A stretch of DNA of 64,000 nt from Agromyces sp. Leaf222. Lineage in GTDB: Bacteria > Actinomycetota > Actinomycetes > Actinomycetales > Microbacteriaceae. The position numbers were made by a program, and so were the translations under genes. A model generated the notes under the pieces. It was not told where the DNA came from. It did no database searches and saw nothing but the letters and a program-made list of their open reading frames with translations. The stretch is taken from assembly GCF_001421565.1 (NCBI RefSeq), contig NZ_LMKQ01000001.1:1363651-1427650 (forward strand), read 5' to 3'. Below are positions 1-64,000 of this stretch, piece by piece (within the stretch, counting starts at the first letter, position 1; each line of letters opens with the position of its first letter).

Positions 1-988
1 GCCGCACGTCGTCGCGGTGCTCGTGCACGGGCGCCTGGTGCCAGGCGGCGATGTAGGGCGTGGGGGAGTCGTAGAGCCGGTCGATGCCGCGCAGAAGCTG
101 CAGGTAGAGCCCGGCGAGCTCGTCGCGCTCGGCGAGCGTGGTCGCGGCGAAGTCGGGCACGTGGCGGTGCGGCAGCAGGTGCACCTCGATGGGCCAGCGG
201 GCGGCGAACGGCACGAACGCGGTCCAGTGCTCGCCCGAGAGCAGCACACGCGGGCCGTTGCGCTCGCGCTCGAGGACGTCGGCCATGAGGGTGGGGCCGT
301 AGTCGTCGATCGCGGCGAGCAGGCGTTCGGTGCGGGGCGTGATGTAGGGGTACGAGTAGATCTGGCCGTGTGGGTGCGGCAGAGTGACGCCGATCTCGCG
401 GCCGCGGTTCTCGAACGGGAAGACCTCCTGCACCCCCGGCAGTGCCGAGAGCGCGGCGGTGCGATGCGCCCACGCCTCGATGACGGTGCGTGCGCGCGAG
501 CGCGAGAGCGAGCCGAAGGAGCCCTCGTGCGCGGGGCTGAAGCACACGACCTCGCAGCGGCCGATGGAGGTCTTCGTGCGCTCGAGCCCGATGCGACGCA
601 GGTCTGCGAGCGCGTCGGCAGCGGAGGCACCCGGTTCGCCGAGCGCCGGCCCGAACGAGGGGGAGCGGTTCTCGAAGACGGCGACGTCGTAGACGCTCGG
701 GATCTCCGACGGGTTGTCGGGCGTCTGCGGGGCGAGCGGGTCGAGGTGCGCGGGCGGCAGCATGACCCGGTTCTGGCGTGCGGCGGCGATCGACACCCAC
801 TCGCCGGTGAGCGGGTCCTGGCGCATGTGCGCGTTCGCGGGGCGCGGGTCGAGCGTGCGCGCATCGACCGAGCGCTCGGCGCTCAGCGTCGTGTCGGCGT
901 CGTCGAAGTAGATGAGGTCGCGGCCGTCGGCGAGCACCGCCGGGCGCACGGTGATGGCGGGGTCGAAGACCGGTTCGGTGTCATGCAC
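1..988 (-). CDS. galT: Galactose-1-phosphate uridylyltransferase, 3' end cut by window start
   Basis: GalT exchanges UMP between UDP-glucose and galactose-1-phosphate in the cytoplasmic Leloir pathway. The minus-strand frame is open from a GTG at 988 to the window edge, giving about 329 residues; the C-terminus lies outside. The HPHGQIY segment is the class I GalT active-site motif with the nucleophilic histidine, and GRCEVVCFSPAHE and a later EVHLLPHRH segment also fit the family. An in-frame TAG lies only four codons upstream, so the GTG is the earliest possible start. A TAGGGT hexamer ends six bases before it, suggesting a leaderless transcript. It is divergent from the DeoR regulator at 1071 and shares a promoter region with it. 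Family assignment is secure; the missing end cannot be judged. Confidence 0.93.
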   Translation of the reverse strand, partial: MHDTEPVFDPAITVRPAVLADGRDLIYFDDADTTLSAERSVDARTLDPRPANAHMRQDPLTGEWVSIAAARQNRVMLPPAHLDPLAPQTPDNPSEIPSVYDVAVFENRSPSFGPALGEPGASAADALADLRRIGLERTKTSIGRCEVVCFSPAHEGSFGSLSRSRARTVIEAWAHRTAALSALPGVQEVFPFENRGREIGVTLPHPHGQIYSYPYITPRTERLLAAIDDYGPTLMADVLERERNGPRVLLSGEHWTAFVPFAARWPIEVHLLPHRHVPDFAATTLAERDELAGLYLQLLRGIDRLYDSPTPYIAAWHQAPVHEHRDDVR

Positions 989-994
989 GCGGCA

Positions 995-1000
995 ACCCTA
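995..1000 (-). promoter_or_regulatory. -10 hexamer of a leaderless galT promoter
   Basis: TAGGGT on the minus strand is followed by six bases and then the GTG of galT. This spacing puts the transcription start at or next to the start codon. The operator-like repeats lie immediately upstream. Confidence 0.5.
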
Positions 1001-1006
1001 CGCGCT

Positions 1007-1042
1007 TTTCGTTTTGCAAACAACCGGCTTTCGTATTGCAAA
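1007..1042. promoter_or_regulatory. Tandem operator repeats between galT and deoR-type gene
   Basis: Two copies of a 14-base word, TTTCGTTTTGCAAA at 1007-1020 and TTTCGTATTGCAAA at 1029-1042, differ at one base and are exactly 22 bp apart, two turns of the helix. The first contains the palindrome TTTGCAAA. The AT-rich block stands out in a GC-rich region and sits between divergent galT and the DeoR gene. Direct-repeat operators are usual for DeoR-family repressors, so this is the likely binding site of the neighbouring regulator. Confidence 0.7.
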
Positions 1043-1070
1043 ATAGGCGGTCGTCACCGATGATACGAAG

Positions 1071-1898
1071 ATGACGGATGCCGCGCTGCCCGCCCCCGAG
1101 CGGCGCGAGCGTGCCCTCGCCCTCGTCGCCGAACGCGGGTTCGTGCGCGTCGCCGAACTCAGCAGCGTCTTCGGCGTCACGACCGTCACCGCCCGAGCCG
1201 ACCTCGACGCCCTCGAACGCCGGGGCGCGATCCGCCGGGTGCACGGCGGGGCCGTTCCGCTCGGCTCCCTCATCGAGGCCGAGCGGCCCGAACGCGAACC
1301 GAGCTTCGAAGAGGCGCTCGCGGCATCCGTCGAGCCCAAGCGGCTCATCGGCGTGCACGCGGCCTCGCTCGTGCGCAGCGGCCAGAGCATCATCCTCGAC
1401 GTCGGCACCACGACCCTGCAGATCGCCCGCGCGCTGCGCGCCCGCACCGACCTCGACGACCTGACCGTGTTCACGAACGGCCTGTCGATCGCGCTCGAGC
1501 TCGAGCCCGAGATCCCGCGCTTCTCGGTCATCGTCACCGGCGGCAGCCTCCGGCCGAAGCAGCACTCGCTCGTGCACCCGCTCGCGGGCTCGATGCTCGA
1601 CGAGGTGCACGTCGACCTCGCCTTCATCGGCTGCAACGGCGTCGATCCGATGCACGGCGTCACGAACGCGAACCTCCCCGAGGCCTCGGTGAAGACCATG
1701 ATGCTGAAGGCCGCGGCGCGCTCGATCGTCGTCGCCGACGCGACCAAGCTCGGCGAGGTGCACCTCGGACGCATCGCCGCCGTCGACGCCTTCGACACCC
1801 TCATCACGGATGCCGCGGCACCCGCCCCGCTCATCGCGGAACTGCGCGAGGCCGGCCTCGCGACGACGATTGCGCGAGACCCTAGAGTGGATCCATGA
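1071..1898 (+). CDS. DeoR/GlpR-family transcriptional regulator of galactose genes
   Basis: This 275-residue cytoplasmic repressor-type protein has an N-terminal DeoR winged helix-turn-helix at about residues 10-66 (RRERALALVAERGFVRVAEL, then RADLDALERRGAIRRVHGGA). The C-terminal DeoRC sugar-phosphate sensor domain follows at about 85-245, with LDVGTTTLQIARAL and AFIGCNGVDP segments. Its stop codon overlaps the start of the aldose epimerase by 4 bp (ATGA), so the two are translationally coupled. It is divergent from galT, with direct-repeat operators between them. Family knowledge predicts repression relieved by a sugar phosphate, here probably galactose-1-phosphate or a relative; the inducer is inferred from neighbours only. 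No clear ribosome-binding site precedes the ATG. Confidence 0.88.
   Translation: MTDAALPAPERRERALALVAERGFVRVAELSSVFGVTTVTARADLDALERRGAIRRVHGGAVPLGSLIEAERPEREPSFEEALAASVEPKRLIGVHAASLVRSGQSIILDVGTTTLQIARALRARTDLDDLTVFTNGLSIALELEPEIPRFSVIVTGGSLRPKQHSLVHPLAGSMLDEVHVDLAFIGCNGVDPMHGVTNANLPEASVKTMMLKAAARSIVVADATKLGEVHLGRIAAVDAFDTLITDAAAPAPLIAELREAGLATTIARDPRVDP
1883..1888 (+). promoter_or_regulatory. -10 hexamer of an internal leaderless promoter for the epimerase
   Basis: TAGAGT lies inside the end of the DeoR gene, exactly six bases before the epimerase ATG at 1895. It may give the epimerase its own transcript in addition to read-through. Confidence 0.4.
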
Positions 1899-2830
1899 CG
1901 CTACCCACGGGCGAGCAGTTCGTGCTCGAGACCTCGACCGCGAGCGGTGACCTCCGCGCAACGATCACGGCCGTGGCCGCGGGCATCCGCACCCTCAGCA
2001 TCAACGGCATCGACCTCGTTCCCGAGTACGCAGAAGACCTTCCGACGCCGATGGGCGCCGGCATCGTGCTCGTGCCGTGGCCCAACCGCATCCGCGACGG
2101 CGTCTGGCGCGACGACGAGGGCGTCGAGCACCGCCTCGCGATCACCGAGCCCAAGTTCAACAACGCGATCCACGGGCTGCTGCGGTACGCCGAGTACCGC
2201 GTGGTCGACCAGCAGCGCGACTCGGTGACCCTGGCCGCGAACATCTACCCGCAGCTCGGCTACCCGTACCTGCTCGAGACCGCCGTGCACTACGAGCTCG
2301 TCGCCGACGGACTGCGGGTCACGCACCACATCGAGAACCTGGGCGGCGAGGCCGCGCCCGTCGCCATCGGCACGCACCCGTACCTCAAGATCGGCGGCGT
2401 GCCGACGGGCGACCTCGTGCTGAAGCTCGACGCGGCCAGCCACATCGAGGTCGACGACCGCCTGCTGCCGACCGGCGAGGTGCCGGTGGACGGCACCGAA
2501 TGGGATCTCCGCGAGGGCCGTCGGGTCGCCGAGCTCTCGCTCGACGACGCGTTCGGCGAGGTCGTCGACCGCGACGGCGAGGTCGTGCACTCGCTCACCG
2601 CGCCCGACGGCCGCAGCGTGTCGATCTGGGCCGACGACGAGTTCGCCTACGTGCAGGTGTACACGACCGACCGGTTCCCCGGCGAAGACGGCCAGGTCGC
2701 CATCGCGATCGAGCCCATGACCGCACCGGCCGAGGCGTTCAACTCCGGCCGTGGGCTGCGCCTGCTCGACCCGGGCGAGGCCTGGGAGCTCTCGTGGGGC
2801 ATCCGCTTCGAGGGGTTCACGGCCGAGTAG
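1895..2830 (+). CDS. Aldose 1-epimerase (galactose mutarotase) family protein
   Basis: A 311-residue member of the galactose mutarotase-like beta-sandwich superfamily, which interconverts alpha and beta anomers of hexoses before phosphorylation. Typical segments are GIVLVPWPNRIRDG near residue 53, HGLLRYAEYRV near 89 with a conserved histidine, GTHPYLKI near 160 with the second conserved histidine, and AIEPMTAPAEAFNSG near 273 with the catalytic glutamate. Its ATG overlaps the DeoR stop by 4 bp. It converges with marP across a 10-base gap. The galactose context supports a role in sugar anomer supply; the exact substrate is not shown by the sequence. Confidence 0.88.
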   Translation: MTLPTGEQFVLETSTASGDLRATITAVAAGIRTLSINGIDLVPEYAEDLPTPMGAGIVLVPWPNRIRDGVWRDDEGVEHRLAITEPKFNNAIHGLLRYAEYRVVDQQRDSVTLAANIYPQLGYPYLLETAVHYELVADGLRVTHHIENLGGEAAPVAIGTHPYLKIGGVPTGDLVLKLDAASHIEVDDRLLPTGEVPVDGTEWDLREGRRVAELSLDDAFGEVVDRDGEVVHSLTAPDGRSVSIWADDEFAYVQVYTTDRFPGEDGQVAIAIEPMTAPAEAFNSGRGLRLLDPGEAWELSWGIRFEGFTAE

Positions 2831-2840
2831 CCGCGGCGCC

Positions 2841-4019
2841 TCAGCCCGTCGAGCAGCTGCCCGAGTCGACCGGCTGGTCGAGCGATGCCGCGTTGCCGGC
2901 GAAGGCGTCGAGCGTCGACACCGGGATCGCGAAGCCCACGTTCTCGACGGCCTCGGACTTCGCGAAGACCACGCCTCCGACCTCGCCGTCGCCCGTGATC
3001 ACCGGGCCGCCCGAGTTGCCGTGGTCGACGTCGGCCGCGAGCGTCATCACGTCGCGCGTCCGCGTGCCGTCGTCCTCGCGGAACGTCACCTGGCCCACCG
3101 ACATGACGCGTCCGGGGCGGAGCTCCAACGGGCCGCCGAACGGATATCCCGCCACCGCGACCTCCGCGCCGGCCGCGGCATCCGCCACCGGAAGGGCGGG
3201 GGCGTCGAGCCCGTCGACGGCGATCACCGCGAGGTCCAGGTCGGCGTCGAACGCCACGATCTCGCCCGAGCGCGCCGCGAGGCCCGGCGTCTCGACGACC
3301 GGCTCGTCGACCCCGGCCACGACGTGTGCGTTCGTCACGATGCGATCGGGCGCGATCACGAACCCGCTGCCCGACATCGAGACGCCGCACTCGAAGGCCG
3401 TGCCGGTGACCCTGACGACGGATGCCGAAGCGCGGGCGATCTCGGCGTCGTCGACCCCGCCAGACGGGAGGGCCGGCGCTTCGGCGGGCGCCTCGAGCAC
3501 GTCGACGAGCCACGGCAGGGCCTCGCCGACCGCCGCGGATCGCACCTCGGCGAGGAACCGCTGCGCGGGCGTCGGCGTCAGCGCCTCGATCGAGCCGAGC
3601 ACGCGGGACCCGGCGATCGCGGGCGACACGACGGGCACGCCCATGGCGGAGACGCCGGAGGCCACGAGCATCACGACGAACACCGTGACGAGCAGGTTGC
3701 CGACCGCGCCGAGCAGCCGGTCGACGACACCGAGCTTCACGGCCTCCGCCCCGCGACCGAGCACGGCACCGAGGGCGCCGCCCAGCGCGCCGCCGATCGA
3801 GACCAGCACGAGCGCCGCACCGATCGCCGCGGGCGCACGCCACTCCGGCGCGCCGACCACGCCCATCACCCACGGCATCACGAACGCGGCCGCGACCGCT
3901 CCGAGCAGCACGCCGATGAGCCCGGCGGCCGTGCGGAGCAGTCCGGCGCGGTAGCCGTTCACGACGGCGCCGATGAAGAGGAGCACGAGCAGTACGTCGA
4001 GCAGCAGGCTCCAGTCCAT
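2841..4019 (-). CDS. marP: MarP-type membrane-anchored serine protease (CvpA plus trypsin-like domains)
   Basis: The 392-residue protein has four hydrophobic segments in about residues 1-130 (CvpA/colicin V production-like) and a periplasmic trypsin-like domain from about residue 195. The triad reads H232 (TNAHVV), D262 (DLDLAV) and S336 (GNSGGP). Cys211 and Cys389 sit near the two ends of the protease domain, matching the activating disulfide known for Mycobacterium MarP, of similar length (397). MarP is a protease needed for acid and oxidative stress resistance. The reading frame extends upstream, but ATG 4019 is preferred because ACGGAGGATC precedes it and the first membrane helix starts right after it. 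It converges with the epimerase gene. Confidence 0.88.
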   Translation of the reverse strand: MDWSLLLDVLLVLLFIGAVVNGYRAGLLRTAAGLIGVLLGAVAAAFVMPWVMGVVGAPEWRAPAAIGAALVLVSIGGALGGALGAVLGRGAEAVKLGVVDRLLGAVGNLLVTVFVVMLVASGVSAMGVPVVSPAIAGSRVLGSIEALTPTPAQRFLAEVRSAAVGEALPWLVDVLEAPAEAPALPSGGVDDAEIARASASVVRVTGTAFECGVSMSGSGFVIAPDRIVTNAHVVAGVDEPVVETPGLAARSGEIVAFDADLDLAVIAVDGLDAPALPVADAAAGAEVAVAGYPFGGPLELRPGRVMSVGQVTFREDDGTRTRDVMTLAADVDHGNSGGPVITGDGEVGGVVFAKSEAVENVGFAIPVSTLDAFAGNAASLDQPVDSGSCSTG

Positions 4020-4258
4020 GATCCTCCGTTCATCGGCGCGATGATCGTCGTCGCGAACCTCCAGCCTGCGGCATCCGGCTCGGAGCATGCTGCGAACGAT
4101 GTCCGCGCAGCCCGCCCCGTTCAGGGAATCCCACCACCGATCGCACCCTCGGCCGCTGCCCGTCGTGGCCGCCGCACAATCGCCCGGCCCCCGCGCGACC
4201 CGGTCGGTTAGCCTCGGAGGGGTCGCGATCGTCGGCCGATCACACGATGAGGAGTGAC

Positions 4259-5308
4259 ATGCGCGTCGGGATGTTCCTGAACTATGCGGGCGGGTTCCGC
4301 GAGGCGGCCGACGAGGTCGCCGAGCTCGAGCAGGCGGGCGTCGACCTCATCGCCGTTCCCGAGGCGTACTCGTTCGACGCCGTCAGCCAACTCGGATTCC
4401 TCGCGGCCCGCACGTCGAAGATCACGCTGGCCTCCGGCATCCTGCAGCTCTACACGCGCACGCCCACCCTCACGGCGATGACCGCCGCCGGCCTCGACTA
4501 CGTCTCGAACGGCCGCTTCGAGCTCGGCATCGGCGCCTCGGGCCCCCAGGTCATCGAGGGATTCCACGGCGTGCGCTACGACGCGCCGCTCGGCCGCACC
4601 CGCGAGATCATCGACATCTGCCGCATGACGTGGCGGCGCGAGCCCGTCGTGCACCAGGGGCGCAACTACTCGATCCCGCTGCCCGCGGGCGAGGGCACCG
4701 GCCTCGGCAAGCCGCTGAAGCTCATCAACCACCCCGTGCGCGACCGCATCCCGATCACGGTCGCCTCGCTCGGCCAGAAGTCCGTCGAGCAGACCGCCGA
4801 GATCGCCGACGGCTGGCTGCCGATGTTCTTCCACCCCGAGAAGGCGACGGATGTCTGGGGCGACGCGCTCGCCGCAGGCACGGCGAAGCGGTCGGCCGAC
4901 CTCGCTCCGCTCGACGTGTTCGCGAGCCCCGCGCTCGCCATCACCGATCGTCCGGAACTCGCGGCGATGGCCCTCGCCTCGGTGAAGCCGCAGCTCGCGC
5001 TCTACGTCGGCGGCATGGGTGCCCGCGGCAAGAACTTCTACAACGACCTCATCTCGAGCTACGGCTTCGAAGCGGATGCCGCGCGCATCCAGGACCTCTA
5101 CCTCGAGGGTCGGCGCGACGAGGCGATCGCGGCCGTGCCCGACGAACTCGTGCGTGCGATCTCGCTGATCGGATCGGCATCAGAGGTCACCGAGCGGGTC
5201 GAGGCGTTCCGTGCGGCCGGGGTCACGACGCTCGCGGTCACGCCCCTCGCGCGCGACTCGGCGGAGCGCGTGGCGCTCATGTCGGGGTTCCGTTCGATCG
5301 TCGGCTGA
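4259..5308 (+). CDS. LLM-class F420-dependent oxidoreductase
   Basis: A 349-residue protein of the luciferase-like monooxygenase superfamily, a TIM-barrel group that in Actinobacteria commonly uses reduced F420. Supporting segments are MRVGMFLNYAG at the start, LASGILQLYTRTPTL near 60, SNGRFELGIGASGPQVIEGFHG near 86-107 and ITVASLGQKSVEQTAEIADGW near 162. Two in-frame ATGs exist; the second (4259) is chosen because GAGGAG lies five bases ahead of it. It stands alone, with a 239-base gap back to marP. The substrate is unknown; related proteins act on coenzyme F420-linked reductions or detoxification, which is family knowledge only. Confidence 0.85.
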   Translation: MRVGMFLNYAGGFREAADEVAELEQAGVDLIAVPEAYSFDAVSQLGFLAARTSKITLASGILQLYTRTPTLTAMTAAGLDYVSNGRFELGIGASGPQVIEGFHGVRYDAPLGRTREIIDICRMTWRREPVVHQGRNYSIPLPAGEGTGLGKPLKLINHPVRDRIPITVASLGQKSVEQTAEIADGWLPMFFHPEKATDVWGDALAAGTAKRSADLAPLDVFASPALAITDRPELAAMALASVKPQLALYVGGMGARGKNFYNDLISSYGFEADAARIQDLYLEGRRDEAIAAVPDELVRAISLIGSASEVTERVEAFRAAGVTTLAVTPLARDSAERVALMSGFRSIVG

Positions 5309-5854
5309 ATCCTGCGTCGATCGAGGGTGTTGCAGCGTCGAATCGGCGCCGCCTCGGTCGCGTATGGTCGCTCCTCTGCGTGATCGCGCTCTCACGTGGA
5401 GGAGCGTTCGACGCTCGCCCGGACTTCCGCAGGATCAGGCGGAAAAGTCCCCGGAAAACACTGGCGTTCGCGCGTGCAGGAGCGTACGGTGAGTCCCAAT
5501 TCGCACGGAGTCGTGCGGACCAAGGGGACACTTGGGGAGGGGCCGTCGGGGCGGGAGCATTCGTTTCCTCGAGTGAGGGCGAACTCCCGCCAGACGGTGT
5601 TCCGGTTTCACGCCGGTCGGATTCGGTACTTCGATCTCGATTCCGGTATTTCGAGACTCTGGTTTCGCCGGTTCAGCAGTGGCGTTCTCGTCAGCTATGG
5701 CGGATTGACCCTCGCCCTACCAGCGGCCGAATGTCAGTAGCCTGACGCAAGATTCAGCCATGTCTGAATCCCGCTACTCGTCGCGCTGTCACGACACGGT
5801 CTGCTGCAAGTGGACACCGCCTGTCTTAGAGCGACAAGATGAGCCTGCGTCAAG
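5309..5854. other. 546-base gap of unknown content, lower GC
   Basis: No convincing gene. A 114-codon GTG-start frame at 5396-5740 on the plus strand has no ribosome-binding site and no recognisable domain; I leave it unannotated. The base composition is visibly less GC-rich than neighbours. It contains a perfect 7-bp inverted repeat (GATTCAG 5751-5757, CTGAATC 5764-5770). A near-matching inverted pair, CCTGACGCAAG at 5741-5751 and CCTGCGTCAAG at 5844-5854, ends exactly where the tRNA-like gene begins. It looks like remnant or accessory DNA. Confidence 0.5.
5751..5770. repeat. Inverted repeat, 7-bp arms
   Basis: GATTCAG and CTGAATC are separated by six bases (CCATGT). No T-run follows, so it could be an operator or a weak hairpin. 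It lies in the unassigned gap before the tRNA-like gene. Confidence 0.4.
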
Positions 5855-5926
5855 TGCCCCCGGGGAATTCCGACATCCCGACCCGCTGATTAAAAGTCAG
5901 CTGCTCTGCCTCTGAGCTACGGGGGC
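5855..5926 (-). tRNA. tRNA-Lys(UUU)-like gene with degenerate T-arm
   Basis: On the minus strand a 72-base cloverleaf can be drawn. It has a 7-bp acceptor GCCCCCG/CGGGGGC, a D-arm GCTC-AGAGGCA-GAGC, an anticodon arm GCTGA-CTTTTAA-TCAGC (anticodon TTT, lysine), a 5-base variable loop and discriminator A. CCA is not encoded. The T-arm is wrong: its 5-bp stem GGGAT/TTCCC ends in a T-T mismatch where G53-C61 is expected. The loop GTCGGAA lacks the conserved TTC start and A58. It may be a decaying or mobile-element-derived tRNA, or unusual but active. It is seven bases from the oppositely oriented HNH-like gene. Confidence 0.6.
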
Positions 5927-5932
5927 GAGCTC

Positions 5933-6418
5933 ATGTCCGAGAAACGGTGCACAAGCTGCAAGCAGTCTAAGCCAAACGCCGAGTTCAACGTCCGGCGAGG
6001 CTCGGCCGACGGTCTCCAGAACGTGTGCCGTGCCTGCAACCGCGAACGAGCTCGACGCTACTATGCCGAGAATCGCGAAGCCCATGTGCGGGTGATCGTC
6101 GCACGCAAGGCGATCATCCGGCGAGCGGCACTCGACGCGGTGGGCGACTACCTTTCGGTTCACCCTTGCGTCGATTGCGGTGAGGCGGACCTTCGCGTTC
6201 TCGACTTCGACCATCGAGAGCACGAGCACAAAGACGCCGAGGTCATGAGACTGGCGCAGGACGGATACTCGATCTCACGTGTCATGAGCGAGATCGCCAA
6301 ATGCGACGTACGCTGCCGGAACTGCCATGCCCGGGTGACCTACGCACGTCAAGGTATGACGTGGCGAACCCGATACCTCGCGCGGCACACGGAACGCGAG
6401 ATCGGGGGAGCGGAGTGA
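5933..6418 (+). CDS. HNH / endonuclease VII-like zinc protein
   Basis: A 161-residue basic protein. C6-x2-C9 and C32-x2-C35 form an N-terminal zinc site. C79-x2-C82, the DFDH segment (D91-H94) and C128-x2-C131-H132 form a second metal cluster of the HNH/recombination endonuclease VII type. Such proteins are common in phages and genomic islands and cut nucleic acids. The codon choice (AAA, ACA, TCT, CCA) is unlike neighbours, a sign of transfer. The start ATG is seven bases from the tRNA-Lys-like gene on the other strand; the ribosome-binding site is weak. Activity is inferred from the motif only. Confidence 0.7.
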   Translation: MSEKRCTSCKQSKPNAEFNVRRGSADGLQNVCRACNRERARRYYAENREAHVRVIVARKAIIRRAALDAVGDYLSVHPCVDCGEADLRVLDFDHREHEHKDAEVMRLAQDGYSISRVMSEIAKCDVRCRNCHARVTYARQGMTWRTRYLARHTEREIGGAE

Positions 6419-6449
6419 TGCACACGGGCGGGCGTCGAGGCCGAGCGGG

Positions 6450-6455
6450 TAGCCT
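6450..6455 (+). promoter_or_regulatory. -10 hexamer of a leaderless promoter
   Basis: TAGCCT lies seven bases before the ATG at 6463, which has no ribosome-binding site. Confidence 0.45.
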
Positions 6456-6462
6456 TGCGGCG

Positions 6463-7107
6463 ATGGCTTCCGACGACTCCTTCCACCGTCCGACCAAGTT
6501 CCCGCCGCACAAGTTCGACGCGTTCCTGGGCGGCGAAGACCCTGCGCGGCTCAGCCGCATGGCGCATGACACCGCCGCGGCGCTCCTCGCGCGCGTGCGT
6601 GAAGACCCCGACCCGCAGGTGGTCGCCCGACTGATCTCGTACACCGACGAGCACGGCATCGACGCGATCGCCGAGCTGTGGTCCCAGGCCTCCGCGAAGA
6701 GCCTTCCGGGTGCGCTCTGGCGGGTCTACCTGCTGCGCACGCTCATCCACCAGGATCCGCAGGGGGTGAGCCTCGGGTACCAGCGCGGTGCCGAGGTGTC
6801 GCACACGATCGACCAGGTCGTCGCGGGTGCGCCCGCTCCGGCCGGGCCCGACGAGGTGCGCGCGCTCGCCGACCGCATCCTGCACGGCCTGTTCGTGGGC
6901 GACTTCGCGGTCGCGCTCGATCGGGCGGCCGCGTTCTGCCGCCTCGTCGCCGTCGGGTACACGAGCCTTGCCGATGACGCCGACGCCGCCGACCACGTGC
7001 ATCCCGACCGGCCGCGCGAGCTCACGCAGCGGGCGCTGCGGCTCACCCAGCTCGCCGACGAGCTCGTCGCCTGCGCGCGGCTCTGGCGGCGCGACGCGCT
7101 CGACTGA
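6463..7107 (+). CDS. Conserved actinobacterial protein of unknown function
   Basis: A 214-residue soluble protein starting MASDDSFHRPTKFPPHKFDAF. I recognise the sequence type from related Microbacteriaceae, where automated pipelines sometimes call it an RNA polymerase beta subunit; it is far too short and carries no polymerase motif, so I do not accept that name. It appears all alpha-helical, rich in Arg, Ala and Asp, with no signal peptide or membrane segment. A longer frame begins at 6301, but it would overlap the HNH gene and lacks a ribosome-binding site; the ATG at 6463 has a -10 hexamer seven bases upstream. It converges with a membrane protein gene. Function unknown. Confidence 0.7.
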   Translation: MASDDSFHRPTKFPPHKFDAFLGGEDPARLSRMAHDTAAALLARVREDPDPQVVARLISYTDEHGIDAIAELWSQASAKSLPGALWRVYLLRTLIHQDPQGVSLGYQRGAEVSHTIDQVVAGAPAPAGPDEVRALADRILHGLFVGDFAVALDRAAAFCRLVAVGYTSLADDADAADHVHPDRPRELTQRALRLTQLADELVACARLWRRDALD

Positions 7108-7167
7108 GCCGGTCGCTCGCCGGCACGGCCCGCGTTGTGCGTACCGTCCGGCGATCGGGCGCTTCGA

Positions 7168-8331
7168 TCAGGCGATGTCGAGCGCCATTCGCCGCCGCCA
7201 CGCCGCGTACGACCAGACGGCGAGGGCGAGCATCGGTCCCCAGTACCAGAACGGCAGCACGAGGTTGACGAGGAGCGGGCTGACGGGATCGCCCGGGTCG
7301 CCGATCCCCGACACGAGCATGGGGCTCGCCGACACGCAGAGGATCCCGGCGGCGATGGCCCCCGGAACGACCGCGGTCGCCGTGGGAACGGTGCGGCCGC
7401 CGATCCGCGGCATCCAGCGCGGGAACCGCAGGCCCCACGGCAGGATGAGGCCGAGCGTGAGCACGCTCGCGGTGACCGCACCGGCGCCCAGCATCAGGCC
7501 GGTGGTGAGCATGGGTGCCGTGATCTGCGCGGTGTCGGCCGGACCGAATAGCGGCCACGGGGTCAGCCAGGACGCCCGCGCGACGGCGTAGGGGAGCGGG
7601 CCCGCGGCGGCGAGGATCGTGAGCAGCCTGCGGTGCCGCACGAGCCGCGCCTCGAAGCGCCGTCCGCCTCGTGTACGACCGACCACGACGATGGCGATCA
7701 CGGCCCAGGCGAGCATCGCGGCGACGGTCGCGGCGATGACGGCGAGGTTCAGCGCGTCGTCGACCAGCGCAGCACCGAACGCGGTGGCGAATTCCACGAT
7801 GCCGTCGACGGTGACCCCGGCCCAGGCGGATGCCGCGATCAGCACGATGACGCCGCCGAGCACCGGCAGGCCGAGCCGAGGCGCTCGGAAGGGGAGCACG
7901 GCGACCGTGACGAGCCCGGCCGCGACCGCGGCGGCACCGAACACGTAGCCGGCGAAGGCGATGACGTGGACGCTGCCGAGGGTGACCGAGAGCGCTGCGG
8001 CGAGTACGACGCCACCGGGAGCGGCGATCCCGACCGGGTCGGCGCGCCGCCCGAGGAGCAGGGTCACCCCGAGCAGGATGCCGACGAGGCCGATGCCGAG
8101 GACTGCTCCCGCCACCGCGACCGGGCCGAGCACGGAGGAGACGAGGCTCGTCATGTCGCCGCCCGCGAACGGGTTGAGGCCGGGGGAGAGGAGCCAGACG
8201 AGCCCCAGGCCCGCGATGGCCGATGAGGTGACGAGTGCCGCCGATGCCAGCGCACGAACGTGCGGGTGCGCTCGGTCGCGTTCGAGGACCGCCGTCGATC
8301 GGGCGTCTGCCTCTGGAGGTGTCGAGTGCAT
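7168..8331 (-). CDS. Polytopic membrane protein of unknown function
   Basis: A 387-residue protein with about nine or ten hydrophobic segments spread over its whole length after a short N-terminal cytoplasmic stretch. Examples start near residues 28, 65, 85, 107 and 127, and at the C-terminal FWYWGPMLALAVWSYAAW. I recognise no domain. It is divergent from a NarL-type histidine kinase gene, about 140 bases away, so it could be a target of that two-component pair or a transport-associated component; that is a guess from position. The downstream gene converges with it. No catalytic motif is visible. Confidence 0.65.
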   Translation of the reverse strand: MHSTPPEADARSTAVLERDRAHPHVRALASAALVTSSAIAGLGLVWLLSPGLNPFAGGDMTSLVSSVLGPVAVAGAVLGIGLVGILLGVTLLLGRRADPVGIAAPGGVVLAAALSVTLGSVHVIAFAGYVFGAAAVAAGLVTVAVLPFRAPRLGLPVLGGVIVLIAASAWAGVTVDGIVEFATAFGAALVDDALNLAVIAATVAAMLAWAVIAIVVVGRTRGGRRFEARLVRHRRLLTILAAAGPLPYAVARASWLTPWPLFGPADTAQITAPMLTTGLMLGAGAVTASVLTLGLILPWGLRFPRWMPRIGGRTVPTATAVVPGAIAAGILCVSASPMLVSGIGDPGDPVSPLLVNLVLPFWYWGPMLALAVWSYAAWRRRMALDIA

Positions 8332-8472
8332 GATGGTTCAGGGTCCTTCCGGATGCCGCCCGACCGCCGTGTGCGATCGGGAGGCGCTCAGCGTCGCAGT
8401 CGAGGTCGCACTGCCACCTCACCCGAACGGACGAGATGTCGCCTGATGCGGCCGGGTAGCGTGGAGCGCGAA

Positions 8473-9798
8473 ATGGGTGCGTCGTCCAGTCCTCGGTCCA
8501 CCTCGTCCGCGGCCTCCCGCGAGGCGCCGTTCGACATGTCCACCGCAGCCATCGGCGGCTCGAAGGAGGCCCGGCCACCGTCGACCGCCGACTGGGTCTG
8601 GGCGGCCGCCTGTGCCGCGGCACTCCTGCCGGTGACCGTCGTCGAACTCGTTCGCGAGGCCGGCTCGGCGCCCGATGGCGTCTGGCTCGCCGCCACGATC
8701 TCGCTCTTCGTCGTGCTGCACCTCCTGGTGGTCGCGCGCCGCCGGTCGCCGCGCCTGGTGCTGTTCGCGGCATCCGCCGTGATGCTCCTGCTCGCGGCGG
8801 CGAGCCTGCCGGGCACGTCCTCGATCGCGGTGTTGCTGCCGAGCAGCGCCGCCTACCTCGTCTTCGTCTTCACGGCGGCGGCGAGTGACGATGGGTTGGC
8901 GGATGTCTCGGCCATCGTGCTCGGCCTGCTCGGCGCCGGACTCATGACCTCGGTCGCCTTCGCACATGGCCCGGTTCCCGAGCCCTGGGTGCTCGTCGCG
9001 CTCTGCGGCTTCCTCGTCGCCTCGATCGCCGCAGCGTGGGCCCTTGGTCGATATCGCCGGGAATCGCGGAGGAAGCGGGCCGCTCAGGAGTTCGGGCGGC
9101 GGCAGTCCATCGAGTTGCGGCTGCAGGGTGAACGCGCGTCCGTCGCCGACGAACGTCGTCGCATCGGGCGCGAGTTGCACGATGTCATCTCGCATTCGCT
9201 CGCCGTGATGGTGACCCAGGCCGAGGCGTCGCGGGTGCTGCTCGATCGTGACGAGGCGCGGGCGCGCACGGCGATCGAACAGGTCGTCGCGACGGGTCGA
9301 GCGGCCATGACCGACATGCGCGGCCTCCTCGGGGTGCTCGTCGACCCGCCCGCCGACGACGACGCACCGAGGCCTGGGCCCCGCGAGCCGAACCCCGGAC
9401 TGGGCGACCTGACCGCGCTCGTGGAACGAGCCGGGGCGCCGGGGCGGCGCGTGGCCCTCGTCGAGACCGGCGACCCGCTGGCGGTGAGTCCCGGCACCGA
9501 GCTCGCCGTGTACCGCGCGGTGCAGGAGTCCCTCACGAACACGCTGAAGCACACCGATCCGCCCACGTGCAACGAGGTGCGGCTGGGGTGGGCCGCCGAC
9601 GAGCTGGTGGTCGAGATCGTCGACGACGGACCGTCGACGCTCGGGGAGCCTGCCGCGGCCGGCAGCGGCATCCGGGGCATGCGCGACCGCGTCGAGCGGC
9701 TCGGCGGCCGGTTCGAGAGTGGACCGCTCGACGGCGGCGGCTGGCGGATCCGGGCCTCGTTCCCCGTCGGAACGGAGGTGCCGCCCGATGTCCGATGA
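8473..9798 (+). CDS. NarL-type sensor histidine kinase
   Basis: A 441-residue membrane kinase. About five or six hydrophobic segments occupy residues 40-192. A HisKA_3 dimerisation helix follows with phospho-acceptor H236 in GRELHDVISHSLAV. The HATPase domain has an N-box (AVQESLTNTLKH), a DDGPST G1 box and a GSGIRGMRDRVERLGG G2 box. It senses a signal in the membrane and phosphorylates the response regulator encoded next, whose start overlaps its end by 11 bp. The frame is open further upstream; 8473 is chosen because GGAG lies six bases before it. A TAGCGT hexamer sits at 8457-8462. The signal is unknown. Confidence 0.87.
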   Translation: MGASSSPRSTSSAASREAPFDMSTAAIGGSKEARPPSTADWVWAAACAAALLPVTVVELVREAGSAPDGVWLAATISLFVVLHLLVVARRRSPRLVLFAASAVMLLLAAASLPGTSSIAVLLPSSAAYLVFVFTAAASDDGLADVSAIVLGLLGAGLMTSVAFAHGPVPEPWVLVALCGFLVASIAAAWALGRYRRESRRKRAAQEFGRRQSIELRLQGERASVADERRRIGRELHDVISHSLAVMVTQAEASRVLLDRDEARARTAIEQVVATGRAAMTDMRGLLGVLVDPPADDDAPRPGPREPNPGLGDLTALVERAGAPGRRVALVETGDPLAVSPGTELAVYRAVQESLTNTLKHTDPPTCNEVRLGWAADELVVEIVDDGPSTLGEPAAAGSGIRGMRDRVERLGGRFESGPLDGGGWRIRASFPVGTEVPPDVR

Positions 9799-10474
9799 CC
9801 CCGAGCAGCCGCGCATCAGGGTCGCGATCGCCGACGACCAGGAGCTCATCCGCTCCGCGGTCGGGGCGATGGTCGAGGTGCACGACGACCTCGAGCTCGT
9901 CGTCTCGGCGGCCGACGGTGCAGAACTCCTCGAATCGGCTCGCGCTCGCCGGGTCGACGTGGTGTTGATGGACATCCGGATGCCGCGGCTCGACGGCATC
10001 GCGGCGACGGAGCGACTGCTCGACGCGCAGGCGGGCGTTCGCGTTCTGATCCTCACCACCTACGACCTCGACGAGTACGTGTTCGCTGCGATCCGGGCGG
10101 GCGCGAGCGGGTTCCTCACGAAGGACGCCTCGAGCGACGAGCTGGCGGAGGCGATCCGTGCCGTCCATGCGGGCGACGCCGTCGTCGCCCCGCGGGCCAC
10201 GGCGAGCCTGCTCGACTTCGTCGCCCGTGCGCAGCGACCTGTGGATCCCGACGTCCTGCTCGCCCCGTTCACGCCCCGCGAACGCGACGTGCTGATGGAG
10301 GTGCTGACCGGTGCCACGAACGACGTGATCGCCGATCGGCTGTTCCTGACCGGCAACACCGTCAGGACGCACATCGCGTCGATCCTCGCGAAGCTCGGGC
10401 TGCCCGATCGCGTGCACGTCGTCATCTGGGCCTTCGAGAACGGCCTCGCCGGACGCGAGCGCCGCCGGGGGTAG
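9788..10474 (+). CDS. NarL/FixJ-type response regulator
   Basis: A 228-residue regulator. The receiver domain (about 8-125) has acidic residues D16-D17, phospho-acceptor D62 in VVLMDIRMP and K112 in FLTKDAS. A LuxR helix-turn-helix at about 158-215 includes FTPRERDVLMEVLTGATNDVIADRL and TVRTHIASILAKL. It starts inside the kinase gene (11-bp overlap) with GGAGG seven bases before the ATG, so the pair is one operon. Targets may include the divergent membrane protein gene, but nothing in the sequence proves it. A structured element follows the gene at 10568-10646. Confidence 0.9.
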   Translation: MSDDPEQPRIRVAIADDQELIRSAVGAMVEVHDDLELVVSAADGAELLESARARRVDVVLMDIRMPRLDGIAATERLLDAQAGVRVLILTTYDLDEYVFAAIRAGASGFLTKDASSDELAEAIRAVHAGDAVVAPRATASLLDFVARAQRPVDPDVLLAPFTPRERDVLMEVLTGATNDVIADRLFLTGNTVRTHIASILAKLGLPDRVHVVIWAFENGLAGRERRRG

Positions 10475-10567
10475 CCCGGGGCCGTTCCGTTCCGCTCCGG
10501 CGGGTGGATCCGGGCTCAGGGCCGGGTGCGGAATAGAGCTGTCCCGAGTCTCGTTTACACTTGACGT

Positions 10568-10646
10568 GGCCGGCCGCAGTAACCCCGGGCTCCAATATTC
10601 GCCGCTCCGAGCGGCCTCGCGCCGAGAGGCGTTCCTGCGGCCGGCC
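10568..10646. ncRNA. Candidate structured element with 12-bp closing stem
   Basis: GGCCGGCCGCAG (10568-10579) and CTGCGGCCGGCC (10635-10646) are exact reverse complements enclosing 55 bases. Inside are two smaller hairpins: GCCGCTC/GAGCGGC around 10601 and CTCG-CGC-CGAG just after. Together they draw a three-way junction. A TTGACG and TTTACA pair lies just upstream on the plus strand. It sits between converging genes and lacks a T-run, so a bidirectional terminator is the dull alternative. I recognise no known RNA family. Confidence 0.4.
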
Positions 10647-10710
10647 TCTTCATGCCCTCAGGTGAATCCCGGGGTGTGATCCCGGGTCCCGGCGCCCGGC
10701 GCCTCCGCGT

Positions 10711-11694
10711 TCAGCCGTTCGCCGCGGTCGCGAGCCGTTCCCCGGCGACGTCGCTCCACTCCGTGATCCGCCGCTCCAGATCGGTGCGTCCGACGCGACC
10801 AGCGGGGGAGTGCGTCTCGACGAACCGGCCGGGGCGCACGCGCGCATCCGTCGCCCAGATCTCGTCGAGGCGGTCGTCGGCGGTCGCGTCGCCGGCGTCG
10901 GCGCGTTCCGTGAGGTCGGCGAGCAGGTCGGTGAGCGCGAGCTGGTCCGCGTCGAGCTCGTCGCCGGGGAACGCCATGGCACCCCAGCCGTCCCAGAGCA
11001 GCAGCTCGCAGCCCTGCCGATGAGCGAGGTCCGAGATGACGTAGCGGTGCACGAAGGAGGGACCCCAGTACGGGGTGTCAGGCCCGACCCCGTGGTCGGC
11101 GAGGTCGGTCAGGCCCGCGCGGTACGCGCCCCAGGCCTCCGCGGCCGTGCGGAATCCCGAGGCGTCGCCCCGCGGCAGGTCGTCGACGGCGAAGTCGTAC
11201 GCGGCCGGGTCGAGCTCCGGGTCGAAGCGCCGCCAGCGCCGGCCCGCGGCATCCCATCGTTCCGCGACGACGTGGTCGCTGGAGTAGCCGGGCGTGAAGT
11301 ACCCGGCGAACCCGAGCCGGGTGCGCGCGGGCACGCCGTGCTCGCGCAGGATCGCGACGGCGAGCAGCGAGTGGTCGCGACAGCATCCGCCGAGCCGGCA
11401 CGCGCCGGGTCGCGGCAGCCCGAGCGCGCCGGGCCGGCGCTCGGCGAGGGCTTCGAGCTGCGAGGCGACCCAGCGGCGGTCGATGTCGGCCAGCTGTTCG
11501 GGTCCGACGCCGCCGGGCGTCGCACGGTAGTGGTCGATGACGTTCTCGACGGTGCGGTGCAGTGCGGCGAAGTCGATCCCGCTCTCGCGCAGCAGCTCGT
11601 GGTGCGCGCCGGGGTCGGTGAAGGGGGAGTGCTCGCGGTACCGGTCGAGGCGCGCGCCTGCGGTCGGGTGCGTGCGAGTGAGGTGGTCGGTCAT
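10711..11694 (-). CDS. Transglutaminase-like superfamily protein
   Basis: A 327-residue soluble protein. The stretch RLGGCCRDHSLLAVAILREHG (about 100-120) has the cysteine and helix of the transglutaminase-like fold. SSDHVVAERWD (about 137) supplies the histidine and RRFDPELD (about 153) the aspartate, giving a Cys-His-Asp triad. Members act as proteases, amidases or cross-linkers. No signal peptide is visible, so it is probably cytoplasmic. It is followed upstream on the same strand by a MerR regulator gene 78 bases away, possibly co-transcribed. The substrate is unknown. Confidence 0.8.
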   Translation of the reverse strand: MTDHLTRTHPTAGARLDRYREHSPFTDPGAHHELLRESGIDFAALHRTVENVIDHYRATPGGVGPEQLADIDRRWVASQLEALAERRPGALGLPRPGACRLGGCCRDHSLLAVAILREHGVPARTRLGFAGYFTPGYSSDHVVAERWDAAGRRWRRFDPELDPAAYDFAVDDLPRGDASGFRTAAEAWGAYRAGLTDLADHGVGPDTPYWGPSFVHRYVISDLAHRQGCELLLWDGWGAMAFPGDELDADQLALTDLLADLTERADAGDATADDRLDEIWATDARVRPGRFVETHSPAGRVGRTDLERRITEWSDVAGERLATAANG

Positions 11695-11772
11695 GTCACG
11701 AGTGTGGGGTCCGCCCCTGGGGCGGAGTCAAGTGCCGTTCCGGATGCCGCGGGCCGGCGGAGGCGCAGCGGC

Positions 11773-12627
11773 TCAGGCCTCGCGTTCCGACGTCGCGACC
11801 GGTGTCGCGATCGGCGTCGCGATCGTCGCCACGACGGCGCCCGCGTCGGTGGACCACGGCCGCTCGTACAGCTCGCGCGGAGCGCCGGCCGCGCCGCCGT
11901 GCCGATCGGCCGCCCGGGCGAGCGCGTCGTAGAACCGCAGTAGGGCTGGGTAGACGAGTTCGGCGGCGGTGACCTCGATCGCGACGAGGCTCGTCGCGGG
12001 CTGCATGCGCAACACGATCTCGCCGGCAGGGTCGCACGAACCGGAGTACGGCACCGCGGCCTCGACGCGCCCCGGCAGGCCGAAGCCGACGGGCTCGTGG
12101 AAGATCAGGTGGTGTGCGTCGAGCGGACGTGCGCCCTGTTCGGCGAGGTGGCGCCGCAGGGCGATGACGTCGGCGATGCTCGTCGGCACGAGGTCGCCCT
12201 GTTCGACCACGCGCGTGATCGACGCGACCTTCTGCCCGTCGCGGTGCACGACCCGCACGCGGGCGGCGACCGCGCTCGCCGCGGCCCGGTCGAGGTGCGA
12301 CCTCGCCGCGTCGTCCGCCACGACGTCGACGACGTGGCTCCGCTCGGCGAAGGCGGCGCGCTCGGCCGACCACCAGGCGGTGAGGTCGCCGCGCAGGCGG
12401 TCGGGCGAGGCGTCGAGCATCTCGTGCACCAGCGCGAGCGGCATGCCGACGAGTCGCAGCGCCTGGATCGAGCGCGCCCTGGCGAGCTCGGCCTCGCCGT
12501 AGCGTCGGTATCCCGTTACGGGGTCGACGGATGCCGGCAGGAGCAGCCCGCTCGCCTCGTAGACGCGCAGCGCCTTCAGCGAGAGGCCGGAGGCTCGGCT
12601 CAGCTCCCCGGTGCCGAGTTCGCGCAT
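11773..12627 (-). CDS. MerR-family regulator with GyrI-like effector domain
   Basis: A 284-residue regulator. The N-terminal MerR winged helix-turn-helix reads GTGELSRASGLSLKALRVYE then GYRRYGEAELARARSIQALR, followed by a helical linker. The C-terminal half (about 125-270) looks like a GyrI/SOUL-type effector-binding domain (HHLIFHEPVGF, VLRMQPATSLVAIEV). BmrR-like members bind drugs or small lipophilic compounds; the ligand here is unknown. A TAGCGT hexamer lies six bases before the ATG and no ribosome-binding site is seen, suggesting a leaderless transcript. The C-terminus carries a short Ala-Thr-Ile/Val-rich repeat encoded by repeated TCGCGA words. The downstream transglutaminase-like gene may be in the same transcript. 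Confidence 0.83.
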   Translation of the reverse strand: MRELGTGELSRASGLSLKALRVYEASGLLLPASVDPVTGYRRYGEAELARARSIQALRLVGMPLALVHEMLDASPDRLRGDLTAWWSAERAAFAERSHVVDVVADDAARSHLDRAAASAVAARVRVVHRDGQKVASITRVVEQGDLVPTSIADVIALRRHLAEQGARPLDAHHLIFHEPVGFGLPGRVEAAVPYSGSCDPAGEIVLRMQPATSLVAIEVTAAELVYPALLRFYDALARAADRHGGAAGAPRELYERPWSTDAGAVVATIATPIATPVATSEREA

Positions 12628-12633
12628 GGGTCG

Positions 12634-12639
12634 ACGCTA
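12634..12639 (-). promoter_or_regulatory. -10 hexamer of a leaderless merR-type promoter
   Basis: TAGCGT on the minus strand ends six bases before the ATG of the MerR regulator at 12627. Confidence 0.5.
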
Positions 12640-12731
12640 GCGCGCGCGACCACGGGAGGCGAGGCCGCCGGAGGTCGGACGGCGAGCGCCGGGCGTGCGG
12701 CCTGCAGGCAGGCCGGCCCGCGGCATCCGCG

Positions 12732-12737
12732 TAGCAT
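12732..12737 (+). promoter_or_regulatory. -10 hexamer of a leaderless promoter
   Basis: TAGCAT is six bases before the ATG at 12744; the GAGG between them is too close to the start to act as a ribosome-binding site. Confidence 0.5.
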
Positions 12738-12743
12738 CGAGGC

Positions 12744-13625
12744 ATGACCGTCACCCTGCTGCTCGAGCCGCTGCCCGCGGATGCCCGTGTCGACGACCTC
12801 GCGTCGACCTTCCGCGAGGTGCCGGCGGATGCCCCGGCCCTCCGGGTCGGCGAGCTCTCGACGCAGCGCGGCGACGGCGTGTTCGAGACGATCTCGGTCG
12901 CGAACGGGCACGCGCAGGAGACCGGGCCGCACCTCGATCGCCTGCGCAACTCGGCGGTGATCTGCGAGCTGCCAGAGCCGAACCTCGCGCAGTGGCGTGC
13001 CGCGATCGCCCGTGCGGTCGAGCTGCTGCCCTCGACGGGCGAGTTCGCGCTGAAGCTCGTGCTGAGCCGCGGCGTCGAGCACGGTCCGGCGCCGACCGCC
13101 TGGCTGCACGCGGCACCGGCCGCCGACTTCAGCCGCCCGCGCGAGCAGGGCATCAGCGTGGTCACCCTCGATCGCGGCTACGCGCACGACGCCGCGGCCC
13201 AGGCGCCGTGGCTGCTGCTCGGCGCGAAGACGCTGAGCTACGCGACGAACATGGCGGCGCTCCGCGAGGCGCACCGTCGCGGGGCCGACGACACGATCTT
13301 CGTCTCATCCGACGGGTTCGTCATGGAGGGGCCGACCTCGAGCGTGCTCCTGCGGCACGGCGAGGTCTACTCGACTCCCGCACCGTCGGGCGCGATCCTG
13401 CACGGCACCACGCAGATGAGCCTCTTCGACCACCTCGCCGAGACGGGTCGGCAGACCGAGTACCGCGACATCCGCGTCGACGAGCTCGGCACCGCCGATG
13501 CGCTCTGGCTGGTGTCGAGCGTGCGTCTCGCGGCCGGCGTGACCGAACTCGACGGCGCGGCGTTCCCCTTCGATGCCGAGACGACGAGGGCGTTCAACGC
13601 CTACCTGCTCGAACCGCGGGACTGA
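12744..13625 (+). CDS. Class IV aminotransferase, aminodeoxychorismate lyase-like
   Basis: A 293-residue PLP enzyme of fold type IV. The motifs are QRGDGVFETISVANG near 50, the PLP lysine in LGAKTLSYATNMAAL near 160, VSSDGFVMEGPTSSVLL near 190 and GAILHGTTQMSLF near 220. The family splits pyruvate from aminodeoxychorismate to give p-aminobenzoate for folate, or aminates branched-chain keto acids; length and motif pattern favour the PabC side. In mycobacteria a homologous gene sits near ygfZ and the nitrobindin gene, whereas here it is about 17 kb away from them. A strong hairpin follows the stop. Expression is probably leaderless. Confidence 0.78.
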   Translation: MTVTLLLEPLPADARVDDLASTFREVPADAPALRVGELSTQRGDGVFETISVANGHAQETGPHLDRLRNSAVICELPEPNLAQWRAAIARAVELLPSTGEFALKLVLSRGVEHGPAPTAWLHAAPAADFSRPREQGISVVTLDRGYAHDAAAQAPWLLLGAKTLSYATNMAALREAHRRGADDTIFVSSDGFVMEGPTSSVLLRHGEVYSTPAPSGAILHGTTQMSLFDHLAETGRQTEYRDIRVDELGTADALWLVSSVRLAAGVTELDGAAFPFDAETTRAFNAYLLEPRD

Positions 13626-13650
13626 GCCGCGAGAGCGTTTGCACGCCTGC

Positions 13651-13677
13651 GACGTCGGAGGGCGTTCCTCCGGCGTC
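13651..13677 (+). terminator. Hairpin terminator after the pabC-like gene
   Basis: GACGTCGGAGG and CCTCCGGCGTC pair over 11 positions (one G-T wobble) around a 5-base loop, 25 bases after the stop. No T-run follows, as is usual in high-GC Actinobacteria. Confidence 0.6.
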
Positions 13678-13685
13678 CCCTGAAC

Positions 13686-13712
13686 GGGGAATTGCGCTCA
13701 GGTGAATTCCCC
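13686..13712. repeat. Inverted repeat upstream of the LuxR-type gene
   Basis: GGGGAATT (13686-13693) and AATTCCCC (13705-13712) are perfect complements 11 bases apart. The element precedes the LuxR-type regulator by about 70 bases and could be an operator or a second hairpin. Confidence 0.4.
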
Positions 13713-13725
13713 CTCGACGCGCGTT

Positions 13726-13742
13726 TGTAAACGTTGCTAACA
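13726..13742. promoter_or_regulatory. Possible LacI-type operator before the LuxR-type gene
   Basis: TGTAAACGTTGCTAACA is an AT-rich imperfect palindrome around a central CG, the layout of LacI-family operators, about 40 bases before the regulator's start. The symmetry is only partial, so this is tentative. Confidence 0.3.
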
Positions 13743-13782
13743 TAACCGCACGCGATCAGTGAAGTGAGCGAGCGGAGGGCCG

Positions 13783-16299
13783 ATGCAACCCATGGACGAG
13801 ACTTCACGCACGCAGCCACGCCACCGCTCGAACGTCGAGGCCTTCGAGAGCTCGAACGCCATCATCGAGCTCCTCGCTCGCCACCGAATCGTCGTCGCGC
13901 CGCATGTCGCCTCGCGGCTCGGCCTCGGACTCGGCGGCGATGCCGACGCGATCATCGAGGTCGCCGCGCTGCTGCGCGCGGCCCAGCGACTCGGACTCGC
14001 GGTGCTGCCCGACCCGCTCCCGCTCGTGCCGGCCGTCTCGGCGGCCATCGAGCCGCACGCCGCGAGCCTCGCACCCTGGGAACGACAGGTGCTCGTCATC
14101 GCCGCCGTCTGCACCGACGACCGCATCGACGTGCTGCTCGCCGCGAGCGGGCGCTCGATGTCCGAGCTCGTCGGCGGGTTCCTCAGCCGGCACCTGCTGC
14201 TCGTGGCCGGCCACTTCGCCTTCGCCGATCCGCGCATGCGCGTCTGGGCGCACGCCGAGGCGTCACTCGCCGAGCGCACGGCCGCGCATGCGTCCCTCGC
14301 CGACGCGTACCGCGCGCTCGGCGTCGACGACCAGGTCGTCTGGCACCGATCGCTCGCCACGCTCGAGGGCTCGCCCGACCTGGTCTCGCCCCTGCTCCGG
14401 CTCGCCAGGCGAGCGGATGCCGCGGGCGAAGCCGAGCGCGCGCACGCGATCGCCCGCGAGGCCGAGAGCCACGCGTCGGGGGCCGGAGCCGTGCTCGCAC
14501 GTCGAGTCGCGGGAACCGCTGCGCTGCACGGCGGCTTCGTCGACGACGCGGAGCGCTGGCTCGGCGCCGTGCTGAGCCACGGTGACGACGACAGCCGTGC
14601 GGCCGTGCTCGGCGACTACCTGGTGGCGACGGCGCTGCTGCACGGCGACGTGGCCGAACCCGAGCTCGACGCGCAGCTCGAACGTGCCGTCGAGCCCGAA
14701 CTCTTCGACACTGCCGCCACGAGGCGACGCCTGCAGTCGCTCGTGCGCGCGATCGCGATCGCGGCGGGCCTGCTCGCGGAGCGCGGCGCGGCGCAACGGG
14801 CGGCACGTCGCCTCGACCAGGCGCGTGCGCTCATCGAGCGGCACGGCCTCGTCACCGACGACTGGATCGTCGGGCGAGCGTGGTGCGCGCTCTTCGCGGG
14901 CGACGGGCGCGAGGTCGAGGCCACCGGGCCCCTGGCGCCCGTGGTGGGCGGCCTGCACGCCATCACGATGGCCCTCGAGGTCGGACTCGCCGGCGACCCC
15001 GCTGCGGCGATGCGATGGCTCGGCGCATGCCGCGAGGTGCCGCGCGACCGGCATCCCGCCGACGGGAGCTTCGAGCGGTCCCCGCTGCTGCGCGCCGAGC
15101 GCGCCGTCGCGATCGCGCTGCTCGACCTCTGGGCCGGCGAGGTGCAGCGAGCGGCGAACGGGCTGCGCCAGGCCGCGTGCGACCTGCCGGTGGCGCTGAC
15201 CTTCGGCGGACTCGGTGCGGCCCTCGCGCGCCGGCTCGAGCTCATCGAGACCGGCGAGATCGGGCCGTGGGCGCGCGCCGTCGAGTCGAGCCTGCCGCAG
15301 TCGGCGTCCGGCGTGCGCCGCGAGGACCTCATCGATCGCGCCGTCGAGGCGCACCTGCACGGCCGGCGCGCCGAGGCCGAGACGCTCGTGGCGCTCGCCG
15401 ACGAGCGGGCGCGCGGCGGCTTCGGCTGCGGGCTGCACATCCCCGGACTCGACGCCGCGGCCGAGCACGCCTCGCCGTCGTCGCGCGGGGCCGAAGCCGT
15501 CGGCATTGCACGGCGTCCGCCCGACGCGCGTCTCGCGAGCGAACTCCGGCACCGCATGCGCGGCATCGACCGCGCCGGCTTCGATGCCGAGTACGACGCG
15601 GTCGCCGCGAGTGCGCGCTCGATCCGCTCGCCTTACGAACGTGCACGCACGGAGCTCATGCTCGCGCGCGCCTGCGCGGCCTTCGGCGCCGCCGACCCGG
15701 CGGGCCGGCACCTCGTCGCCGCCGAGCACCTGTTCGCCGATTGCGGTGCCGTCGGCTGGCTTCGCGCGGTCGCGGCCGAGCGGGTGGCGCAGCTCACCGC
15801 GCACCGGGTCGTCTCGTCGGCCGCCGATGTGCGCATGGCGGTCGGTGCGGTCGACGGTGCTCCGAGACCCGGGGTGACGCCCTGGTCGTCCTCGACGACG
15901 GCGCCGGACTCGTCTCCCGCAGGTGCTGCGCAGACCGCGCCGGTCGAGGCCGCCACGCCCGGCGTGCGCTCGACGGCACGGCCCGCGCCCGCCCCTGCGA
16001 GCGAGCGGACGACCCTCGAACGCGCGGCCGCGGCATCCGACGATCGAGCACCCGACGACGTGCTCGGCGAGTGCCGCACGGCGTGGGCCGAGGTGCTCAC
16101 CGACCGCGAGCTCGAGGTCGCGATGCTCGTCGTCGAGGGCTGCTCCAACCGCGAGGCCGCGTCGCAGCTCTACGTGTCGGTGCGCACCGTCGAGGTGCAT
16201 GTCGGACGGGTCTTCACCAAGCTCGCGGTGCACTCGCGGGTCGAGCTCGCCGTGCTCGCGCACCGTATGCACGGGCGCCTCTCGACGTCGCGTACGTAG
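13783..16299 (+). CDS. Large LuxR-family regulator, probable activator of chitinase genes
   Basis: An 838-residue protein whose only firm domain is a C-terminal LuxR helix-turn-helix (about 770-830: LTDRELEVAMLVVEGCSNREAA then VSVRTVEVHVGRVF). The first 650 residues are helical and Ala/Arg/Glu-rich, resembling the TPR-like body of LAL/MalT-type regulators, but no Walker A (GxxGxGK) is present, so the usual ATPase is missing. An Ala/Pro/Thr/Ser linker at about 690-755 joins the parts. GGAGG sits four bases before ATG 13783; ATG 13792 is a possible alternative. Its TAG stop is inside a palindrome also found before the second chitinase, so it probably binds there and activates both chitinases. 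That role is inferred. Confidence 0.8.
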   Translation: MQPMDETSRTQPRHRSNVEAFESSNAIIELLARHRIVVAPHVASRLGLGLGGDADAIIEVAALLRAAQRLGLAVLPDPLPLVPAVSAAIEPHAASLAPWERQVLVIAAVCTDDRIDVLLAASGRSMSELVGGFLSRHLLLVAGHFAFADPRMRVWAHAEASLAERTAAHASLADAYRALGVDDQVVWHRSLATLEGSPDLVSPLLRLARRADAAGEAERAHAIAREAESHASGAGAVLARRVAGTAALHGGFVDDAERWLGAVLSHGDDDSRAAVLGDYLVATALLHGDVAEPELDAQLERAVEPELFDTAATRRRLQSLVRAIAIAAGLLAERGAAQRAARRLDQARALIERHGLVTDDWIVGRAWCALFAGDGREVEATGPLAPVVGGLHAITMALEVGLAGDPAAAMRWLGACREVPRDRHPADGSFERSPLLRAERAVAIALLDLWAGEVQRAANGLRQAACDLPVALTFGGLGAALARRLELIETGEIGPWARAVESSLPQSASGVRREDLIDRAVEAHLHGRRAEAETLVALADERARGGFGCGLHIPGLDAAAEHASPSSRGAEAVGIARRPPDARLASELRHRMRGIDRAGFDAEYDAVAASARSIRSPYERARTELMLARACAAFGAADPAGRHLVAAEHLFADCGAVGWLRAVAAERVAQLTAHRVVSSAADVRMAVGAVDGAPRPGVTPWSSSTTAPDSSPAGAAQTAPVEAATPGVRSTARPAPAPASERTTLERAAAASDDRAPDDVLGECRTAWAEVLTDRELEVAMLVVEGCSNREAASQLYVSVRTVEVHVGRVFTKLAVHSRVELAVLAHRMHGRLSTSRT

Positions 16300-16308
16300 T
16301 CCTGCGTA
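16293..16308. promoter_or_regulatory. Palindromic operator candidate upstream of chitinase 1
   Basis: TACGTAG-TC-CTGCGTA is a 7-bp inverted repeat with one mismatch and a 2-base spacer, 94 bases before the chitinase start. The TAG stop of the LuxR gene is part of it. The same layout recurs perfectly at 19119-19134 before chitinase 2. Confidence 0.55.
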
Positions 16309-16402
16309 TGCGTGGATGTGCTGATTCGCCCGGCCGTCCGCCGTCGTAGCGTCGGGCTGCCCGCGTCCATGCGGGAGACCTCTCGACTCAGACAGGAACG
16401 AC

Positions 16403-18985
16403 ATGCGAACTCCCACTCTCACGCGAACGCGGCTCGCGACCGCCGTCGCCGGGGTCGGTCTGCTGCTGGCGGCGTTGATCCCCGCGACGATCGCCAACGC
16501 CGCCGAGGCCTGCGCCCCGGCGTGGAATGCCACGACCGCATACTCAGGTGGCGCCAAGGCGTCGTACCAGGGCGCCAACTACACCTCGAAGTGGTGGACC
16601 CAGAACAACGTGCCCGGCACCGAGCAGTGGGGCCCGTGGACGAGCAACGGCGCGTGCGGCACGACGACCGAGCCGACGCCGACCCCGACGCCGACGCCGA
16701 CTCCCACGCCGACGCCGACGCCGACGCCGACCCCCACGCCGACGCCGACTCCCACCCCGCAGCCCGGCACCCCGTGGACCGCGAACCCCGACGAGAAGTG
16801 CCGCCCCGACGGCCTCTACCAGACCCCGGGCGTCGACGTGCCCTACTGCACGATCTACGACGAGCAGGGCCGTGAGAAGCTGCCGAACGGCTTGAAGAAC
16901 CGCGTCATCGGCTACTTCACGAGTTGGCGCACCGGCGTGAACGGCGCCCCCAGCTACCTCGCGAGCGACATCCCGTGGAAGAAGCTCAGCCACATCAACT
17001 ACGCCTTCGCCCACATCGACGGGCAGGGCAAGGTCTCGGTGAACCAGGGCGTCGCCGGCAACGCCTCGACCGACCTCACCTGGCCCGGCGTCGCCGGTGC
17101 CGAGATGGACCCGACGCTGCCGTACAAGGGGCACTTCAACCTGCTCACGAAGTACAAGAAGGCGAACCCGGGCGTGAAGGCGCTCGTCTCCGTCGGCGGC
17201 TGGGCCGAGACCGGCGGCCACTTCGACGCCGCGGGCGACCGCGTCGCCGACGGTGGCTTCTACACGATGACCGACTCGCAGGCGAAGATCGACACGTTCG
17301 CCGACTCGGCCGTGCAGTTCATCCGCACCTACGGCTTCGACGGCGTCGACATCGACTACGAATACGCGAACAGCAACGGCAAGGCCGGCAGCCCAGACGA
17401 CTTCTCGTTCTCGGAGCCGCGTCGCGCGAAGCTCTGGGCCGGCTACGAGTCGCTCATGAAGACGCTTCGCGAGAAGCTCGACCGCGCTGGTGCGGCAGAC
17501 GGCAAGCACTACCTGCTCACCGTCGCGGCACCGGCATCCGGATGGCTGCTGCGCGGCGCCGAGGTCTACCAGGTGACCCCGTACCTCGACTACGTCAACA
17601 TCATGAGCTACGACCTGCACGGCTCGTGGAACGACTACGTCGGCGGCAACGGCCCGCTCTTCGACGACGGCAACGACCCGGAGCTCGCGGCCGGCGGCGT
17701 CTACGGCGCCTACAGCAACATCGGCTACCTCAACACCGACTGGGCGTACCACTACTTCCGCGGCGCGATGCCGGCCGGCCGCATCAACGTCGGCCTGCCG
17801 TTCTACACGCGCGGCTGGGACGGCGTGCAGGGCGGAACGAACGGCCTCTACGGCAAGGCGCCGCTCGCCGACCAGACGAAGTGCCCAGCTGGCACCGGCC
17901 CCTCGACCGGCGGCACCTCGAAGTGCGGTAACGGCGCGGTCGGCATCAACAACCTCTGGCATGACCTCGACAAGACCGGCGACGAGGTCGGCGCAGGCGC
18001 GAACCCGATCTGGCACGTGCTGAACCTGCAGAAGGGCGTCGTCGGCGACTACACGTCCGCCTACGGTGCGCCGTCGACCATCACCGGCTCGTACACGCAC
18101 CACTTCGACTCCGTGACGAAGACCGAGTGGTGGTGGAACGCGACCACGAAGACGTTCCTCTCGGGCGACTCGAACCAGGCGATCACGGCGAAGGCGGACT
18201 ACATCGCCGACAACGGCATCGGCGGCGCCATGATCTGGGAGCTCGCGGGCGACTACGAGTACAACGCCCAGAAGGGGCAGTACGAGATGGGATCGACCCT
18301 CGTCTCGCTGCTGCACGACCGCTTCGCGGCCTCGACGCCCTACGACGCCACGAAGGCCAACGTCGCGATGCCGACGAAGGCGATCGACCTGCAGCTGTCG
18401 TTCGGCGAGTTCGCGCTCGGCGACAACAACTACCCGATCAACCCGAAGGCGACCTTCACGAACAAGTCCAAGACCGCGATCCCGGCGGGGTCGACGATCA
18501 CGTTCGACACCGCGACGAGCGACACCGGTGCGCTGGGCGAGCAGGGCGGCTGGGGCATCACCAAGGTGTCCAGCGACCACACGGGTTCCAACGTCGGAGG
18601 CCTCAAGGGCGACTTCCACACCTACACGGTCAAGGTGCCGGCGGGCGGCATCCCCGCGGGCGGCAGCGTCTCGACGAAGTTCTCGTGGCGCCTCCCGATG
18701 ACGCAGATCTCGAACCTGCGCGTGAAGGTCGGCACCGAGACGTTCGCGACCCTCTACGACCTGCCTCGCGGGGTCACGGTCGTCGAGCCCTCACCAGGCT
18801 CCGGCGGCGGAACGGGCGGTGGCGGCGGCACGGGCACGTGCGACGCCCCGGCGTGGAGCGCCTCGGCGGTGTACACCGGCGGCCAGCAGGTGTCGTACGG
18901 CGGCTCCGAGTACACCGCGAAGTGGTGGACCCAGGGCAACACGCCGGGCACCAACGACGTGTGGGGCACCGCGACGGCCTGCTGA
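16403..18985 (+). CDS. Secreted GH18 chitinase with CBM5/12 at both ends
   Basis: An 860-residue secreted enzyme that cuts beta-1,4 bonds in chitin. A signal peptide covers about 1-33 (cleavage near ANA-AEA). A CBM5/12 chitin-binding domain follows at about 36-85 (KWWTQNN, EQWGPW), then a linker of 14 Pro-Thr pairs (91-118). The GH18 domain spans about 165-650; DGVDIDYE has the complete catalytic motif with acid E320. A beta-rich domain follows at about 665-800, a Gly-rich linker, and a second CBM5/12 (about 813-860, KWWTQGNTPG). An AGGAAC precedes the ATG. It lies 103 bases after the LuxR gene, with an operator candidate between. Products would feed sugar uptake. Confidence 0.95.
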   Translation: MRTPTLTRTRLATAVAGVGLLLAALIPATIANAAEACAPAWNATTAYSGGAKASYQGANYTSKWWTQNNVPGTEQWGPWTSNGACGTTTEPTPTPTPTPTPTPTPTPTPTPTPTPTPTPQPGTPWTANPDEKCRPDGLYQTPGVDVPYCTIYDEQGREKLPNGLKNRVIGYFTSWRTGVNGAPSYLASDIPWKKLSHINYAFAHIDGQGKVSVNQGVAGNASTDLTWPGVAGAEMDPTLPYKGHFNLLTKYKKANPGVKALVSVGGWAETGGHFDAAGDRVADGGFYTMTDSQAKIDTFADSAVQFIRTYGFDGVDIDYEYANSNGKAGSPDDFSFSEPRRAKLWAGYESLMKTLREKLDRAGAADGKHYLLTVAAPASGWLLRGAEVYQVTPYLDYVNIMSYDLHGSWNDYVGGNGPLFDDGNDPELAAGGVYGAYSNIGYLNTDWAYHYFRGAMPAGRINVGLPFYTRGWDGVQGGTNGLYGKAPLADQTKCPAGTGPSTGGTSKCGNGAVGINNLWHDLDKTGDEVGAGANPIWHVLNLQKGVVGDYTSAYGAPSTITGSYTHHFDSVTKTEWWWNATTKTFLSGDSNQAITAKADYIADNGIGGAMIWELAGDYEYNAQKGQYEMGSTLVSLLHDRFAASTPYDATKANVAMPTKAIDLQLSFGEFALGDNNYPINPKATFTNKSKTAIPAGSTITFDTATSDTGALGEQGGWGITKVSSDHTGSNVGGLKGDFHTYTVKVPAGGIPAGGSVSTKFSWRLPMTQISNLRVKVGTETFATLYDLPRGVTVVEPSPGSGGGTGGGGGTGTCDAPAWSASAVYTGGQQVSYGGSEYTAKWWTQGNTPGTNDVWGTATAC
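16673..16759 (+). repeat. Pro-Thr linker-coding repeat in chitinase 1
   Basis: Fourteen CCN-ACN codon pairs in a row encode the linker between the binding and catalytic domains. Such low-complexity DNA can change length by slippage. Confidence 0.9.
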
Positions 18986-19110
18986 ACACGTCCGGGCGGC
19001 GCAACTCACGCGTCGTCCGGATGCCGCGGGCGGGGGCGAGTCCATCGTCTCCGCCTGCTCCGGTCGCCGGCCGACCCCGGCATGCCCCCTGCCACGGCGG
19101 CGACCTTCTC

Positions 19111-19144
19111 GGAGCCGGGTACGTAGCACTACGTACCCGGCTCC
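19111..19144. promoter_or_regulatory. Perfect 34-bp palindrome between the chitinase genes
   Basis: GGAGCCGGGTACGTAG and CTACGTACCCGGCTCC are exact 16-base complements around CA. The core TACGTAG-N2-CTACGTA matches the element before chitinase 1. It lies 126 bases after the first chitinase and 112 before the second, so it may serve both as operator and as transcription terminator. Confidence 0.65.
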
Positions 19145-19255
19145 TCGTCGTCGCCGCGAACATGTGGATCGTGCGGACGCCGCGACGCGGCATCCGCTCG
19201 TACCGTGACCTCGAGGGGCGCGACCGCGCCCGATCCTCCCTCGACGAAGGACACC

Positions 19256-21118
<1,863 letters not shown>

Positions 21119-21184
21119 CGCACCTGCCGACGTCGGTCGGGTAGCGCGCACCGCGTCTCGAGATCGACGGCAAGCCGAGAACAC

Positions 21185-21221
21185 CGGATGCCCCGGAGCG
21201 AGTTTCGCTCCGGGGCATCCG
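21185..21221. terminator. Bidirectional terminator between chitinase 2 and pstB
   Basis: CGGATGCCCCGGAGCG and CGCTCCGGGGCATCCG are exact 16-base complements around AGTTT. It lies between converging genes. Confidence 0.85.
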
Positions 21222-21256
21222 TCGTTCACTGCCGCCGCATCAGACGCGGCATCCGA

Positions 21257-22036
21257 TCATCCGAAGCGGCCCGAGACGTAGTCCTCGGTCGCCTTCACCG
21301 ACGGGTTCGAGAACATCGTCGTGGTGTCGTCGTACTCGATGAGCTTGCCGGGCTTGCCGGTGCCGGCGATGTTGAAGAAGGCCGTGCGGTCGCTCACGCG
21401 CGAAGCCTGCTGCATGTTGTGCGTCACGATCACGATCGTGTACTGCAGCTTGAGCTCCTCGATGAGGTCCTCGATGGCGAGGGTCGAGATCGGGTCGAGG
21501 GCCGAGCACGGCTCGTCCATGAGGATCACCTCGGGCGAGACGGCGATCGTGCGCGCGATGCAGAGGCGCTGCTGCTGGCCGCCCGACAGGCCGGAACCGG
21601 GGCGGTCGAGACGGTCCTTGACCTCGTTCCAGAGGTTCGCGCCGCGCAGCGACTTCTCGACGAGGTCGTCGGCGTCGGACTTCGAGATGCGCTTGTTGTT
21701 CAGGCGTACGCCGGCGAGCACGTTCTCCTTGATCGACATCGTCGGGAACGGGTTCGGGCGCTGGAAGACCATGCCCACCTGGCGCCGCACGAGCACCGGG
21801 TCGACCGCGGCGTCGTAGAGGTTGTTGCCGTCGATGAGCACCTCGCCCTGCACGCGTGCGCCGGGGATGACCTCGTGCATGCGGTTCAGCGTGCGGAGGA
21901 ACGTCGACTTGCCGCAGCCCGACGGACCGATGAACGCCGTGACCGTGCGCGGCTCGATCTGGAGCGTGACGCCCTCGACCGCGAGGAAACTGCTGTAGTA
22001 GACGTTCAGGTCGTTGACTTCGATGCGCTTTGACAC
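21257..22036 (-). CDS. pstB: Phosphate ABC transporter ATP-binding protein PstB
   Basis: A 259-residue ATPase that powers phosphate import with PstA, PstC and PstS. Walker A is [10 protein letters not shown] (about 33-42), the signature [13 protein letters not shown] lies near 150 and Walker B ([13 protein letters not shown]) near 170. The H-loop [17 protein letters not shown] and the [12 protein letters not shown] segment are typical of PstB. It starts at a GTG, 60 bases after pstA, as last gene of pstSCAB; the ribosome-binding site is weak. It converges with chitinase 2 across a strong terminator. Regulation is expected through the PHO-box repeats before pstS. Confidence 0.96.
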
Positions 22037-22096
22037 TTGGGAGCTTCGCTTCTCTCTGGGCTCGGGAGGGGTTTCAGGTCTGGGGGTGGCGCGGCG

Positions 22097-23197
22097 TCAG
22101 CGGCCGGTCTTCGGCGAGAAGACCTTGGCGACGACCCGGGCGATGACGTTCAGCAGGGCGACGATGAGGATGAGCGTGAGCGCTCCGGCCCAGGCGCGGT
22201 CGATGTAGGCCTGGGTGTCGGCGCCCTGGTTGGCGTACTGGGTGTACACGAAGACGGGGAGGGTCATCATCCGCTCCGCGAAGAGGTTGTAGTTCATGCT
22301 CGTCGTGAAGCCCGCGATGATGAGCAGCGGGGCCGTCTCGCCGATGACGCGGGCGATCGAGATCATGACGCCCGTGATGATGCCCGCGATCGACGTGGGC
22401 AGCACGACCTTGAGGATCGTCAGCCACTTCGGCACGCCGAGGGCGTACGAGGCCTCGCGCAGCTCGTTGGGCACGAGCTTCAGCATCTCCTCGCTCGAGC
22501 GCACGACCACGGGGATCATGAGCACCGAGAGCGCGACCGAGCCGCCGAAGCCGAATCGGATGCCGGGGTCGTCGGTGATCAGTGCGAACAGCGCGAACGC
22601 GAACAGGCCGGCGACGATCGACGGGATGCCCGTCATGACGTCGACGAAGAACGTGATGCCGTGCTTCAGGCGCCCGCGGCCGTACTCGACCAGGTAGATC
22701 GCCGCGAGCAGGCCGACCGGCACCGAGATGAGCGCGGCCATGCCCGTGACGAGCAGCGTGCCGACGATCGCGTGCAGTGCGCCGCCGCCGGGGCCGACGA
22801 CGTTGCGCATCGACTCGCTGAAGAACTGGATGTCGAAGCGGGGCAGCCCGTTCACGATGGTCGTGTACGTGACCGAGATGAGCGGCAGCAGCGCAATGGT
22901 GAAGGCGGTCGCCACGAGCGCGGTCACCAACCGGTCGGCCGCCTTGCGCGGGCCTTCGACGGCGCGGGAGAGCACCCAGATGACGACGACGTAGGCCACG
23001 ACGCCGAGGAACACGGCGGCCGCGATGTTGAAGTCGGTGCCGCCCGCGATCGCCACCATCGCGAAGATCGCGGACATGACCGCGATGCACGAGACGAGCA
23101 CGTAGACCGAGGCGTAGCGGGGCAGCTTTCCCGCGGTGAGCGAGTTCGAGACCGGCGTGCCGACCGGCGACTTCGGGGGCGAGGTGAGGACGCTCAT
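22097..23197 (-). CDS. pstA: Phosphate ABC transporter permease PstA
   Basis: A 366-residue integral membrane subunit that forms the phosphate channel with PstC. It has about eight hydrophobic segments: two N-terminal ones near 30-80 that look like an extension, then the six-helix permease core. The cytoplasmic loop ELREASYALGVPKWLTILKVVLP, the EAA-type contact for PstB, lies near 250. The start ATG shares one base with the pstC stop (TGATG), so translation is coupled. A longer upstream open frame is a shadow of pstC. It is the third gene of pstSCAB. Confidence 0.95.
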   Translation of the reverse strand: MSVLTSPPKSPVGTPVSNSLTAGKLPRYASVYVLVSCIAVMSAIFAMVAIAGGTDFNIAAAVFLGVVAYVVVIWVLSRAVEGPRKAADRLVTALVATAFTIALLPLISVTYTTIVNGLPRFDIQFFSESMRNVVGPGGGALHAIVGTLLVTGMAALISVPVGLLAAIYLVEYGRGRLKHGITFFVDVMTGIPSIVAGLFAFALFALITDDPGIRFGFGGSVALSVLMIPVVVRSSEEMLKLVPNELREASYALGVPKWLTILKVVLPTSIAGIITGVMISIARVIGETAPLLIIAGFTTSMNYNLFAERMMTLPVFVYTQYANQGADTQAYIDRAWAGALTLILIVALLNVIARVVAKVFSPKTGR

Positions 23198-24141
23198 CAG
23201 TTCGCTCCCGAGAATTCCTTGCGCCGGTCGACGATGTACCGGGCGATCATGTTGACGGCGAGGGTGATCACGAAGAGGATCAGGCCCGTCGCGATGAGGA
23301 TGTTGACCCCGACGCCGTGCGCCTCGGGGAAGTTCAGCGCGATGTTCGCCGCGATGGTGGTCGGGTTCTGCGACTGCAGCAGGGCGAAGGAGATGATCGA
23401 CGCGGGCGAGAGCACCATGGCCACGACCATCGTCTCGCCGAGTGCACGGCCGAGGCCGAGCATCGACGCGGAGATGATGCCGGGACGACCGAAGGGCAGA
23501 ACGGAGAGCTTGATCATCTCCCAGCGGGTGGCGCCGAGGGCGAGGGCCGCCTCCTCGTGCAGCACCGGGGTCTGCAGGAAGACCTCGCGGCAGAGCGCGG
23601 TGATGATCGGCAGCACCATGACCGCGAGCACCACGGCGACCGTGAGGATCGTGCGCCCGGTGCCGGACACGGGGCCGGCGAAGAGCGGGAACCAGCCGAA
23701 CCACTCGGTGAGGCTGGTGTAGAACGGCTGCACCGCGGGGGCGAGCACCGAGATGCCCCAGAGGCCGAAGACCACCGACGGCACGGCCGCGAGCAGGTCG
23801 ATGACGTACCCGAGGCCCTGGGCGAGGCGGCGCGGCGCGTAGTGCGAGATGAACAGCGCGATGCCGAGTGCGACCGGGATCGCCATGATCAGTGCGAGGG
23901 CGGCGGCCCACAGCGTGCCGAAGACGAGCGGACCGACGTACTGCCAGAAGTTGTCGGCGTCGCCCTTGAAGTCCTCGGCTTCGGCCGTGAAGGCCGGCAG
24001 CGACTGGGCGACGAGGAAGATCGCCACGGCGGCGAGCGTGACGAGGATGAGGGAACCGGCCACGACCGTGGCGGTGGAGAACACCCGGTCACCGGGTCTG
24101 GCTTTCGCGGTGATCGCGGATGCCGGTGGGGCTGACGTCAT
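23197..24141 (-). CDS. pstC: Phosphate ABC transporter permease PstC
   Basis: A 314-residue membrane subunit of the high-affinity phosphate importer. It has six or seven hydrophobic segments, and HEEAALALGATRWEMIKLSVLP near 200 is the EAA loop that contacts PstB. AVPSVVFGLWGI near 120 is a PstC hallmark. The reading frame extends further upstream, but the ATG at 24141 follows AGGAAG and gives the usual length. The 125-base gap from pstS contains a strong hairpin that probably lowers downstream expression relative to pstS. Its stop overlaps the pstA start by one base. Confidence 0.95.
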   Translation of the reverse strand: MTSAPPASAITAKARPGDRVFSTATVVAGSLILVTLAAVAIFLVAQSLPAFTAEAEDFKGDADNFWQYVGPLVFGTLWAAALALIMAIPVALGIALFISHYAPRRLAQGLGYVIDLLAAVPSVVFGLWGISVLAPAVQPFYTSLTEWFGWFPLFAGPVSGTGRTILTVAVVLAVMVLPIITALCREVFLQTPVLHEEAALALGATRWEMIKLSVLPFGRPGIISASMLGLGRALGETMVVAMVLSPASIISFALLQSQNPTTIAANIALNFPEAHGVGVNILIATGLILFVITLAVNMIARYIVDRRKEFSGAN

Positions 24142-24211
24142 GTCCGGGTCTTCCTGCGTGCATCGGGATGGGGAACTGGGCGGCGCTCGCGCTGGTGCCG
24201 ACGCGCCAAGC

Positions 24212-24260
24212 CTGCCCGACCCGGTCGCCGCGCACAATGGCGGGCGACCGGGCCGGGCAG
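24212..24260 (-). promoter_or_regulatory. Intercistronic hairpin between pstS and pstC
   Basis: CTGCCCGACCCGGTCGCC (24212-24229) pairs with GGCGACCGGGCCGGGCAG (24243-24260) at 17 of 18 positions, with a 13-base loop. It begins just after the pstS stop. Such structures let the binding protein be made in excess over the permease, by partial termination or 3' end protection. Confidence 0.65.
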
Positions 24261-24266
24261 CGGGTG

Positions 24267-25358
24267 CTACTTGACGGTCTCGAGCGCGGCCGCGACCTTG
24301 TCCGACAGGTCGGACGAGAGCGGAGCCGAACCGGCCTGCTCGGCGGCGAGGGCCTGGCCGTCGGCGCTGGCGATGTAGCTGACGTACGACTTGACGAGTT
24401 CGCCCTGCGCTGCGTCGGCGTACTCCTGGCAGACGATCGCGTAGCTCACGAGCACCAGCGGGTAGTGCGTCGGGTCGGTCGTGGTGCGGTCCAGCGCGAT
24501 CGCGAGGTCGTTCGCCTCACGGCCCTCGACCAGCGGCGACTCGGCGACGACGGCTGCAGCGGCCTCGGCCGTGTAGCCGACGAACTCGCCGCCGACCTCG
24601 AGGTTCGCGACACCGAGGTCTCCGGCGCGCGACGCGTCGGCGTAGCCGATGGTGTTCACGCCGTTGGTGACGGCGTCGACGACGCCCGAGGTGCCCTGGG
24701 CGCCCTCACCGGTCTGGTACGGGAACGGGTCGGCCGGCTCGGCGTCCCACACGTCGGGGGCCGTCTGGAACAGGTAGTCCGCGAAGTTCTTCGTGGTGCC
24801 CGAGTCGTCGGAGCGGTGCACGGCCGTGATGTTCGCGGCCGGCAGGGTCGCGTCGGGGTTGAGCGCGACGATCGCCGGGTCGTTCCAGGTGGTGATCTCG
24901 CCCTTGAAGATCTTCGCGATCGTCGCGGAGTCGAGGTTGAGCTCGTCGACGCCGTCGATGTTGAAGATGAGCGCGATCGGCGAGATGTAGACCGGGAGGT
25001 CGATCGCCGCGGTGTCGGGGGCGCAGGAGGCGAATTCGCCCGCGAGCTCCTCGTCCTTCAGGTACGAGTCCGAGCCGGCGAAGTCCACGCCGCCCGCGAT
25101 GAAGCTCTCACGACCGGCGCCGGAGCCCGACGGGTCGTAGTTGATCGTGACGCCGGTGTTGGCCGTCTGGAAGGCTGCGATCCAGGCCTCCTGGGCGCTG
25201 CCCTGCGACGATGCGCCGGCTGCGTTGATGGTGCCCGAGAGCGTCGAGGCCGACTCCTCGGGAGCGGCGGCGCCGCCTTCGTTCGTGGCGCAGGAGCTGA
25301 GCGCGAGCGCGGCCGTGATGGCGACGACGGCGGGCACGCCGAAACGCTTGAGGTTCAC
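24267..25358 (-). CDS. pstS: Phosphate-binding lipoprotein PstS
   Basis: A 363-residue lipoprotein that captures phosphate outside the membrane and passes it to PstCA. The lipobox LALSSC puts the lipidated cysteine at residue 23. Family segments are GAGASS-like NAAGASSQGSAQEAWIAAF near 45, the phosphate-contacting SGSGAGRESFIAG near 77, HRSDDSGTTKNFADYL near 180 and GVVDAVTNGVNTIGYAD near 222. It starts at ATG 25358 with AAGGGAAC eleven bases ahead. Two 11-nt-spaced GTTCACC repeats lie about 100 bases upstream. First gene of pstSCAB. Confidence 0.96.
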   Translation of the reverse strand: MNLKRFGVPAVVAITAALALSSCATNEGGAAAPEESASTLSGTINAAGASSQGSAQEAWIAAFQTANTGVTINYDPSGSGAGRESFIAGGVDFAGSDSYLKDEELAGEFASCAPDTAAIDLPVYISPIALIFNIDGVDELNLDSATIAKIFKGEITTWNDPAIVALNPDATLPAANITAVHRSDDSGTTKNFADYLFQTAPDVWDAEPADPFPYQTGEGAQGTSGVVDAVTNGVNTIGYADASRAGDLGVANLEVGGEFVGYTAEAAAAVVAESPLVEGREANDLAIALDRTTTDPTHYPLVLVSYAIVCQEYADAAQGELVKSYVSYIASADGQALAAEQAGSAPLSSDLSDKVAAALETVK

Positions 25359-25453
25359 GTGAGGTTCCCTTCCGGGGATTGAGTGCAGGTTGGGGCCGGG
25401 TGCCGACCCGCCTGCGAGGCTATGCAGCCTGCCTTACGAGCTTGCGCCACAGC

Positions 25454-25471
25454 GGTGAACGGAAGGTGAAC
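25454..25471 (-). promoter_or_regulatory. PHO-box-like direct repeats upstream of pstS
   Basis: Read on the minus strand, GTTCACC occurs twice with exactly 11 bases from start to start (25471-25465 and 25460-25454). The actinobacterial PHO box is built from 11-nt direct repeats beginning G(G/T)TCA. It is about 100 bases before the pstS start and is the likely site for the phosphate response regulator (RegX3/PhoP type). Confidence 0.75.
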
Positions 25472-25556
25472 GACCGCTGTCCGTCGCGGAAGTCCCGCGG
25501 ATTTCCGCGGATCTCGGCTCCCCGGCCTCGCCTCATTCGTGGGAAGGGAAGGTGGT

Positions 25557-26498
25557 TCAGGCCTTCGGTGCGTGCGTCTCGATCGCGATGACGCCCGACC
25601 CGGAGTTCGTCTTGGACACGTGCACGACGCTGAATCCGCCGGGCTCGAGCTCGGCGGCATCCGTCACGTAGGAGCCCAACGGCGTCGACGTGGCGAGGGA
25701 GATCTCGCGGATGATCTCGGGCAGCACCGGGCCGTGGCTGCAGAGCACGACCGACCGGCCGGAGCGGATGCGCTTGCCGACGACGCCTCGGATGTCGGCA
25801 TCGCCGCTCGCCCATGCATCCTCGCTGATGCCGGGCTTCAGCTTGACCTTGATCGACGTCGCGGCCGAGAGCGGTCGCACGGTCGTGACGCAGCGAATCG
25901 CGGGACTCGAGACGATGCGCTCCGGCCGCCACGCGGCGAGGGTGTCCGCGAGGGCCGCGGCCTGCGCGACGCCCCTGGCGGTGAGGGGCCTGGCGGAGTC
26001 GTCGCCCTTCCAGCCGCTGCGGGCGAGCGCCTTGCCGTGGCGCACCAGCAGGAGCGCGAACGTGCTCGTGACGCCCTGCTCGACGAGTGCCGCGAAGTTC
26101 TCGAGGATCTCGACATCCGGTGCGTACGTCAGGTAGCCGCGCGCACGCTTGATGGTGACCCATTCGAGCGCGGCGACCTCGGCGTTGGGCTTGAAGGTCG
26201 AATGCTGCAGGGCATGGTCGCTGACCTCGCCCGCCCAGTAGTGCACGACCTTCTCGCGCCCGCTCGGCATCATGTAGCGCGAGATGCCGAGCGGCACGCC
26301 GAGCGCGATCGCGAGCCCCGTCTCCTCCTGGATCTCGCGCACCGCGGTCTGGGGGAGCGTCTCGCCCGGGTCGACCTTGCCCTTCGGGATGGTCACGTCG
26401 CCGTGCACCGTGCGGTGGATGAGCAGCACGTGCATGCGGCCGTCGATGATGCGCCAGCACACGGCGCCGGCGGCGTACACCGCCGTCTCGGCCCTCAT
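25557..26498 (-). CDS. mutT1: Nudix hydrolase fused to a histidine-phosphatase domain (MutT1 type)
   Basis: A 313-residue bifunctional protein. The Nudix domain (about 4-140) has the box from G40 to G61 with R54-E55 and E58-E59. A phosphoglycerate-mutase-like domain (about 155-313) has the LVRHGKAL phosphohistidine motif and a late SHGPVLPEI histidine. Mycobacterial MutT1 (317 residues) has this fusion and hydrolyses oxidised nucleotides such as 8-oxo-(d)GTP, and diadenosine polyphosphates. Its start overlaps the ppk stop by 4 bp, the conserved ppk-mutT1 order. Longer upstream frames are shadows inside ppk. Confidence 0.92.
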
Positions 26499-28675
26499 CG
26501 GCGTTGGCCTGATCGACTGCTGCGCTGGGCGATCTCGAGCATGAGCGAGGACTGCATGTCCTCGAGCGGCTGTCCGGACTCGTCGACCGCGCGCCTGGTC
26601 CACGTTCCGTCGCCGTCGAGGTGCCACGAGCTCGTCGTGTCGTCCATGGCGCGGTCGAACAGCGCGTTCACCTCGGTGACGTGGCCGGGGTCGGTGAGGC
26701 GCACGAGCGCCTCGACGCGACGGTCGAGGTTGCGGTGCATCATGTCGGCGGAGCCGATGTGGATCTGCGGATCGCCGGCGTTGGCGAACGAGAAGATGCG
26801 CGAGTGCTCGAGGTATCGCCCGAGGATCGAGCGCACCGTGATGTTCTCGCTGAGCCCGGGGATGCCGGGCCGGAGGCTGCAGATGCCGCGCACCCACACC
26901 TCGACCTTCACACCCGAGTTCGAGGCGCGGTAGAGCGCGTCGATGATGGCCTCGTCGACCATCGAGTTGACCTTGATGCGGATGCCGGCGGGCTTGCCGG
27001 CCTTCGCGTTGGCCACCTCGGCGGCGATGTGCTTCAGGAGCCCCTTGCGCAGGTGCAGCGGGGCGACGAGCAGGCGCTTGAACTTCTTCTCGATCGCGTA
27101 GCCGGACAGCTCGTTGAACAGGCGCGTGAGGTCCTTGCCGACCTGGTCGTCGGCGGTGAGCAGCCCGAGGTCCTCGTAGATGCGGCTCGTCTTGGGGTTG
27201 TAGTTGCCCGTTCCGATGTGGGAGTAGTGCCGCAGCGTGCCCTTCTCCTGGCGGATCACGAGCGCGAGCTTGCAGTGGGTCTTCAGGCCGACGAGCCCGT
27301 AGACCACGTGCACGCCGGCCTTCTCGAGCTTGCGCGCCCAGGTGATGTTCGCCTGCTCGTCGAAGCGCGCCTTGATCTCGACGAGGGCCAGCACCTGCTT
27401 GCCGGACTCGGCAGCGTCGATGAGCGCCTCGACGATGGGGCTGTCGCCCGACGTGCGGTAGAGCGTCTGCTTGATCGCGAGCACGTCGGGATCGGCGGCG
27501 GCCTGCTCGAGGAAGGCCTGCACGCTCGTCGCGAACGACTCGTAGGGGTGGTGCAGCAGCACGTCGCGCCGCGAGACGGCCTTGAAGATGTCGGCCCGCA
27601 GGTTCGTGTCGGACGGCTGCAGCTGCTGCGCCGTCACCGGCACGTGGATCGGGTAGTGCAGTTCGGGCCGGTCGAGGCGCGAGAGGTCGAAGAGGCCCCC
27701 GAGGTCGAGCGGCGCCGGGAGGCGGAAGACCTCCTGGTCGGTGACGTCGAGCTCGCGCACGAGCAGGCCGAGCGTGACGTCGTCCATGTCGTCGGTGACC
27801 TCGAGGCGGATGGGCGGACCGAACCTGCGACGCAGCAGCTCCTTCTCGAGCGCCTTGATGAGGTTCTCGGTCTCGTCCTCCTCGATCTCGACGTCCTCGT
27901 TGCGCGTGACGCGGAACACGTGGTGCTCGAGGATCTCCATGCCGGGGAAGAGATCGCCGAGGTGGTTGGCGATGAGCTCCTCGAGGGTGACGTACCTGGC
28001 GTTCTCGACCGACTCGGTCGGGTCGACGCGCACGAAGCGCGGCAGCATCTGCGGCACCTTGACGCGGGCGAACTCCTGCCGACCGGTGCGCGAGTTGCGC
28101 ACGCGCACCGAGAGGTTCAGCGAGAGACCGGAGATATAGGGGAACGGATGCGCCGGGTCGACCGCGAGCGGCATCAGCACCGGGAAGATCTGGCTGGAGA
28201 AGTAGTCGCGGAGGTGGTCGCGCGCCTCGTCGCCGAGCGCGCTCCAGGTGACCACGCGGATGCCCGCCTCGGCCAGCGCCGGCTTCACGAGGTCCTGGTA
28301 GACGGCGGCGTGCCTGGACTGCAGTTCGTGCGCCTGCTTCGAGACGTCGCCCAGCACGTCGAGCGGGGCGCGGCCGACGTTCGTGGGCACCGCGAGCCCG
28401 GTGATGATGCGGCGCTTGAGGCCGGCCACTCGCACCATGAAGAACTCGTCGAGGTTCGAGGCGAAGATCGCGAGGAAGTTGGCTCGCTCGAGCACCGGCA
28501 GCGAGGAGTCCTCCGCCAGCTCGAGCACCCGCTTGTTGAACGCGAGCCAGCTCAGTTCGCGATCGAGGTAGCGCTCCGCCGGAAGGTCGGGGGCGCCTTC
28601 GATGTCGAACGGTTCGAAGTCGTCGTCGAAATCGCTCGACGTGCGGTCTTCGTCGAGTGCGCTGTCCGTGGTCAT
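26495..28675 (-). CDS. ppk: Polyphosphate kinase 1
   Basis: A 726-residue enzyme that builds polyphosphate from ATP and can run in reverse. All four PPK1 domains appear present: the N-terminal helical domain ([17 protein letters not shown]), the middle PHP-like domain, and two C-terminal domains. [11 protein letters not shown] holds the histidine that is autophosphorylated; [17 protein letters not shown] follows. An acidic N-terminal stretch (1-30) precedes the core. It overlaps mutT1 by 4 bp and lies 45 bases after glnR, so the three may be one operon. Position beside pst suggests phosphate-linked storage. Confidence 0.96.
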
Positions 28676-28720
28676 CCCCTCATAATGCCATTCGAGGCGA
28701 TGGCGGCGATGAACACCGTG

Positions 28721-29407
28721 TCAACGGGTCGTGACGGGGGCGCCTTCGTCGTCTTCGTGCACGTTGAAGCGGTATCCGACGTTGCGGACCGTGCCGATGA
28801 GGCTGTCGAGATCGCCGAGCTTGGCGCGCAGGCGCCGCACGTGCACGTCGACCGTGCGCGTGCCGCCGAAGTAGTCGTACCCCCAGACCTCGCTGAGCAA
28901 CTGCTCTCGAGTGAACACGCGCGACGGATGCGCCGCGAGGAATCGCAGCAGCTCGAACTCCTTGTAGGTGAGGTCGAGCGTTCGACCGTGCACCTTGGCG
29001 GAGTAGCTGGCCTCGTCGATCACGACGCCGGAGGTCTGGATGCGTTCGGACGGCTGCGTCGCCGCCGCGCGCCCGAGCGCGAGCCGGATGCGCGCGTCGA
29101 CCTCGGCCGGGCCGGCGTGCTCGAGCACGACGTCGTCGACGCCCCAGTCGGGGGTGACCGCCGTGAGGCCGCCCTCGGTGACGATGAGCAGGAGCGGCGA
29201 CGAGAGGCCGGTGGTGCGCAGGATCTGCGCGAGGGCCTTCGCCGCGGCGAGGTTCGTGCGCGCGTCGAGGAAGACGAGGTCCGATTCGGGCGCTCTGACC
29301 AGCTGCTCAGGCGAAGCGGGGATGATCCGCGTTCGGTGAGACAGCAGTGAAAGCGCCGGAAGAACTTCTTCGTTAGCCGCCGGCGACAGGATCAGCAACT
29401 GCGCCAC
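28721..29407 (-). CDS. glnR: GlnR-type OmpR-family regulator of nitrogen metabolism
   Basis: A 228-residue orphan response-regulator-like protein. The N-terminal half resembles a receiver domain with D48 in LVFLDAR, but the usual acidic pocket is not conserved, as in actinobacterial GlnR. The C-terminal winged helix (about 125-218) has [20 protein letters not shown] and [20 protein letters not shown], closely like GlnR of Mycobacterium. GlnR regulates glutamine synthetase and ammonium uptake genes. GTG 29407 is chosen, with GGAG seven bases before it; a longer frame to 29488 adds an unrelated tail. No partner kinase is adjacent. In mycobacteria glnR also lies near pst genes. Confidence 0.88.
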
Positions 29408-29482
29408 GCACACACTCCAGGAGTAAGGTTCACCAAATACTACGGGACTGCACGAGCCCGGCGCTGACACGAAGAGGACGAC

Positions 29483-29797
29483 ATGCACGCGGAGACCGAA
29501 TCGAACGGCGGATGGCTCTCGATCGGCGTCGTCTGGGCGATCGCGGTGGTCGGCTCCGTCATCGTGATCTCGCTCGCGTACGGCGGCACTCGGGCATGGT
29601 TCGGCGATGCCGACGCGCTCGGCGTCTACGACGCGCTCGGCGTGGTGCTCGCGACGAGCGTGGTCGGGGCGCTCGTGGCGCAGCTCGCGACGCGCCGGCC
29701 GCCGGGCTACGTGGTGCGCGCCAGCGCGAGCGTCGGCGGGGCGGTGCTGGTCGTGGGGATCGCCGCGATCATCGTGGCGCCGACCCTCGCGGCCTGA
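29483..29797 (+). CDS. Small membrane protein with three hydrophobic segments
   Basis: A 104-residue protein with membrane segments at about 13-35, 48-68 and 80-102, and short loops. I recognise no family. The ATG has GAAGAGGACGAC before it (GAGG seven bases away), a fair ribosome-binding site. It is divergent from glnR by 75 bases and precedes a 38-codon membrane peptide and the nitrobindin-like gene, all on the plus strand. Function unknown. Confidence 0.6.
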
Positions 29798-29802
29798 GCG
29801 GA

Positions 29803-29808
29803 TAGACT
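29803..29808 (+). promoter_or_regulatory. -10 hexamer of a leaderless promoter
   Basis: TAGACT is exactly six bases before the ATG of the 38-residue peptide at 29815. Confidence 0.55.
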
Positions 29809-29814
29809 CTGAGC

Positions 29815-29931
29815 ATGTCGCAGCTGCTCGCTCTCGAACTCCTCTTCATCGGTCTGCTCGGTCTCGCGAGCCTCGCGATCGCATGGATCAGCGGTGTCGT
29901 GGTCTACAAGCTCTTCAAGGGACAGCGCTAG
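29815..29931 (+). CDS. 38-residue single-pass membrane peptide
   Basis: The small frame begins [13 protein letters not shown] and ends YKLFKGQR, giving one hydrophobic helix (about 4-31) with a basic C-terminus, so probably an inserted membrane peptide with the tail inside. It was found by reading around a TAGACT hexamer six bases before its ATG. The stop is 20 bases before the nitrobindin-like start, suggesting one transcript. Clean start, promoter spacing and balanced composition argue that it is real. Function unknown. Confidence 0.6.
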
Positions 29932-29951
29932 GCGCTGGTGAAGATGTGGCG

Positions 29952-30560
29952 ATGATCGATCTCCCCGTCGACCTGCCGGCGGAACTCGTTCCGCTCTCGT
30001 GGCTCCTCGGGGTCTGGGAGGGCTCCGGCGTCCTCGACTACACGGTCGGCGACGAGAAGGTCACGCACGAGTTCGGGCAGCGCATCAGCTTCAGCCACGA
30101 TGGCCTGCCGCACCTGAACTACACGTCGTACACGTGGCTGTTCCCGGCCGAGCCTGACGGCGACCCGCGTCCGCTCGCGACCGAGACCGGGTACTGGCGC
30201 ATCGCGCGCGAGCTCGGCGACGGCGATCCCGGCCCGGCCCTGCTGCCCGGTGTCGGGGAGTCCCGCATCCGATCGGCCGACGACGTCGAGACGCTCCGCA
30301 ACGCCGACGGCGGCTTCGACCTCGAGGTCTCGCTCGTGCACCCCGGCGGCGTCGCCGAGCTCTACCTGGGCCAGGTCAAGGGTCCGCGCATCGACCTCGC
30401 GACCGATGCGGTCATGCGTGGCGCCGGCGCGAAGGACTACTCGGCGGCGACCCGCCTCTACGGCCTGGTCGAGGGGCACCTGCTCTGGGCGTGGGACATC
30501 GCCGCCCTGGGGCAAGACCTTCGCACGCACGCCTCTGCCCGCCTCGCGAAGGTCGACTGA
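29952..30560 (+). CDS. Nitrobindin-like heme-binding beta-barrel protein
   Basis: A 202-residue protein of the FABP-like/nitrobindin (THAP4 C-terminal) family, which binds ferric heme and reacts with nitric oxide or peroxynitrite. SWLLGVWEGSGVLDY near 20 contains the GxWxGxG signature; the rest alternates beta-strand-like segments, ending in HASARLAKVD. A mycobacterial homologue sits beside ygfZ in the same way. ATG 29952 is chosen; a GTG two codons earlier is possible, and the upstream open frame is a shadow of other genes. Its stop overlaps the ygfZ start by one base. Confidence 0.82.
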   Translation: MIDLPVDLPAELVPLSWLLGVWEGSGVLDYTVGDEKVTHEFGQRISFSHDGLPHLNYTSYTWLFPAEPDGDPRPLATETGYWRIARELGDGDPGPALLPGVGESRIRSADDVETLRNADGGFDLEVSLVHPGGVAELYLGQVKGPRIDLATDAVMRGAGAKDYSAATRLYGLVEGHLLWAWDIAALGQDLRTHASARLAKVD

Positions 30561-31723
30561 TGTCCGCGTCTCCCTTCCTCTCGCTCCCCGGCGCCGTCCC
30601 GACCGAAGACGTCGACGAGGCCGTCGCCGGCCCAGGCCACTACGGCAACCCGATCGTCGAGCAGCGCCACCTCGAGCGCGGCACCGCGATCGTCGACCTC
30701 TCCGATCGCGGCATCGTCACGGTCACGGGTCCCGACCGCCTCTCGTGGCTGCACTCCATGGCCAGCCAGTCGTTCGCCCGCCTGCGTCCGGGCGAGAGCA
30801 TCGAGGCGCTCTTCCTCGACGCATCCGGTCGCATCGAGCACGTGGTGCACGCCATCGACGACGGCGAGACGACCTGGCTCATCGTCGAGGGAGCGGATGC
30901 CGCGCCGCTGGTGTCCTTCCTCGACCGCATGCGCTTCATGCTCCGCGTCGAGGTCGCCGACCGATCGGGCGAGTTCGCCGTGCTCGGCGCGATGTCCGCG
31001 TCCGCGCTCGACGCGGCCGTGCCCGCCGCCTCGCCCGCCGGCGTCGCGCTCGACTGGAACGACCCGTGGTCGGCGCGCATCCCCGGCACGCACCGCTATG
31101 CGCGCGACGCGGGGCATCCGGCATCCGACTGGCACTTCATCGAGCGCATCGTCGCTCGCGAGGCCCGCTCCGAGGCGGCCGCAGCGGTGCGCGCCGGCCG
31201 CGTCGAGGTCGCAGGCTCGCTCGCCGCCGAGGCGCTGCGCATCGCCGCATGGCGTCCGCGGCTCGCCACCGAGGTCGACGAGCGGAGCCTGCCGCACGAG
31301 CTCGACTGGTTGCAGAGCGCGGTCGACCTCGGCAAGGGCTGCTACAAGGGCCAGGAGACCGTGGCCAAAGTGCTGAACCTCGGGCGACCCCCTCGGCGGC
31401 TCGTGCTCCTGCACCTCGATGGCAGCGACACCGTGCTTCCGGCCCCGGGCGACGAGGTCATCGGCGAGAAGGTGCGCCCCGAGCCGGCGCCGGGCGAGGC
31501 GCCCGAGCGGCGCGTCGTCGGCCACATCACGTCGAGCACCATGCACCACGAGCTCGGCCCGGTCGCGCTCGCGGTGATCAAGCGGCAGGTGCCGGCCGAT
31601 CTCCCGCTGATCGTCGAGAGCCACGGCACGGATGTCGCGGCCGCCCAGGTCGAGATCGTGCCGGCCGAGGCGGCGTCCGCCGTCGACGTGCCGCGACTGC
31701 CGAGGCTCGGCTCGCGCCCCTGA
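30560..31723 (+). CDS. ygfZ: YgfZ/GcvT-type folate-binding protein
   Basis: A 387-residue protein of the YgfZ family, tetrahydrofolate-binding factors that help maintain iron-sulfur enzymes. The YgfZ signature KGCYKGQE is at about 259-266, after DLGKGCYKG context; the N-terminal GcvT-like fold includes GPDRLSWLHSMASQ near 57. It starts at ATG 30560, sharing one base with the nitrobindin stop. Pairing of a heme/NO protein and an Fe-S repair protein hints at a shared nitrosative or oxidative stress role; that is inference. It converges with the methyltransferase-like gene. Confidence 0.88.
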   Translation: MSASPFLSLPGAVPTEDVDEAVAGPGHYGNPIVEQRHLERGTAIVDLSDRGIVTVTGPDRLSWLHSMASQSFARLRPGESIEALFLDASGRIEHVVHAIDDGETTWLIVEGADAAPLVSFLDRMRFMLRVEVADRSGEFAVLGAMSASALDAAVPAASPAGVALDWNDPWSARIPGTHRYARDAGHPASDWHFIERIVAREARSEAAAAVRAGRVEVAGSLAAEALRIAAWRPRLATEVDERSLPHELDWLQSAVDLGKGCYKGQETVAKVLNLGRPPRRLVLLHLDGSDTVLPAPGDEVIGEKVRPEPAPGEAPERRVVGHITSSTMHHELGPVALAVIKRQVPADLPLIVESHGTDVAAAQVEIVPAEAASAVDVPRLPRLGSRP

Positions 31724-31732
31724 CCCGCGCCG

Positions 31733-32590
31733 TCAGCCGAGCGGGGCGACCGCCGACCACGGCACCGTCAACTCGCCGAGCCTGGCGCGGCGCGGGCCGC
31801 CGATGATCGGCCATCCCTCGTGGCGCAGCGTCGCGACGGTGGCGATCCACCGCTGCGACGGTCCGTAGACGGCCATCGCCGCGTGCGTGCGCCACGCGAG
31901 GTCGAGGTCGCCGAGCAGGGCGTGGATGCGCTCGCCAGGCACGTTGCGGTGGATGAGCGCCTTGGGCAGGCGCTCGGCGACGACCGAGGGCAGCTCAAGC
32001 CCGGAGCGGCGCAGGCTCACGGTGAAGGTGCGGGGGCCGGCCTCGCCGATGCCGACCCAACTCGAGACCCGGCCGAGTTCGTCGCAGGTGCCCTCCACGA
32101 GCAGGCCCCCTGGCGCGAGCCTCGAGCGCATCAACGCCCAGGCCGCCGCGACCTCCGACTCGTCGTACTGCCGCAGCACGTTGAACGCGCGGATCACCGC
32201 GGGCCTGGCGCCGCCGGCGACCGGCACCTCGAAGCCCCCGACCGCGAAGTCGACCTGGAGCCCCGGAGGGAAGTGCCGCTCGCCCGCGCGCACCCCGGAG
32301 AGCTGCTCGCGTGCGACGCGCACCCGCTCCGGCTCGATCTCGAGGCCGAGCACGCGCAGGCCCGGCCTGACATGCGCCAGTCGGGTGGCGAGCTCGAGCG
32401 TCGTGACGCCGCTCGCCCCGTAGCCGAGGTCGACGACGAAGGGGTCGACGGCGTGCAGGAAGGCCGGGTGCGCGGCGATCCAGCGATCGACGCGGCGCAG
32501 GCGGTTGGTGTTCGTGGTGCCGCGGGTGACGGTGCCCACGCGCTGCCCGGGTCGAAGCCGCCGGGGGTGGGGCGAGGCATCCGCGGGCAT
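31733..32590 (-). CDS. SAM-dependent methyltransferase-like protein
   Basis: A 285-residue soluble protein. PFVVDLGYGASGVTTLELA near 50 is motif I of class I methyltransferases; RVLGLEIEPERVRVA near 79 supplies the acidic ribose-binding residue at the end of strand 2. The C-terminal half is less typical and I cannot name a substrate. It sits between ygfZ (convergent, 9 bases) and gpmA (divergent, 100 bases). The start ATG at 32590 has only CAGACT, six bases upstream, as a poor -10 match. Confidence 0.7.
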   Translation of the reverse strand: MPADASPHPRRLRPGQRVGTVTRGTTNTNRLRRVDRWIAAHPAFLHAVDPFVVDLGYGASGVTTLELATRLAHVRPGLRVLGLEIEPERVRVAREQLSGVRAGERHFPPGLQVDFAVGGFEVPVAGGARPAVIRAFNVLRQYDESEVAAAWALMRSRLAPGGLLVEGTCDELGRVSSWVGIGEAGPRTFTVSLRRSGLELPSVVAERLPKALIHRNVPGERIHALLGDLDLAWRTHAAMAVYGPSQRWIATVATLRHEGWPIIGGPRRARLGELTVPWSAVAPLG

Positions 32591-32678
32591 GCATCAAGTC
32601 TGCCAGCCGCGCGTGGCCGCGACATCCGCTCACGTGACGTCGATCGACGTGCGTCGAAGGCGGAGGATGCCTCACGGC

Positions 32679-32684
32679 TAGGCT
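32679..32684 (+). promoter_or_regulatory. -10 hexamer of a leaderless gpmA promoter
   Basis: TAGGCT is exactly six bases before the ATG of gpmA at 32691. Confidence 0.55.
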
Positions 32685-32690
32685 GGAGTC

Positions 32691-33437
32691 ATGCCTCACA
32701 CCCTCGTGCTGCTTCGCCACGGCAACAGCGAATGGAACCAGAAGAACCTGTTCACCGGTTGGGTCGACGTTCGGCTCAGCGAACTCGGACGCACCGAGGC
32801 CGCCCGTGCGGGCGAGCTCCTCGCCGAGTCGGGCCTGCTGCCCGACGTGCTGCACACCTCGGTGCTCACCCGCGCCATCCAGACCGCGAACATCGCGCTC
32901 GACGTGGCCGACCGCGCCTGGATCGACGTGCGTCGCACCTGGCGCCTCAACGAGCGCCACTACGGTGCGCTGCAGGGCCTCGACAAGGCCGAGACGCTCG
33001 AGAAGTACGGCCCCGAGCAGTTCCAGCTCTGGCGCCGTTCGTTCGACGTGCCGCCGCCGGTGCTCGCAGACGACGCCGAGTACTCGCAGGTCGGCGATGC
33101 CCGATACGCCGACCTCGCCGATGACGAACTGCCGCGCACCGAGTGCCTGAAGGACGTCATCGACCGCATGCTGCCGTACTGGCACGACGGCATCGTGCCC
33201 GACCTCGCTGAGGGCAAGACCGTGCTCGTGACCGCGCACGGCAACTCGCTGCGCGCGCTCGTCAAGCACCTCGACGGCATCAGCGACGACGACATCGCCG
33301 AGCTGAACATCCCCACCGGCATCCCGCTCGTCTACGAGCTCGGCGACGACTTCACGCCGCTCGCGCCCGGGCGCTACCTCGACCCCGAGGCCGCAGCGGC
33401 AGGTGCTGCCGCGGTCGCCGCGCAGGGCAAGAAGTAG
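32691..33437 (+). CDS. gpmA: 2,3-bisphosphoglycerate-dependent phosphoglycerate mutase
   Basis: A 248-residue glycolytic enzyme interconverting 3- and 2-phosphoglycerate. [20 protein letters not shown] at 5-24 has the phosphohistidine (RHG); [16 protein letters not shown] near 87 and [16 protein letters not shown] near 181 complete the active site. Length matches the cofactor-dependent family. It precedes phoU and senX3-regX3, the same neighbourhood as mycobacterial gpm1-senX3-regX3. A 19-bp hairpin follows the gene. Expression is probably leaderless. Confidence 0.96.
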
Positions 33438-33470
33438 TCGCACCGCCTGCGGCCTCGATCCGGCCGGCAC

Positions 33471-33512
33471 CATGACGAAGGGCGGGGGAGTGATCCCCCG
33501 CCCTTCGTCATG
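33471..33512. terminator. Strong bidirectional terminator after gpmA and phoU
   Basis: Two exact 19-base complementary arms (33471-33489 and 33494-33512) enclose GTGA. It lies between the converging gpmA and phoU genes and is the most stable hairpin I noticed in the window. Confidence 0.9.
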
Positions 33513-33563
33513 TCCTGCGATGCGCCGTCCGGCGCGCCCCGGCCCGGCTCTTCGCGCTCGGCC

Positions 33564-34226
33564 TCAGAGGCCGGCGCTGATGTCGGGATCCCAGTCACCC
33601 GTGACGAGGTACTGCACCTTCTTGGCGATCGAGACCGCGTGGTCGGCGAAGCGCTCGTGGTACCGGCTCGCGAGGGTGGCGTCGACGGTGTCGGCCGCCT
33701 CGCCCTTCCACTTCTCGCCGAGCACGGTGTCGAAGACCGACAGGTGCAGGTCGTCGACCTTGTCGTCCTCGTTGCGGATCTCCTCGGCGAGCTTGACGTC
33801 TTCGGTGCGCAGCAGCTCGGTGAGCTTCTGCGCGATCTCGACGTCGAGCGCGCCCATGTCGGCGAACGTGCCGCGGAGCCGCTTGGGCACGACCTTGTCG
33901 GGGAACCGGTAGCGCGCGAGCTGGGCGATGTGGGTCGACATGTCGCCCATGCGCTCGAGCGACGCGCTGATGCGTAGCGCGCTGACCACCGTGCGCAGGT
34001 CGCGGGCGACCGGCGACTGGCGGGCGAGGATCGTGATGGCGAGCTCGTCGAGCTCGACGGCGGCCTGGTCGATGCGGTGGTCGTCGGCGATCACCTCCTC
34101 GGCGAGACTCACGTCGGACTCGTTGAACGCCCGAGTCGCCTTGTCGATCGACGTCGCGACGAGCTCGGCGATCTCGACGAGTCGCTCCTGGACTTCTCGA
34201 AGTTCCTGCTGGAACACCTCACGCAT
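33564..34226 (-). CDS. phoU: Phosphate transport regulator PhoU
   Basis: A 220-residue all-helical protein that links the Pst transporter to the phosphate sensor kinase and damps the response when phosphate is plentiful. It has two PhoU three-helix repeats: MREVFQQELREVQERLVEIA at the start, then metal-binding-type EVIADDHRIDQ and EIRNEDDKVDDLH segments in each half. The ATG at 34226 is preferred over an upstream ATG because the MREVFQQEL start is the family start. It is divergent from senX3, with PHO-box-like repeats between them. Confidence 0.93.
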   Translation of the reverse strand: MREVFQQELREVQERLVEIAELVATSIDKATRAFNESDVSLAEEVIADDHRIDQAAVELDELAITILARQSPVARDLRTVVSALRISASLERMGDMSTHIAQLARYRFPDKVVPKRLRGTFADMGALDVEIAQKLTELLRTEDVKLAEEIRNEDDKVDDLHLSVFDTVLGEKWKGEAADTVDATLASRYHERFADHAVSIAKKVQYLVTGDWDPDISAGL

Positions 34227-34316
34227 ATACGAAACATCCTCTTTCGGGTGCGCGCGCTGCGCGCACGCGGGAGCGGTCCGGAGGTCGCACCGGACCTGCA
34301 CATCGTCGCCGGGGAA

Positions 34317-34345
34317 GGTGAACGGCGGGTGCCCTGGACCTGAAC
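34317..34345 (-). promoter_or_regulatory. Three PHO-box-like repeats between phoU and senX3
   Basis: On the minus strand GTTCAGG, GGGCACC and GTTCACC follow each other with exact 11-base steps (34345, 34334 and 34323 as first bases). This is the same word and period as before pstS. The location suggests autoregulation of senX3-regX3 and control of phoU. Confidence 0.65.
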
Positions 34346-34405
34346 ACTCGTTAACCTACCGCCGCGGAGCCCCCGGAATCGGGATTCGGGTCAACGCGGT
34401 GTGGC

Positions 34406-34411
34406 TACGCT
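34406..34411 (+). promoter_or_regulatory. -10 hexamer of a leaderless senX3 promoter
   Basis: TACGCT lies seven bases before the ATG at 34419. The PHO-box-like repeats end about 60 bases upstream. Confidence 0.45.
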
Positions 34412-34418
34412 ACTGAGC

Positions 34419-35633
34419 ATGGACTCCATCTGGCTGGTCCTCGGCGCGCTGGCTCTCGGCGCGTTCCTCGGGGCCGGCTTCCTTCTCCTGCTGTACATGG
34501 CCGAACGACGCGGCGCACGTGCCGCGCAGGTCATCGCACCCACGATCCCCGACGGCGTCGAGCAGGTGCTCGACGTGCTCGAGTCGGCCGGCATCGTGCT
34601 CGATCCGTCGAACAACGTGCTGAAGGCCTCGCCGGGCGCGCTCTCGCTCGGACTCGTGCGCGGCAGTGCGCTCGTGCATCCCGACCTGCTCGAGCTCGCG
34701 GCATCCGTGCGCCGCTCCGGTGAGACGATCGCCGACGAGTTCACCCTCGCGCGCGGCCCGTACGGCGACTCGACGATGCGCCTGCGCGTGCTCGTGGCGC
34801 GACTCGGCACGCGATTCGTCCTGCTGCTGGCCGACGACCGCACCGAGTCGTACCGGCTCGACGAGGTGCGGCGCGACTTCGTCGCGAACATCTCGCACGA
34901 ACTCAAGACGCCGATCGCCTCGGTGAGCCTGCTCGCCGAGGCGCTCGACCAGGCCGCCGACGAACCCGACCAGGTGCGGCGCTTCGCCGGCCGGCTCTCG
35001 ACCGAGGCCGCACGCCTCGCGCACATCACGAGCGAGGTCATCGAGCTCTCCCGGCTGCAGGCGCGCGATGCGCTCCGCCCCGACGTCCTCGTCGCGATCG
35101 ACGAGGTCGTGGCCGACGCCGTCGACCAGAATCGCATCGTCGCCGCGGCGAAGCGCGTCGAGATCGCCGTCCGGGCGTCGAGCTCCGCGCAGGTGTACGG
35201 CGACCGTGCGCTGCTCGTGGTGGCCGTGCACAACCTCCTCGCGAACGCGATCGCGTACTCGAGCGAGGGCGGCCGGGTCGGGGTGGGCGTCAAGCGCTCG
35301 GGCGACACGGTCGAGATCTCGGTCACCGACCAGGGCATCGGCATCCAGCGAGACGACCTCGATCGCGTCTTCGAGCGCTTCTTCCGGGTCGACCAGGCCC
35401 GATCGCGCAACACGGGCGGCTCGGGGCTCGGCCTCAGCATCGTCAAGCACACGGTGCAGAACCACGGCGGCGACGTGCGCGTCTGGTCCACCCCCGAGCG
35501 CGGCTCGACCTTCACGCTCCGGCTTCCGCTCGCAGAGCCGCCGATTCCGGCGACGGATGCCGCGGGCGGGCCCTCGCAGGCCGAGCTCGCCGCCGCGCCC
35601 CTCCCGGGGCGCGCTTCGCACCCCGTCCGATGA
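34419..35633 (+). CDS. senX3: SenX3-type phosphate sensor histidine kinase
   Basis: A 404-residue kinase: one N-terminal membrane helix (about 4-27), a PAS-like region (about 45-140), HisKA with H160 in ANISHELKTPIASVS, and a HATPase with N-box (HNLLANAIAYSSEGG), DQGIGI and GSGLGLSIVKH. SenX3 relays low phosphate signals from the Pst-PhoU system to RegX3. The order gpm-senX3-regX3 matches mycobacteria. It starts at ATG 34419; an upstream in-frame start at 34401 has no support. The stop is 52 bases before regX3. Confidence 0.92.
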   Translation: MDSIWLVLGALALGAFLGAGFLLLLYMAERRGARAAQVIAPTIPDGVEQVLDVLESAGIVLDPSNNVLKASPGALSLGLVRGSALVHPDLLELAASVRRSGETIADEFTLARGPYGDSTMRLRVLVARLGTRFVLLLADDRTESYRLDEVRRDFVANISHELKTPIASVSLLAEALDQAADEPDQVRRFAGRLSTEAARLAHITSEVIELSRLQARDALRPDVLVAIDEVVADAVDQNRIVAAAKRVEIAVRASSSAQVYGDRALLVVAVHNLLANAIAYSSEGGRVGVGVKRSGDTVEISVTDQGIGIQRDDLDRVFERFFRVDQARSRNTGGSGLGLSIVKHTVQNHGGDVRVWSTPERGSTFTLRLPLAEPPIPATDAAGGPSQAELAAAPLPGRASHPVR

Positions 35634-35685
35634 CCGACACCACCGGGGCGGCGCACGGCGCCGTTCCTGACCGAGGAGACACCCA

Positions 35686-36366
35686 GTGACCCGCATCCTG
35701 CTCGTCGAGGACGAGATCGCCCTGAGCGACCCGCTGAGCTTCCTGCTCGAACGCGAGGGGTACGAGATCGAGGTCGCGGCCGACGGCCCGTCGGCGCTCG
35801 TGGCGTTCGACCGAGGCGGCGCGGACCTGCTGCTGCTGGACCTCATGCTCCCCGGGCTGCCCGGAACCGAGGTGTGCCGCGAGATCAGGGCTCGCTCCAA
35901 CGTGCCCATCATCATGCTGACGGCGAAGGACTCCGAGATCGACATCGTCGTGGGCCTCGAGCTCGGTGCCGACGACTACGTGACGAAGCCGTACTCGACC
36001 CGCGAGCTGCTCGCGCGCATCCGTGCAGTGCTCCGGCGTCGCATCGACGCCGACGACTTCGACGACTCGCTGATCGAGGGCGGGCGCGTGCGCATGGACG
36101 TCGACCGGCACACGGTCGAGGTCGACGGCGAACCGGTGCCCATGCCGCTGAAGGAGTTCGAGCTGCTCGAGCTGCTCATGCGCAATCCGGGTCGCGTGCT
36201 GACGCGCGGGCAGCTGATCGACCGGGTGTGGGGCTCGGACTACTTCGGCGACACGAAGACCCTCGACGTGCACATCAAGCGCATCCGCTCGAAGATCGAG
36301 CAGCAGCCGTCGGAGCCCGTGCAGCTCGTGACGGTTCGAGGGCTGGGCTACCGCTTCGAGGCGTGA
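35686..36366 (+). CDS. regX3: RegX3-type phosphate response regulator
   Basis: A 226-residue OmpR-type regulator. The receiver domain has E8-D9 acidic residues, phospho-acceptor D52 in LLLLDLMLPG and K in DDYVTKPYS. The winged helix at about 130-226 includes LKEFELLELLMRNPGRVLTRGQ and DVHIKRIRSKIE. It starts at GTG 35686 with GAGGAG seven bases before. It activates phosphate starvation genes; the PHO-box-like repeats before pstS and in the phoU-senX3 gap are its likely targets. A 16-bp hairpin terminator follows. Confidence 0.95.
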   Translation: MTRILLVEDEIALSDPLSFLLEREGYEIEVAADGPSALVAFDRGGADLLLLDLMLPGLPGTEVCREIRARSNVPIIMLTAKDSEIDIVVGLELGADDYVTKPYSTRELLARIRAVLRRRIDADDFDDSLIEGGRVRMDVDRHTVEVDGEPVPMPLKEFELLELLMRNPGRVLTRGQLIDRVWGSDYFGDTKTLDVHIKRIRSKIEQQPSEPVQLVTVRGLGYRFEA

Positions 36367-36411
36367 CCCGCCGAGCCCGCGGCTGAGCGCCGTGCTGCGG
36401 CGCCGGGCATG

Positions 36412-36445
36412 CGAAACGGCTCCCGCCGAGGCGGGAGCCGTTTCG
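36412..36445. terminator. Bidirectional terminator between regX3 and the lipoprotein gene
   Basis: CGAAACGGCTCCCGCC and GGCGGGAGCCGTTTCG are exact 16-base complements around GA, between converging genes. Confidence 0.88.
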
Positions 36446-36486
36446 TGTCGGTCGTGGGTGCCGGCAGGCCGGCCCGAGCCCGAGGT

Positions 36487-36936
36487 TTACGGCTCGAGGC
36501 CCGGGTAGAGGCGGTCGTCGAGCACGGGGACCTCTTTCTCGAGGCCCTCTTCGCCCGCGTACTGGAAGAAGATCGGGGTCAGGCCGCCGACCTCGGCGTC
36601 GATGCCCTCGAGCAGGAGCGGTTCGGTGTCCTCGCCGCCGAGCACGACCGACGCGTTGCCCTCGACCTCGAGCTCCTGCGTGGCGGAGCCGGCTTGGATC
36701 TTGAGCGTCTGGTCGTCGTCGCCGGTGTTGATGACGGTCATCACGAGGTTGCCGTCGACGCCGTCTTCGCTCACCACGAGGATGTTGCGGAGGTCGAGCT
36801 GGCCGACCGTGATCGAGACGCCGTCGCTCGCGTCGTAGTGCTCGGTCGTCGCCTGGTAGGTGACCATCGAGCAGCCGGTCGCGCCGATGGCGAGACCCAG
36901 GGCCAGAACAGCGGATGCCGCGAGACGCGCCTTCAC
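36487..36936 (-). CDS. Lipoprotein of unknown function
   Basis: A 149-residue lipoprotein. The signal segment 1-21 ends at lipobox ATGC with lipidated C22. The rest is beta-rich and acidic (GQLDLRNILVVSEDGVDGNLV, VVLGGEDTEPLLLEG), resembling Ig-like copper/DUF461-type folds, but I cannot name the family. GTG 36936 is chosen because GGAGG lies four bases before it; the open frame extends upstream without a better start. It is divergent from carD by 157 bases. Confidence 0.75.
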   Translation of the reverse strand: MKARLAASAVLALGLAIGATGCSMVTYQATTEHYDASDGVSITVGQLDLRNILVVSEDGVDGNLVMTVINTGDDDQTLKIQAGSATQELEVEGNASVVLGGEDTEPLLLEGIDAEVGGLTPIFFQYAGEEGLEKEVPVLDDRLYPGLEP

Positions 36937-37061
36937 AGAACCTCCAAATACGGGCGTGCGCGCACGTTCTGGGCGCGCACGGAATCGAATCCGAGTGTAG
37001 CGCAACGGCGGAACGGAGCCTGCGAGCGAGCGGCGGAACCTTAGCACGAACGCGAATGTGA

Positions 37062-37067
37062 TATCCT
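37062..37067 (+). promoter_or_regulatory. -10 element of the carD promoter
   Basis: TATCCT, with an upstream TGTGA, is followed 26 bases later by the carD ATG, leaving room for a leader with GGAAGGA. TTAGCA at 37041 is a possible weak -35. Confidence 0.45.
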
Positions 37068-37093
37068 GAAAGTTGCCGGAAGGACATATATTC

Positions 37094-37576
37094 ATGCTTT
37101 TTGAGGTTGGCGAAACCGTCGTATACCCGCATCACGGCGCCGCAACAATCACCGAGGTGAAGAAGCGCATCATCAAGGGTGAGGAGAAGCTCTACCTCAA
37201 GCTGAACGTCACGCAGGGTGATCTCGTCATCGAGGTGCCCGCAGAGAACGTCGACCTGGTCGGCGTTCGAGACGTCATCGGCAAGGAGGGCCTCGACAAG
37301 GTCTTCGAGGTGCTTCGCGCACCGTTCACCGAAGAGCCCACGAACTGGTCTCGTCGCTACAAGGCGAACCTCGAGAAACTCGCCTCCGGCGATGTGATCA
37401 AGGTCTCCGAAGTGGTGCGCGACCTGTGGCGGCGCGATCAGGACCGCGGCCTGTCCGCGGGAGAGAAGCGCATGCTCGCCAAGGCGCGGCAGATTCTCAT
37501 CTCCGAGCTCGCGCTCGCGGAGAAGACCGACGAGGAGGCCGCTTCGACGGTCCTCGACGAGGTCCTCGCCTCCTAG
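37094..37576 (+). CDS. carD: CarD-family RNA polymerase-binding regulator
   Basis: A 160-residue essential actinobacterial factor that binds the RNA polymerase beta subunit and stabilises open promoter complexes, notably at rRNA promoters. The Tudor-like RNAP interaction domain (1-53: [19 protein letters not shown]) and the helical DNA-binding domain with W87 in [12 protein letters not shown] are intact. GGAAGGA lies nine bases before ATG 37094. It is followed by ispDF, as in mycobacteria where carD-ispD-ispF-cysS are neighbours. A terminator with a UUCG loop separates them. Confidence 0.97.
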
Positions 37577-37583
37577 CGACTCG

Positions 37584-37615
37584 CGACATCGCGCCTCTTC
37601 GGGGGCGCGATGTCG
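37584..37615 (+). terminator. carD terminator with UUCG tetraloop
   Basis: CGACATCGCGCC and GGCGCGATGTCG pair perfectly; inner T-G and C-G pairs close a TTCG loop at 37598-37601. TTGTG follows the stem. Confidence 0.85.
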
Positions 37616-37654
37616 TTGTGCGCCCGCATGCCCTCGCGCCGTCCCGATGCTGGA

Positions 37655-37660
37655 TAGGCT
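37655..37660 (+). promoter_or_regulatory. -10 hexamer of a leaderless ispDF promoter
   Basis: TAGGCT is exactly six bases before the ATG of ispDF at 37667. Confidence 0.55.
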
Positions 37661-37666
37661 CGAGCC

Positions 37667-38935
37667 ATGAGTTCGTCGACGGTCGCCGTCATCCTGGTCG
37701 CCGCGGGCAGCGGCACGCGCCTCGGTCGCACCGAGCCCAAGGCCCTCGTGCCATTGGGTGATTCCACGATCCTCGGCGTGGCGCTCGATGCCGTCCTCGG
37801 CATGCGCGAGACGCCGCACGTGGTGGTCGTCGCGCCGAGCGATCGGGTCGCCGAGGTGCGCGATCGATACGCGCGGGCCGCGGCCGCGGCATCCGCCCCG
37901 CTCGATGTCGTGCCGGGCGCCGACTCGCGCCAGGGCTCGGTCGAGGCAGGCCTCGCGGTGCTGCCGCGCATCGTCGACACCGTGCTCGTGCACGACGCGG
38001 CCCGTCCCCTGACCCCGTCGCTCGTGTTCGACGAGGTGGCCGCCGCGGTCCGTTCGCGCGGACACGGCATCGTGCCCGGGCTCCCGGTGGTCGACACCAT
38101 CAAGCGCATCGCCGGGGGGCACATCGTCGAGACGGTCGACCGCTCGACGCTCGCGGCCGTGCAGACGCCGCAGGGGTTCCCGCGTGAAGACCTCGACGCC
38201 GCGTTCGCGGCCGCCGACCCGACCTACGAGTACACCGACGACGCCGCGATCGCGGCCGCGGCCGGACTCACGGTCGACCTCGTGCCGGGCGACGCGCGCG
38301 CGTTCAAGATCACGGTGCCCGAAGACCTCCGTCGCGCCGAGCAGCAGCTTCGCGATGAGCGCGAACCCGCCCAGGTTCCCGATCCGACTCGGCCTTCCGA
38401 AGCGGCCGAGGTTCTGGAGTCCGTCCCGGAACCCGAGCCCGTCGGGGTGCCCGGCCCCGCCGCCCTCCGCATCGGCACCGGCGTCGACGTGCACGCGTTC
38501 GACGACGACCCGGCGACCCCGCTCTGGCTCGCGGGCCTCGAATGGCCGGGGGAGCGCGGGCTCTCAGGCCACTCCGACGGCGACGCCGCCGTGCATGCGA
38601 TCTGCGACGCACTGCTCGCGGCCGCCGGCCTCGGCGACGTCGGAGCCGTCTTCGGCACGGCCGATCCCCGATTCGCCGCCGCGCACGGCGAGGTGTTCCT
38701 CGCAGAGACGCGTCGGCTCGTCGAGGCCTCGGGGTTCCGCATCGTGAACGCGACCGTGCAGATCGTCGGCAACCGTCCGAAGCTGGCACCCCGCCGCGGC
38801 GAGGCCGAGGCGCTGCTGTCCGCACTGCTCGGAGCGCCGGTGTCGGTGGCGGCGACGACGACCGACGGGCTCGGCTTCACCGGCCGCGGCGAGGGCGTCT
38901 CGGCCATCGCGACTGCACTGCTCACGACGGCCTGA
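37667..38935 (+). CDS. ispDF: Bifunctional IspD-IspF of the MEP isoprenoid pathway
   Basis: A 422-residue fusion. Residues 1-230 are IspD (MEP cytidylyltransferase; [14 protein letters not shown] at 7-20, VHDAARPL near 110, VQTPQGF near 166). Residues about 266-422 are IspF (MECDP synthase; metal ligands in GVDVHAF near 272, [21 protein letters not shown], and a [14 protein letters not shown] end). A Pro/Glu-rich linker (235-262) joins them. The two enzymes catalyse non-consecutive steps of isoprenoid precursor synthesis. Fused forms are known in several bacteria; mycobacteria keep separate genes. Transcription is probably leaderless. Confidence 0.95.
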
Positions 38936-38970
38936 TCGGGGCGCCGATCGGGCGCTCAGCCGCGCGCCGG

Positions 38971-38976
38971 TAGGCT
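38971..38976 (+). promoter_or_regulatory. -10 hexamer of a leaderless cysS promoter
   Basis: TAGGCT is exactly six bases before the GTG start of cysS at 38983. Confidence 0.55.
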
Positions 38977-38982
38977 TGCCGG

Positions 38983-40392
38983 GTGACCGTGCGACTCTAC
39001 GATTCGAAGGCCCAGGCCCTGCGTGACTTCGTGCCCCTGCAAGAGGGACACGTCGGCATGTACGTCTGCGGTCCGACGGTGCAGTCGAGCCCGCACATCG
39101 GGCACCTGCGCAGCGCCCTCGTCTACGACATCCTGCGCCGGTGGTTCTCGTACCGCGGCTACGACGTGGCCTTCGTGCGCAACGTGACCGACATCGACGA
39201 CAAGATCCTCGACGCCGCCACCGGCGAGCAGTGGTGGGCGCTGGCCTACCGCATCGAACTCGAGTTCCAGGCCGCCTACGCCTCGCTCGGCATCCTGCCC
39301 CCGACCTACGAACCGCGTGCGACCGCGAGCGTGCAGCAGATGCAGCAGTTGATCGCCCGGCTCATCGAGCGCGGCCACGCCTACGCGGCTCCCGATGCCT
39401 CGGGCGACGTGTACTTCGACACCGCGAGCTGGCCGGCCTACGGCGAGCTCACGCGCCAGGCGCGCGACAACATGGAGGCCGCCGCCGACGCCGACCCGCG
39501 CGGCAAGCGCGACCCCCGCGACTTCGCCCTCTGGAAGGGCCGCAAGGCCGACGAACCCGAGTCCGCCTCGTGGGCGTCGCCGTGGGGCGAAGGCCGTCCG
39601 GGGTGGCACATCGAGTGCTCCGCCATGGCGACCCGCTACCTCGGCACCGAGTTCGACATCCACGGCGGCGGGCTCGACCTGCGATTCCCGCACCACGAGA
39701 ACGAGCTCGCCCAGTCGACGGCGGCCGGTGACGCGTACGCCCGCTACTGGGTGCACAACGGCCTCGTGAACACCGGCGGGCAGAAGATGTCCAAGTCGCT
39801 CGGCAACTCGGTGTTCGCCGCCGAGCTGCTCGAGCTCGCCTCGCCGCTCGCCGTGCGCTACCTGCTCGGCGCCGCGCACTACCGCTCGACGCTCGACTAC
39901 GCGCCCACCTCGCTCACCGAGGCCGAGGCCGCGGTCGACCGCATCCGCACGTTCCTCGAGCGCGTCGAACGCCGCCTCGTGGGCACCCGCTACGAGGGCG
40001 TGGGCGCGCCCGTCATCCCCGACGCGTTCGCCGCGGCCATGGACGACGACCTCGGCGTGCCGCAGGCGATCGCCGTGCTGCACGACACCGTCCGCGCCGG
40101 CAACCAGGCGCTCGACGCCGACGAACTCCACGACGCCGCGGCGCTGCACGGGCAGGTCGCCGCCATGGCGGGCGTGCTCGGCATCGACCCCCGCGACGCC
40201 AGGTGGAGCCCGGATGCCGCGCCCGCGGCATCCGCCCTCGACACCCTCGTGACCAGACTCATCGAGGATCGCCAGGCGGCACGTGCAGCAAAGGACTTCG
40301 CTGCCGCAGACCGCATCCGCGACGAACTCTCGTCGGCGGGCATCACCATCGAAGACAGCCAGACCGGCACACATTGGAGCTTGGAATCATGA
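38983..40392 (+). CDS. cysS: Cysteinyl-tRNA synthetase
   Basis: A 469-residue class I synthetase charging tRNA-Cys. HIGH is at 38-41, the zinc/cysteine-binding C29 in MYVCGPT, and KMSKS at 268-272. WHIECSAMA near 208 and HHENELAQS near 234 carry the other zinc ligands. It starts with GTG and shows no ribosome-binding site, consistent with leaderless transcription from TAGGCT. The stop overlaps the rlmB start by 4 bp. A paired CGGATGCC and GGCATCCG occur at 40211-40234 within the coding region. Confidence 0.97.
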
Positions 40393-41420
40393 AGGGCAGC
40401 AGCAAGCCGCGCGCCGGAGCCGTGCGCAAGGGCAAGAGCAAGCAGGTCGGATCCGGAGGCCAGGGGCGCCAGGCGCTCGAGGGCAAGGGGCCGACGCCGA
40501 AGGCCGAAGACCGCGCCTGGCACCCCGCCGGCAAGCGCAAGGCCGCACAGGACCGCTACTCCGCATCCGGCGGCAAGGGCAAGCCGGGCGCGAAGGTCGC
40601 CGGACAGGGCGCAGGTCGCCCGGGTGCACCCCGTGGCGCCTCCGGCGCATCCCGCCGCTCGAAGTCGGGCGACGAGTCCGAGATCGTGACCGGCCGCAAC
40701 TCGGTGGTCGAGGCGCTCCGCACTCGCATCCCCGCGACGACGCTCTACGTCGCCGCACGCATCGAGATGGACGACCGCGTGAAGGAGGCGATGAAGATCG
40801 CCACCAACCGCGGGCTCCCGATCCTCGAGGTCATGCGCCCCGAGCTCGATCGCCTCGCCGGCGAGGGCGGCGTGCACCAGGGCCTCGCGCTCAAGGTGCC
40901 CCCGTACGAGTACGCCCACCCCATCGAGCTGCTCGACGAGGTCATCGCACGCGACGAGACCCCCCTGTTCGTCGCGCTCGACGGCATCACCGACGCGCGC
41001 AACCTCGGTGCCATCATCCGCTCGACCGCCGCATTCGGCGGGCACGGCGTGATCGTGCCGCAGCGTCGCTCGGTCGGCGTGAACGCCGGCGCCTGGAAGA
41101 CCTCGGCCGGCGCCGCCGCGCGCATTCCCGTCGCCATGGCGCCGAACCTCACCCAGACGCTGAAGGCGCTGAAGGAGCGCGGCGTCTTCGTGCTCGGACT
41201 CGACGGCGACGGCGACGTGTCGCTGCCCGGCCTGTCGTGGGCCGAACGGCCGATCGTGGTCGTGGTCGGCAGTGAGGGCAAGGGCCTGTCCCGCCTCGTC
41301 GCCGAGACCTGCGACGCGATCGTCTCGATCCCGATCAGCGCGGCGACCGAGTCGCTGAACGCCGGCATCGCGGCATCCGTCACGCTCTACGAGATCTCGA
41401 AGCTCCGCGCCGAGAAGTAG
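40389..41420 (+). CDS. rlmB: SpoU/TrmH-family 23S rRNA 2'-O-methyltransferase (RlmB type)
   Basis: A 343-residue enzyme that 2'-O-methylates a guanosine of 23S rRNA. The first 95 residues are very basic and low complexity (Gly, Lys, Arg, Ser), an actinobacterial extension likely to contact RNA. The substrate-binding domain follows (about 100-175: [11 protein letters not shown]). The knotted SPOUT domain (about 185-340) has [34 protein letters not shown] and [16 protein letters not shown] motifs. It overlaps cysS by 4 bp, as in mycobacteria. A strong terminator follows. Confidence 0.93.
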
Positions 41421-41451
41421 CGAGTCGCAGCCGGCTCTCGCCGGACGACAA

Positions 41452-41488
41452 GAAGAAGGGGGCCTCCACATCGGAGGCCCCCTTCTTC
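41452..41488. terminator. Bidirectional terminator between rlmB and the DUF4032 gene
   Basis: GAAGAAGGGGGCCTCC and GGAGGCCCCCTTCTTC are exact 16-base complements around ACATC, giving a U-rich tail in either direction. Confidence 0.92.
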
Positions 41489-41495
41489 GTCGCGA

Positions 41496-42815
41496 TCAGA
41501 CCTTCAGGCGCCAGTCGTGGTCGTCGTCGGGGTCGACGACGGCGATGGCCGAGGTGTCGAGGGGCACGACGTCGATCGAGGTCGTGATGGTGCCGGTCGT
41601 CGGCCCGATCACGGTCGCCTCGTCGCGGCGGTGGCGCAGCACGCTGTTGATGTACGACGCCACTGCCTCGGCGAGCGGGATGTCGTGGCCGACCTGCTGT
41701 GCGAGGTACCACCGGTGCTCGAGCAGTTGGTGGAAGACCTCGGCGGGCTCGAGCTTGCCGCGCAGGTCGGTCGGGATCGCCCGCACGACGGGCTCGAACA
41801 CGCGGACGAGCCATTCGTGGGCCACCATCTCCTCATCGATGTCGCCCTTGCCGTAGGTGACGCTGTACGAGTCGAGGTCGTTGAGGAGCCGCCGCGCCTG
41901 GTTCTCGCCGGCGTCGAGGCCGGTCAGGCGCAGGAGGCGTCGCTGGTGGTGCCCGGCGTCGACGACCTTCGGCTGGATGCGCACGGTCGTGCCCTGGGCG
42001 TCGGTGCGGATCGCGAGCTCCTCGATGTCGAACCCGAGCTTGTTCAGTCGGCTCACGCGCTCGTTGATGCGCCAGCGCTCGGCCGAGGAGAACGACTCGG
42101 AGCCCGTGAGCTCGGTCCAGAGGCTGCGATAGGCGTCGACGATGCCGTTCGAGATGCGCACGGGGTCGAGCTCGTCGGCGACGCGCCCGCCGGCCTCGAG
42201 GTCGAGCAGTTCGCCGGCGATGTTCACGCGTGCGATCTCGAGGTCGTTCTCGCGCTGGCCGTTCGACAGGCCGCCTTCGTAGAGCTTGCCGGTCTCGGCG
42301 TCGACGAGGTAGGCGGCGAACGCCCCGGCGTCACGCCGGAACAGCGTGTTCGACAGCGAGACGTCGCCCCAGAAGAAGCCGATGATGTGCAGGCGCACGA
42401 GCAGCAGCGCGAGGGCGTCGACGAGCCGGGTCGCGGTGTCGGGGCGCAGCGTCTGCGAGAACAGTGCTCGGTACGGCAACGAGAACCGCAGGTGCCGGGT
42501 GACGAGCACGGGCTTCAGCGGCTCGCCGTCGGCGTCGGTGCGGTTCGTGATCACCGCGACCGGCTCGACGCACGGGATCTCGAGCCGCTGCAGCGTGCGC
42601 AGCATCTCGTATTCGCCGCGGGCCATGTCTGCGGTGGTCTCCTTGATGGCGACGACATGCCCCGCGAGGTGCGCGAAGCGCACGAGGTGGCGCGAGATGC
42701 CCTTGGGCAGCGCCGCGATGTTCTCGTTCGGCCAGGACTCGAGCGGCAGGTGCCATGGCAGGTCGAGCAGTGCCGGGTCGGTCGTGGCCGACGTGATCGA
42801 AAGTGAACCGCTCAT
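41496..42815 (-). CDS. DUF4032 protein with kinase-like N-terminal fold
   Basis: A 439-residue soluble protein. The N-terminal 250 residues look like an RIO/lipopolysaccharide-kinase fold: VVAIKETT holds a candidate ATP lysine near 58, GFFWGDVSLSNTLF near 150 resembles a catalytic loop with Asp and Asn, and AYLVDAETG near 170 takes the place of DFG. The C-terminal DUF4032 half (ARRLLNDLDSYS, HRWYLAQQVGHDI) has no known function. It is flanked by a terminator and by the msiK-type gene. The start has TACGCT eight bases upstream. Confidence 0.8.
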   Translation of the reverse strand: MSGSLSITSATTDPALLDLPWHLPLESWPNENIAALPKGISRHLVRFAHLAGHVVAIKETTADMARGEYEMLRTLQRLEIPCVEPVAVITNRTDADGEPLKPVLVTRHLRFSLPYRALFSQTLRPDTATRLVDALALLLVRLHIIGFFWGDVSLSNTLFRRDAGAFAAYLVDAETGKLYEGGLSNGQRENDLEIARVNIAGELLDLEAGGRVADELDPVRISNGIVDAYRSLWTELTGSESFSSAERWRINERVSRLNKLGFDIEELAIRTDAQGTTVRIQPKVVDAGHHQRRLLRLTGLDAGENQARRLLNDLDSYSVTYGKGDIDEEMVAHEWLVRVFEPVVRAIPTDLRGKLEPAEVFHQLLEHRWYLAQQVGHDIPLAEAVASYINSVLRHRRDEATVIGPTTGTITTSIDVVPLDTSAIAVVDPDDDHDWRLKV

Positions 42816-42823
42816 CGTGGTTC

Positions 42824-42829
42824 AGCGTA
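42824..42829 (-). promoter_or_regulatory. -10 hexamer before the DUF4032 gene
   Basis: TACGCT on the minus strand ends eight bases before the ATG at 42815. Confidence 0.4.
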
Positions 42830-42928
42830 GCCGGGGGAGCGGCCGACCGCAGAACCCTGGTCGGCTCCGGCGGTCCGGCACCGGCCCCGGGGCGAGCGGA
42901 TGCCGTGGCGACCGGCCTCGGGAAACGC

Positions 42929-42963
42929 CGATGCCGGCCGGGCTGGAAGCCCGACCGGCATCG
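42929..42963 (-). terminator. Terminator after the msiK-type gene
   Basis: CGATGCCGGCCGGGCT and AGCCCGACCGGCATCG pair at 15 of 16 positions around GGA, about 20 bases after the stop. Confidence 0.75.
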
Positions 42964-42981
42964 ATCGTTCGTGCGGGGTCG

Positions 42982-44082
<1,101 letters not shown>

Positions 44083-44380
44083 GGTGTTCTTCTCCTTCAC
44101 CGGCAGGTACGTGCCGGACGATCCGTAGTGATGGACTGCGTCATCGTCGACGCTCCCTCAGTATTGCATGCGCGAGGCCGCCGTCCGATTCGACGCCGGC
44201 CGGCGGCATCCGTGTACCGCGGCGGCTGCGAGCGCGCCCGGAGCGGGCTGAACGCCCACCGAACGGGGGCCGAACGCCGGCCGAGGGTGCTCGTGTGGCT
44301 GATTCCCAGCCACCGTTCCTACTATCGTGGGTGCGTTCGCAGTACGCGCGCGCCCACACAGCGACCCGGAGTGACCATCG

Positions 44381-45310
44381 ATGACCAACGTCGGATCCAA
44401 TGAGCCTCGTGCCTCCCGCAACGAACGTCGGGAGGCGGCACGAGAGAAGGCGCGTGTCCTTCGCGAGGAGCAGAAGAAGCGCGACAAGCGCAACAAGGTC
44501 CTGATTCAGGGCGGCGTCATCGTCGCCGTGCTGCTCGTGGCCGCCCTCGTGGGCTGGCTGATCTTCAACAGCATCAAGCCGGCGGGCCCCGGGCCGGCGA
44601 ACATGGCGAGCGACGGCATCCTCCTCGTCGCAGGCGACGATGGCGCGATCACCGCGGTCGAGACGCCGGCCATCGAGGCGGGCGGCGAGCCGACGGCGAC
44701 CGTTCCCGACGACAGCGGCACGGTCGCGAACATCGTGACGTACATCGACTACCTGTGCCCGTACTGCGGCCAGTTCGAGACGACGAACTCCGAGGCGATG
44801 CGAACCATGGTCGAGTCGGGGGCGGCGACCCTCGAGGTCCACCCGATCGCGATCCTGACGAACAAGTCGGCCGGTACGCAGTACTCGCTCCGTGCAGCGA
44901 ACGCGGCCGCCTGCGTCGCCGACCTCTCGCCCGAGGCGTTCTTCGACTACAACGAGCTGCTCTTCCAGAACCAGCCAGAAGAGGGCACGGTCGGTCTCGC
45001 CAACGCCGACCTGAAGAAGCTCGCGACCGATGCCGGCGCCGCATCCTCCGTCGGGGCGTGCATCGACGACGTGCGCTTCAAGGCATGGGTGCAGGATGCC
45101 ACGACGCGGGCGCTCACCGGCCCGATCCCGAACTCCGACCTCGCCTCCGTGACCGGCACGCCGACCGTGCTCGTGAACGGCCAGCAGTACAGCGGCTCGC
45201 TCAGCGACGCGCAGGAGTTCCAGTCGTTCGTCGTGCAGGCCACGAGCGCGACCTTCAACGATGCCGAGTCGACCCCGACTCCGACGCCCACTCCGACTCC
45301 GGCCCAGTGA
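44381..45310 (+). CDS. Membrane-anchored DsbA-like thiol oxidoreductase
   Basis: A 309-residue protein with a basic cytoplasmic tail (1-40, rich in Arg/Glu/Lys), one membrane helix (41-62) and an exported thioredoxin-fold domain. The active site is C126-P-Y-C129; the cis-proline region is VTGTPTVLVNG near 255. It probably oxidises or isomerises disulfides in exported proteins, which could include MarP or the chitinases. The C-terminus is a short Thr-Pro repeat encoded by repeated CCGACT words. It is divergent from msiK across 298 bases, with a CTACTATCG -10-like region near 44325. Confidence 0.88.
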   Translation: MTNVGSNEPRASRNERREAAREKARVLREEQKKRDKRNKVLIQGGVIVAVLLVAALVGWLIFNSIKPAGPGPANMASDGILLVAGDDGAITAVETPAIEAGGEPTATVPDDSGTVANIVTYIDYLCPYCGQFETTNSEAMRTMVESGAATLEVHPIAILTNKSAGTQYSLRAANAAACVADLSPEAFFDYNELLFQNQPEEGTVGLANADLKKLATDAGAASSVGACIDDVRFKAWVQDATTRALTGPIPNSDLASVTGTPTVLVNGQQYSGSLSDAQEFQSFVVQATSATFNDAESTPTPTPTPTPAQ

Positions 45311-45397
45311 GCCGGTCCGCGCGGCGGAACCCATCACGGGTTCCGCCGCGCGGTCGGTGTGCCGGTCGTCGATAAGATGGCCCCCGAGGTTCGCCTC

Positions 45398-45470
45398 GCC
45401 GGCTTGGCGCAATTGGTAGCGCACCGCTCTTGTAAAGCGGGGGTTGCGGGTTCGAGTCCCGCAGCCGGCA
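45398..45470 (+). tRNA. tRNA-Thr (anticodon TGT)
   Basis: A normal 73-base cloverleaf: acceptor GCCGGCT/AGCCGGC, D-arm GCGC/GCGC, anticodon arm CCGCT-CTTGTAA-AGCGG (TGT, threonine), T-arm GCGGG-TTCGAGT-CCCGC and discriminator A. CCA is not encoded. A transporter gene begins two bases after it. Confidence 0.95.
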
Positions 45471-45471
45471 C

Positions 45472-46587
45472 TTGACTGAAGACGCCTCGACTCCCGATGC
45501 CGCTCCGTCCTCGGATGCTGCTTCGCCGTCGGAGTCCTCGACCTCGCGCGATTCCGGACCCCCGGAGCACGCGGACCCCGAGCATCGTCACGCCCACGTC
45601 GAGCATCCGGGAATGCCCGCGTGGGTCGCGATCGCCCTTGCCGCCATCGGCGGCGCCCTCACGGCCGTGCAGTCGAGGGTCAACGGGCAACTCGCGGCGT
45701 CGATCGGCGACGCCTACACCGCCGCGGCGATCTCGTTCGGCAGCGGACTGCTGATCCTCCTCGTCGCGCTCGCGATCTGGAAGCCCGGGCGCGCGGGCTT
45801 CGCCAACGTCGGGTCCGAGCTCAGGGCCGGCCGCGTGAGCTGGTGGATGCTGCTCGGCGGCGTCGCCGGCGCCTGGTTCGTGGCGACCCAGGGCTTGTCG
45901 GCCGGAGTCATCGGCGTCGCGCTCTTCACGGTGTCGATCGTGGCCGGGCAGACCGTCGGGGGAGTCGTGTTCGACCTGATCGGCCTCGGCCCGGCCGGTC
46001 GACGCCCGCTGACCGCGACGCGGGCGATCGGGGCGCTGCTCGCCCTGGGCGCCGTGACCTGGACCCTGTCGTCGGAGATCGGCGGTGCGGCACCGGTGCT
46101 GCTCGTGCTGCTGCCGTTCACCGCGGGCTTCGGGGCGGCGTGGCAGCAGGCCGTCAACGGCCGAATCCGCGTCGCGGCCTCGAGCGCGCTGACCTCCACC
46201 TTCGTGAACTTCGCGGTGGGCACGGCGGTGCTCGTCACCGTCATGGTCGTGCACTCGTCACTCGTCGGCTGGCCGACCTCGCTGCCCGGCGAGGCGTGGC
46301 TCTATACGGGCGGCATGATCGGCTGCGTCTTCATCGCCGTGCAGGCCGTGGTCGTGCGTGTGATCGGCGTGCTCGTGCTCGCCCTCGCGGGCGTCGTAGG
46401 CCAGTTGACGGCCGCACTCGCGCTCGACGTGCTGGTGCCGGTCGGAGGCCAGGCCGTCGACCTCGCCACCATCGGCGGTGCGGCGCTCGCCCTCGTCGCC
46501 GTCGTCATCGCGAGCACGCGATTCAGGCGAAGCCGTCATTCGGTTCGGCCCGACGGCGCCCCGGCATCCGACGGCGAAGAGCGCTGA
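45472..46587 (+). CDS. DMT-family transporter of the YdcZ (DUF606) type
   Basis: A 371-residue membrane protein with about ten hydrophobic segments from residue 48 on, in two similar halves (PAWVAIALAAIGGALTAVQSRVNGQLA and a later AAWQQAVNGRI), as in the DUF606 YdcZ group of drug/metabolite transporters. The substrate is unknown. The frame opens with TTG at 45472, two bases after tRNA-Thr, giving a 47-residue Ser/Pro/Glu/His-rich tail before the first helix. An alternative ATG at 45613 would start just before helix one. Codon pattern favours the longer form, but neither start has a convincing ribosome-binding site. Confidence 0.78.
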   Translation: MTEDASTPDAAPSSDAASPSESSTSRDSGPPEHADPEHRHAHVEHPGMPAWVAIALAAIGGALTAVQSRVNGQLAASIGDAYTAAAISFGSGLLILLVALAIWKPGRAGFANVGSELRAGRVSWWMLLGGVAGAWFVATQGLSAGVIGVALFTVSIVAGQTVGGVVFDLIGLGPAGRRPLTATRAIGALLALGAVTWTLSSEIGGAAPVLLVLLPFTAGFGAAWQQAVNGRIRVAASSALTSTFVNFAVGTAVLVTVMVVHSSLVGWPTSLPGEAWLYTGGMIGCVFIAVQAVVVRVIGVLVLALAGVVGQLTAALALDVLVPVGGQAVDLATIGGAALALVAVVIASTRFRRSRHSVRPDGAPASDGEER

Positions 46588-46627
46588 GGGCTGCGCCGGA
46601 GTACGCGGCCTGAGCCGGAGCTCCGCG

Positions 46628-47200
46628 TCAGTCGCGCGATCGCAGGGTGCTGAACTGTGCCGTCGCATCGCTCGGCCTGCGCCGCTCGGCACGCCACCCG
46701 GAGGGCCTGCCTCCGACGTAGAGCCATCCGAGGAGCGCCTCGTGGTCGCCGAGCTCGTGCGCGGTCGCGACCGCCGGATGCCGCGTGTGCGGCCCCGTGC
46801 GCCACATCACGCCCCAGCCGGCCTCGTCGAGCAGCAGGCTGAGCAGGTGCGCGACCCCGGCGGCCGTGGCATCCTGCTCCCATTCGGGAACCTTCGAATG
46901 ACCGGGCGTGCGCACCGCGACGACCGCGAGGAGCAGCGGCGCGCGCAACGGCTTCGCGGCCAGCTTCGCCGCACCTCGCGGGTCCGACGCGTCGAGCCCC
47001 GACGCCTCGGCGAGAGCGGCCCCGAGCCGGGCACGCGCATCGCCCCGCAGCGCGATGACCCGCCAGGGGCGCAGCGCTGCATGATCGGCGACGCGACCGG
47101 CTGCCGCGAGCAACTCGAGGAGCTCGGCGTCGTCGGGTGCGGCATCCGTCACCTTCGAGACCGAGCGGCGGGCCCGAGCCGCGTCGAGCACCGGGCGCAC
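46628..47200 (-). CDS. Nitroreductase family protein
   Basis: A 190-residue FMN-dependent oxidoreductase of the nitroreductase fold. RARRSVSKVTDAAPDDAELLEL near 10 binds the FMN phosphate with Arg-Ser; ALRPWRVIALRGD near 45 and HLLSLLLDEAGWGVMWRTGP near 120 are typical. It starts at GTG 47200, two bases after the msrB stop, so it is translationally coupled to msrB. Pairing with methionine sulfoxide reductase suggests a redox stress unit. It converges with the DMT transporter gene. The longer upstream frame is a shadow of msrB. Confidence 0.83.
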   Translation of the reverse strand: MRPVLDAARARRSVSKVTDAAPDDAELLELLAAAGRVADHAALRPWRVIALRGDARARLGAALAEASGLDASDPRGAAKLAAKPLRAPLLLAVVAVRTPGHSKVPEWEQDATAAGVAHLLSLLLDEAGWGVMWRTGPHTRHPAVATAHELGDHEALLGWLYVGGRPSGWRAERRRPSDATAQFSTLRSRD

Positions 47201-47202
47201 GT

Positions 47203-47604
47203 TCAGGATTCGGGCGTGAAGTCGAGCGCGATCGAGTTCATGCAGTACCGGTCGCCGGTGGGCGTGCCGAAGCCGTCGGGGAACACGTGGCCGAGGTGCG
47301 AGCCGCAGTTCGCGCAGCGCACCTCGGTGCGCACCATGCCGAGCGAAGTGTCTTCGATGAGCTGCACGGCCTCGGGCCGCACCGACTCGTAGAAGCTCGG
47401 CCAGCCGCATCCGGAGTCGAACTTCGTGCCGCTCTTGAACAGCTCGGAGCCGCACGCGGCGCATGCGTAGACGCCGGCGCGCTCCTCGTCGAGCAGTTCT
47501 CCGGTCCACGGACGTTCGGTCGCCGCCTCGCGCAGCACCTGGAACTGCTCGTCACCGAGCTGCTCGCGCCATTCGTCGTCGGACTTCTCGACCTGATACG
47601 CCAT
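47203..47604 (-). CDS. msrB: Peptide-methionine (R)-S-oxide reductase
   Basis: A 133-residue repair enzyme that reduces the R-sulfoxide of methionine. Zinc is held by C48/C51 and C97/C100; the catalytic cysteine is C121 in RYCMNS, and CGWPSF is at 66-71. MAYQVEKSDDEWREQL is the usual start, with AAAGGGAA four bases before ATG 47604. It is cytoplasmic and coupled to the nitroreductase gene. Divergent from the DUF3263 gene across about 150 bases. Confidence 0.96.
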   Translation of the reverse strand: MAYQVEKSDDEWREQLGDEQFQVLREAATERPWTGELLDEERAGVYACAACGSELFKSGTKFDSGCGWPSFYESVRPEAVQLIEDTSLGMVRTEVRCANCGSHLGHVFPDGFGTPTGDRYCMNSIALDFTPES

Positions 47605-47753
47605 GGGGTTCCCTTTCAGAACTGCGGATGCCTCCATCGTCTCAGGTCTGCAGTGGCGGCGCGCACACACGCCGCCGATGCTCGGCACCCTCACGGCGAG
47701 GCATCCCTAGGATGTCACCCGAAGGCGACGCCGTCGCCCGCGGGAGGTGCACG

Positions 47754-48050
47754 ATGAGCGTCGAACAGACCGCGCGCGACGACCACACCGCGCAGCTCGA
47801 CGATCTGGCCCTGCGCGTGCTCGCCTTCGAGGCGCACGCCTGGCAGCAGCCCGGCGTGAAGGCCGCTGGCATCCGCGATGAGTTCGACATGTCGGCCGCC
47901 CGCTACTATCGGATCCTCGGAGAGCTGATCGACTCGCCGGCGGCGCTCCGGCACGACCCCATGCTGGTCAAGCGCCTCCAGCGACTGCGTGACGCACGGG
48001 CGGCGACCCGCGCGCGACGCTCGCTCTCGAACGGCCGCACGCTCGACTGA
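47754..48050 (+). CDS. DUF3263 family protein
   Basis: A 98-residue soluble helical protein with a likely helix-turn-helix-like core (LDDLALRVLAFEAHAW, MSAARYYRILGELID) and a basic C-terminus. DUF3263 proteins are actinobacteria-specific, about 90 residues, of unknown role; the ARYYRIL segment looks like a recognition helix, so DNA binding is possible. GGGAGG lies five bases before ATG 47754. The next gene encodes a LytR_C protein 28 bases downstream, a pairing conserved in relatives. Confidence 0.82.
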   Translation: MSVEQTARDDHTAQLDDLALRVLAFEAHAWQQPGVKAAGIRDEFDMSAARYYRILGELIDSPAALRHDPMLVKRLQRLRDARAATRARRSLSNGRTLD

Positions 48051-48078
48051 GCAGGCCCCGACACCGACGACTGGACCC

Positions 48079-48621
48079 ATGGCGCAAACCCCCCCTCGAG
48101 ATCGATTCGACACCATCCCGCACGGAATCGAGCGTGTCGGAGCCCACCGGGCGCCGCAGCGCCGCGGAGCGCGCTGGATCGCGTTCGGGTGGGCGGCCCT
48201 CGCCACGATCGTGCTCACCGGACTCGGCATCACGTGGGTCGTCGTGGCGAACGATCGCCTCGACTTCTCGGAGGCGACCCCGACGGCCCCGGCCACGCCG
48301 GTGGTGACCGCGGAGCCGACGATCGCTCCCGATGTGCCGGTGACGGTACTCAACGGCACCGACACGGCCGGCCTCGCCGCGACCGCGGCCGATGCCCTCA
48401 CCGCCGCCGGCATCCCGGTCGGCGCGACCGCGAACGCGAGCGAGAACACCATCACGGATTCGGTCGTCTACTACGCGACGGCCGACCTCGAGGGCGCTGC
48501 GCGAGGCGTCGCCCAGGCGGTCCCAGGGGCCGACGTGCGCCTCGACGCGAAGTTCGGCGAGATCGGCACGCCCCTCGTGCTCGTCGTCGGCTCGACGTAC
48601 GCCGAGAGCGTCGCAGGCTGA
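48079..48621 (+). CDS. Membrane-anchored LytR_C domain protein
   Basis: A 180-residue protein with a cytoplasmic N-terminus (1-32), one membrane helix (about 33-58), a Thr/Pro/Ala-rich stretch and an extracytoplasmic LytR C-terminal (LytR_C) domain (about 85-175: VTVLNGTDTAGLAATAADAL, GIPVGATANA). This domain occurs on cell-wall-associated proteins in Actinobacteria. It follows the DUF3263 gene in the same transcript. The earlier in-frame start at 47989 would overlap DUF3263, so ATG 48079 is preferred, though its ribosome-binding site is poor. Confidence 0.8.
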   Translation: MAQTPPRDRFDTIPHGIERVGAHRAPQRRGARWIAFGWAALATIVLTGLGITWVVVANDRLDFSEATPTAPATPVVTAEPTIAPDVPVTVLNGTDTAGLAATAADALTAAGIPVGATANASENTITDSVVYYATADLEGAARGVAQAVPGADVRLDAKFGEIGTPLVLVVGSTYAESVAG

Positions 48622-48694
48622 GATCCAGCGAATCGTTGCCATTCCGCGACATTTCGTTGCGTTTCACCCCTTCTCTTCGGCGCGTCCCCGTCAT

Positions 48695-48700
48695 TAGTAT
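48695..48700 (+). promoter_or_regulatory. Possible -10 of the cold-shock gene with long leader
   Basis: TAGTAT lies about 120 bases before the cold-shock ATG. Long leaders are usual for csp genes, where they fold to control translation. Confidence 0.35.
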
Positions 48701-48820
48701 CTGGAATTGGTCGCTCGAACCCGTGTGAACGCCCGGTACCACCACTGGTCCAGCACGAAGGGGGGCCCGGTACAGGCGACTGCACGTGCTGATCGACACA
48801 CAGCTACATGGGAGCAACGC

Positions 48821-49021
48821 ATGGCGAACGGAACCGTCAAGTGGTTCAACGCTGAAAAGGGCTACGGATTCATCACCGCTGACGGAGGTCAGGACGTCTT
48901 CGTCCACTACTCCGCCATCGACATGACCGGGTACAAGGTCCTCGAAGAGGGCCAAGCGGTCGTGTTCGAGGTCGGCACCGGTTCGAAGGGCCCGCAGGCC
49001 GAGGCAGTCCGCCCCGCCTGA
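48821..49021 (+). CDS. Cold-shock protein, CspA family
   Basis: A 66-residue single OB-fold RNA chaperone. RNP1 is KGYGFI (about 15-20) and RNP2 is VFVHYSAI (about 28-35). [17 protein letters not shown] is the classic start, with GGGAGC six bases before ATG 48821. The leader of about 110 bases may control translation at low temperature. A 15-bp hairpin terminator follows immediately. Confidence 0.97.
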
Positions 49022-49031
49022 CAGACGCGTC

Positions 49032-49070
49032 GACGATGCGCCGCCGATCCCGCACCGGCGGCGCATCGTC
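49032..49070 (+). terminator. Terminator after the cold-shock gene
   Basis: GACGATGCGCCGCCG and CGGCGGCGCATCGTC are exact 15-base complements with a 9-base loop, 11 bases after the stop. Confidence 0.85.
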
Positions 49071-49176
49071 ATCCGCGCCGCCGAGCGTCTCCCGAGGGCG
49101 GCCGTCCGAGGTCGAGCGGCATGTCGATGCGGCGCGTCGCCCGCACTCGCCGGGGCCGTGGTGGTTGGCTGTGCGC

Positions 49177-50232
49177 ATGGCGAGGCGGCGCGGATCTGCC
49201 GGGAGGTGGCAGGCGCACCTCGTGCTGCTCGCGGCATCCGCCCTGCTGCTCGCCGCGTGCAGCGCCGAAGGCCCGCAACCCGTCGCGACGCCGACGCCCA
49301 CGGCACCAGCACGCGCGGTCGGTGAATCCGGCGTCCCGGCCGCCGTCGCGTTCGCGCCGCTGCGAGGCACCCGTGCCGATTGGGCCGCGATGCAGCATCC
49401 GTCGCTCGCCGCGAAGATCGACAACCATGAGGAGGCGCGCCCGCAGATCGGGCTCAACCGCGCCGACATCGTGTTCGAGGAGTTCGTCGAGGGCGGGCTC
49501 ACGCGCTACCTGGCGGTGTGGCACTCCGACATCCCGGCGCAGATCGGGCCCGTGCGCTCGATCCGGCCGATGGACCCCGACATCGCGACCCCGTTCGGCG
49601 GCATCATCGCGTACTCCGGCGGGCAGGAGCAGTTCGTCGAGATGATGCAGGCGACCCCGCTCGTCAACGTGGTCTTCGACTTCGACGACACCGGGCTCTT
49701 CACCCGCGCCGACGAACGCCCGGGCCCGCACGACGTGATCCTCGATGCGACCGAGGTGCTCGCGCGCAACGCCGAGCTGCCTCCGCCCGCGGTGCAGTTC
49801 GCCTACGGCGGCACCGACCCGCTCTCCGCGCCCGCCTTCGCGGCGAAACCGACGTCCGGCATCTCGCAGGTCTTCTCCGACGAACGGTATCCGTCGTGGT
49901 CATGGGATGCCGCGGCATCCGTCTGGCTCAGGTCGCAGGAGGGCGCACCCGACTTCGACGACACCGGCGCGCAGGTGCAGGCCGTGAACGTGGTGACCCT
50001 CCGCGTGGACATCGACTGGCGCTATGGCGAGGTGCCGAAGACCGTGCTCGTCGGTAGGGGGGAGGCGTGGGTGTCGGTCGGCGGACGAACGGCGCACGGC
50101 ACGTGGAGCAAGAGTGCGCAGGCGGCCCCGATCGTGCTCACGTCCGACGGCGGCGACCCGCTCCTGCTGGCTCCGGGCAACACCTGGATCGAGCTCGTGC
50201 CGACGACCGGATCGGTGTCGTTCGCACCCTGA
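49177..50232 (+). CDS. DUF3048 (YerB-type) lipoprotein
   Basis: A 351-residue lipoprotein. The signal segment ends in lipobox LLAAC with C28; a Pro/Thr/Ala linker follows. The DUF3048 N-terminal domain spans about 65-215 (AAKIDNHEEARPQIGLNRADIVFEE, PVRSIRPMDPDI) and the C-terminal DUF3048 domain about 230-350. YerB-like proteins are cell-surface proteins of unclear role. ATG 49177 is chosen; an in-frame GTG two codons earlier is possible. The longer frame to 49036 has no good start. Confidence 0.85.
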   Translation: MARRRGSAGRWQAHLVLLAASALLLAACSAEGPQPVATPTPTAPARAVGESGVPAAVAFAPLRGTRADWAAMQHPSLAAKIDNHEEARPQIGLNRADIVFEEFVEGGLTRYLAVWHSDIPAQIGPVRSIRPMDPDIATPFGGIIAYSGGQEQFVEMMQATPLVNVVFDFDDTGLFTRADERPGPHDVILDATEVLARNAELPPPAVQFAYGGTDPLSAPAFAAKPTSGISQVFSDERYPSWSWDAAASVWLRSQEGAPDFDDTGAQVQAVNVVTLRVDIDWRYGEVPKTVLVGRGEAWVSVGGRTAHGTWSKSAQAAPIVLTSDGGDPLLLAPGNTWIELVPTTGSVSFAP

Positions 50233-50236
50233 GTGA

Positions 50237-51982
<1,746 letters not shown>

Positions 51983-52019
51983 TCCGAACCGATCCACGGC
52001 CGTCACGGCCTGATCAGCG

Positions 52020-52052
52020 CGAAGGGCGCCTCTGTTCCGGAGGCGCCCTTCG
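52020..52052. terminator. Terminator between groEL and the WXG100 gene
   Basis: CGAAGGGCGCCTC and GAGGCGCCCTTCG are exact 13-base complements around a 7-base loop. Confidence 0.85.
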
Positions 52053-52075
52053 TCGCGTGCGGGGAGTTCGCGCGA

Positions 52076-52366
52076 TCAGCGCAGGAACAGCCGCGCGTTG
52101 GCCTGCTCGGCCTCGGTGTACTGCGTGGCGGCGAGGCCGAGCGCATGGTTGAGCCCGTCGAGGCTCTGCTCCACCTGCAGCTGCGTCGCACGCCAGTCGG
52201 AGACCGCCCCTTGGAAGGCCGTCGCCGCCTGACCCGACCACGAGGACTGCAGCCCCGTGAGCTGGCCCAGGAGCGACGCGACTTCGGACTGGATGCGGCC
52301 GATCGTGCCCTGCACGGTCTGGGTCGCGGCCGAGACCTGGGCGGCATCGACGTGGTAACTCGACAT
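52076..52366 (-). CDS. Orphan WXG100 (ESAT-6-like) protein
   Basis: A 96-residue helical hairpin protein with W43-S-G45 at the turn (QSSWSGQAATAFQGAV). WXG100 proteins are secreted by type VII systems as dimers. The end has no clear YxxxD/E export tail beyond YTEAEQ (near 83-88), which fits Y-x3-E. No EccC, EccD or other type VII gene lies nearby in the window, so the exporter must be elsewhere. AAAGGA precedes ATG 52366. It lies between groEL (convergent) and the histidine kinase gene. Confidence 0.85.
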   Translation of the reverse strand: MSSYHVDAAQVSAATQTVQGTIGRIQSEVASLLGQLTGLQSSWSGQAATAFQGAVSDWRATQLQVEQSLDGLNHALGLAATQYTEAEQANARLFLR

Positions 52367-52491
52367 GGGGGTCCTTTCGTTCGGTTGGTGCCGCCACGGT
52401 ACGCCGAGCGTCCCCTGCATCGAGCCGCGGGGAGACGGTCGTGTGCGCGCAGCGGCGAGCCGAGCCGAAGGGGAGGAGGAGTGCCCGGAGA

Positions 52492-54285
52492 TCAGTCCGT
52501 CGTGACGGGCTGCGGGGCGGCCGAGCTGCCGGCGAGGGGCAGGAGCACGCGGAACGTCGCGCCGCCGCCCGGGGTCTCGACGACGTCGACGGCGCCATTG
52601 TGCGCCGCCACGATCGAGGACACGATCGCGAGGCCGAGCCCGGAGCCTCCGGTCTCGCGCGTGCGCGACGTGTCGGCTCGCCAGAACCGCTGGAAGATCT
52701 TCTCGCGGATCTGCGGGGGGATGCCCTCGCCGTGATCGACGATCTGGATCATCGCGCGCTCGGTAGCGGAATCCGCGCTGACCCGGATCTCGACCGGGCT
52801 GTCGTCGGACGTGAACCGCATGGCGTTGCCCATCAGGTTCGTGATCACCTGGCGGATCTTGTTCTCCTCGGCCAGCACCACGGCCCGCGAGGCTCCGGAC
52901 CCGGCGGATGCGGGACGGGTCGCGCCGTTGACCGGAGCATCGTTCGCGGAGACCGCCGCGCTCGTCGAAGCCGCCGTGGCCGCCGGCACGGCGACGACGC
53001 GCTTGCCGCCGGTCGTGGACGGCTCGGTCGTGCGCGGCCGGCGATTGCGGAGGCGGGCGAGCGTCGCACCCGCGAACGAGATCGCCCCGGTCGCCGGTCG
53101 GTCGGGTGCGGCACCGGTCACGGCGGGGGTGCTGCCGACCGGTGCCGCCGCGGCATCCGGGGCGGTGACGTCGTCGGGGGTCGTGACGGTGATCGTGCGA
53201 CCCGGGTGCGCGGCCATGGCGTCGAGGGCGGCGTCGCGGGCGAGGGGCACCAGGTCGACTTCGGCGAGCACGAGGGGCTTCGCCTCGTCGAGACGGGCCA
53301 GGGCGAGGAGGTCCTCGACGAGGCCGCCCATGCGGATGGCCTCCTTCTCGATGCGCTCCATGGCCTGTGCCACGTCGTCGGGGGTCTGCAGGGCGCCCAT
53401 GCGGTAGAGCTCGGCATACCCGCGCACCGACACGAGCGGCGTGCGCAGTTCGTGCGACGCGTCGCCGACGAAGCGGCGCATCTGCTCGATCGTGCGCGCG
53501 CGATCGCGGAAGGCCCGGTCGATGCGGTTCAGCATCGTGTTCAGCGAGCGATTGAGCCGGCCGACCTCGGTGTTCGGCGTCGCGCCGCCGAGTCGTTGGC
53601 TGAAGTCGCCGTCGGCGATCGCGGCCGCGGTCGCCTCGACCTCGCGGAGCGGCGTGAACGTGGTGGTCACGAGCATGCGGGTGAGCAGCGCGCCGACGAG
53701 CACGACGCCGATGCCGAAGCCGAGGAAGATCGTGAGGTAGACCGCGATGAGCGACTCGGTGTCCTTCGAGGAGATCGCGATGATGATCGGCGAGTACACC
53801 CCGTGCTGGTCGGCGACCATGAGCGCCGTGACGCCGCGGAAGGTCTTGTTGCCGTCGGCGTCCTTCAACTCGAACACCGTGTACTTGCCCGAGCTCTGCG
53901 CGTTCGTCGCGTTGACGTCGGCCTGGGTGAATGACTCGGGGATGCGCGGCCGATCCTCGATCGGCCGGTCGTCCCAGTTGGTGCCGTCGAGCATGCCGGT
54001 CGTCGCGTCGTAGACGGCGACGAACACCTGGTCGTTCTCGGAGAACGCGCGCGAGTCCTTGTCGGGCGAGGCGTCGGACTCGTCGGCGACGAAGTACTTG
54101 TCGAGGCTGCCGCCCGCGATGCTGCCGAGCTTCGCCGACATCTGGTCCTCGACGTAGGAGCGCAGCATCGCGGCCGTGCCGATGCCGGAGACGAGCAGCC
54201 CGAGGGTCAGCATCAGCACCGTCACACCGGTGATCTTGGTGCGCAGCGAGATGCGGTTCCACCGCTCGGAGATCGTCTGATGCAT
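52492..54285 (-). CDS. OmpR-partner sensor histidine kinase with long insertion
   Basis: A 597-residue kinase. It has membrane helix one (about 20-42), an extracellular sensor (45-175), helix two (180-203), HAMP (204-258) and HisKA with H278 in GDASHELRTPLVSVRGY. The HATPase domain follows from about 468, with an N-box (ITNLMGNAMRFT), DHGEGI and GSGLGLAIVSSIV. Between HisKA and the HATPase lies an unusual stretch of about 97 residues (371-467), rich in Ala, Thr, Pro and Arg. It follows the response regulator gene by 31 bases. TAGACT is nine bases before its ATG. It resembles the TrcS/TcrY group; the signal is unknown. Confidence 0.9.
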   Translation of the reverse strand: MHQTISERWNRISLRTKITGVTVLMLTLGLLVSGIGTAAMLRSYVEDQMSAKLGSIAGGSLDKYFVADESDASPDKDSRAFSENDQVFVAVYDATTGMLDGTNWDDRPIEDRPRIPESFTQADVNATNAQSSGKYTVFELKDADGNKTFRGVTALMVADQHGVYSPIIIAISSKDTESLIAVYLTIFLGFGIGVVLVGALLTRMLVTTTFTPLREVEATAAAIADGDFSQRLGGATPNTEVGRLNRSLNTMLNRIDRAFRDRARTIEQMRRFVGDASHELRTPLVSVRGYAELYRMGALQTPDDVAQAMERIEKEAIRMGGLVEDLLALARLDEAKPLVLAEVDLVPLARDAALDAMAAHPGRTITVTTPDDVTAPDAAAAPVGSTPAVTGAAPDRPATGAISFAGATLARLRNRRPRTTEPSTTGGKRVVAVPAATAASTSAAVSANDAPVNGATRPASAGSGASRAVVLAEENKIRQVITNLMGNAMRFTSDDSPVEIRVSADSATERAMIQIVDHGEGIPPQIREKIFQRFWRADTSRTRETGGSGLGLAIVSSIVAAHNGAVDVVETPGGGATFRVLLPLAGSSAAPQPVTTD

Positions 54286-54316
54286 AGCGGGGCGAGTCTA
54301 AGTGGTGGACCCTGAG

Positions 54317-55015
54317 TCAGGGCTTGGAGGCCGAGGACTTCAGCATGTACCCGAACCCGCGCTTCGTCTGGATCAGCGGCTCGGTCGAGTGCTGGTCGAG
54401 CTTCCGTCGCAGGTAGGAGATGTAGCTCTCGACGATGCCGGCGTCGCCGTTGAAGTCGTACTCCCAGACGTGGTCGAGGATCTGCGCCTTCGAGAGCACT
54501 CGGTTCGGGTTCAGCATGAGGTAGCGCAGCAGCTTGAACTCGGTGGGGGAGAGCTCGACGGGCACGTCGCCCACGAGCACCTCGTGGGTGTCCTGGTCCA
54601 TGACGAGCTCGCCGGTGCGGATGACGGCGTCTTCTTCGGCGTGCATCGTGCGGCGCAGGATGGCCTTGATGCGCGCGACGATCTCGTCGAGGCTGAACGG
54701 CTTGGTGACGTAGTCGTCGCCGCCGACCGTCAGACCCGTGATCTTGTCTTCGGTGTCGTCTTTCGCCGTGAGGAACAGGATCGGCGCCGTGTAGCCGGCC
54801 GAACGCAGGCGTTTGGTGACGCCGAAGCCGTTCATGTCGGGCAGCATGACGTCGAGGATGATCAGGTCGGGTTCCTCTTCGAGGACCGCCGAGATCGTCT
54901 GGGCGCCGTTGCCGACCGCTCGCACGGCGAAGCCGGCGAAGCGGAGGCTCGTGGTGAGCAGGTCGCGGATGTTGGGCTCGTCATCGACGATGAGAATGCG
55001 TGGTCCATCGCTCAT
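54317..55015 (-). CDS. OmpR-type response regulator
   Basis: A 232-residue regulator. The receiver has D11-D12, phospho-acceptor D55 in LIILDVMLPD and K in DDYVTKPFS. The winged helix at about 135-228 has SPTEFKLLRYLMLNPNRVLSKAQ and ESYISYLRRKLD, closest to the TrcR/PrrA/TcrX group. ATG 55015 is preferred (MSDGPRILIVDDEP); an in-frame ATG three codons earlier and one further up at 55096 are possible. It is transcribed with the kinase gene and is divergent from the FAD oxidoreductase gene. Confidence 0.92.
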   Translation of the reverse strand: MSDGPRILIVDDEPNIRDLLTTSLRFAGFAVRAVGNGAQTISAVLEEEPDLIILDVMLPDMNGFGVTKRLRSAGYTAPILFLTAKDDTEDKITGLTVGGDDYVTKPFSLDEIVARIKAILRRTMHAEEDAVIRTGELVMDQDTHEVLVGDVPVELSPTEFKLLRYLMLNPNRVLSKAQILDHVWEYDFNGDAGIVESYISYLRRKLDQHSTEPLIQTKRGFGYMLKSSASKP

Positions 55016-55103
55016 GTTGACCATCTTCTGCGCACTGGCTGGAACTTTCCTGAACATTCTTCGAGGGTCGTGAAATCCGTGCGCCGAATGGAACACTTGG
55101 CCT

Positions 55104-56390
55104 ATGGCGTCACATGAGCGAGTGGTCGTGGTCGGCGGCGGTCTGACGGCGGCTTCGGCGGTGGGATCGGTCCGCGAGGCGGGTTTCGAAGGCGAGGTCG
55201 TGGTGGTCGCCGAGGAGCCTCGCCTGCCGCACGAGCGCCCGCCGCTCTCGAAGGGCTACCTGAACGGGGCGGATGCCGCGAGCAGCGTCTACCCGCACGA
55301 TCAGCGGTGGTACCGGCGGCACGAGATCGACGTGCGACGGGGCGCGCGCGCGGTCGCGCTCGATCCCGCGGCGCACACGCTCGACGTCACGAACTCCGAC
55401 GGAGCGACCTCGACGCTCGACTACGACCGCGTGCTGCTGGCGACGGGCGCCCGACCGCGTCGGTTCTCCGGCCCTGGTGCCGGGCTCCGCGGCGTGCACG
55501 TGCTGCGCACGCTGCCCGATTCGACGAGGCTGCGAACGGCGCTCCGTCGAGGTGATCGTCGCGTCGTCGTGGTCGGCGGCGGGTGGATCGGCCTCGAGGT
55601 GGCTGCCGCGGCGCGCGGATACGGCAACGAGGTCAGCGTGATCGTCCGGGGCGACGAGCCGCTCGAGGCCGTGATCGGCCAAGGGCTCGGTCGCATGTTC
55701 CGGGGGCTGCACGAGCAGCACGGCGTCGCGATCCGCGGCGGGGCGGCCGTCACGGCGCTCAGGGGCGAGCGCGGCAGGGTCGCGGCGGTCGTGCTGGGCA
55801 CGGGCGAGGAGGTCGCGGCCGACCTGGTGGTGTTCGGCATCGGCGCGATCCCGAATGCGGAGCTCGCGGCATCCGCCGGGCTGAGGGTCGACGATGGCAT
55901 CGTGACCGACGCGTCGTTCCGCACGAGCGCCGTCGACGTCTTCGCCGCCGGCGACGTCGCCGCGGTGTGGAACCGCGTGCTCGAGCGGCACCTGCGCGTC
56001 GAGCACTGGGCGAACGCCCTGGCGAGCGGCGCCGCAGCGGGGCGCGCCCTCGCGGGCGAGCCGGTCGTCTTCGACGAGGTCCCCTACTTCTTCACCGACC
56101 AGTTCGACCTCGGCATGGAGTACTCGGGCTACGGCGACCTCGCCGTCGGCGCCGAGGTCGTGGTGCGCGGCGACGTGCCGCTCACGGCGGCGTCGGGGCC
56201 CGGCACGACCCGAGAGGGCATCGTCTTCTGGCTGGCAGCCGACGGTCGCGTCGTGGCGGGCATGAACATCAACGTGTGGGATGTCAACGAGCAGGTCCAA
56301 CGCCTCATCAGGTCGGGTCGCGTGGTCTCGCGCGAGGAACTGGCCGACTCCTCCGTGCCGCTCGACGCGCTCGCCGGGGACGCCTCGTGA
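55104..56390 (+). CDS. FAD-dependent NAD(P)H oxidoreductase, ferredoxin-reductase type
   Basis: A 428-residue flavoenzyme. The FAD-binding Rossmann motif is VVVGGGLTAASA (8-19), PHERPPLSKGYL near 42 is typical of class III ferredoxin reductases, and the NAD-binding VVVVGGGWIGLEVAAAARG lies near 153. VDVFAAGDVA near 277 binds FAD, followed by a C-terminal reductase domain. Such enzymes pass electrons to ferredoxins or detoxify. Its end overlaps the folP2-like start by 4 bp (GTGA). No ferredoxin gene is adjacent; the partner is unknown. Confidence 0.9.
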   Translation: MASHERVVVVGGGLTAASAVGSVREAGFEGEVVVVAEEPRLPHERPPLSKGYLNGADAASSVYPHDQRWYRRHEIDVRRGARAVALDPAAHTLDVTNSDGATSTLDYDRVLLATGARPRRFSGPGAGLRGVHVLRTLPDSTRLRTALRRGDRRVVVVGGGWIGLEVAAAARGYGNEVSVIVRGDEPLEAVIGQGLGRMFRGLHEQHGVAIRGGAAVTALRGERGRVAAVVLGTGEEVAADLVVFGIGAIPNAELAASAGLRVDDGIVTDASFRTSAVDVFAAGDVAAVWNRVLERHLRVEHWANALASGAAAGRALAGEPVVFDEVPYFFTDQFDLGMEYSGYGDLAVGAEVVVRGDVPLTAASGPGTTREGIVFWLAADGRVVAGMNINVWDVNEQVQRLIRSGRVVSREELADSSVPLDALAGDAS

Positions 56391-57286
56391 CGGCGGCCGC
56401 GGCCGCATCGTCGTCGCCTTCCGTCGACGGCATGGTGCGCACCATCGGCCCGCGCACCTTCGACTTCGCGCGCGAGGTCGCGGTCATGGCGATCGTGAAC
56501 CGCACGCCCGACTCGTTCTACGATCGGGGCCGCACCGACGCGCTCGACGCCGCCGTCGCGGCCGGGCGTCGGGCGATCGCCGATGGCGCCGACTGGATCG
56601 ACATCGGCGGCGCCAAGTTCGCGCCTGGTCCACCCGTTCCCGTCTCCGAGGAGATCGACCGCGTGGTGCCCGTGGTCGCGGCACTCGCCGACGCGGGAGC
56701 CGTCATCTCGGTCGACACGTTCCACGCCGAGGTCGCCAGGGCCGCGATCGCCGCGGGGGCGCATGTCGTGAACGACACCACGGGGCTCAGCGATCCCGCG
56801 ATGGCCGAGGTGCTCGCCGAGACCGGCGCCTCGGTCGTCATCACGCACAGCCTGGCGGCGCCGCGCACGCCGCTTCCGTCGCCGCGGTACGACGACGTGG
56901 TGCTCGAGGTGGCCGACTACCTGCGCTCCCGGGTGGCGAGGGCCGAGGCGGCGGGCGTCGCGCCCGATCGCATCATCATCGATCCGGGCCACGACCTGAA
57001 CAAGCACACGCTCGACTCGCTCGAGCTCACGCGGCGCCTCGACGAGATCGTCGCCATCGGCTACCCGACGCTCGTCGCGCTCTCGAACAAGGACTTCGTC
57101 GGCGAGAGCCTCGGGCGCCCGCGCGCCGAACGCGTCGAGGGCTCGATCGCCGCCGCCGTGTACTGCGTGCTGCGCGGCGCGCGCATCGTGCGCGTGCACA
57201 ACGTGCGCGAGACGGTCGACGCGATGCGCATGGTCGAGGCGATCGAGGGCTGGCGCGAACCTGTGTTCCTGGAGCACAACCGATGA
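56387..57286 (+). CDS. folP2: Dihydropteroate synthase-like protein of the FolP2 type
   Basis: A 299-residue TIM-barrel protein. VMAIVNRTPDSFYDRGR near 30 matches the actinobacterial FolP2 version of the DHPS signature, with MAIVNRTPDSF instead of IVNVTPDSF. DWIDIGGAKFAPGP replaces the usual DIGGESTRPG, so the Ser-Thr-Arg part of the pterin/pABA region is missing. Later motifs are ISVDTFHAEVA, HVVNDTTGLSD, IIDPGHDLNKHT and RVHNVRETVDAM. Mycobacterial FolP2 is reported to lack DHPS activity, so the reaction here is uncertain. It starts at GTG 56387, overlapping the FAD gene, and overlaps the next gene by 4 bp. Confidence 0.82.
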   Translation: MTAAAAASSSPSVDGMVRTIGPRTFDFAREVAVMAIVNRTPDSFYDRGRTDALDAAVAAGRRAIADGADWIDIGGAKFAPGPPVPVSEEIDRVVPVVAALADAGAVISVDTFHAEVARAAIAAGAHVVNDTTGLSDPAMAEVLAETGASVVITHSLAAPRTPLPSPRYDDVVLEVADYLRSRVARAEAAGVAPDRIIIDPGHDLNKHTLDSLELTRRLDEIVAIGYPTLVALSNKDFVGESLGRPRAERVEGSIAAAVYCVLRGARIVRVHNVRETVDAMRMVEAIEGWREPVFLEHNR

Positions 57287-58011
57287 CCGGCGAGGCCGCC
57301 GTCGATCGCGAGCGGTTGCTCGCCGCCTACGCGCCCGAGCAGCGGTCCATGCCGCAGATCCGCATGAACTTCGTCGCGAGCATCGACGGAGCGGTCACGG
57401 TCGACGGGCGCAGCGGCGGGCTCGGCGACGCGAACGACCGGCTCGCGATGCAGGTCATGCGCACGGTCGCCGACGTCGTGCTCGTCGGGGCCGGCACGGT
57501 TCGGGTCGAGGGCTACGGCGGCCTCGCGGTCGACGAGGCGGATGCCGCGTGGCGGCGCTCCCACGGGCTCGCAGACCAGCCCCGCATCGCCGTGGTCTCG
57601 TCACGGCTCGACCTCGACCCGCGGCATCCGTTCTTCCGCGATGCCGTGCGGCGGCCGGTCGTGGTCACCCATGCGGCCGCGGCTGAGGCGCGTCGGGCCG
57701 CGCTGGCGGAGGTGGCCGACGTGCTCGTGTGCGGCGAAGGAGAGGGCGACGTGGTCGACCTCGCCGAGGCGCAGCGCGCACTCGCCGACCTCGGCCTCGC
57801 GCAGGTGCTCTGCGAGGGCGGGCCGCACCTGTTCGGTGCGCTGCTCGACGCCGACCTCGTCGACGAGGTCTGCCTCTCGCTCAGCCCGATGCTCGTCGGC
57901 GGCGAGGCCGGACGCATCGTGCAGGGCAGCCGTGAGGCCGCCCGCTCCATGAAGCTCGGGCACGCCATGCCGGCCGGCGACCTGCTGCTGCTCCGCTACG
58001 TGCGGGGCTGA
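57283..58011 (+). CDS. RibD C-terminal (pyrimidine reductase) domain protein
   Basis: A 242-residue protein of the DHFR/RibD-C reductase fold. PQIRMNFVASIDGAVTVDGRSGG near 23, DVVLVGAGTVRVEGYG near 66 and LCEGGPHLFGALL near 178 are typical. Family members reduce pyrimidine or pterin substrates with NADPH. Coupled by 4-bp overlap to the FolP2-like gene, it may act in a pterin or flavin-like pathway with it; this is inference. The N-terminal deaminase of RibD is absent. Confidence 0.83.
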   Translation: MTGEAAVDRERLLAAYAPEQRSMPQIRMNFVASIDGAVTVDGRSGGLGDANDRLAMQVMRTVADVVLVGAGTVRVEGYGGLAVDEADAAWRRSHGLADQPRIAVVSSRLDLDPRHPFFRDAVRRPVVVTHAAAAEARRAALAEVADVLVCGEGEGDVVDLAEAQRALADLGLAQVLCEGGPHLFGALLDADLVDEVCLSLSPMLVGGEAGRIVQGSREAARSMKLGHAMPAGDLLLLRYVRG

Positions 58012-58078
58012 ACTCGCAACGCGGCCGAGCGAGACTCAGGCGCGACCGCGACCGCGACCGCGACCGCAACCGCGCGGC

Positions 58079-59719
58079 TCAGGCGGCTTCGAGCGCGTGC
58101 GCGTCGAGGATCGTGTAGCTGTATCCCTGCTCGGCGAGGAACCGCTGGCGATTCTGCGCGAAGTCCTGGTCGACGGTGTCGCGCGCGACGAGCGTGTAGA
58201 AGTTGGCGGTGAGGCCGGACTCCTTCGGCCGCAGCAGGCGCCCGAGTCGCTGCGCCTCCTCTTGACGCGAACCGTACGAACCCGAGACCTGGATCGCGAC
58301 GGTCGCCTCGGGGAGATCGACCGAGAAGTTCGCGACCTTCGACACGACGAGCACCTGCGTGGTGCCGTCGCGGAACTCCTGGAAGAGGCGTTCGCGTTCG
58401 TCGACGGAGGTCGCACCGGTCAGCTGCGGAGCGCCGAGCGCCTCGGCGAGCTCGTCGATCTGGTCGAGGTACTGGCCGATCACGAGGATGCGCTCGCCGC
58501 GGTGCTTGGCGACGAGCTCCTTCACGACCTCGAGCTTCGCGGGCGCGGTCGCTGCGAGCCGGTAGCGCTCGTCGTCGGCGGATGCCGCGTACGCGAGTCG
58601 TTCGGACTGCGGCAGGTCGATTCGCACCTCGTAGCAGGCCGCGGGGGAGATGAAGCCCTGGGCCTCGATCTCCTTCCAGGGGGCGTCGAATCGCTTGGGG
58701 CCGATGAGGCTGAACACGTCGCCCTCTCGGCCGTCCTCGCGCACGAGCGTCGCCGTCAGGCCGAGACGGCGCCTGGCCTGCAGCTCCGCGGTGAGCTTGA
58801 ACACGGGGGCGGGCAGCAAGTGCACCTCGTCGTAGACGACGAGGCCCCAGTCGAGCGCATCGAGGAGCGCCAGGTGGGCGTACTCGCCCTTTCGCTTCGC
58901 GGTGAGGATCTGGTAGGTCGCGATCGTGACCGGCTTGACCTCCTTCACCTGCCCCGAGTACTCGCCGATCTCGTCGGCGGTGAGGCTGGTGCGCTTGAGC
59001 AGCTCGTCGCGCCACTGCCGCGCCGAGACGGTGTTCGTCACGAGGATCAGGGTCGTGGTCTTCGCGGTGGCCATCGCGCCCGCGCCGACCAGCGTCTTTC
59101 CGGCGCCGCATGGCAGCACGACGACGCCGGAGCCGCCGTCGAAGAAGTTGTCGACGGCCTTCTGCTGGTAGTCGCGCAGGTGCCAGCCCGATTCGTCGAG
59201 GTCGATCGGATGCGGCGTGCCGGGCGTGTACCCCGCCAGGTCTTCTGCGGGCCAGCCGAGCTTCACGAGCTCCTGCTTGAGGGCGCCCCTGGCCCACGCC
59301 TCGACGAGGAACCCGTCGTCGATGCGCTCGGTGAGCAGCGGTGCGATGCGCTTCGCGTTGGCGACCTCGGTGAGTACCGCGATGTCGTCGGAGCGCAGGC
59401 GCAGCGCGCCGTCGTCGGTGCGGTCGACGACGAGCCGGCCGTATCGTGCCACCGTCTCTCTCATGTCGACCGAGACGGTCTGCGGCACGGGGAACTTCGC
59501 ATAGCGCTCGAGCGTGCCGAGCATGTCGTCGGACGTGTGCCCGGCGGCCCTGGCGTTCCAGAGTCCGAGGCGCGTGATGCGGTAGGTGTGCACGTGCTCT
59601 GGTGCGCGCTCGAGTTCGGCGAAGACCGCGAGGTCGTGGCGCGCGTCCTCTGCGAGCGGGTGCGCGACTTCCAACAGCACGGTTCGGTCGCTCTGCACGA
59701 TGAGGGGGCCGTCTGACAT
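58079..59719 (-). CDS. XPB-type DNA repair helicase
   Basis: A 546-residue superfamily 2 helicase, 3'-5' on DNA, like archaeal and mycobacterial XPB. Walker A is LPCGAGKT (202-209), DEVH at 297-300, and motif VI-like QEEAQRLGRLLRPK near 495. The damage-recognition-like N-terminus starts MSDGPLIVQSD, matching the mycobacterial start. ATG 59719 is therefore preferred over ATG 59725; TAGACT lies eight bases before it. It lies downstream of the helicase-like partner gene on the same strand, the conserved arrangement. Confidence 0.92.
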   Translation of the reverse strand: MSDGPLIVQSDRTVLLEVAHPLAEDARHDLAVFAELERAPEHVHTYRITRLGLWNARAAGHTSDDMLGTLERYAKFPVPQTVSVDMRETVARYGRLVVDRTDDGALRLRSDDIAVLTEVANAKRIAPLLTERIDDGFLVEAWARGALKQELVKLGWPAEDLAGYTPGTPHPIDLDESGWHLRDYQQKAVDNFFDGGSGVVVLPCGAGKTLVGAGAMATAKTTTLILVTNTVSARQWRDELLKRTSLTADEIGEYSGQVKEVKPVTIATYQILTAKRKGEYAHLALLDALDWGLVVYDEVHLLPAPVFKLTAELQARRRLGLTATLVREDGREGDVFSLIGPKRFDAPWKEIEAQGFISPAACYEVRIDLPQSERLAYAASADDERYRLAATAPAKLEVVKELVAKHRGERILVIGQYLDQIDELAEALGAPQLTGATSVDERERLFQEFRDGTTQVLVVSKVANFSVDLPEATVAIQVSGSYGSRQEEAQRLGRLLRPKESGLTANFYTLVARDTVDQDFAQNRQRFLAEQGYSYTILDAHALEAA

Positions 59720-59727
59720 AGCCATCG

Positions 59728-59733
59728 AGTCTA
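59728..59733 (-). promoter_or_regulatory. -10 hexamer of the XPB promoter
   Basis: TAGACT on the minus strand ends eight bases before the preferred ATG at 59719 and two before ATG 59725. Confidence 0.45.
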
Positions 59734-59821
59734 CGCCCGGTTCATGGGTGGTCGGCCGCCGTCGCGCAATCGGCGGCCACCGGCATCCGATTCAGGGCGC
59801 GACCTGATTCTCGGCGCGCGC

Positions 59822-61690
59822 TCAGACGTTCGACGGCGCCGGGGCGACGGAGGCGATCGCGGAGAGGGGCAGCGTGCGCTCGATGTCCGCCTTGCGGTCC
59901 CGTGCCCGCAGACGCCCGTTCGCCACGCTCGCGGGGGCGAGCAGGTAGTCGGCGGTGGTGCCGCCCGGCATGCGCACGGTGACCGTGAGCGTCTCCTTCG
60001 AGCGGGCGGCCGCCTCGAGCTGGCGGGCGAGCCAGGCGACCTCGTCGGTCGCGTCGTCGTCGTTCTTGGCGAGGAGCCGGTCGAGCAGTGCAGCGATCGG
60101 ATCGCTCGCGGGCGGCACCGGCGGAGACTGCGCCAGGTGGTGCCGCCGCAGGCGCACGATGGTGCCCTCATGGTCTTCGGCCGCGACCGGGTAGCGGGCG
60201 TCGGCCAGCGCCCAGAAGACGACGTCGGGGGCGAAGCGCGAGAGCAGGCGGTGCGGCCCCACCTGTCGGAGCCCGACCGCGTTCAGGGTCTGGTCGACGG
60301 CGAGGGTGCCGATGAGCTGGTCGTCGTCGGAGCGCACCACCGTGCGGGCCGGCAGATCGGCCTCGTCTGCTGCGGCGACGCGCACGCTGCCGAACCGCCG
60401 CGCGGCCTCGCCGACGAGGTAGGCGACGGGCTGCGGGATCCCGGTGAGCGAGATGCCGCCGAGGAACTCGAGGATCGACTCCGACGTCTCACCCGCGGCG
60501 AGGCCACGGTTCACGGATGCCGCGCTCACGCGATAGGTCGAGGCCAGGTCGCGCCCCTCGACGTCGGCGAACCCCCGCAGGCGGGCGTCGAGCGCCGGCT
60601 CGAGCGGGCCGGGGGAGACGACGGTGAGGTCGTGCTGCACGTACACCTTGGAGACCTGCGCCGGGAAGTGCACGGCGAGGGCGGATGCGGCGCGGTTCAC
60701 CTCGCCGGTGAGCACGAGGCGGCCCGACTCGACGGGTTCGCCGGCGACCGCGAGGCCGATCGCCTCGGCGTCGTCGACCAGGCGGTCGAGGCCGTCGTCG
60801 AGCCACTTTCCGCCAGCCGGATAGAGCCAGCGCACGTCTTCGCGCAGGTCGGTCGCCGAGATCGACTCGCTGCGTCGTGCGACGAGCTCGCGCAACGACG
60901 GGGGGATGCGGGCGAGCCACTGTTCGGCGAGACGCTGCCAGCGGTCGGCCGAACCCAGCTGCGACCACTCGGCGCCGATGTCGGACTCGAGCCAGTACGC
61001 GCCGTCGCGCAACACGAGGCCGGCCTCGTCGGCGCGGTGGAACAGGCGGGGGAGCGCGTCGAGGTCGATGCCGCACGCCTCGGCGAGCCGCTTCGAGTCG
61101 GGCAGCGTGAGGCCGCCCTTCGCGAGTTCGCGGGCGGGCTGGTTGCCGACGGCGGCGAGCAGTTCGGCGGTGGCGGCGACCGTCGCGTACGCGGATTCTG
61201 CGGCCCGCCGATCGAGCAGCGTGCGGTCGACGTCGTCGACCCCGACGAGCACGGGCGGAGCGGGAGCGGCCAGCTCGGCGGCATCCGGGATGTCGCGCTC
61301 CATGCGCACTGCGAGGCGGCCGGAGACCGCTGCGGGCAGGTGCACGCGCTGATCGTCGACCGTGAGGATCAGGGAGTCGGCGAGTCGGCGCAGCAATTGG
61401 GGCACGGCGGCCGCGAGCTCTGCCGATGCGCCGAGCCGTGCGAGCTCACCGGCCACCGCATCGACCGTCGTGCCCGTGTGGTCGGCGGTCAGGTTCGCGG
61501 TCGCCGCGAGCACCGCGAGGCGCGGGCGGTCGAGGCGGGAGATGACGTGGTCGAGTGAATCGGGAGCGAGCAGCACCTCGGCGAGGTCGAAGAGGTCGCG
61601 GATGCCGGTGGCATCGAACTCACGCGTCGCCAGCGCCGCCTCGAGGTCGGCGCGGGGCAGCGAGCGGAGTCGTGCGGCGAGTTCGAGCAT
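59822..61690 (-). CDS. Helicase-associated (Helicase_C_3) domain protein, XPB partner
   Basis: A 622-residue soluble protein. No Walker A or DEAD-like motif is present, so it is not a helicase itself. The C-terminal 300 residues (from about VQHDLTVVSPGPLEPALDARL) look like the Helicase_C_3 / winged-helix-rich family found next to XPB in Actinobacteria. It probably assists the XPB helicase encoded just downstream, with 102 bases between. It shares a strand with a small membrane protein gene 9 bases upstream, so the three may be one unit. Confidence 0.85.
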   Translation of the reverse strand: MLELAARLRSLPRADLEAALATREFDATGIRDLFDLAEVLLAPDSLDHVISRLDRPRLAVLAATANLTADHTGTTVDAVAGELARLGASAELAAAVPQLLRRLADSLILTVDDQRVHLPAAVSGRLAVRMERDIPDAAELAAPAPPVLVGVDDVDRTLLDRRAAESAYATVAATAELLAAVGNQPARELAKGGLTLPDSKRLAEACGIDLDALPRLFHRADEAGLVLRDGAYWLESDIGAEWSQLGSADRWQRLAEQWLARIPPSLRELVARRSESISATDLREDVRWLYPAGGKWLDDGLDRLVDDAEAIGLAVAGEPVESGRLVLTGEVNRAASALAVHFPAQVSKVYVQHDLTVVSPGPLEPALDARLRGFADVEGRDLASTYRVSAASVNRGLAAGETSESILEFLGGISLTGIPQPVAYLVGEAARRFGSVRVAAADEADLPARTVVRSDDDQLIGTLAVDQTLNAVGLRQVGPHRLLSRFAPDVVFWALADARYPVAAEDHEGTIVRLRRHHLAQSPPVPPASDPIAALLDRLLAKNDDDATDEVAWLARQLEAAARSKETLTVTVRMPGGTTADYLLAPASVANGRLRARDRKADIERTLPLSAIASVAPAPSNV

Positions 61691-61699
61691 CGTCTCCGA

Positions 61700-61975
61700 T
61701 CAGTTCGTCTGGGCCCGCGCGGTGCGCGAGCGGTTCACGGCGTGCACGATGAAGAGGGAGATGAGGAGCAGGAACGCGAGCGGCAGGCCGAACCACGGCA
61801 GCATGATCACGATCGGCCAGACGCCCTGGCTGAAGCCGTCGTTCTCGGCGACGCCCGCCATGGTCGCGATGAGCACGGCGATGAACGCGGCGACGGAGAG
61901 CATGACGAGACCAGTGAACATGTATGCGAGAACGCGTTCGATGCGCTGGCTGCCGGACTGCTGGGTTTCGCTCAC
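61700..61975 (-). CDS. Small membrane protein, two transmembrane segments
   Basis: A 91-residue protein with hydrophobic helices at about 17-42 and 52-78 and short polar ends. It starts at GTG 61975 with a TATCCT hexamer exactly six bases before it, so probably leaderless. It lies 9 bases before the XPB partner gene. I recognise no family. A longer in-frame start at 62032 would cover the -10 hexamer, so it is rejected. Confidence 0.65.
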   Translation of the reverse strand: MSETQQSGSQRIERVLAYMFTGLVMLSVAAFIAVLIATMAGVAENDGFSQGVWPIVIMLPWFGLPLAFLLLISLFIVHAVNRSRTARAQTN

Positions 61976-61981
61976 CCTGCA

Positions 61982-61987
61982 AGGATA
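61982..61987 (-). promoter_or_regulatory. -10 hexamer of a leaderless promoter
   Basis: TATCCT on the minus strand is exactly six bases before the GTG at 61975. Confidence 0.5.
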
Positions 61988-62019
61988 GGGCAGCGCACCG
62001 CCCGAGGGGGGCGTGACTC

Positions 62020-62025
62020 TAGACT
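62020..62025 (+). promoter_or_regulatory. -10 hexamer upstream of the cold-shock-like gene
   Basis: TAGACT would start transcription near 62031, giving a leader of about 55 bases. An ATG at 62031 is out of frame with the cold-shock gene. Confidence 0.45.
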
Positions 62026-62085
62026 GGTGCATGCACGGCGCACGTCTTCTCGCGCGCCTTCGACGACATGAGCGAGGTTTCCACG

Positions 62086-62466
62086 ATGCCCACCGGCAAG
62101 GTCAAGTTCTACGACGAGGAGAAGGGATTCGGCTTCATCAGCTCCGATGACGGCCAGGAGGTCTTCCTCCATGCATCCGCTCTTCCCGCCGGTGCGACCG
62201 TGCGCGCGGGCAGCCGACTCGAGTTCGGTCTCGCCGAGGGCAAGCGCGGCGCGCAGGCGCTCTCGGTCCGCGTGCTCGACGCACCCGTGAGCCTCGCGAA
62301 GATCAATCGCAAGCCCGCCGACGACATGGCGATCATCATCGAAGACGTCGTCAAGCTCCTCGACTCGATCGGCGCAGACCTCCGTCGCGGCCGCTACCCC
62401 GAGAAGTCCAAGGCGCGCACGGTCGCAACCGTGCTGCGCAAGGTGGCTGACGACCTGGATGCCTGA
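62086..62466 (+). CDS. Cold-shock-like protein with C-terminal extension
   Basis: A 126-residue protein. An OB-fold cold-shock domain (1-66: MPTGKVKFYDEEKGFGF, EVFLHASAL) is followed by a 60-residue helical tail ending VLRKVADDLDA. This longer type occurs in mycobacteria near the XPB-serC region. ATG 62086 gives the normal domain start; GAGG lies about nine bases before it. An in-frame ATG at 62068 is the alternative. It overlaps the DUF3027 gene by 8 bp. Role: probably an RNA chaperone. Confidence 0.88.
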   Translation: MPTGKVKFYDEEKGFGFISSDDGQEVFLHASALPAGATVRAGSRLEFGLAEGKRGAQALSVRVLDAPVSLAKINRKPADDMAIIIEDVVKLLDSIGADLRRGRYPEKSKARTVATVLRKVADDLDA

Positions 62467-63418
62467 GTTCACCGAATCCGAGACGGATGCCGCCGAGTCG
62501 ACGTCCGAGGCCGTCGCACCCGACGCTCTGCTCGAGGCATCCGAGCCGACGGCGGCGGAGCCCGACGCAGCGCCCGAGCCGGACGCAGCGCCCGAGCCGG
62601 ACGCAGAGCCCGAACCCGACGCGTCGCCCGAGTCCGACGAGCCCGATGCTGTGCCCGAGCCCGTGATCTTCGAGCCCGACCCGGTGCTCCTCGCCTCGGT
62701 CGACCTCGCGCGACGGGCCCTGCTCGAGACGACGGCGCCCGAGACGGTCGGTTCCGTCATCGGCCACATCGCCGAAGACGAGCACGTGCTCACGCTGCAC
62801 TTCGCCTCCGACATGTCGGGCTATCCCGGCTGGCACTGGAGCGTCACGATCGTGCGCGTCGACGACGACGAGCCGACGATCGTCGAGACGCAGCTCATGC
62901 CCGGAGAGCGGGCACTGCTCGCTCCCGCCTGGGTGCCGTGGTCGGAGCGGCTCGCCGACTATCGAGCAAACCAGGCGGTCGCCGCGGTCGCCGCTCGTGA
63001 AGCGGGCGAGGAGCTCGACGCCGACGAGCGCGACTTCGACGACGCGTCCGAGGAGCTCGAGATCGTCGGCGACGACGAGTTCGACGACGACGAAGAGCAC
63101 GAAGATGAGCACGACGACGAAGAGCACGACGACGTCTTCGACGGCATCGACATCGACGCGCTCGACGGACCGATCGAGTCCGACGACGCCGACACCGATG
63201 ACGACGAGTCGGACGATGACGACGAGTCGGGCGATGACGACGAGTCGGACGATGACGACGAGTCGGTTGATGACGACGAGTCGGTTGATGACGACGAGTC
63301 GGACGACGATGAGTCGGACGACGACTCCGCCGAGCTGGACGACGACACGTCAGCCGCAGAGGCGGCCGTCACCGAGGCGCCCGACGCCGAGCGTCAGGAC
63401 GCGTCGCCCGAGCGCTGA
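62459..63418 (+). CDS. DUF3027 family protein with acidic low-complexity ends
   Basis: A 319-residue protein. The conserved DUF3027 part is at about 75-185 (HFASDMSGYPGWHWSVTIVR). The N-terminus (1-70) is a Pro/Asp/Glu/Ala repeat and the C-terminus (180-319) is almost all Asp/Glu/Ser. The tail carries six copies of an 18-bp unit coding D-D-D-E-S-x. Such tails are disordered and may mimic nucleic acid. It overlaps the cold-shock-like gene by 8 bp and converges with the DUF2530 gene, overlapping it by 25 bp. Function unknown. Confidence 0.85.
   Translation: MPEFTESETDAAESTSEAVAPDALLEASEPTAAEPDAAPEPDAAPEPDAEPEPDASPESDEPDAVPEPVIFEPDPVLLASVDLARRALLETTAPETVGSVIGHIAEDEHVLTLHFASDMSGYPGWHWSVTIVRVDDDEPTIVETQLMPGERALLAPAWVPWSERLADYRANQAVAAVAAREAGEELDADERDFDDASEELEIVGDDEFDDDEEHEDEHDDEEHDDVFDGIDIDALDGPIESDDADTDDDESDDDDESGDDDESDDDDESVDDDESVDDDESDDDESDDDSAELDDDTSAAEAAVTEAPDAERQDASPER
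62564..62617 (+). repeat. Three 18-bp tandem repeats in the DUF3027 gene
   Basis: GACGCAGCGCCCGAGCCG-type units start at 62564, 62582 and 62600; the last is diverged. They encode DAAPEP repeats near the N-terminus. Confidence 0.8.
63197..63304 (+). repeat. Six 18-bp tandem repeats in the DUF3027 gene
   Basis: Units beginning GATGACGACGAGTCGG start at 63197 and repeat every 18 bases six times, followed by a shortened copy. Each encodes D-D-D-E-S-x with only minor changes. Confidence 0.92.
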
Positions 63419-63660
63419 CGTGCGCGCCGGCGCCTGATCGCCTGCACGACCGCGAGCGAGACGACGCCGATCAGCACGCCGACGGCGCACGCCCAGATCA
63501 GCCAGCCGAGCCCCGACGACGCGAGCGCGTCGCGCAGCAGCAGGCACACCACGAGGGCGACGAGCCACAGGGCGGTGCCCGCGAGCACCGCCTTTCGCGC
63601 GTCGGCCCGGGCGGGCGCCGGATCGGGCCGACGCTCCGCCTCGGGGAGCCAGAGCCGCAT
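63394..63660 (-). CDS. DUF2530 membrane protein
   Basis: An 88-residue protein with two transmembrane segments (about 25-43 and 50-72) and basic ends, matching the DUF2530 layout known next to DUF3027 and serC in mycobacteria. Its 3' end runs 25 bp into the end of the convergent DUF3027 gene. It starts five bases after the serC stop and is probably co-transcribed with it. Function unknown. Confidence 0.78.
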   Translation of the reverse strand: MRLWLPEAERRPDPAPARADARKAVLAGTALWLVALVVCLLLRDALASSGLGWLIWACAVGVLIGVVSLAVVQAIRRRRARQRSGDAS

Positions 63661-63665
63661 CGGCG

Positions 63666-64000
<335 letters not shown>

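Follow-up and report, generated by a model that had tools for sequence, protein, structure and literature searches.

The two chitinase genes studied here lie next to each other in the genome of a soil bacterium of the genus Agromyces. Each is preceded by a palindrome of the same type, and the first palindrome touches the end of a gene for a large LuxR-type regulator. This locus raises the question of whether the palindromes are operators of that regulator, through which both chitinase genes would be controlled together.

Organization of the chitinase locus

All positions refer to the window, i.e., the whole stretch of DNA that was analyzed (64,000 nucleotides). The genes and palindromes are the following:

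13783–16299, + strand: regulator gene, large LuxR-type, 838 aa (open reading frame list, Pfam, structure model)
16293–16308, palindromic: P-box A, TACGTAG-TC-CTGCGTA, TACGTAGTCCTGCGTA (pattern scan)
16403–18985, + strand: chiA, GH18 chitinase with ChiC domain and CBM5/12 (open reading frame list, Pfam)
19111–19144, + strand: perfect 16+2+16 palindrome 3′ of chiA, enclosing P-box B (palindrome and RNA-fold analysis)
19120–19135, palindromic: P-box B, TACGTAG-CA-CTACGTA, TACGTAGCACTACGTA (pattern scan)
19256–21118, + strand: chiB, GH18 chitinase with CBM5/12 (Pfam; the ATG at 19256 was used as start, while the open reading frame list has a GTG upstream at 19205)

Each P-box is built of two 7-base half-sites in inverted orientation, separated by 2 bases, an arrangement named 7-2-7 in inverted-heptamer operators. 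A first-pass annotation of this DNA had proposed the two sites with their common half-sites and spacer, and our pattern scan found them again. The position given there for P-box A was correct, as was its distance of 94 bases to the chiA start, whereas P-box B had been placed one base off (19119–19134) and its distance to the chiB start is 120 rather than 121 bases. P-box A overlaps the TAG stop codon of the regulator gene (16297–16299) and P-box B lies within the perfect 34-bp palindrome, both as annotated.

Above the Pfam cut-off the regulator shows a single domain, a C-terminal GerE/LuxR helix-turn-helix (HTH; PF00196, 60.2 bits against a curated cut-off of 23.5) at residues 771–826, corresponding to about nt 16093–16260. 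Profile matches of the C-terminus to the structures of NarL, VraR, FixJ, DevR and GerE assign this HTH to the NarL/GerE type, and its stretch SVRTVEVH is invariant across 39 regulator homologues. In the structure model (mean pLDDT 84.9) the body is long and helical, and the segment preceding the HTH (691–757) has low confidence. The fold search with this model gave nine matches at E ≤ 0.001 with TM-scores of 0.08–0.36; the matches were mostly TPR-type with Avs3 first, and a STAND protein with TPRs came at rank 23. These matches are weak, and we describe the body as long, helical and TPR-like, with no firmer fold assigned.

Quorum-sensing LuxR proteins are defined by an autoinducer-binding N-terminal domain; in the regulator, only HTH- and sigma-type families were detected up to E = 1, which places it outside this group. 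LAL (MalT-like) regulators are defined as large proteins with a C-terminal LuxR HTH and an N-terminal ATP-binding (Walker A) domain. Size (838 aa) and HTH position (771–826) of the regulator agree with this definition, but up to E = 1 the domain search revealed neither an AAA nor another P-loop family, and the first 250 residues contain no Walker-A-like motif. Because this N-terminal domain was not found, we do not file the regulator as LAL: it falls outside the group by definition and may derive from an ATP-binding LuxR type. Pfam searches also detected no receiver domain. Among six non-Agromyces homologues scanned, AAA_16 was found above the Pfam cut-off in P0065 and P0076 and below it in P0068 and P0070, P0083 has a weak AAA_22 match, and no AAA family was found in P0039 (836 aa, Arthrobacter). 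Of the 39 aligned homologues, nine are long (908–1035 aa) and 30 short (754–862 aa); a simple Walker A motif is present in two long ones (P0065 and P0077) and absent from all the short ones.

The P-box in the genome

The exact pattern TACGTAGNNCTRCGTA occurs at two places in the 4,428,049-base (4.43 Mb) genome, which are the two chitinase promoters. The first-pass annotation had named random scatter of the motif over the genome as an outcome speaking against a regulon, and such scatter was not seen. When up to two mismatches were allowed, three further places appeared, compared to 10 forward and 6 reverse matches of a backwards control. In the window itself, six matches were found with up to three mismatches, four of which are P-boxes A and B counted on both strands; shuffled windows had a mean of 2.13 and 7 out of 100 reached six, so this low-stringency count alone is unconvincing.

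The genome has a third GH18 gene, and the 400 nt before its ATG contain neither a P-box nor an E-box (the second element, described below), which is compatible with the two-gene regulon that had been suggested. A wider regulon in this genome is set aside, given that the exact motif is found nowhere else, in a scan that covered up to two mismatches, and that the third GH18 gene lacks both elements in these 400 nt. A looser scan detected only two N5-spaced look-alikes, located in identical stretches further upstream of this third gene.

Conservation within Agromyces

Sixty Agromyces genomes, including that of the window, were searched with a pattern fixed before the relatives were inspected. The exact P-box pattern was found in 14 genomes (21 sites; control matches 0), and tblastn and sequence inspection place each of these sites immediately 5′ of an orthologue of chiA or chiB. 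A profile search, in which 16 candidates were scored per genome, detected the regulator at E ≤ 1e-30 in 15 genomes, i.e., the 14 with the motif and G036, where the site before chiA deviates from the pattern by one mismatch. All 15 regulator-bearing genomes have a P-box (14 exact, one with the mismatch), and a scan of the 45 regulator-less genomes with the exact pattern found it in none of them. Part of this co-occurrence is shared inheritance of one locus, because regulator and site adjoin.

ChiC-domain genes are present in 14 of the 60 genomes. Motif and ChiC occur together in 13 genomes, the motif alone in one (G057), ChiC alone in one (G036) and neither in 45 (Fisher p = 3.7e-11). In G057 the order regulator, P-box, chiB is kept and the chiA/ChiC gene is absent. 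Before each gene of the 14 chiA-bearing genomes, the best 16-mer is site-like, agreeing with 10–14 out of 14 positions of TACGTAGNNCTACGTA. The weakest sites all belong to chiB (10 positions in G041, 11 in G036 and G046, 12 in G016); for G036, G041 and G046, second-best 16-mers reach 8 of the 14 positions. The gene order aminotransferase, regulator, chiA, chiB, ABC transporter is complete in the window and in 12 of 14 fetched loci; the locus of G041, where the regulator is split over two contigs, is cut by a contig end, and that of G057 shows only regulator and chiB. The ABC transporter gene 3′ of chiB is presumably pstB-like.

Conservation beyond Agromyces

ChiC genes were found in 26 out of 396 genomes of the order, and the 20 genomes outside Agromyces provided 22 loci. 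In 18 of these loci a regulator homologue directly precedes the chitinase genes, with chiB preceding chiA in L087 and L089. The regulator-less loci are those of G543 and G642 and the second chiA loci of G703 and G663; for G543 and G642, which encode ChiC genes, the 13 kb fetched contain no regulator and no strict E-box.

For the 18 loci with a regulator, the best 16-mer near the regulator stop was scored against the outer bases of TACG-N8-CGTA. All eight bases agree in 13 loci and seven in three (L082, L087, L089), giving at least seven in 16 of the 18. The P-boxes of L098 (six) and L102 (four) are poor although regulator and strict E-box are present. In the 22 loci together (292,521 bases), 13 16-mers score at least 10, and 10 of these are located within −16 to +123 nt of a regulator stop, including one in L087 that differs from the site assigned there. 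Another high scorer of L087, at 8976, precedes a third gene with an E-box-like stretch. In a shuffle test, the score of which was read off the same sequences to which it was applied, 28 out of 32 chiA-side regions reached p < 0.05. The misses are L089, L098, L102 and L100, the site of the latter being located beyond the 150 nt given. The best 16-mer of this test lies elsewhere than the assigned site in L087 and overlaps it in L090, L093 and L097.

The inner bases of the P-box differ by clade, with TAG/CTA in Agromyces, GGG/CCC in several loci of family f9 and TGA/TCA in L101. They change together between many loci, while the HTH stretch stays constant. Family f9 appears to be Cellulomonadaceae-like, judging from the regulators of L087 and L089, which share 88% identity with a protein of Oerskovia jenensis. 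The regulator stop is also overlapped by the P-box in L082 and L101, and likewise by the degenerate site in L102.

The P-box pattern was found in 3 of 388 genomes outside Agromyces, compared to five genomes for the control pattern. In G067, a different LuxR gene, with a differing HTH stretch, has the same 16-mer at its stop; no chitinase follows and no E-box was seen by eye. We reject this case as evidence of a general link between the site and LuxR genes, on account of these differences and the control count.

A second element and the promoter layout

Both P-boxes are followed by a second conserved element, the E-box, which is missing from the first-pass annotation, and by a putative −10 box:

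16311–16325, + strand: E-box A, CGTGGATGTGCTGAT, variant with N6 spacing (loose pattern only)
16347–16352, + strand: TAGCGT, putative −10 box for chiA (position kept in relatives)
19163–19178, + strand: E-box B, TGTGGATCGTGCGGAC (pattern scans)
19201–19206, + strand: TACCGT, putative −10 box for chiB (promoter comparison)

We compared 48 promoters, with P-boxes placed by hand, L098 and L102 excluded for their poor P-boxes, and L082_A, whose E-box was mis-set, included. The E-box matches the consensus TGTGG-N7-KGAY strictly in 27 of the 48 and is a variant in the rest, including every one of the 14 Agromyces chiA promoters. Some of the loci used for counting had also served to draw up the relaxed P- and E-box consensus. 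A TANNNT box starts 21–23 nt after the end of the E-box in 47 of the 48 promoters. Among the 14 Agromyces chiA promoters, P-box and E-box are 2 nt apart in 13 and directly adjacent (0 nt) in G041; the remaining promoters, the mis-set L082_A excepted, have a gap of 15–32 nt.

The strict pattern of E-box plus −10 box (TGYGG allowed) has 31 matches in 36 chitinase loci, each 5′ of a chitinase gene, and none on the reverse strand of these loci. The window contains one match, before chiB, and eight other loci (114,166 bases, both strands counted) contain none. Seven of the 36 loci lack the pattern (L084, L085, L086, L088, L091, L093, L101). A combined P+E pattern, which was derived from known loci and is informative on specificity and not on sensitivity, matched 17 of the 396 genomes, 14 of them at chitinase loci, compared to seven for the backwards control. 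In the 3 kb around the off-locus matches (G678, G453, G542), neither a chitinase nor a regulator match was found; the site of G453 is a 6-4-6 palindrome and those of G678 and G542 have one inner pair. Since the 14 on-locus matches have three (five matches), two (five), one (one) or no inner pairs (three), inner symmetry is a tendency of the P-box and not a rule.

Two unlinked chiA copies (L092, L094) have an E-box and a degenerate palindrome, with the regulator on another contig. Because these copies lie off the contig of the regulator yet have an E-box, their layout would speak for action of the regulator in trans. In the 10 kb covered by a simple promoter scan, no promoter of the sigma-70 type was found.

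A proposed switch for both chitinase genes

These comparisons show where P-box, E-box and −10 box lie, that they are specific and conserved, and that they co-occur with the regulator. From them we infer, as a likely explanation, that the P-boxes are operators of the adjacent regulator, which would bind as a dimer and, together with the E-box, activate chiA and chiB. The assignment to this regulator is supported indirectly, by the co-occurrence with the P-box, by the locus of G057, by the neighboring sites elsewhere and by the NarL/GerE type of the HTH. Several observations count against the explanation: the clade-dependent inner bases beside a constant HTH stretch, the inner pairing that is not universal, the N6 variant of the Agromyces chiA E-box, the weak chiB sites of G036, G041 and G046, the poor P-boxes of L098 and L102, and the ChiC genes of G543 and G642, for which the fetched DNA shows neither regulator nor strict E-box.

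A dimer of the LuxR/NarL-type DNA-binding domain would occupy the 16-bp palindrome (outer TACG/CGTA, 7-2-7), and the P-box-bound regulator, together with the E-box, would bring RNA polymerase to a promoter with a TANNNT −10 box and no recognizable −35. The position of the P-box upstream of such a promoter fits activation. The E-box would lie at roughly −50 to −35 if transcription starts 7 nt after the −10 box, which would put the starts near 16359 and 19213. The helical, TPR-like body probably senses the inducing signal, for which chitin products are the presumed candidate, and chiA and chiB would be switched together, each by its own promoter. The promoter controlled by TpdR, a LAL regulator of Rhodococcus jostii, has a box B at −51 to −37, with the proposed site TnnAAnnGCGGAnTC (PMC6099782). 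The same regulator may touch both P-box and E-box, because the E-box is placed much like this box B and is partly similar to it in sequence. The proposal predicts regulator, operator and promoter layout to the base, kept across several families.

Alternative readings of the palindromes

The palindromes could instead be primarily RNA hairpins that terminate the regulator gene and chiA, their mutual likeness being secondary. P-box B lies in a 15-bp RNA stem (−38 kcal/mol, z −5.8), and 9 of the 14 Agromyces sites between chiA and chiB have 8–12 perfect outer pairs with differing arm sequences. P-box A folds as well, with G-U pairs; this fold is weak (z −1.8), as 11 out of 200 shuffles fold equally well, and none of the 14 Agromyces chiA sites exceeds six perfect outer pairs. 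Moreover, the chiA cores of G016 and G024 disrupt RNA pairing, and the P-box core is kept at chitinase promoters with only 0–2 outer pairs (chiB of G016, G036, G041, G046 and G049, and G057, which has none). An intrinsic terminator is a GC-rich hairpin followed by a T-run; the strong hairpin at 19111–19144 has no T-run after it and is not listed by the terminator scan. We thus consider hairpins as the primary function distinctly improbable, and a pure terminator reading is rejected, as the core is kept where the arms are absent. A terminator without T-run is possible at 19111–19144, and the long arms around P-box B are probably a chiA terminator that grew around the operator. An operator flanked by probable terminator arms is therefore a better reading of the 34-bp palindrome than one extended operator.

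The remaining alternatives concern the protein, the sign of control and chance. A different protein, such as a global regulator or another LuxR-type protein, could bind the P-box, leaving the adjacent regulator to act at the E-box alone or at other places. The G067 site would fit this, as would the E-box, which is placed like box B of TpdR and whose end resembles GCGGAnTC of the site proposed for that protein (PMC6099782). The exact P-box, however, occurs only with the adjacent regulator in the 60 Agromyces genomes, and related sites adjoin regulator homologues in other families, which makes a different protein an unlikely reader. Repression of the chitinases by the regulator from the P-box is rather improbable: the P-boxes lie upstream of the E-box (gap 0–32 nt) and hence upstream of the −10 box rather than over it, and the absence of a sigma-70-type promoter in the scanned 10 kb fits activation, both arguments being indirect. 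Chance likeness of the two palindromes, for which the shuffled windows leave some room, is next to inconceivable and is refuted by 13 further Agromyces genomes, which have this motif at the corresponding promoters; other families have related sites. Activation by the adjacent regulator through the P-box is the likely reading.

Relation to known regulatory systems

In Streptomyces, chitinases are controlled by the GntR-type regulator DasR through dre sites. The locus resembles this system as an actinobacterial chitinase control via short upstream operators, whereas its regulator is LuxR-type. A scan with TGGTCTAGACCA, which we take to be the dre-type site pattern, gave 25 matches at up to three mismatches, none within 16300–16402 or 18986–19255. 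The lack of a DasR site before both genes, as the first-pass annotation had it, thus agrees with our scan, and membership in the DasR regulon is rejected.

The titles and opening lines of abstracts that we searched, mostly of freely available papers and including PMC3282765, mention no LuxR-type chitinase regulator or such operator in actinobacteria, and no regulator assigned to the chitinases in these actinobacteria. The shared site and promoter layout probably form a genuine switch controlling chitin digestion, one that has apparently not been described before. What is new is the pair of regulator and operator; the kind of pair is already known. Two inverted heptamers are a binding arrangement of NarL/FixJ-type proteins (PMC6099782), and the NarL heptamer is TACYYMT (PMC4886647). 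The regulator shares with this type the HTH family and the inverted 7-base half-sites with 2-base spacer and TAC...GTA ends; it differs in its size, its TPR-like body and the lack of a detected receiver domain, and its half-site TACGnnn differs from that of NarL.

We also suggest, as a possible and rather doubtful extension, that Micrococcales have a chitinase system of their own, in which a STAND/LAL-descended regulator, whose ATPase was lost or never kept in the Agromyces and Arthrobacter relatives, would read the same code of palindrome and fixed-distance E-box, with the operator at the apex of the chiA-terminator hairpin before chiB; a single stretch of DNA would then both terminate chiA and turn on chiB. 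The ATP-binding domain is apparently absent in one branch while the operator is kept, which would provide a natural experiment on signal sensing by large LuxR-type regulators. The likeness to LAL regulators such as TpdR consists of the large size, the C-terminal LuxR HTH and the AAA_16 domains above the Pfam cut-off in homologues P0065 and P0076, whereas the regulator itself has no detectable P-loop domain. The P-box is an inverted repeat, in contrast to the direct repeat proposed for TpdR (PMC6099782).

Sites at other genes

The source genome carries a third GH18 chitinase gene, with neither the palindrome nor the E-box before its ATG:

C1:1697755-1698843, minus strand, third GH18 chitinase gene (locus L107)

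Across the whole window, the dre-type (DasR) pattern TGGTCTAGACCA was found 25 times at up to three mismatches, against 12 expected, a count reached in none of 100 shuffles. None of these 25 occurrences lies in a chitinase promoter, and the excess is perhaps an effect of composition.

Matches in related genomes

The identical 16-mer, TACGTAGTCCTGCGTA, is present in G067, a genome of a genus other than Agromyces (L057, 8708-8723), where it overlaps the stop codon of a LuxR-type regulator gene. This regulator (975 aa) is distinct from that of the window and the gene that follows the 16-mer does not encode a chitinase. The 16-mer pattern matches three of the 388 non-Agromyces genomes versus five for the control, and the G067 site could have arisen by chance.

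A long palindrome with the core TACGTAGATCTGCGTA is located in G188 (L054, about 1490-1525), 3' of a gene whose product resembles glycine dehydrogenase (by eye); within 3 kb at this site nothing matched the window chitinases or regulator. G453, a genome without ChiC, contains the 6-4-6 palindrome TACGAC-TTTC-GTCGTA followed downstream by an E-box-like stretch (L109), with neither chitinase nor regulator found in the surrounding 3 kb.

Variants at chitinase loci

In the chiA-chiB intergenic regions of L046, L048, and L049, a separate hairpin (GGGCGGG...CCCGCCC, by eye) adjoins the operator, which abuts it rather than being placed within it. A palindrome-like site and an E-box-like stretch also occur at a gene downstream of chiA in L087 (8976-8991) and L089 (about 8570), the product being a secreted protein or lipoprotein (by eye). 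Two genomes have a second, unlinked copy of chiA, in front of which the E-box and a degenerate palindrome are retained (L092, about 5490-5523; L094, 5895-5937).
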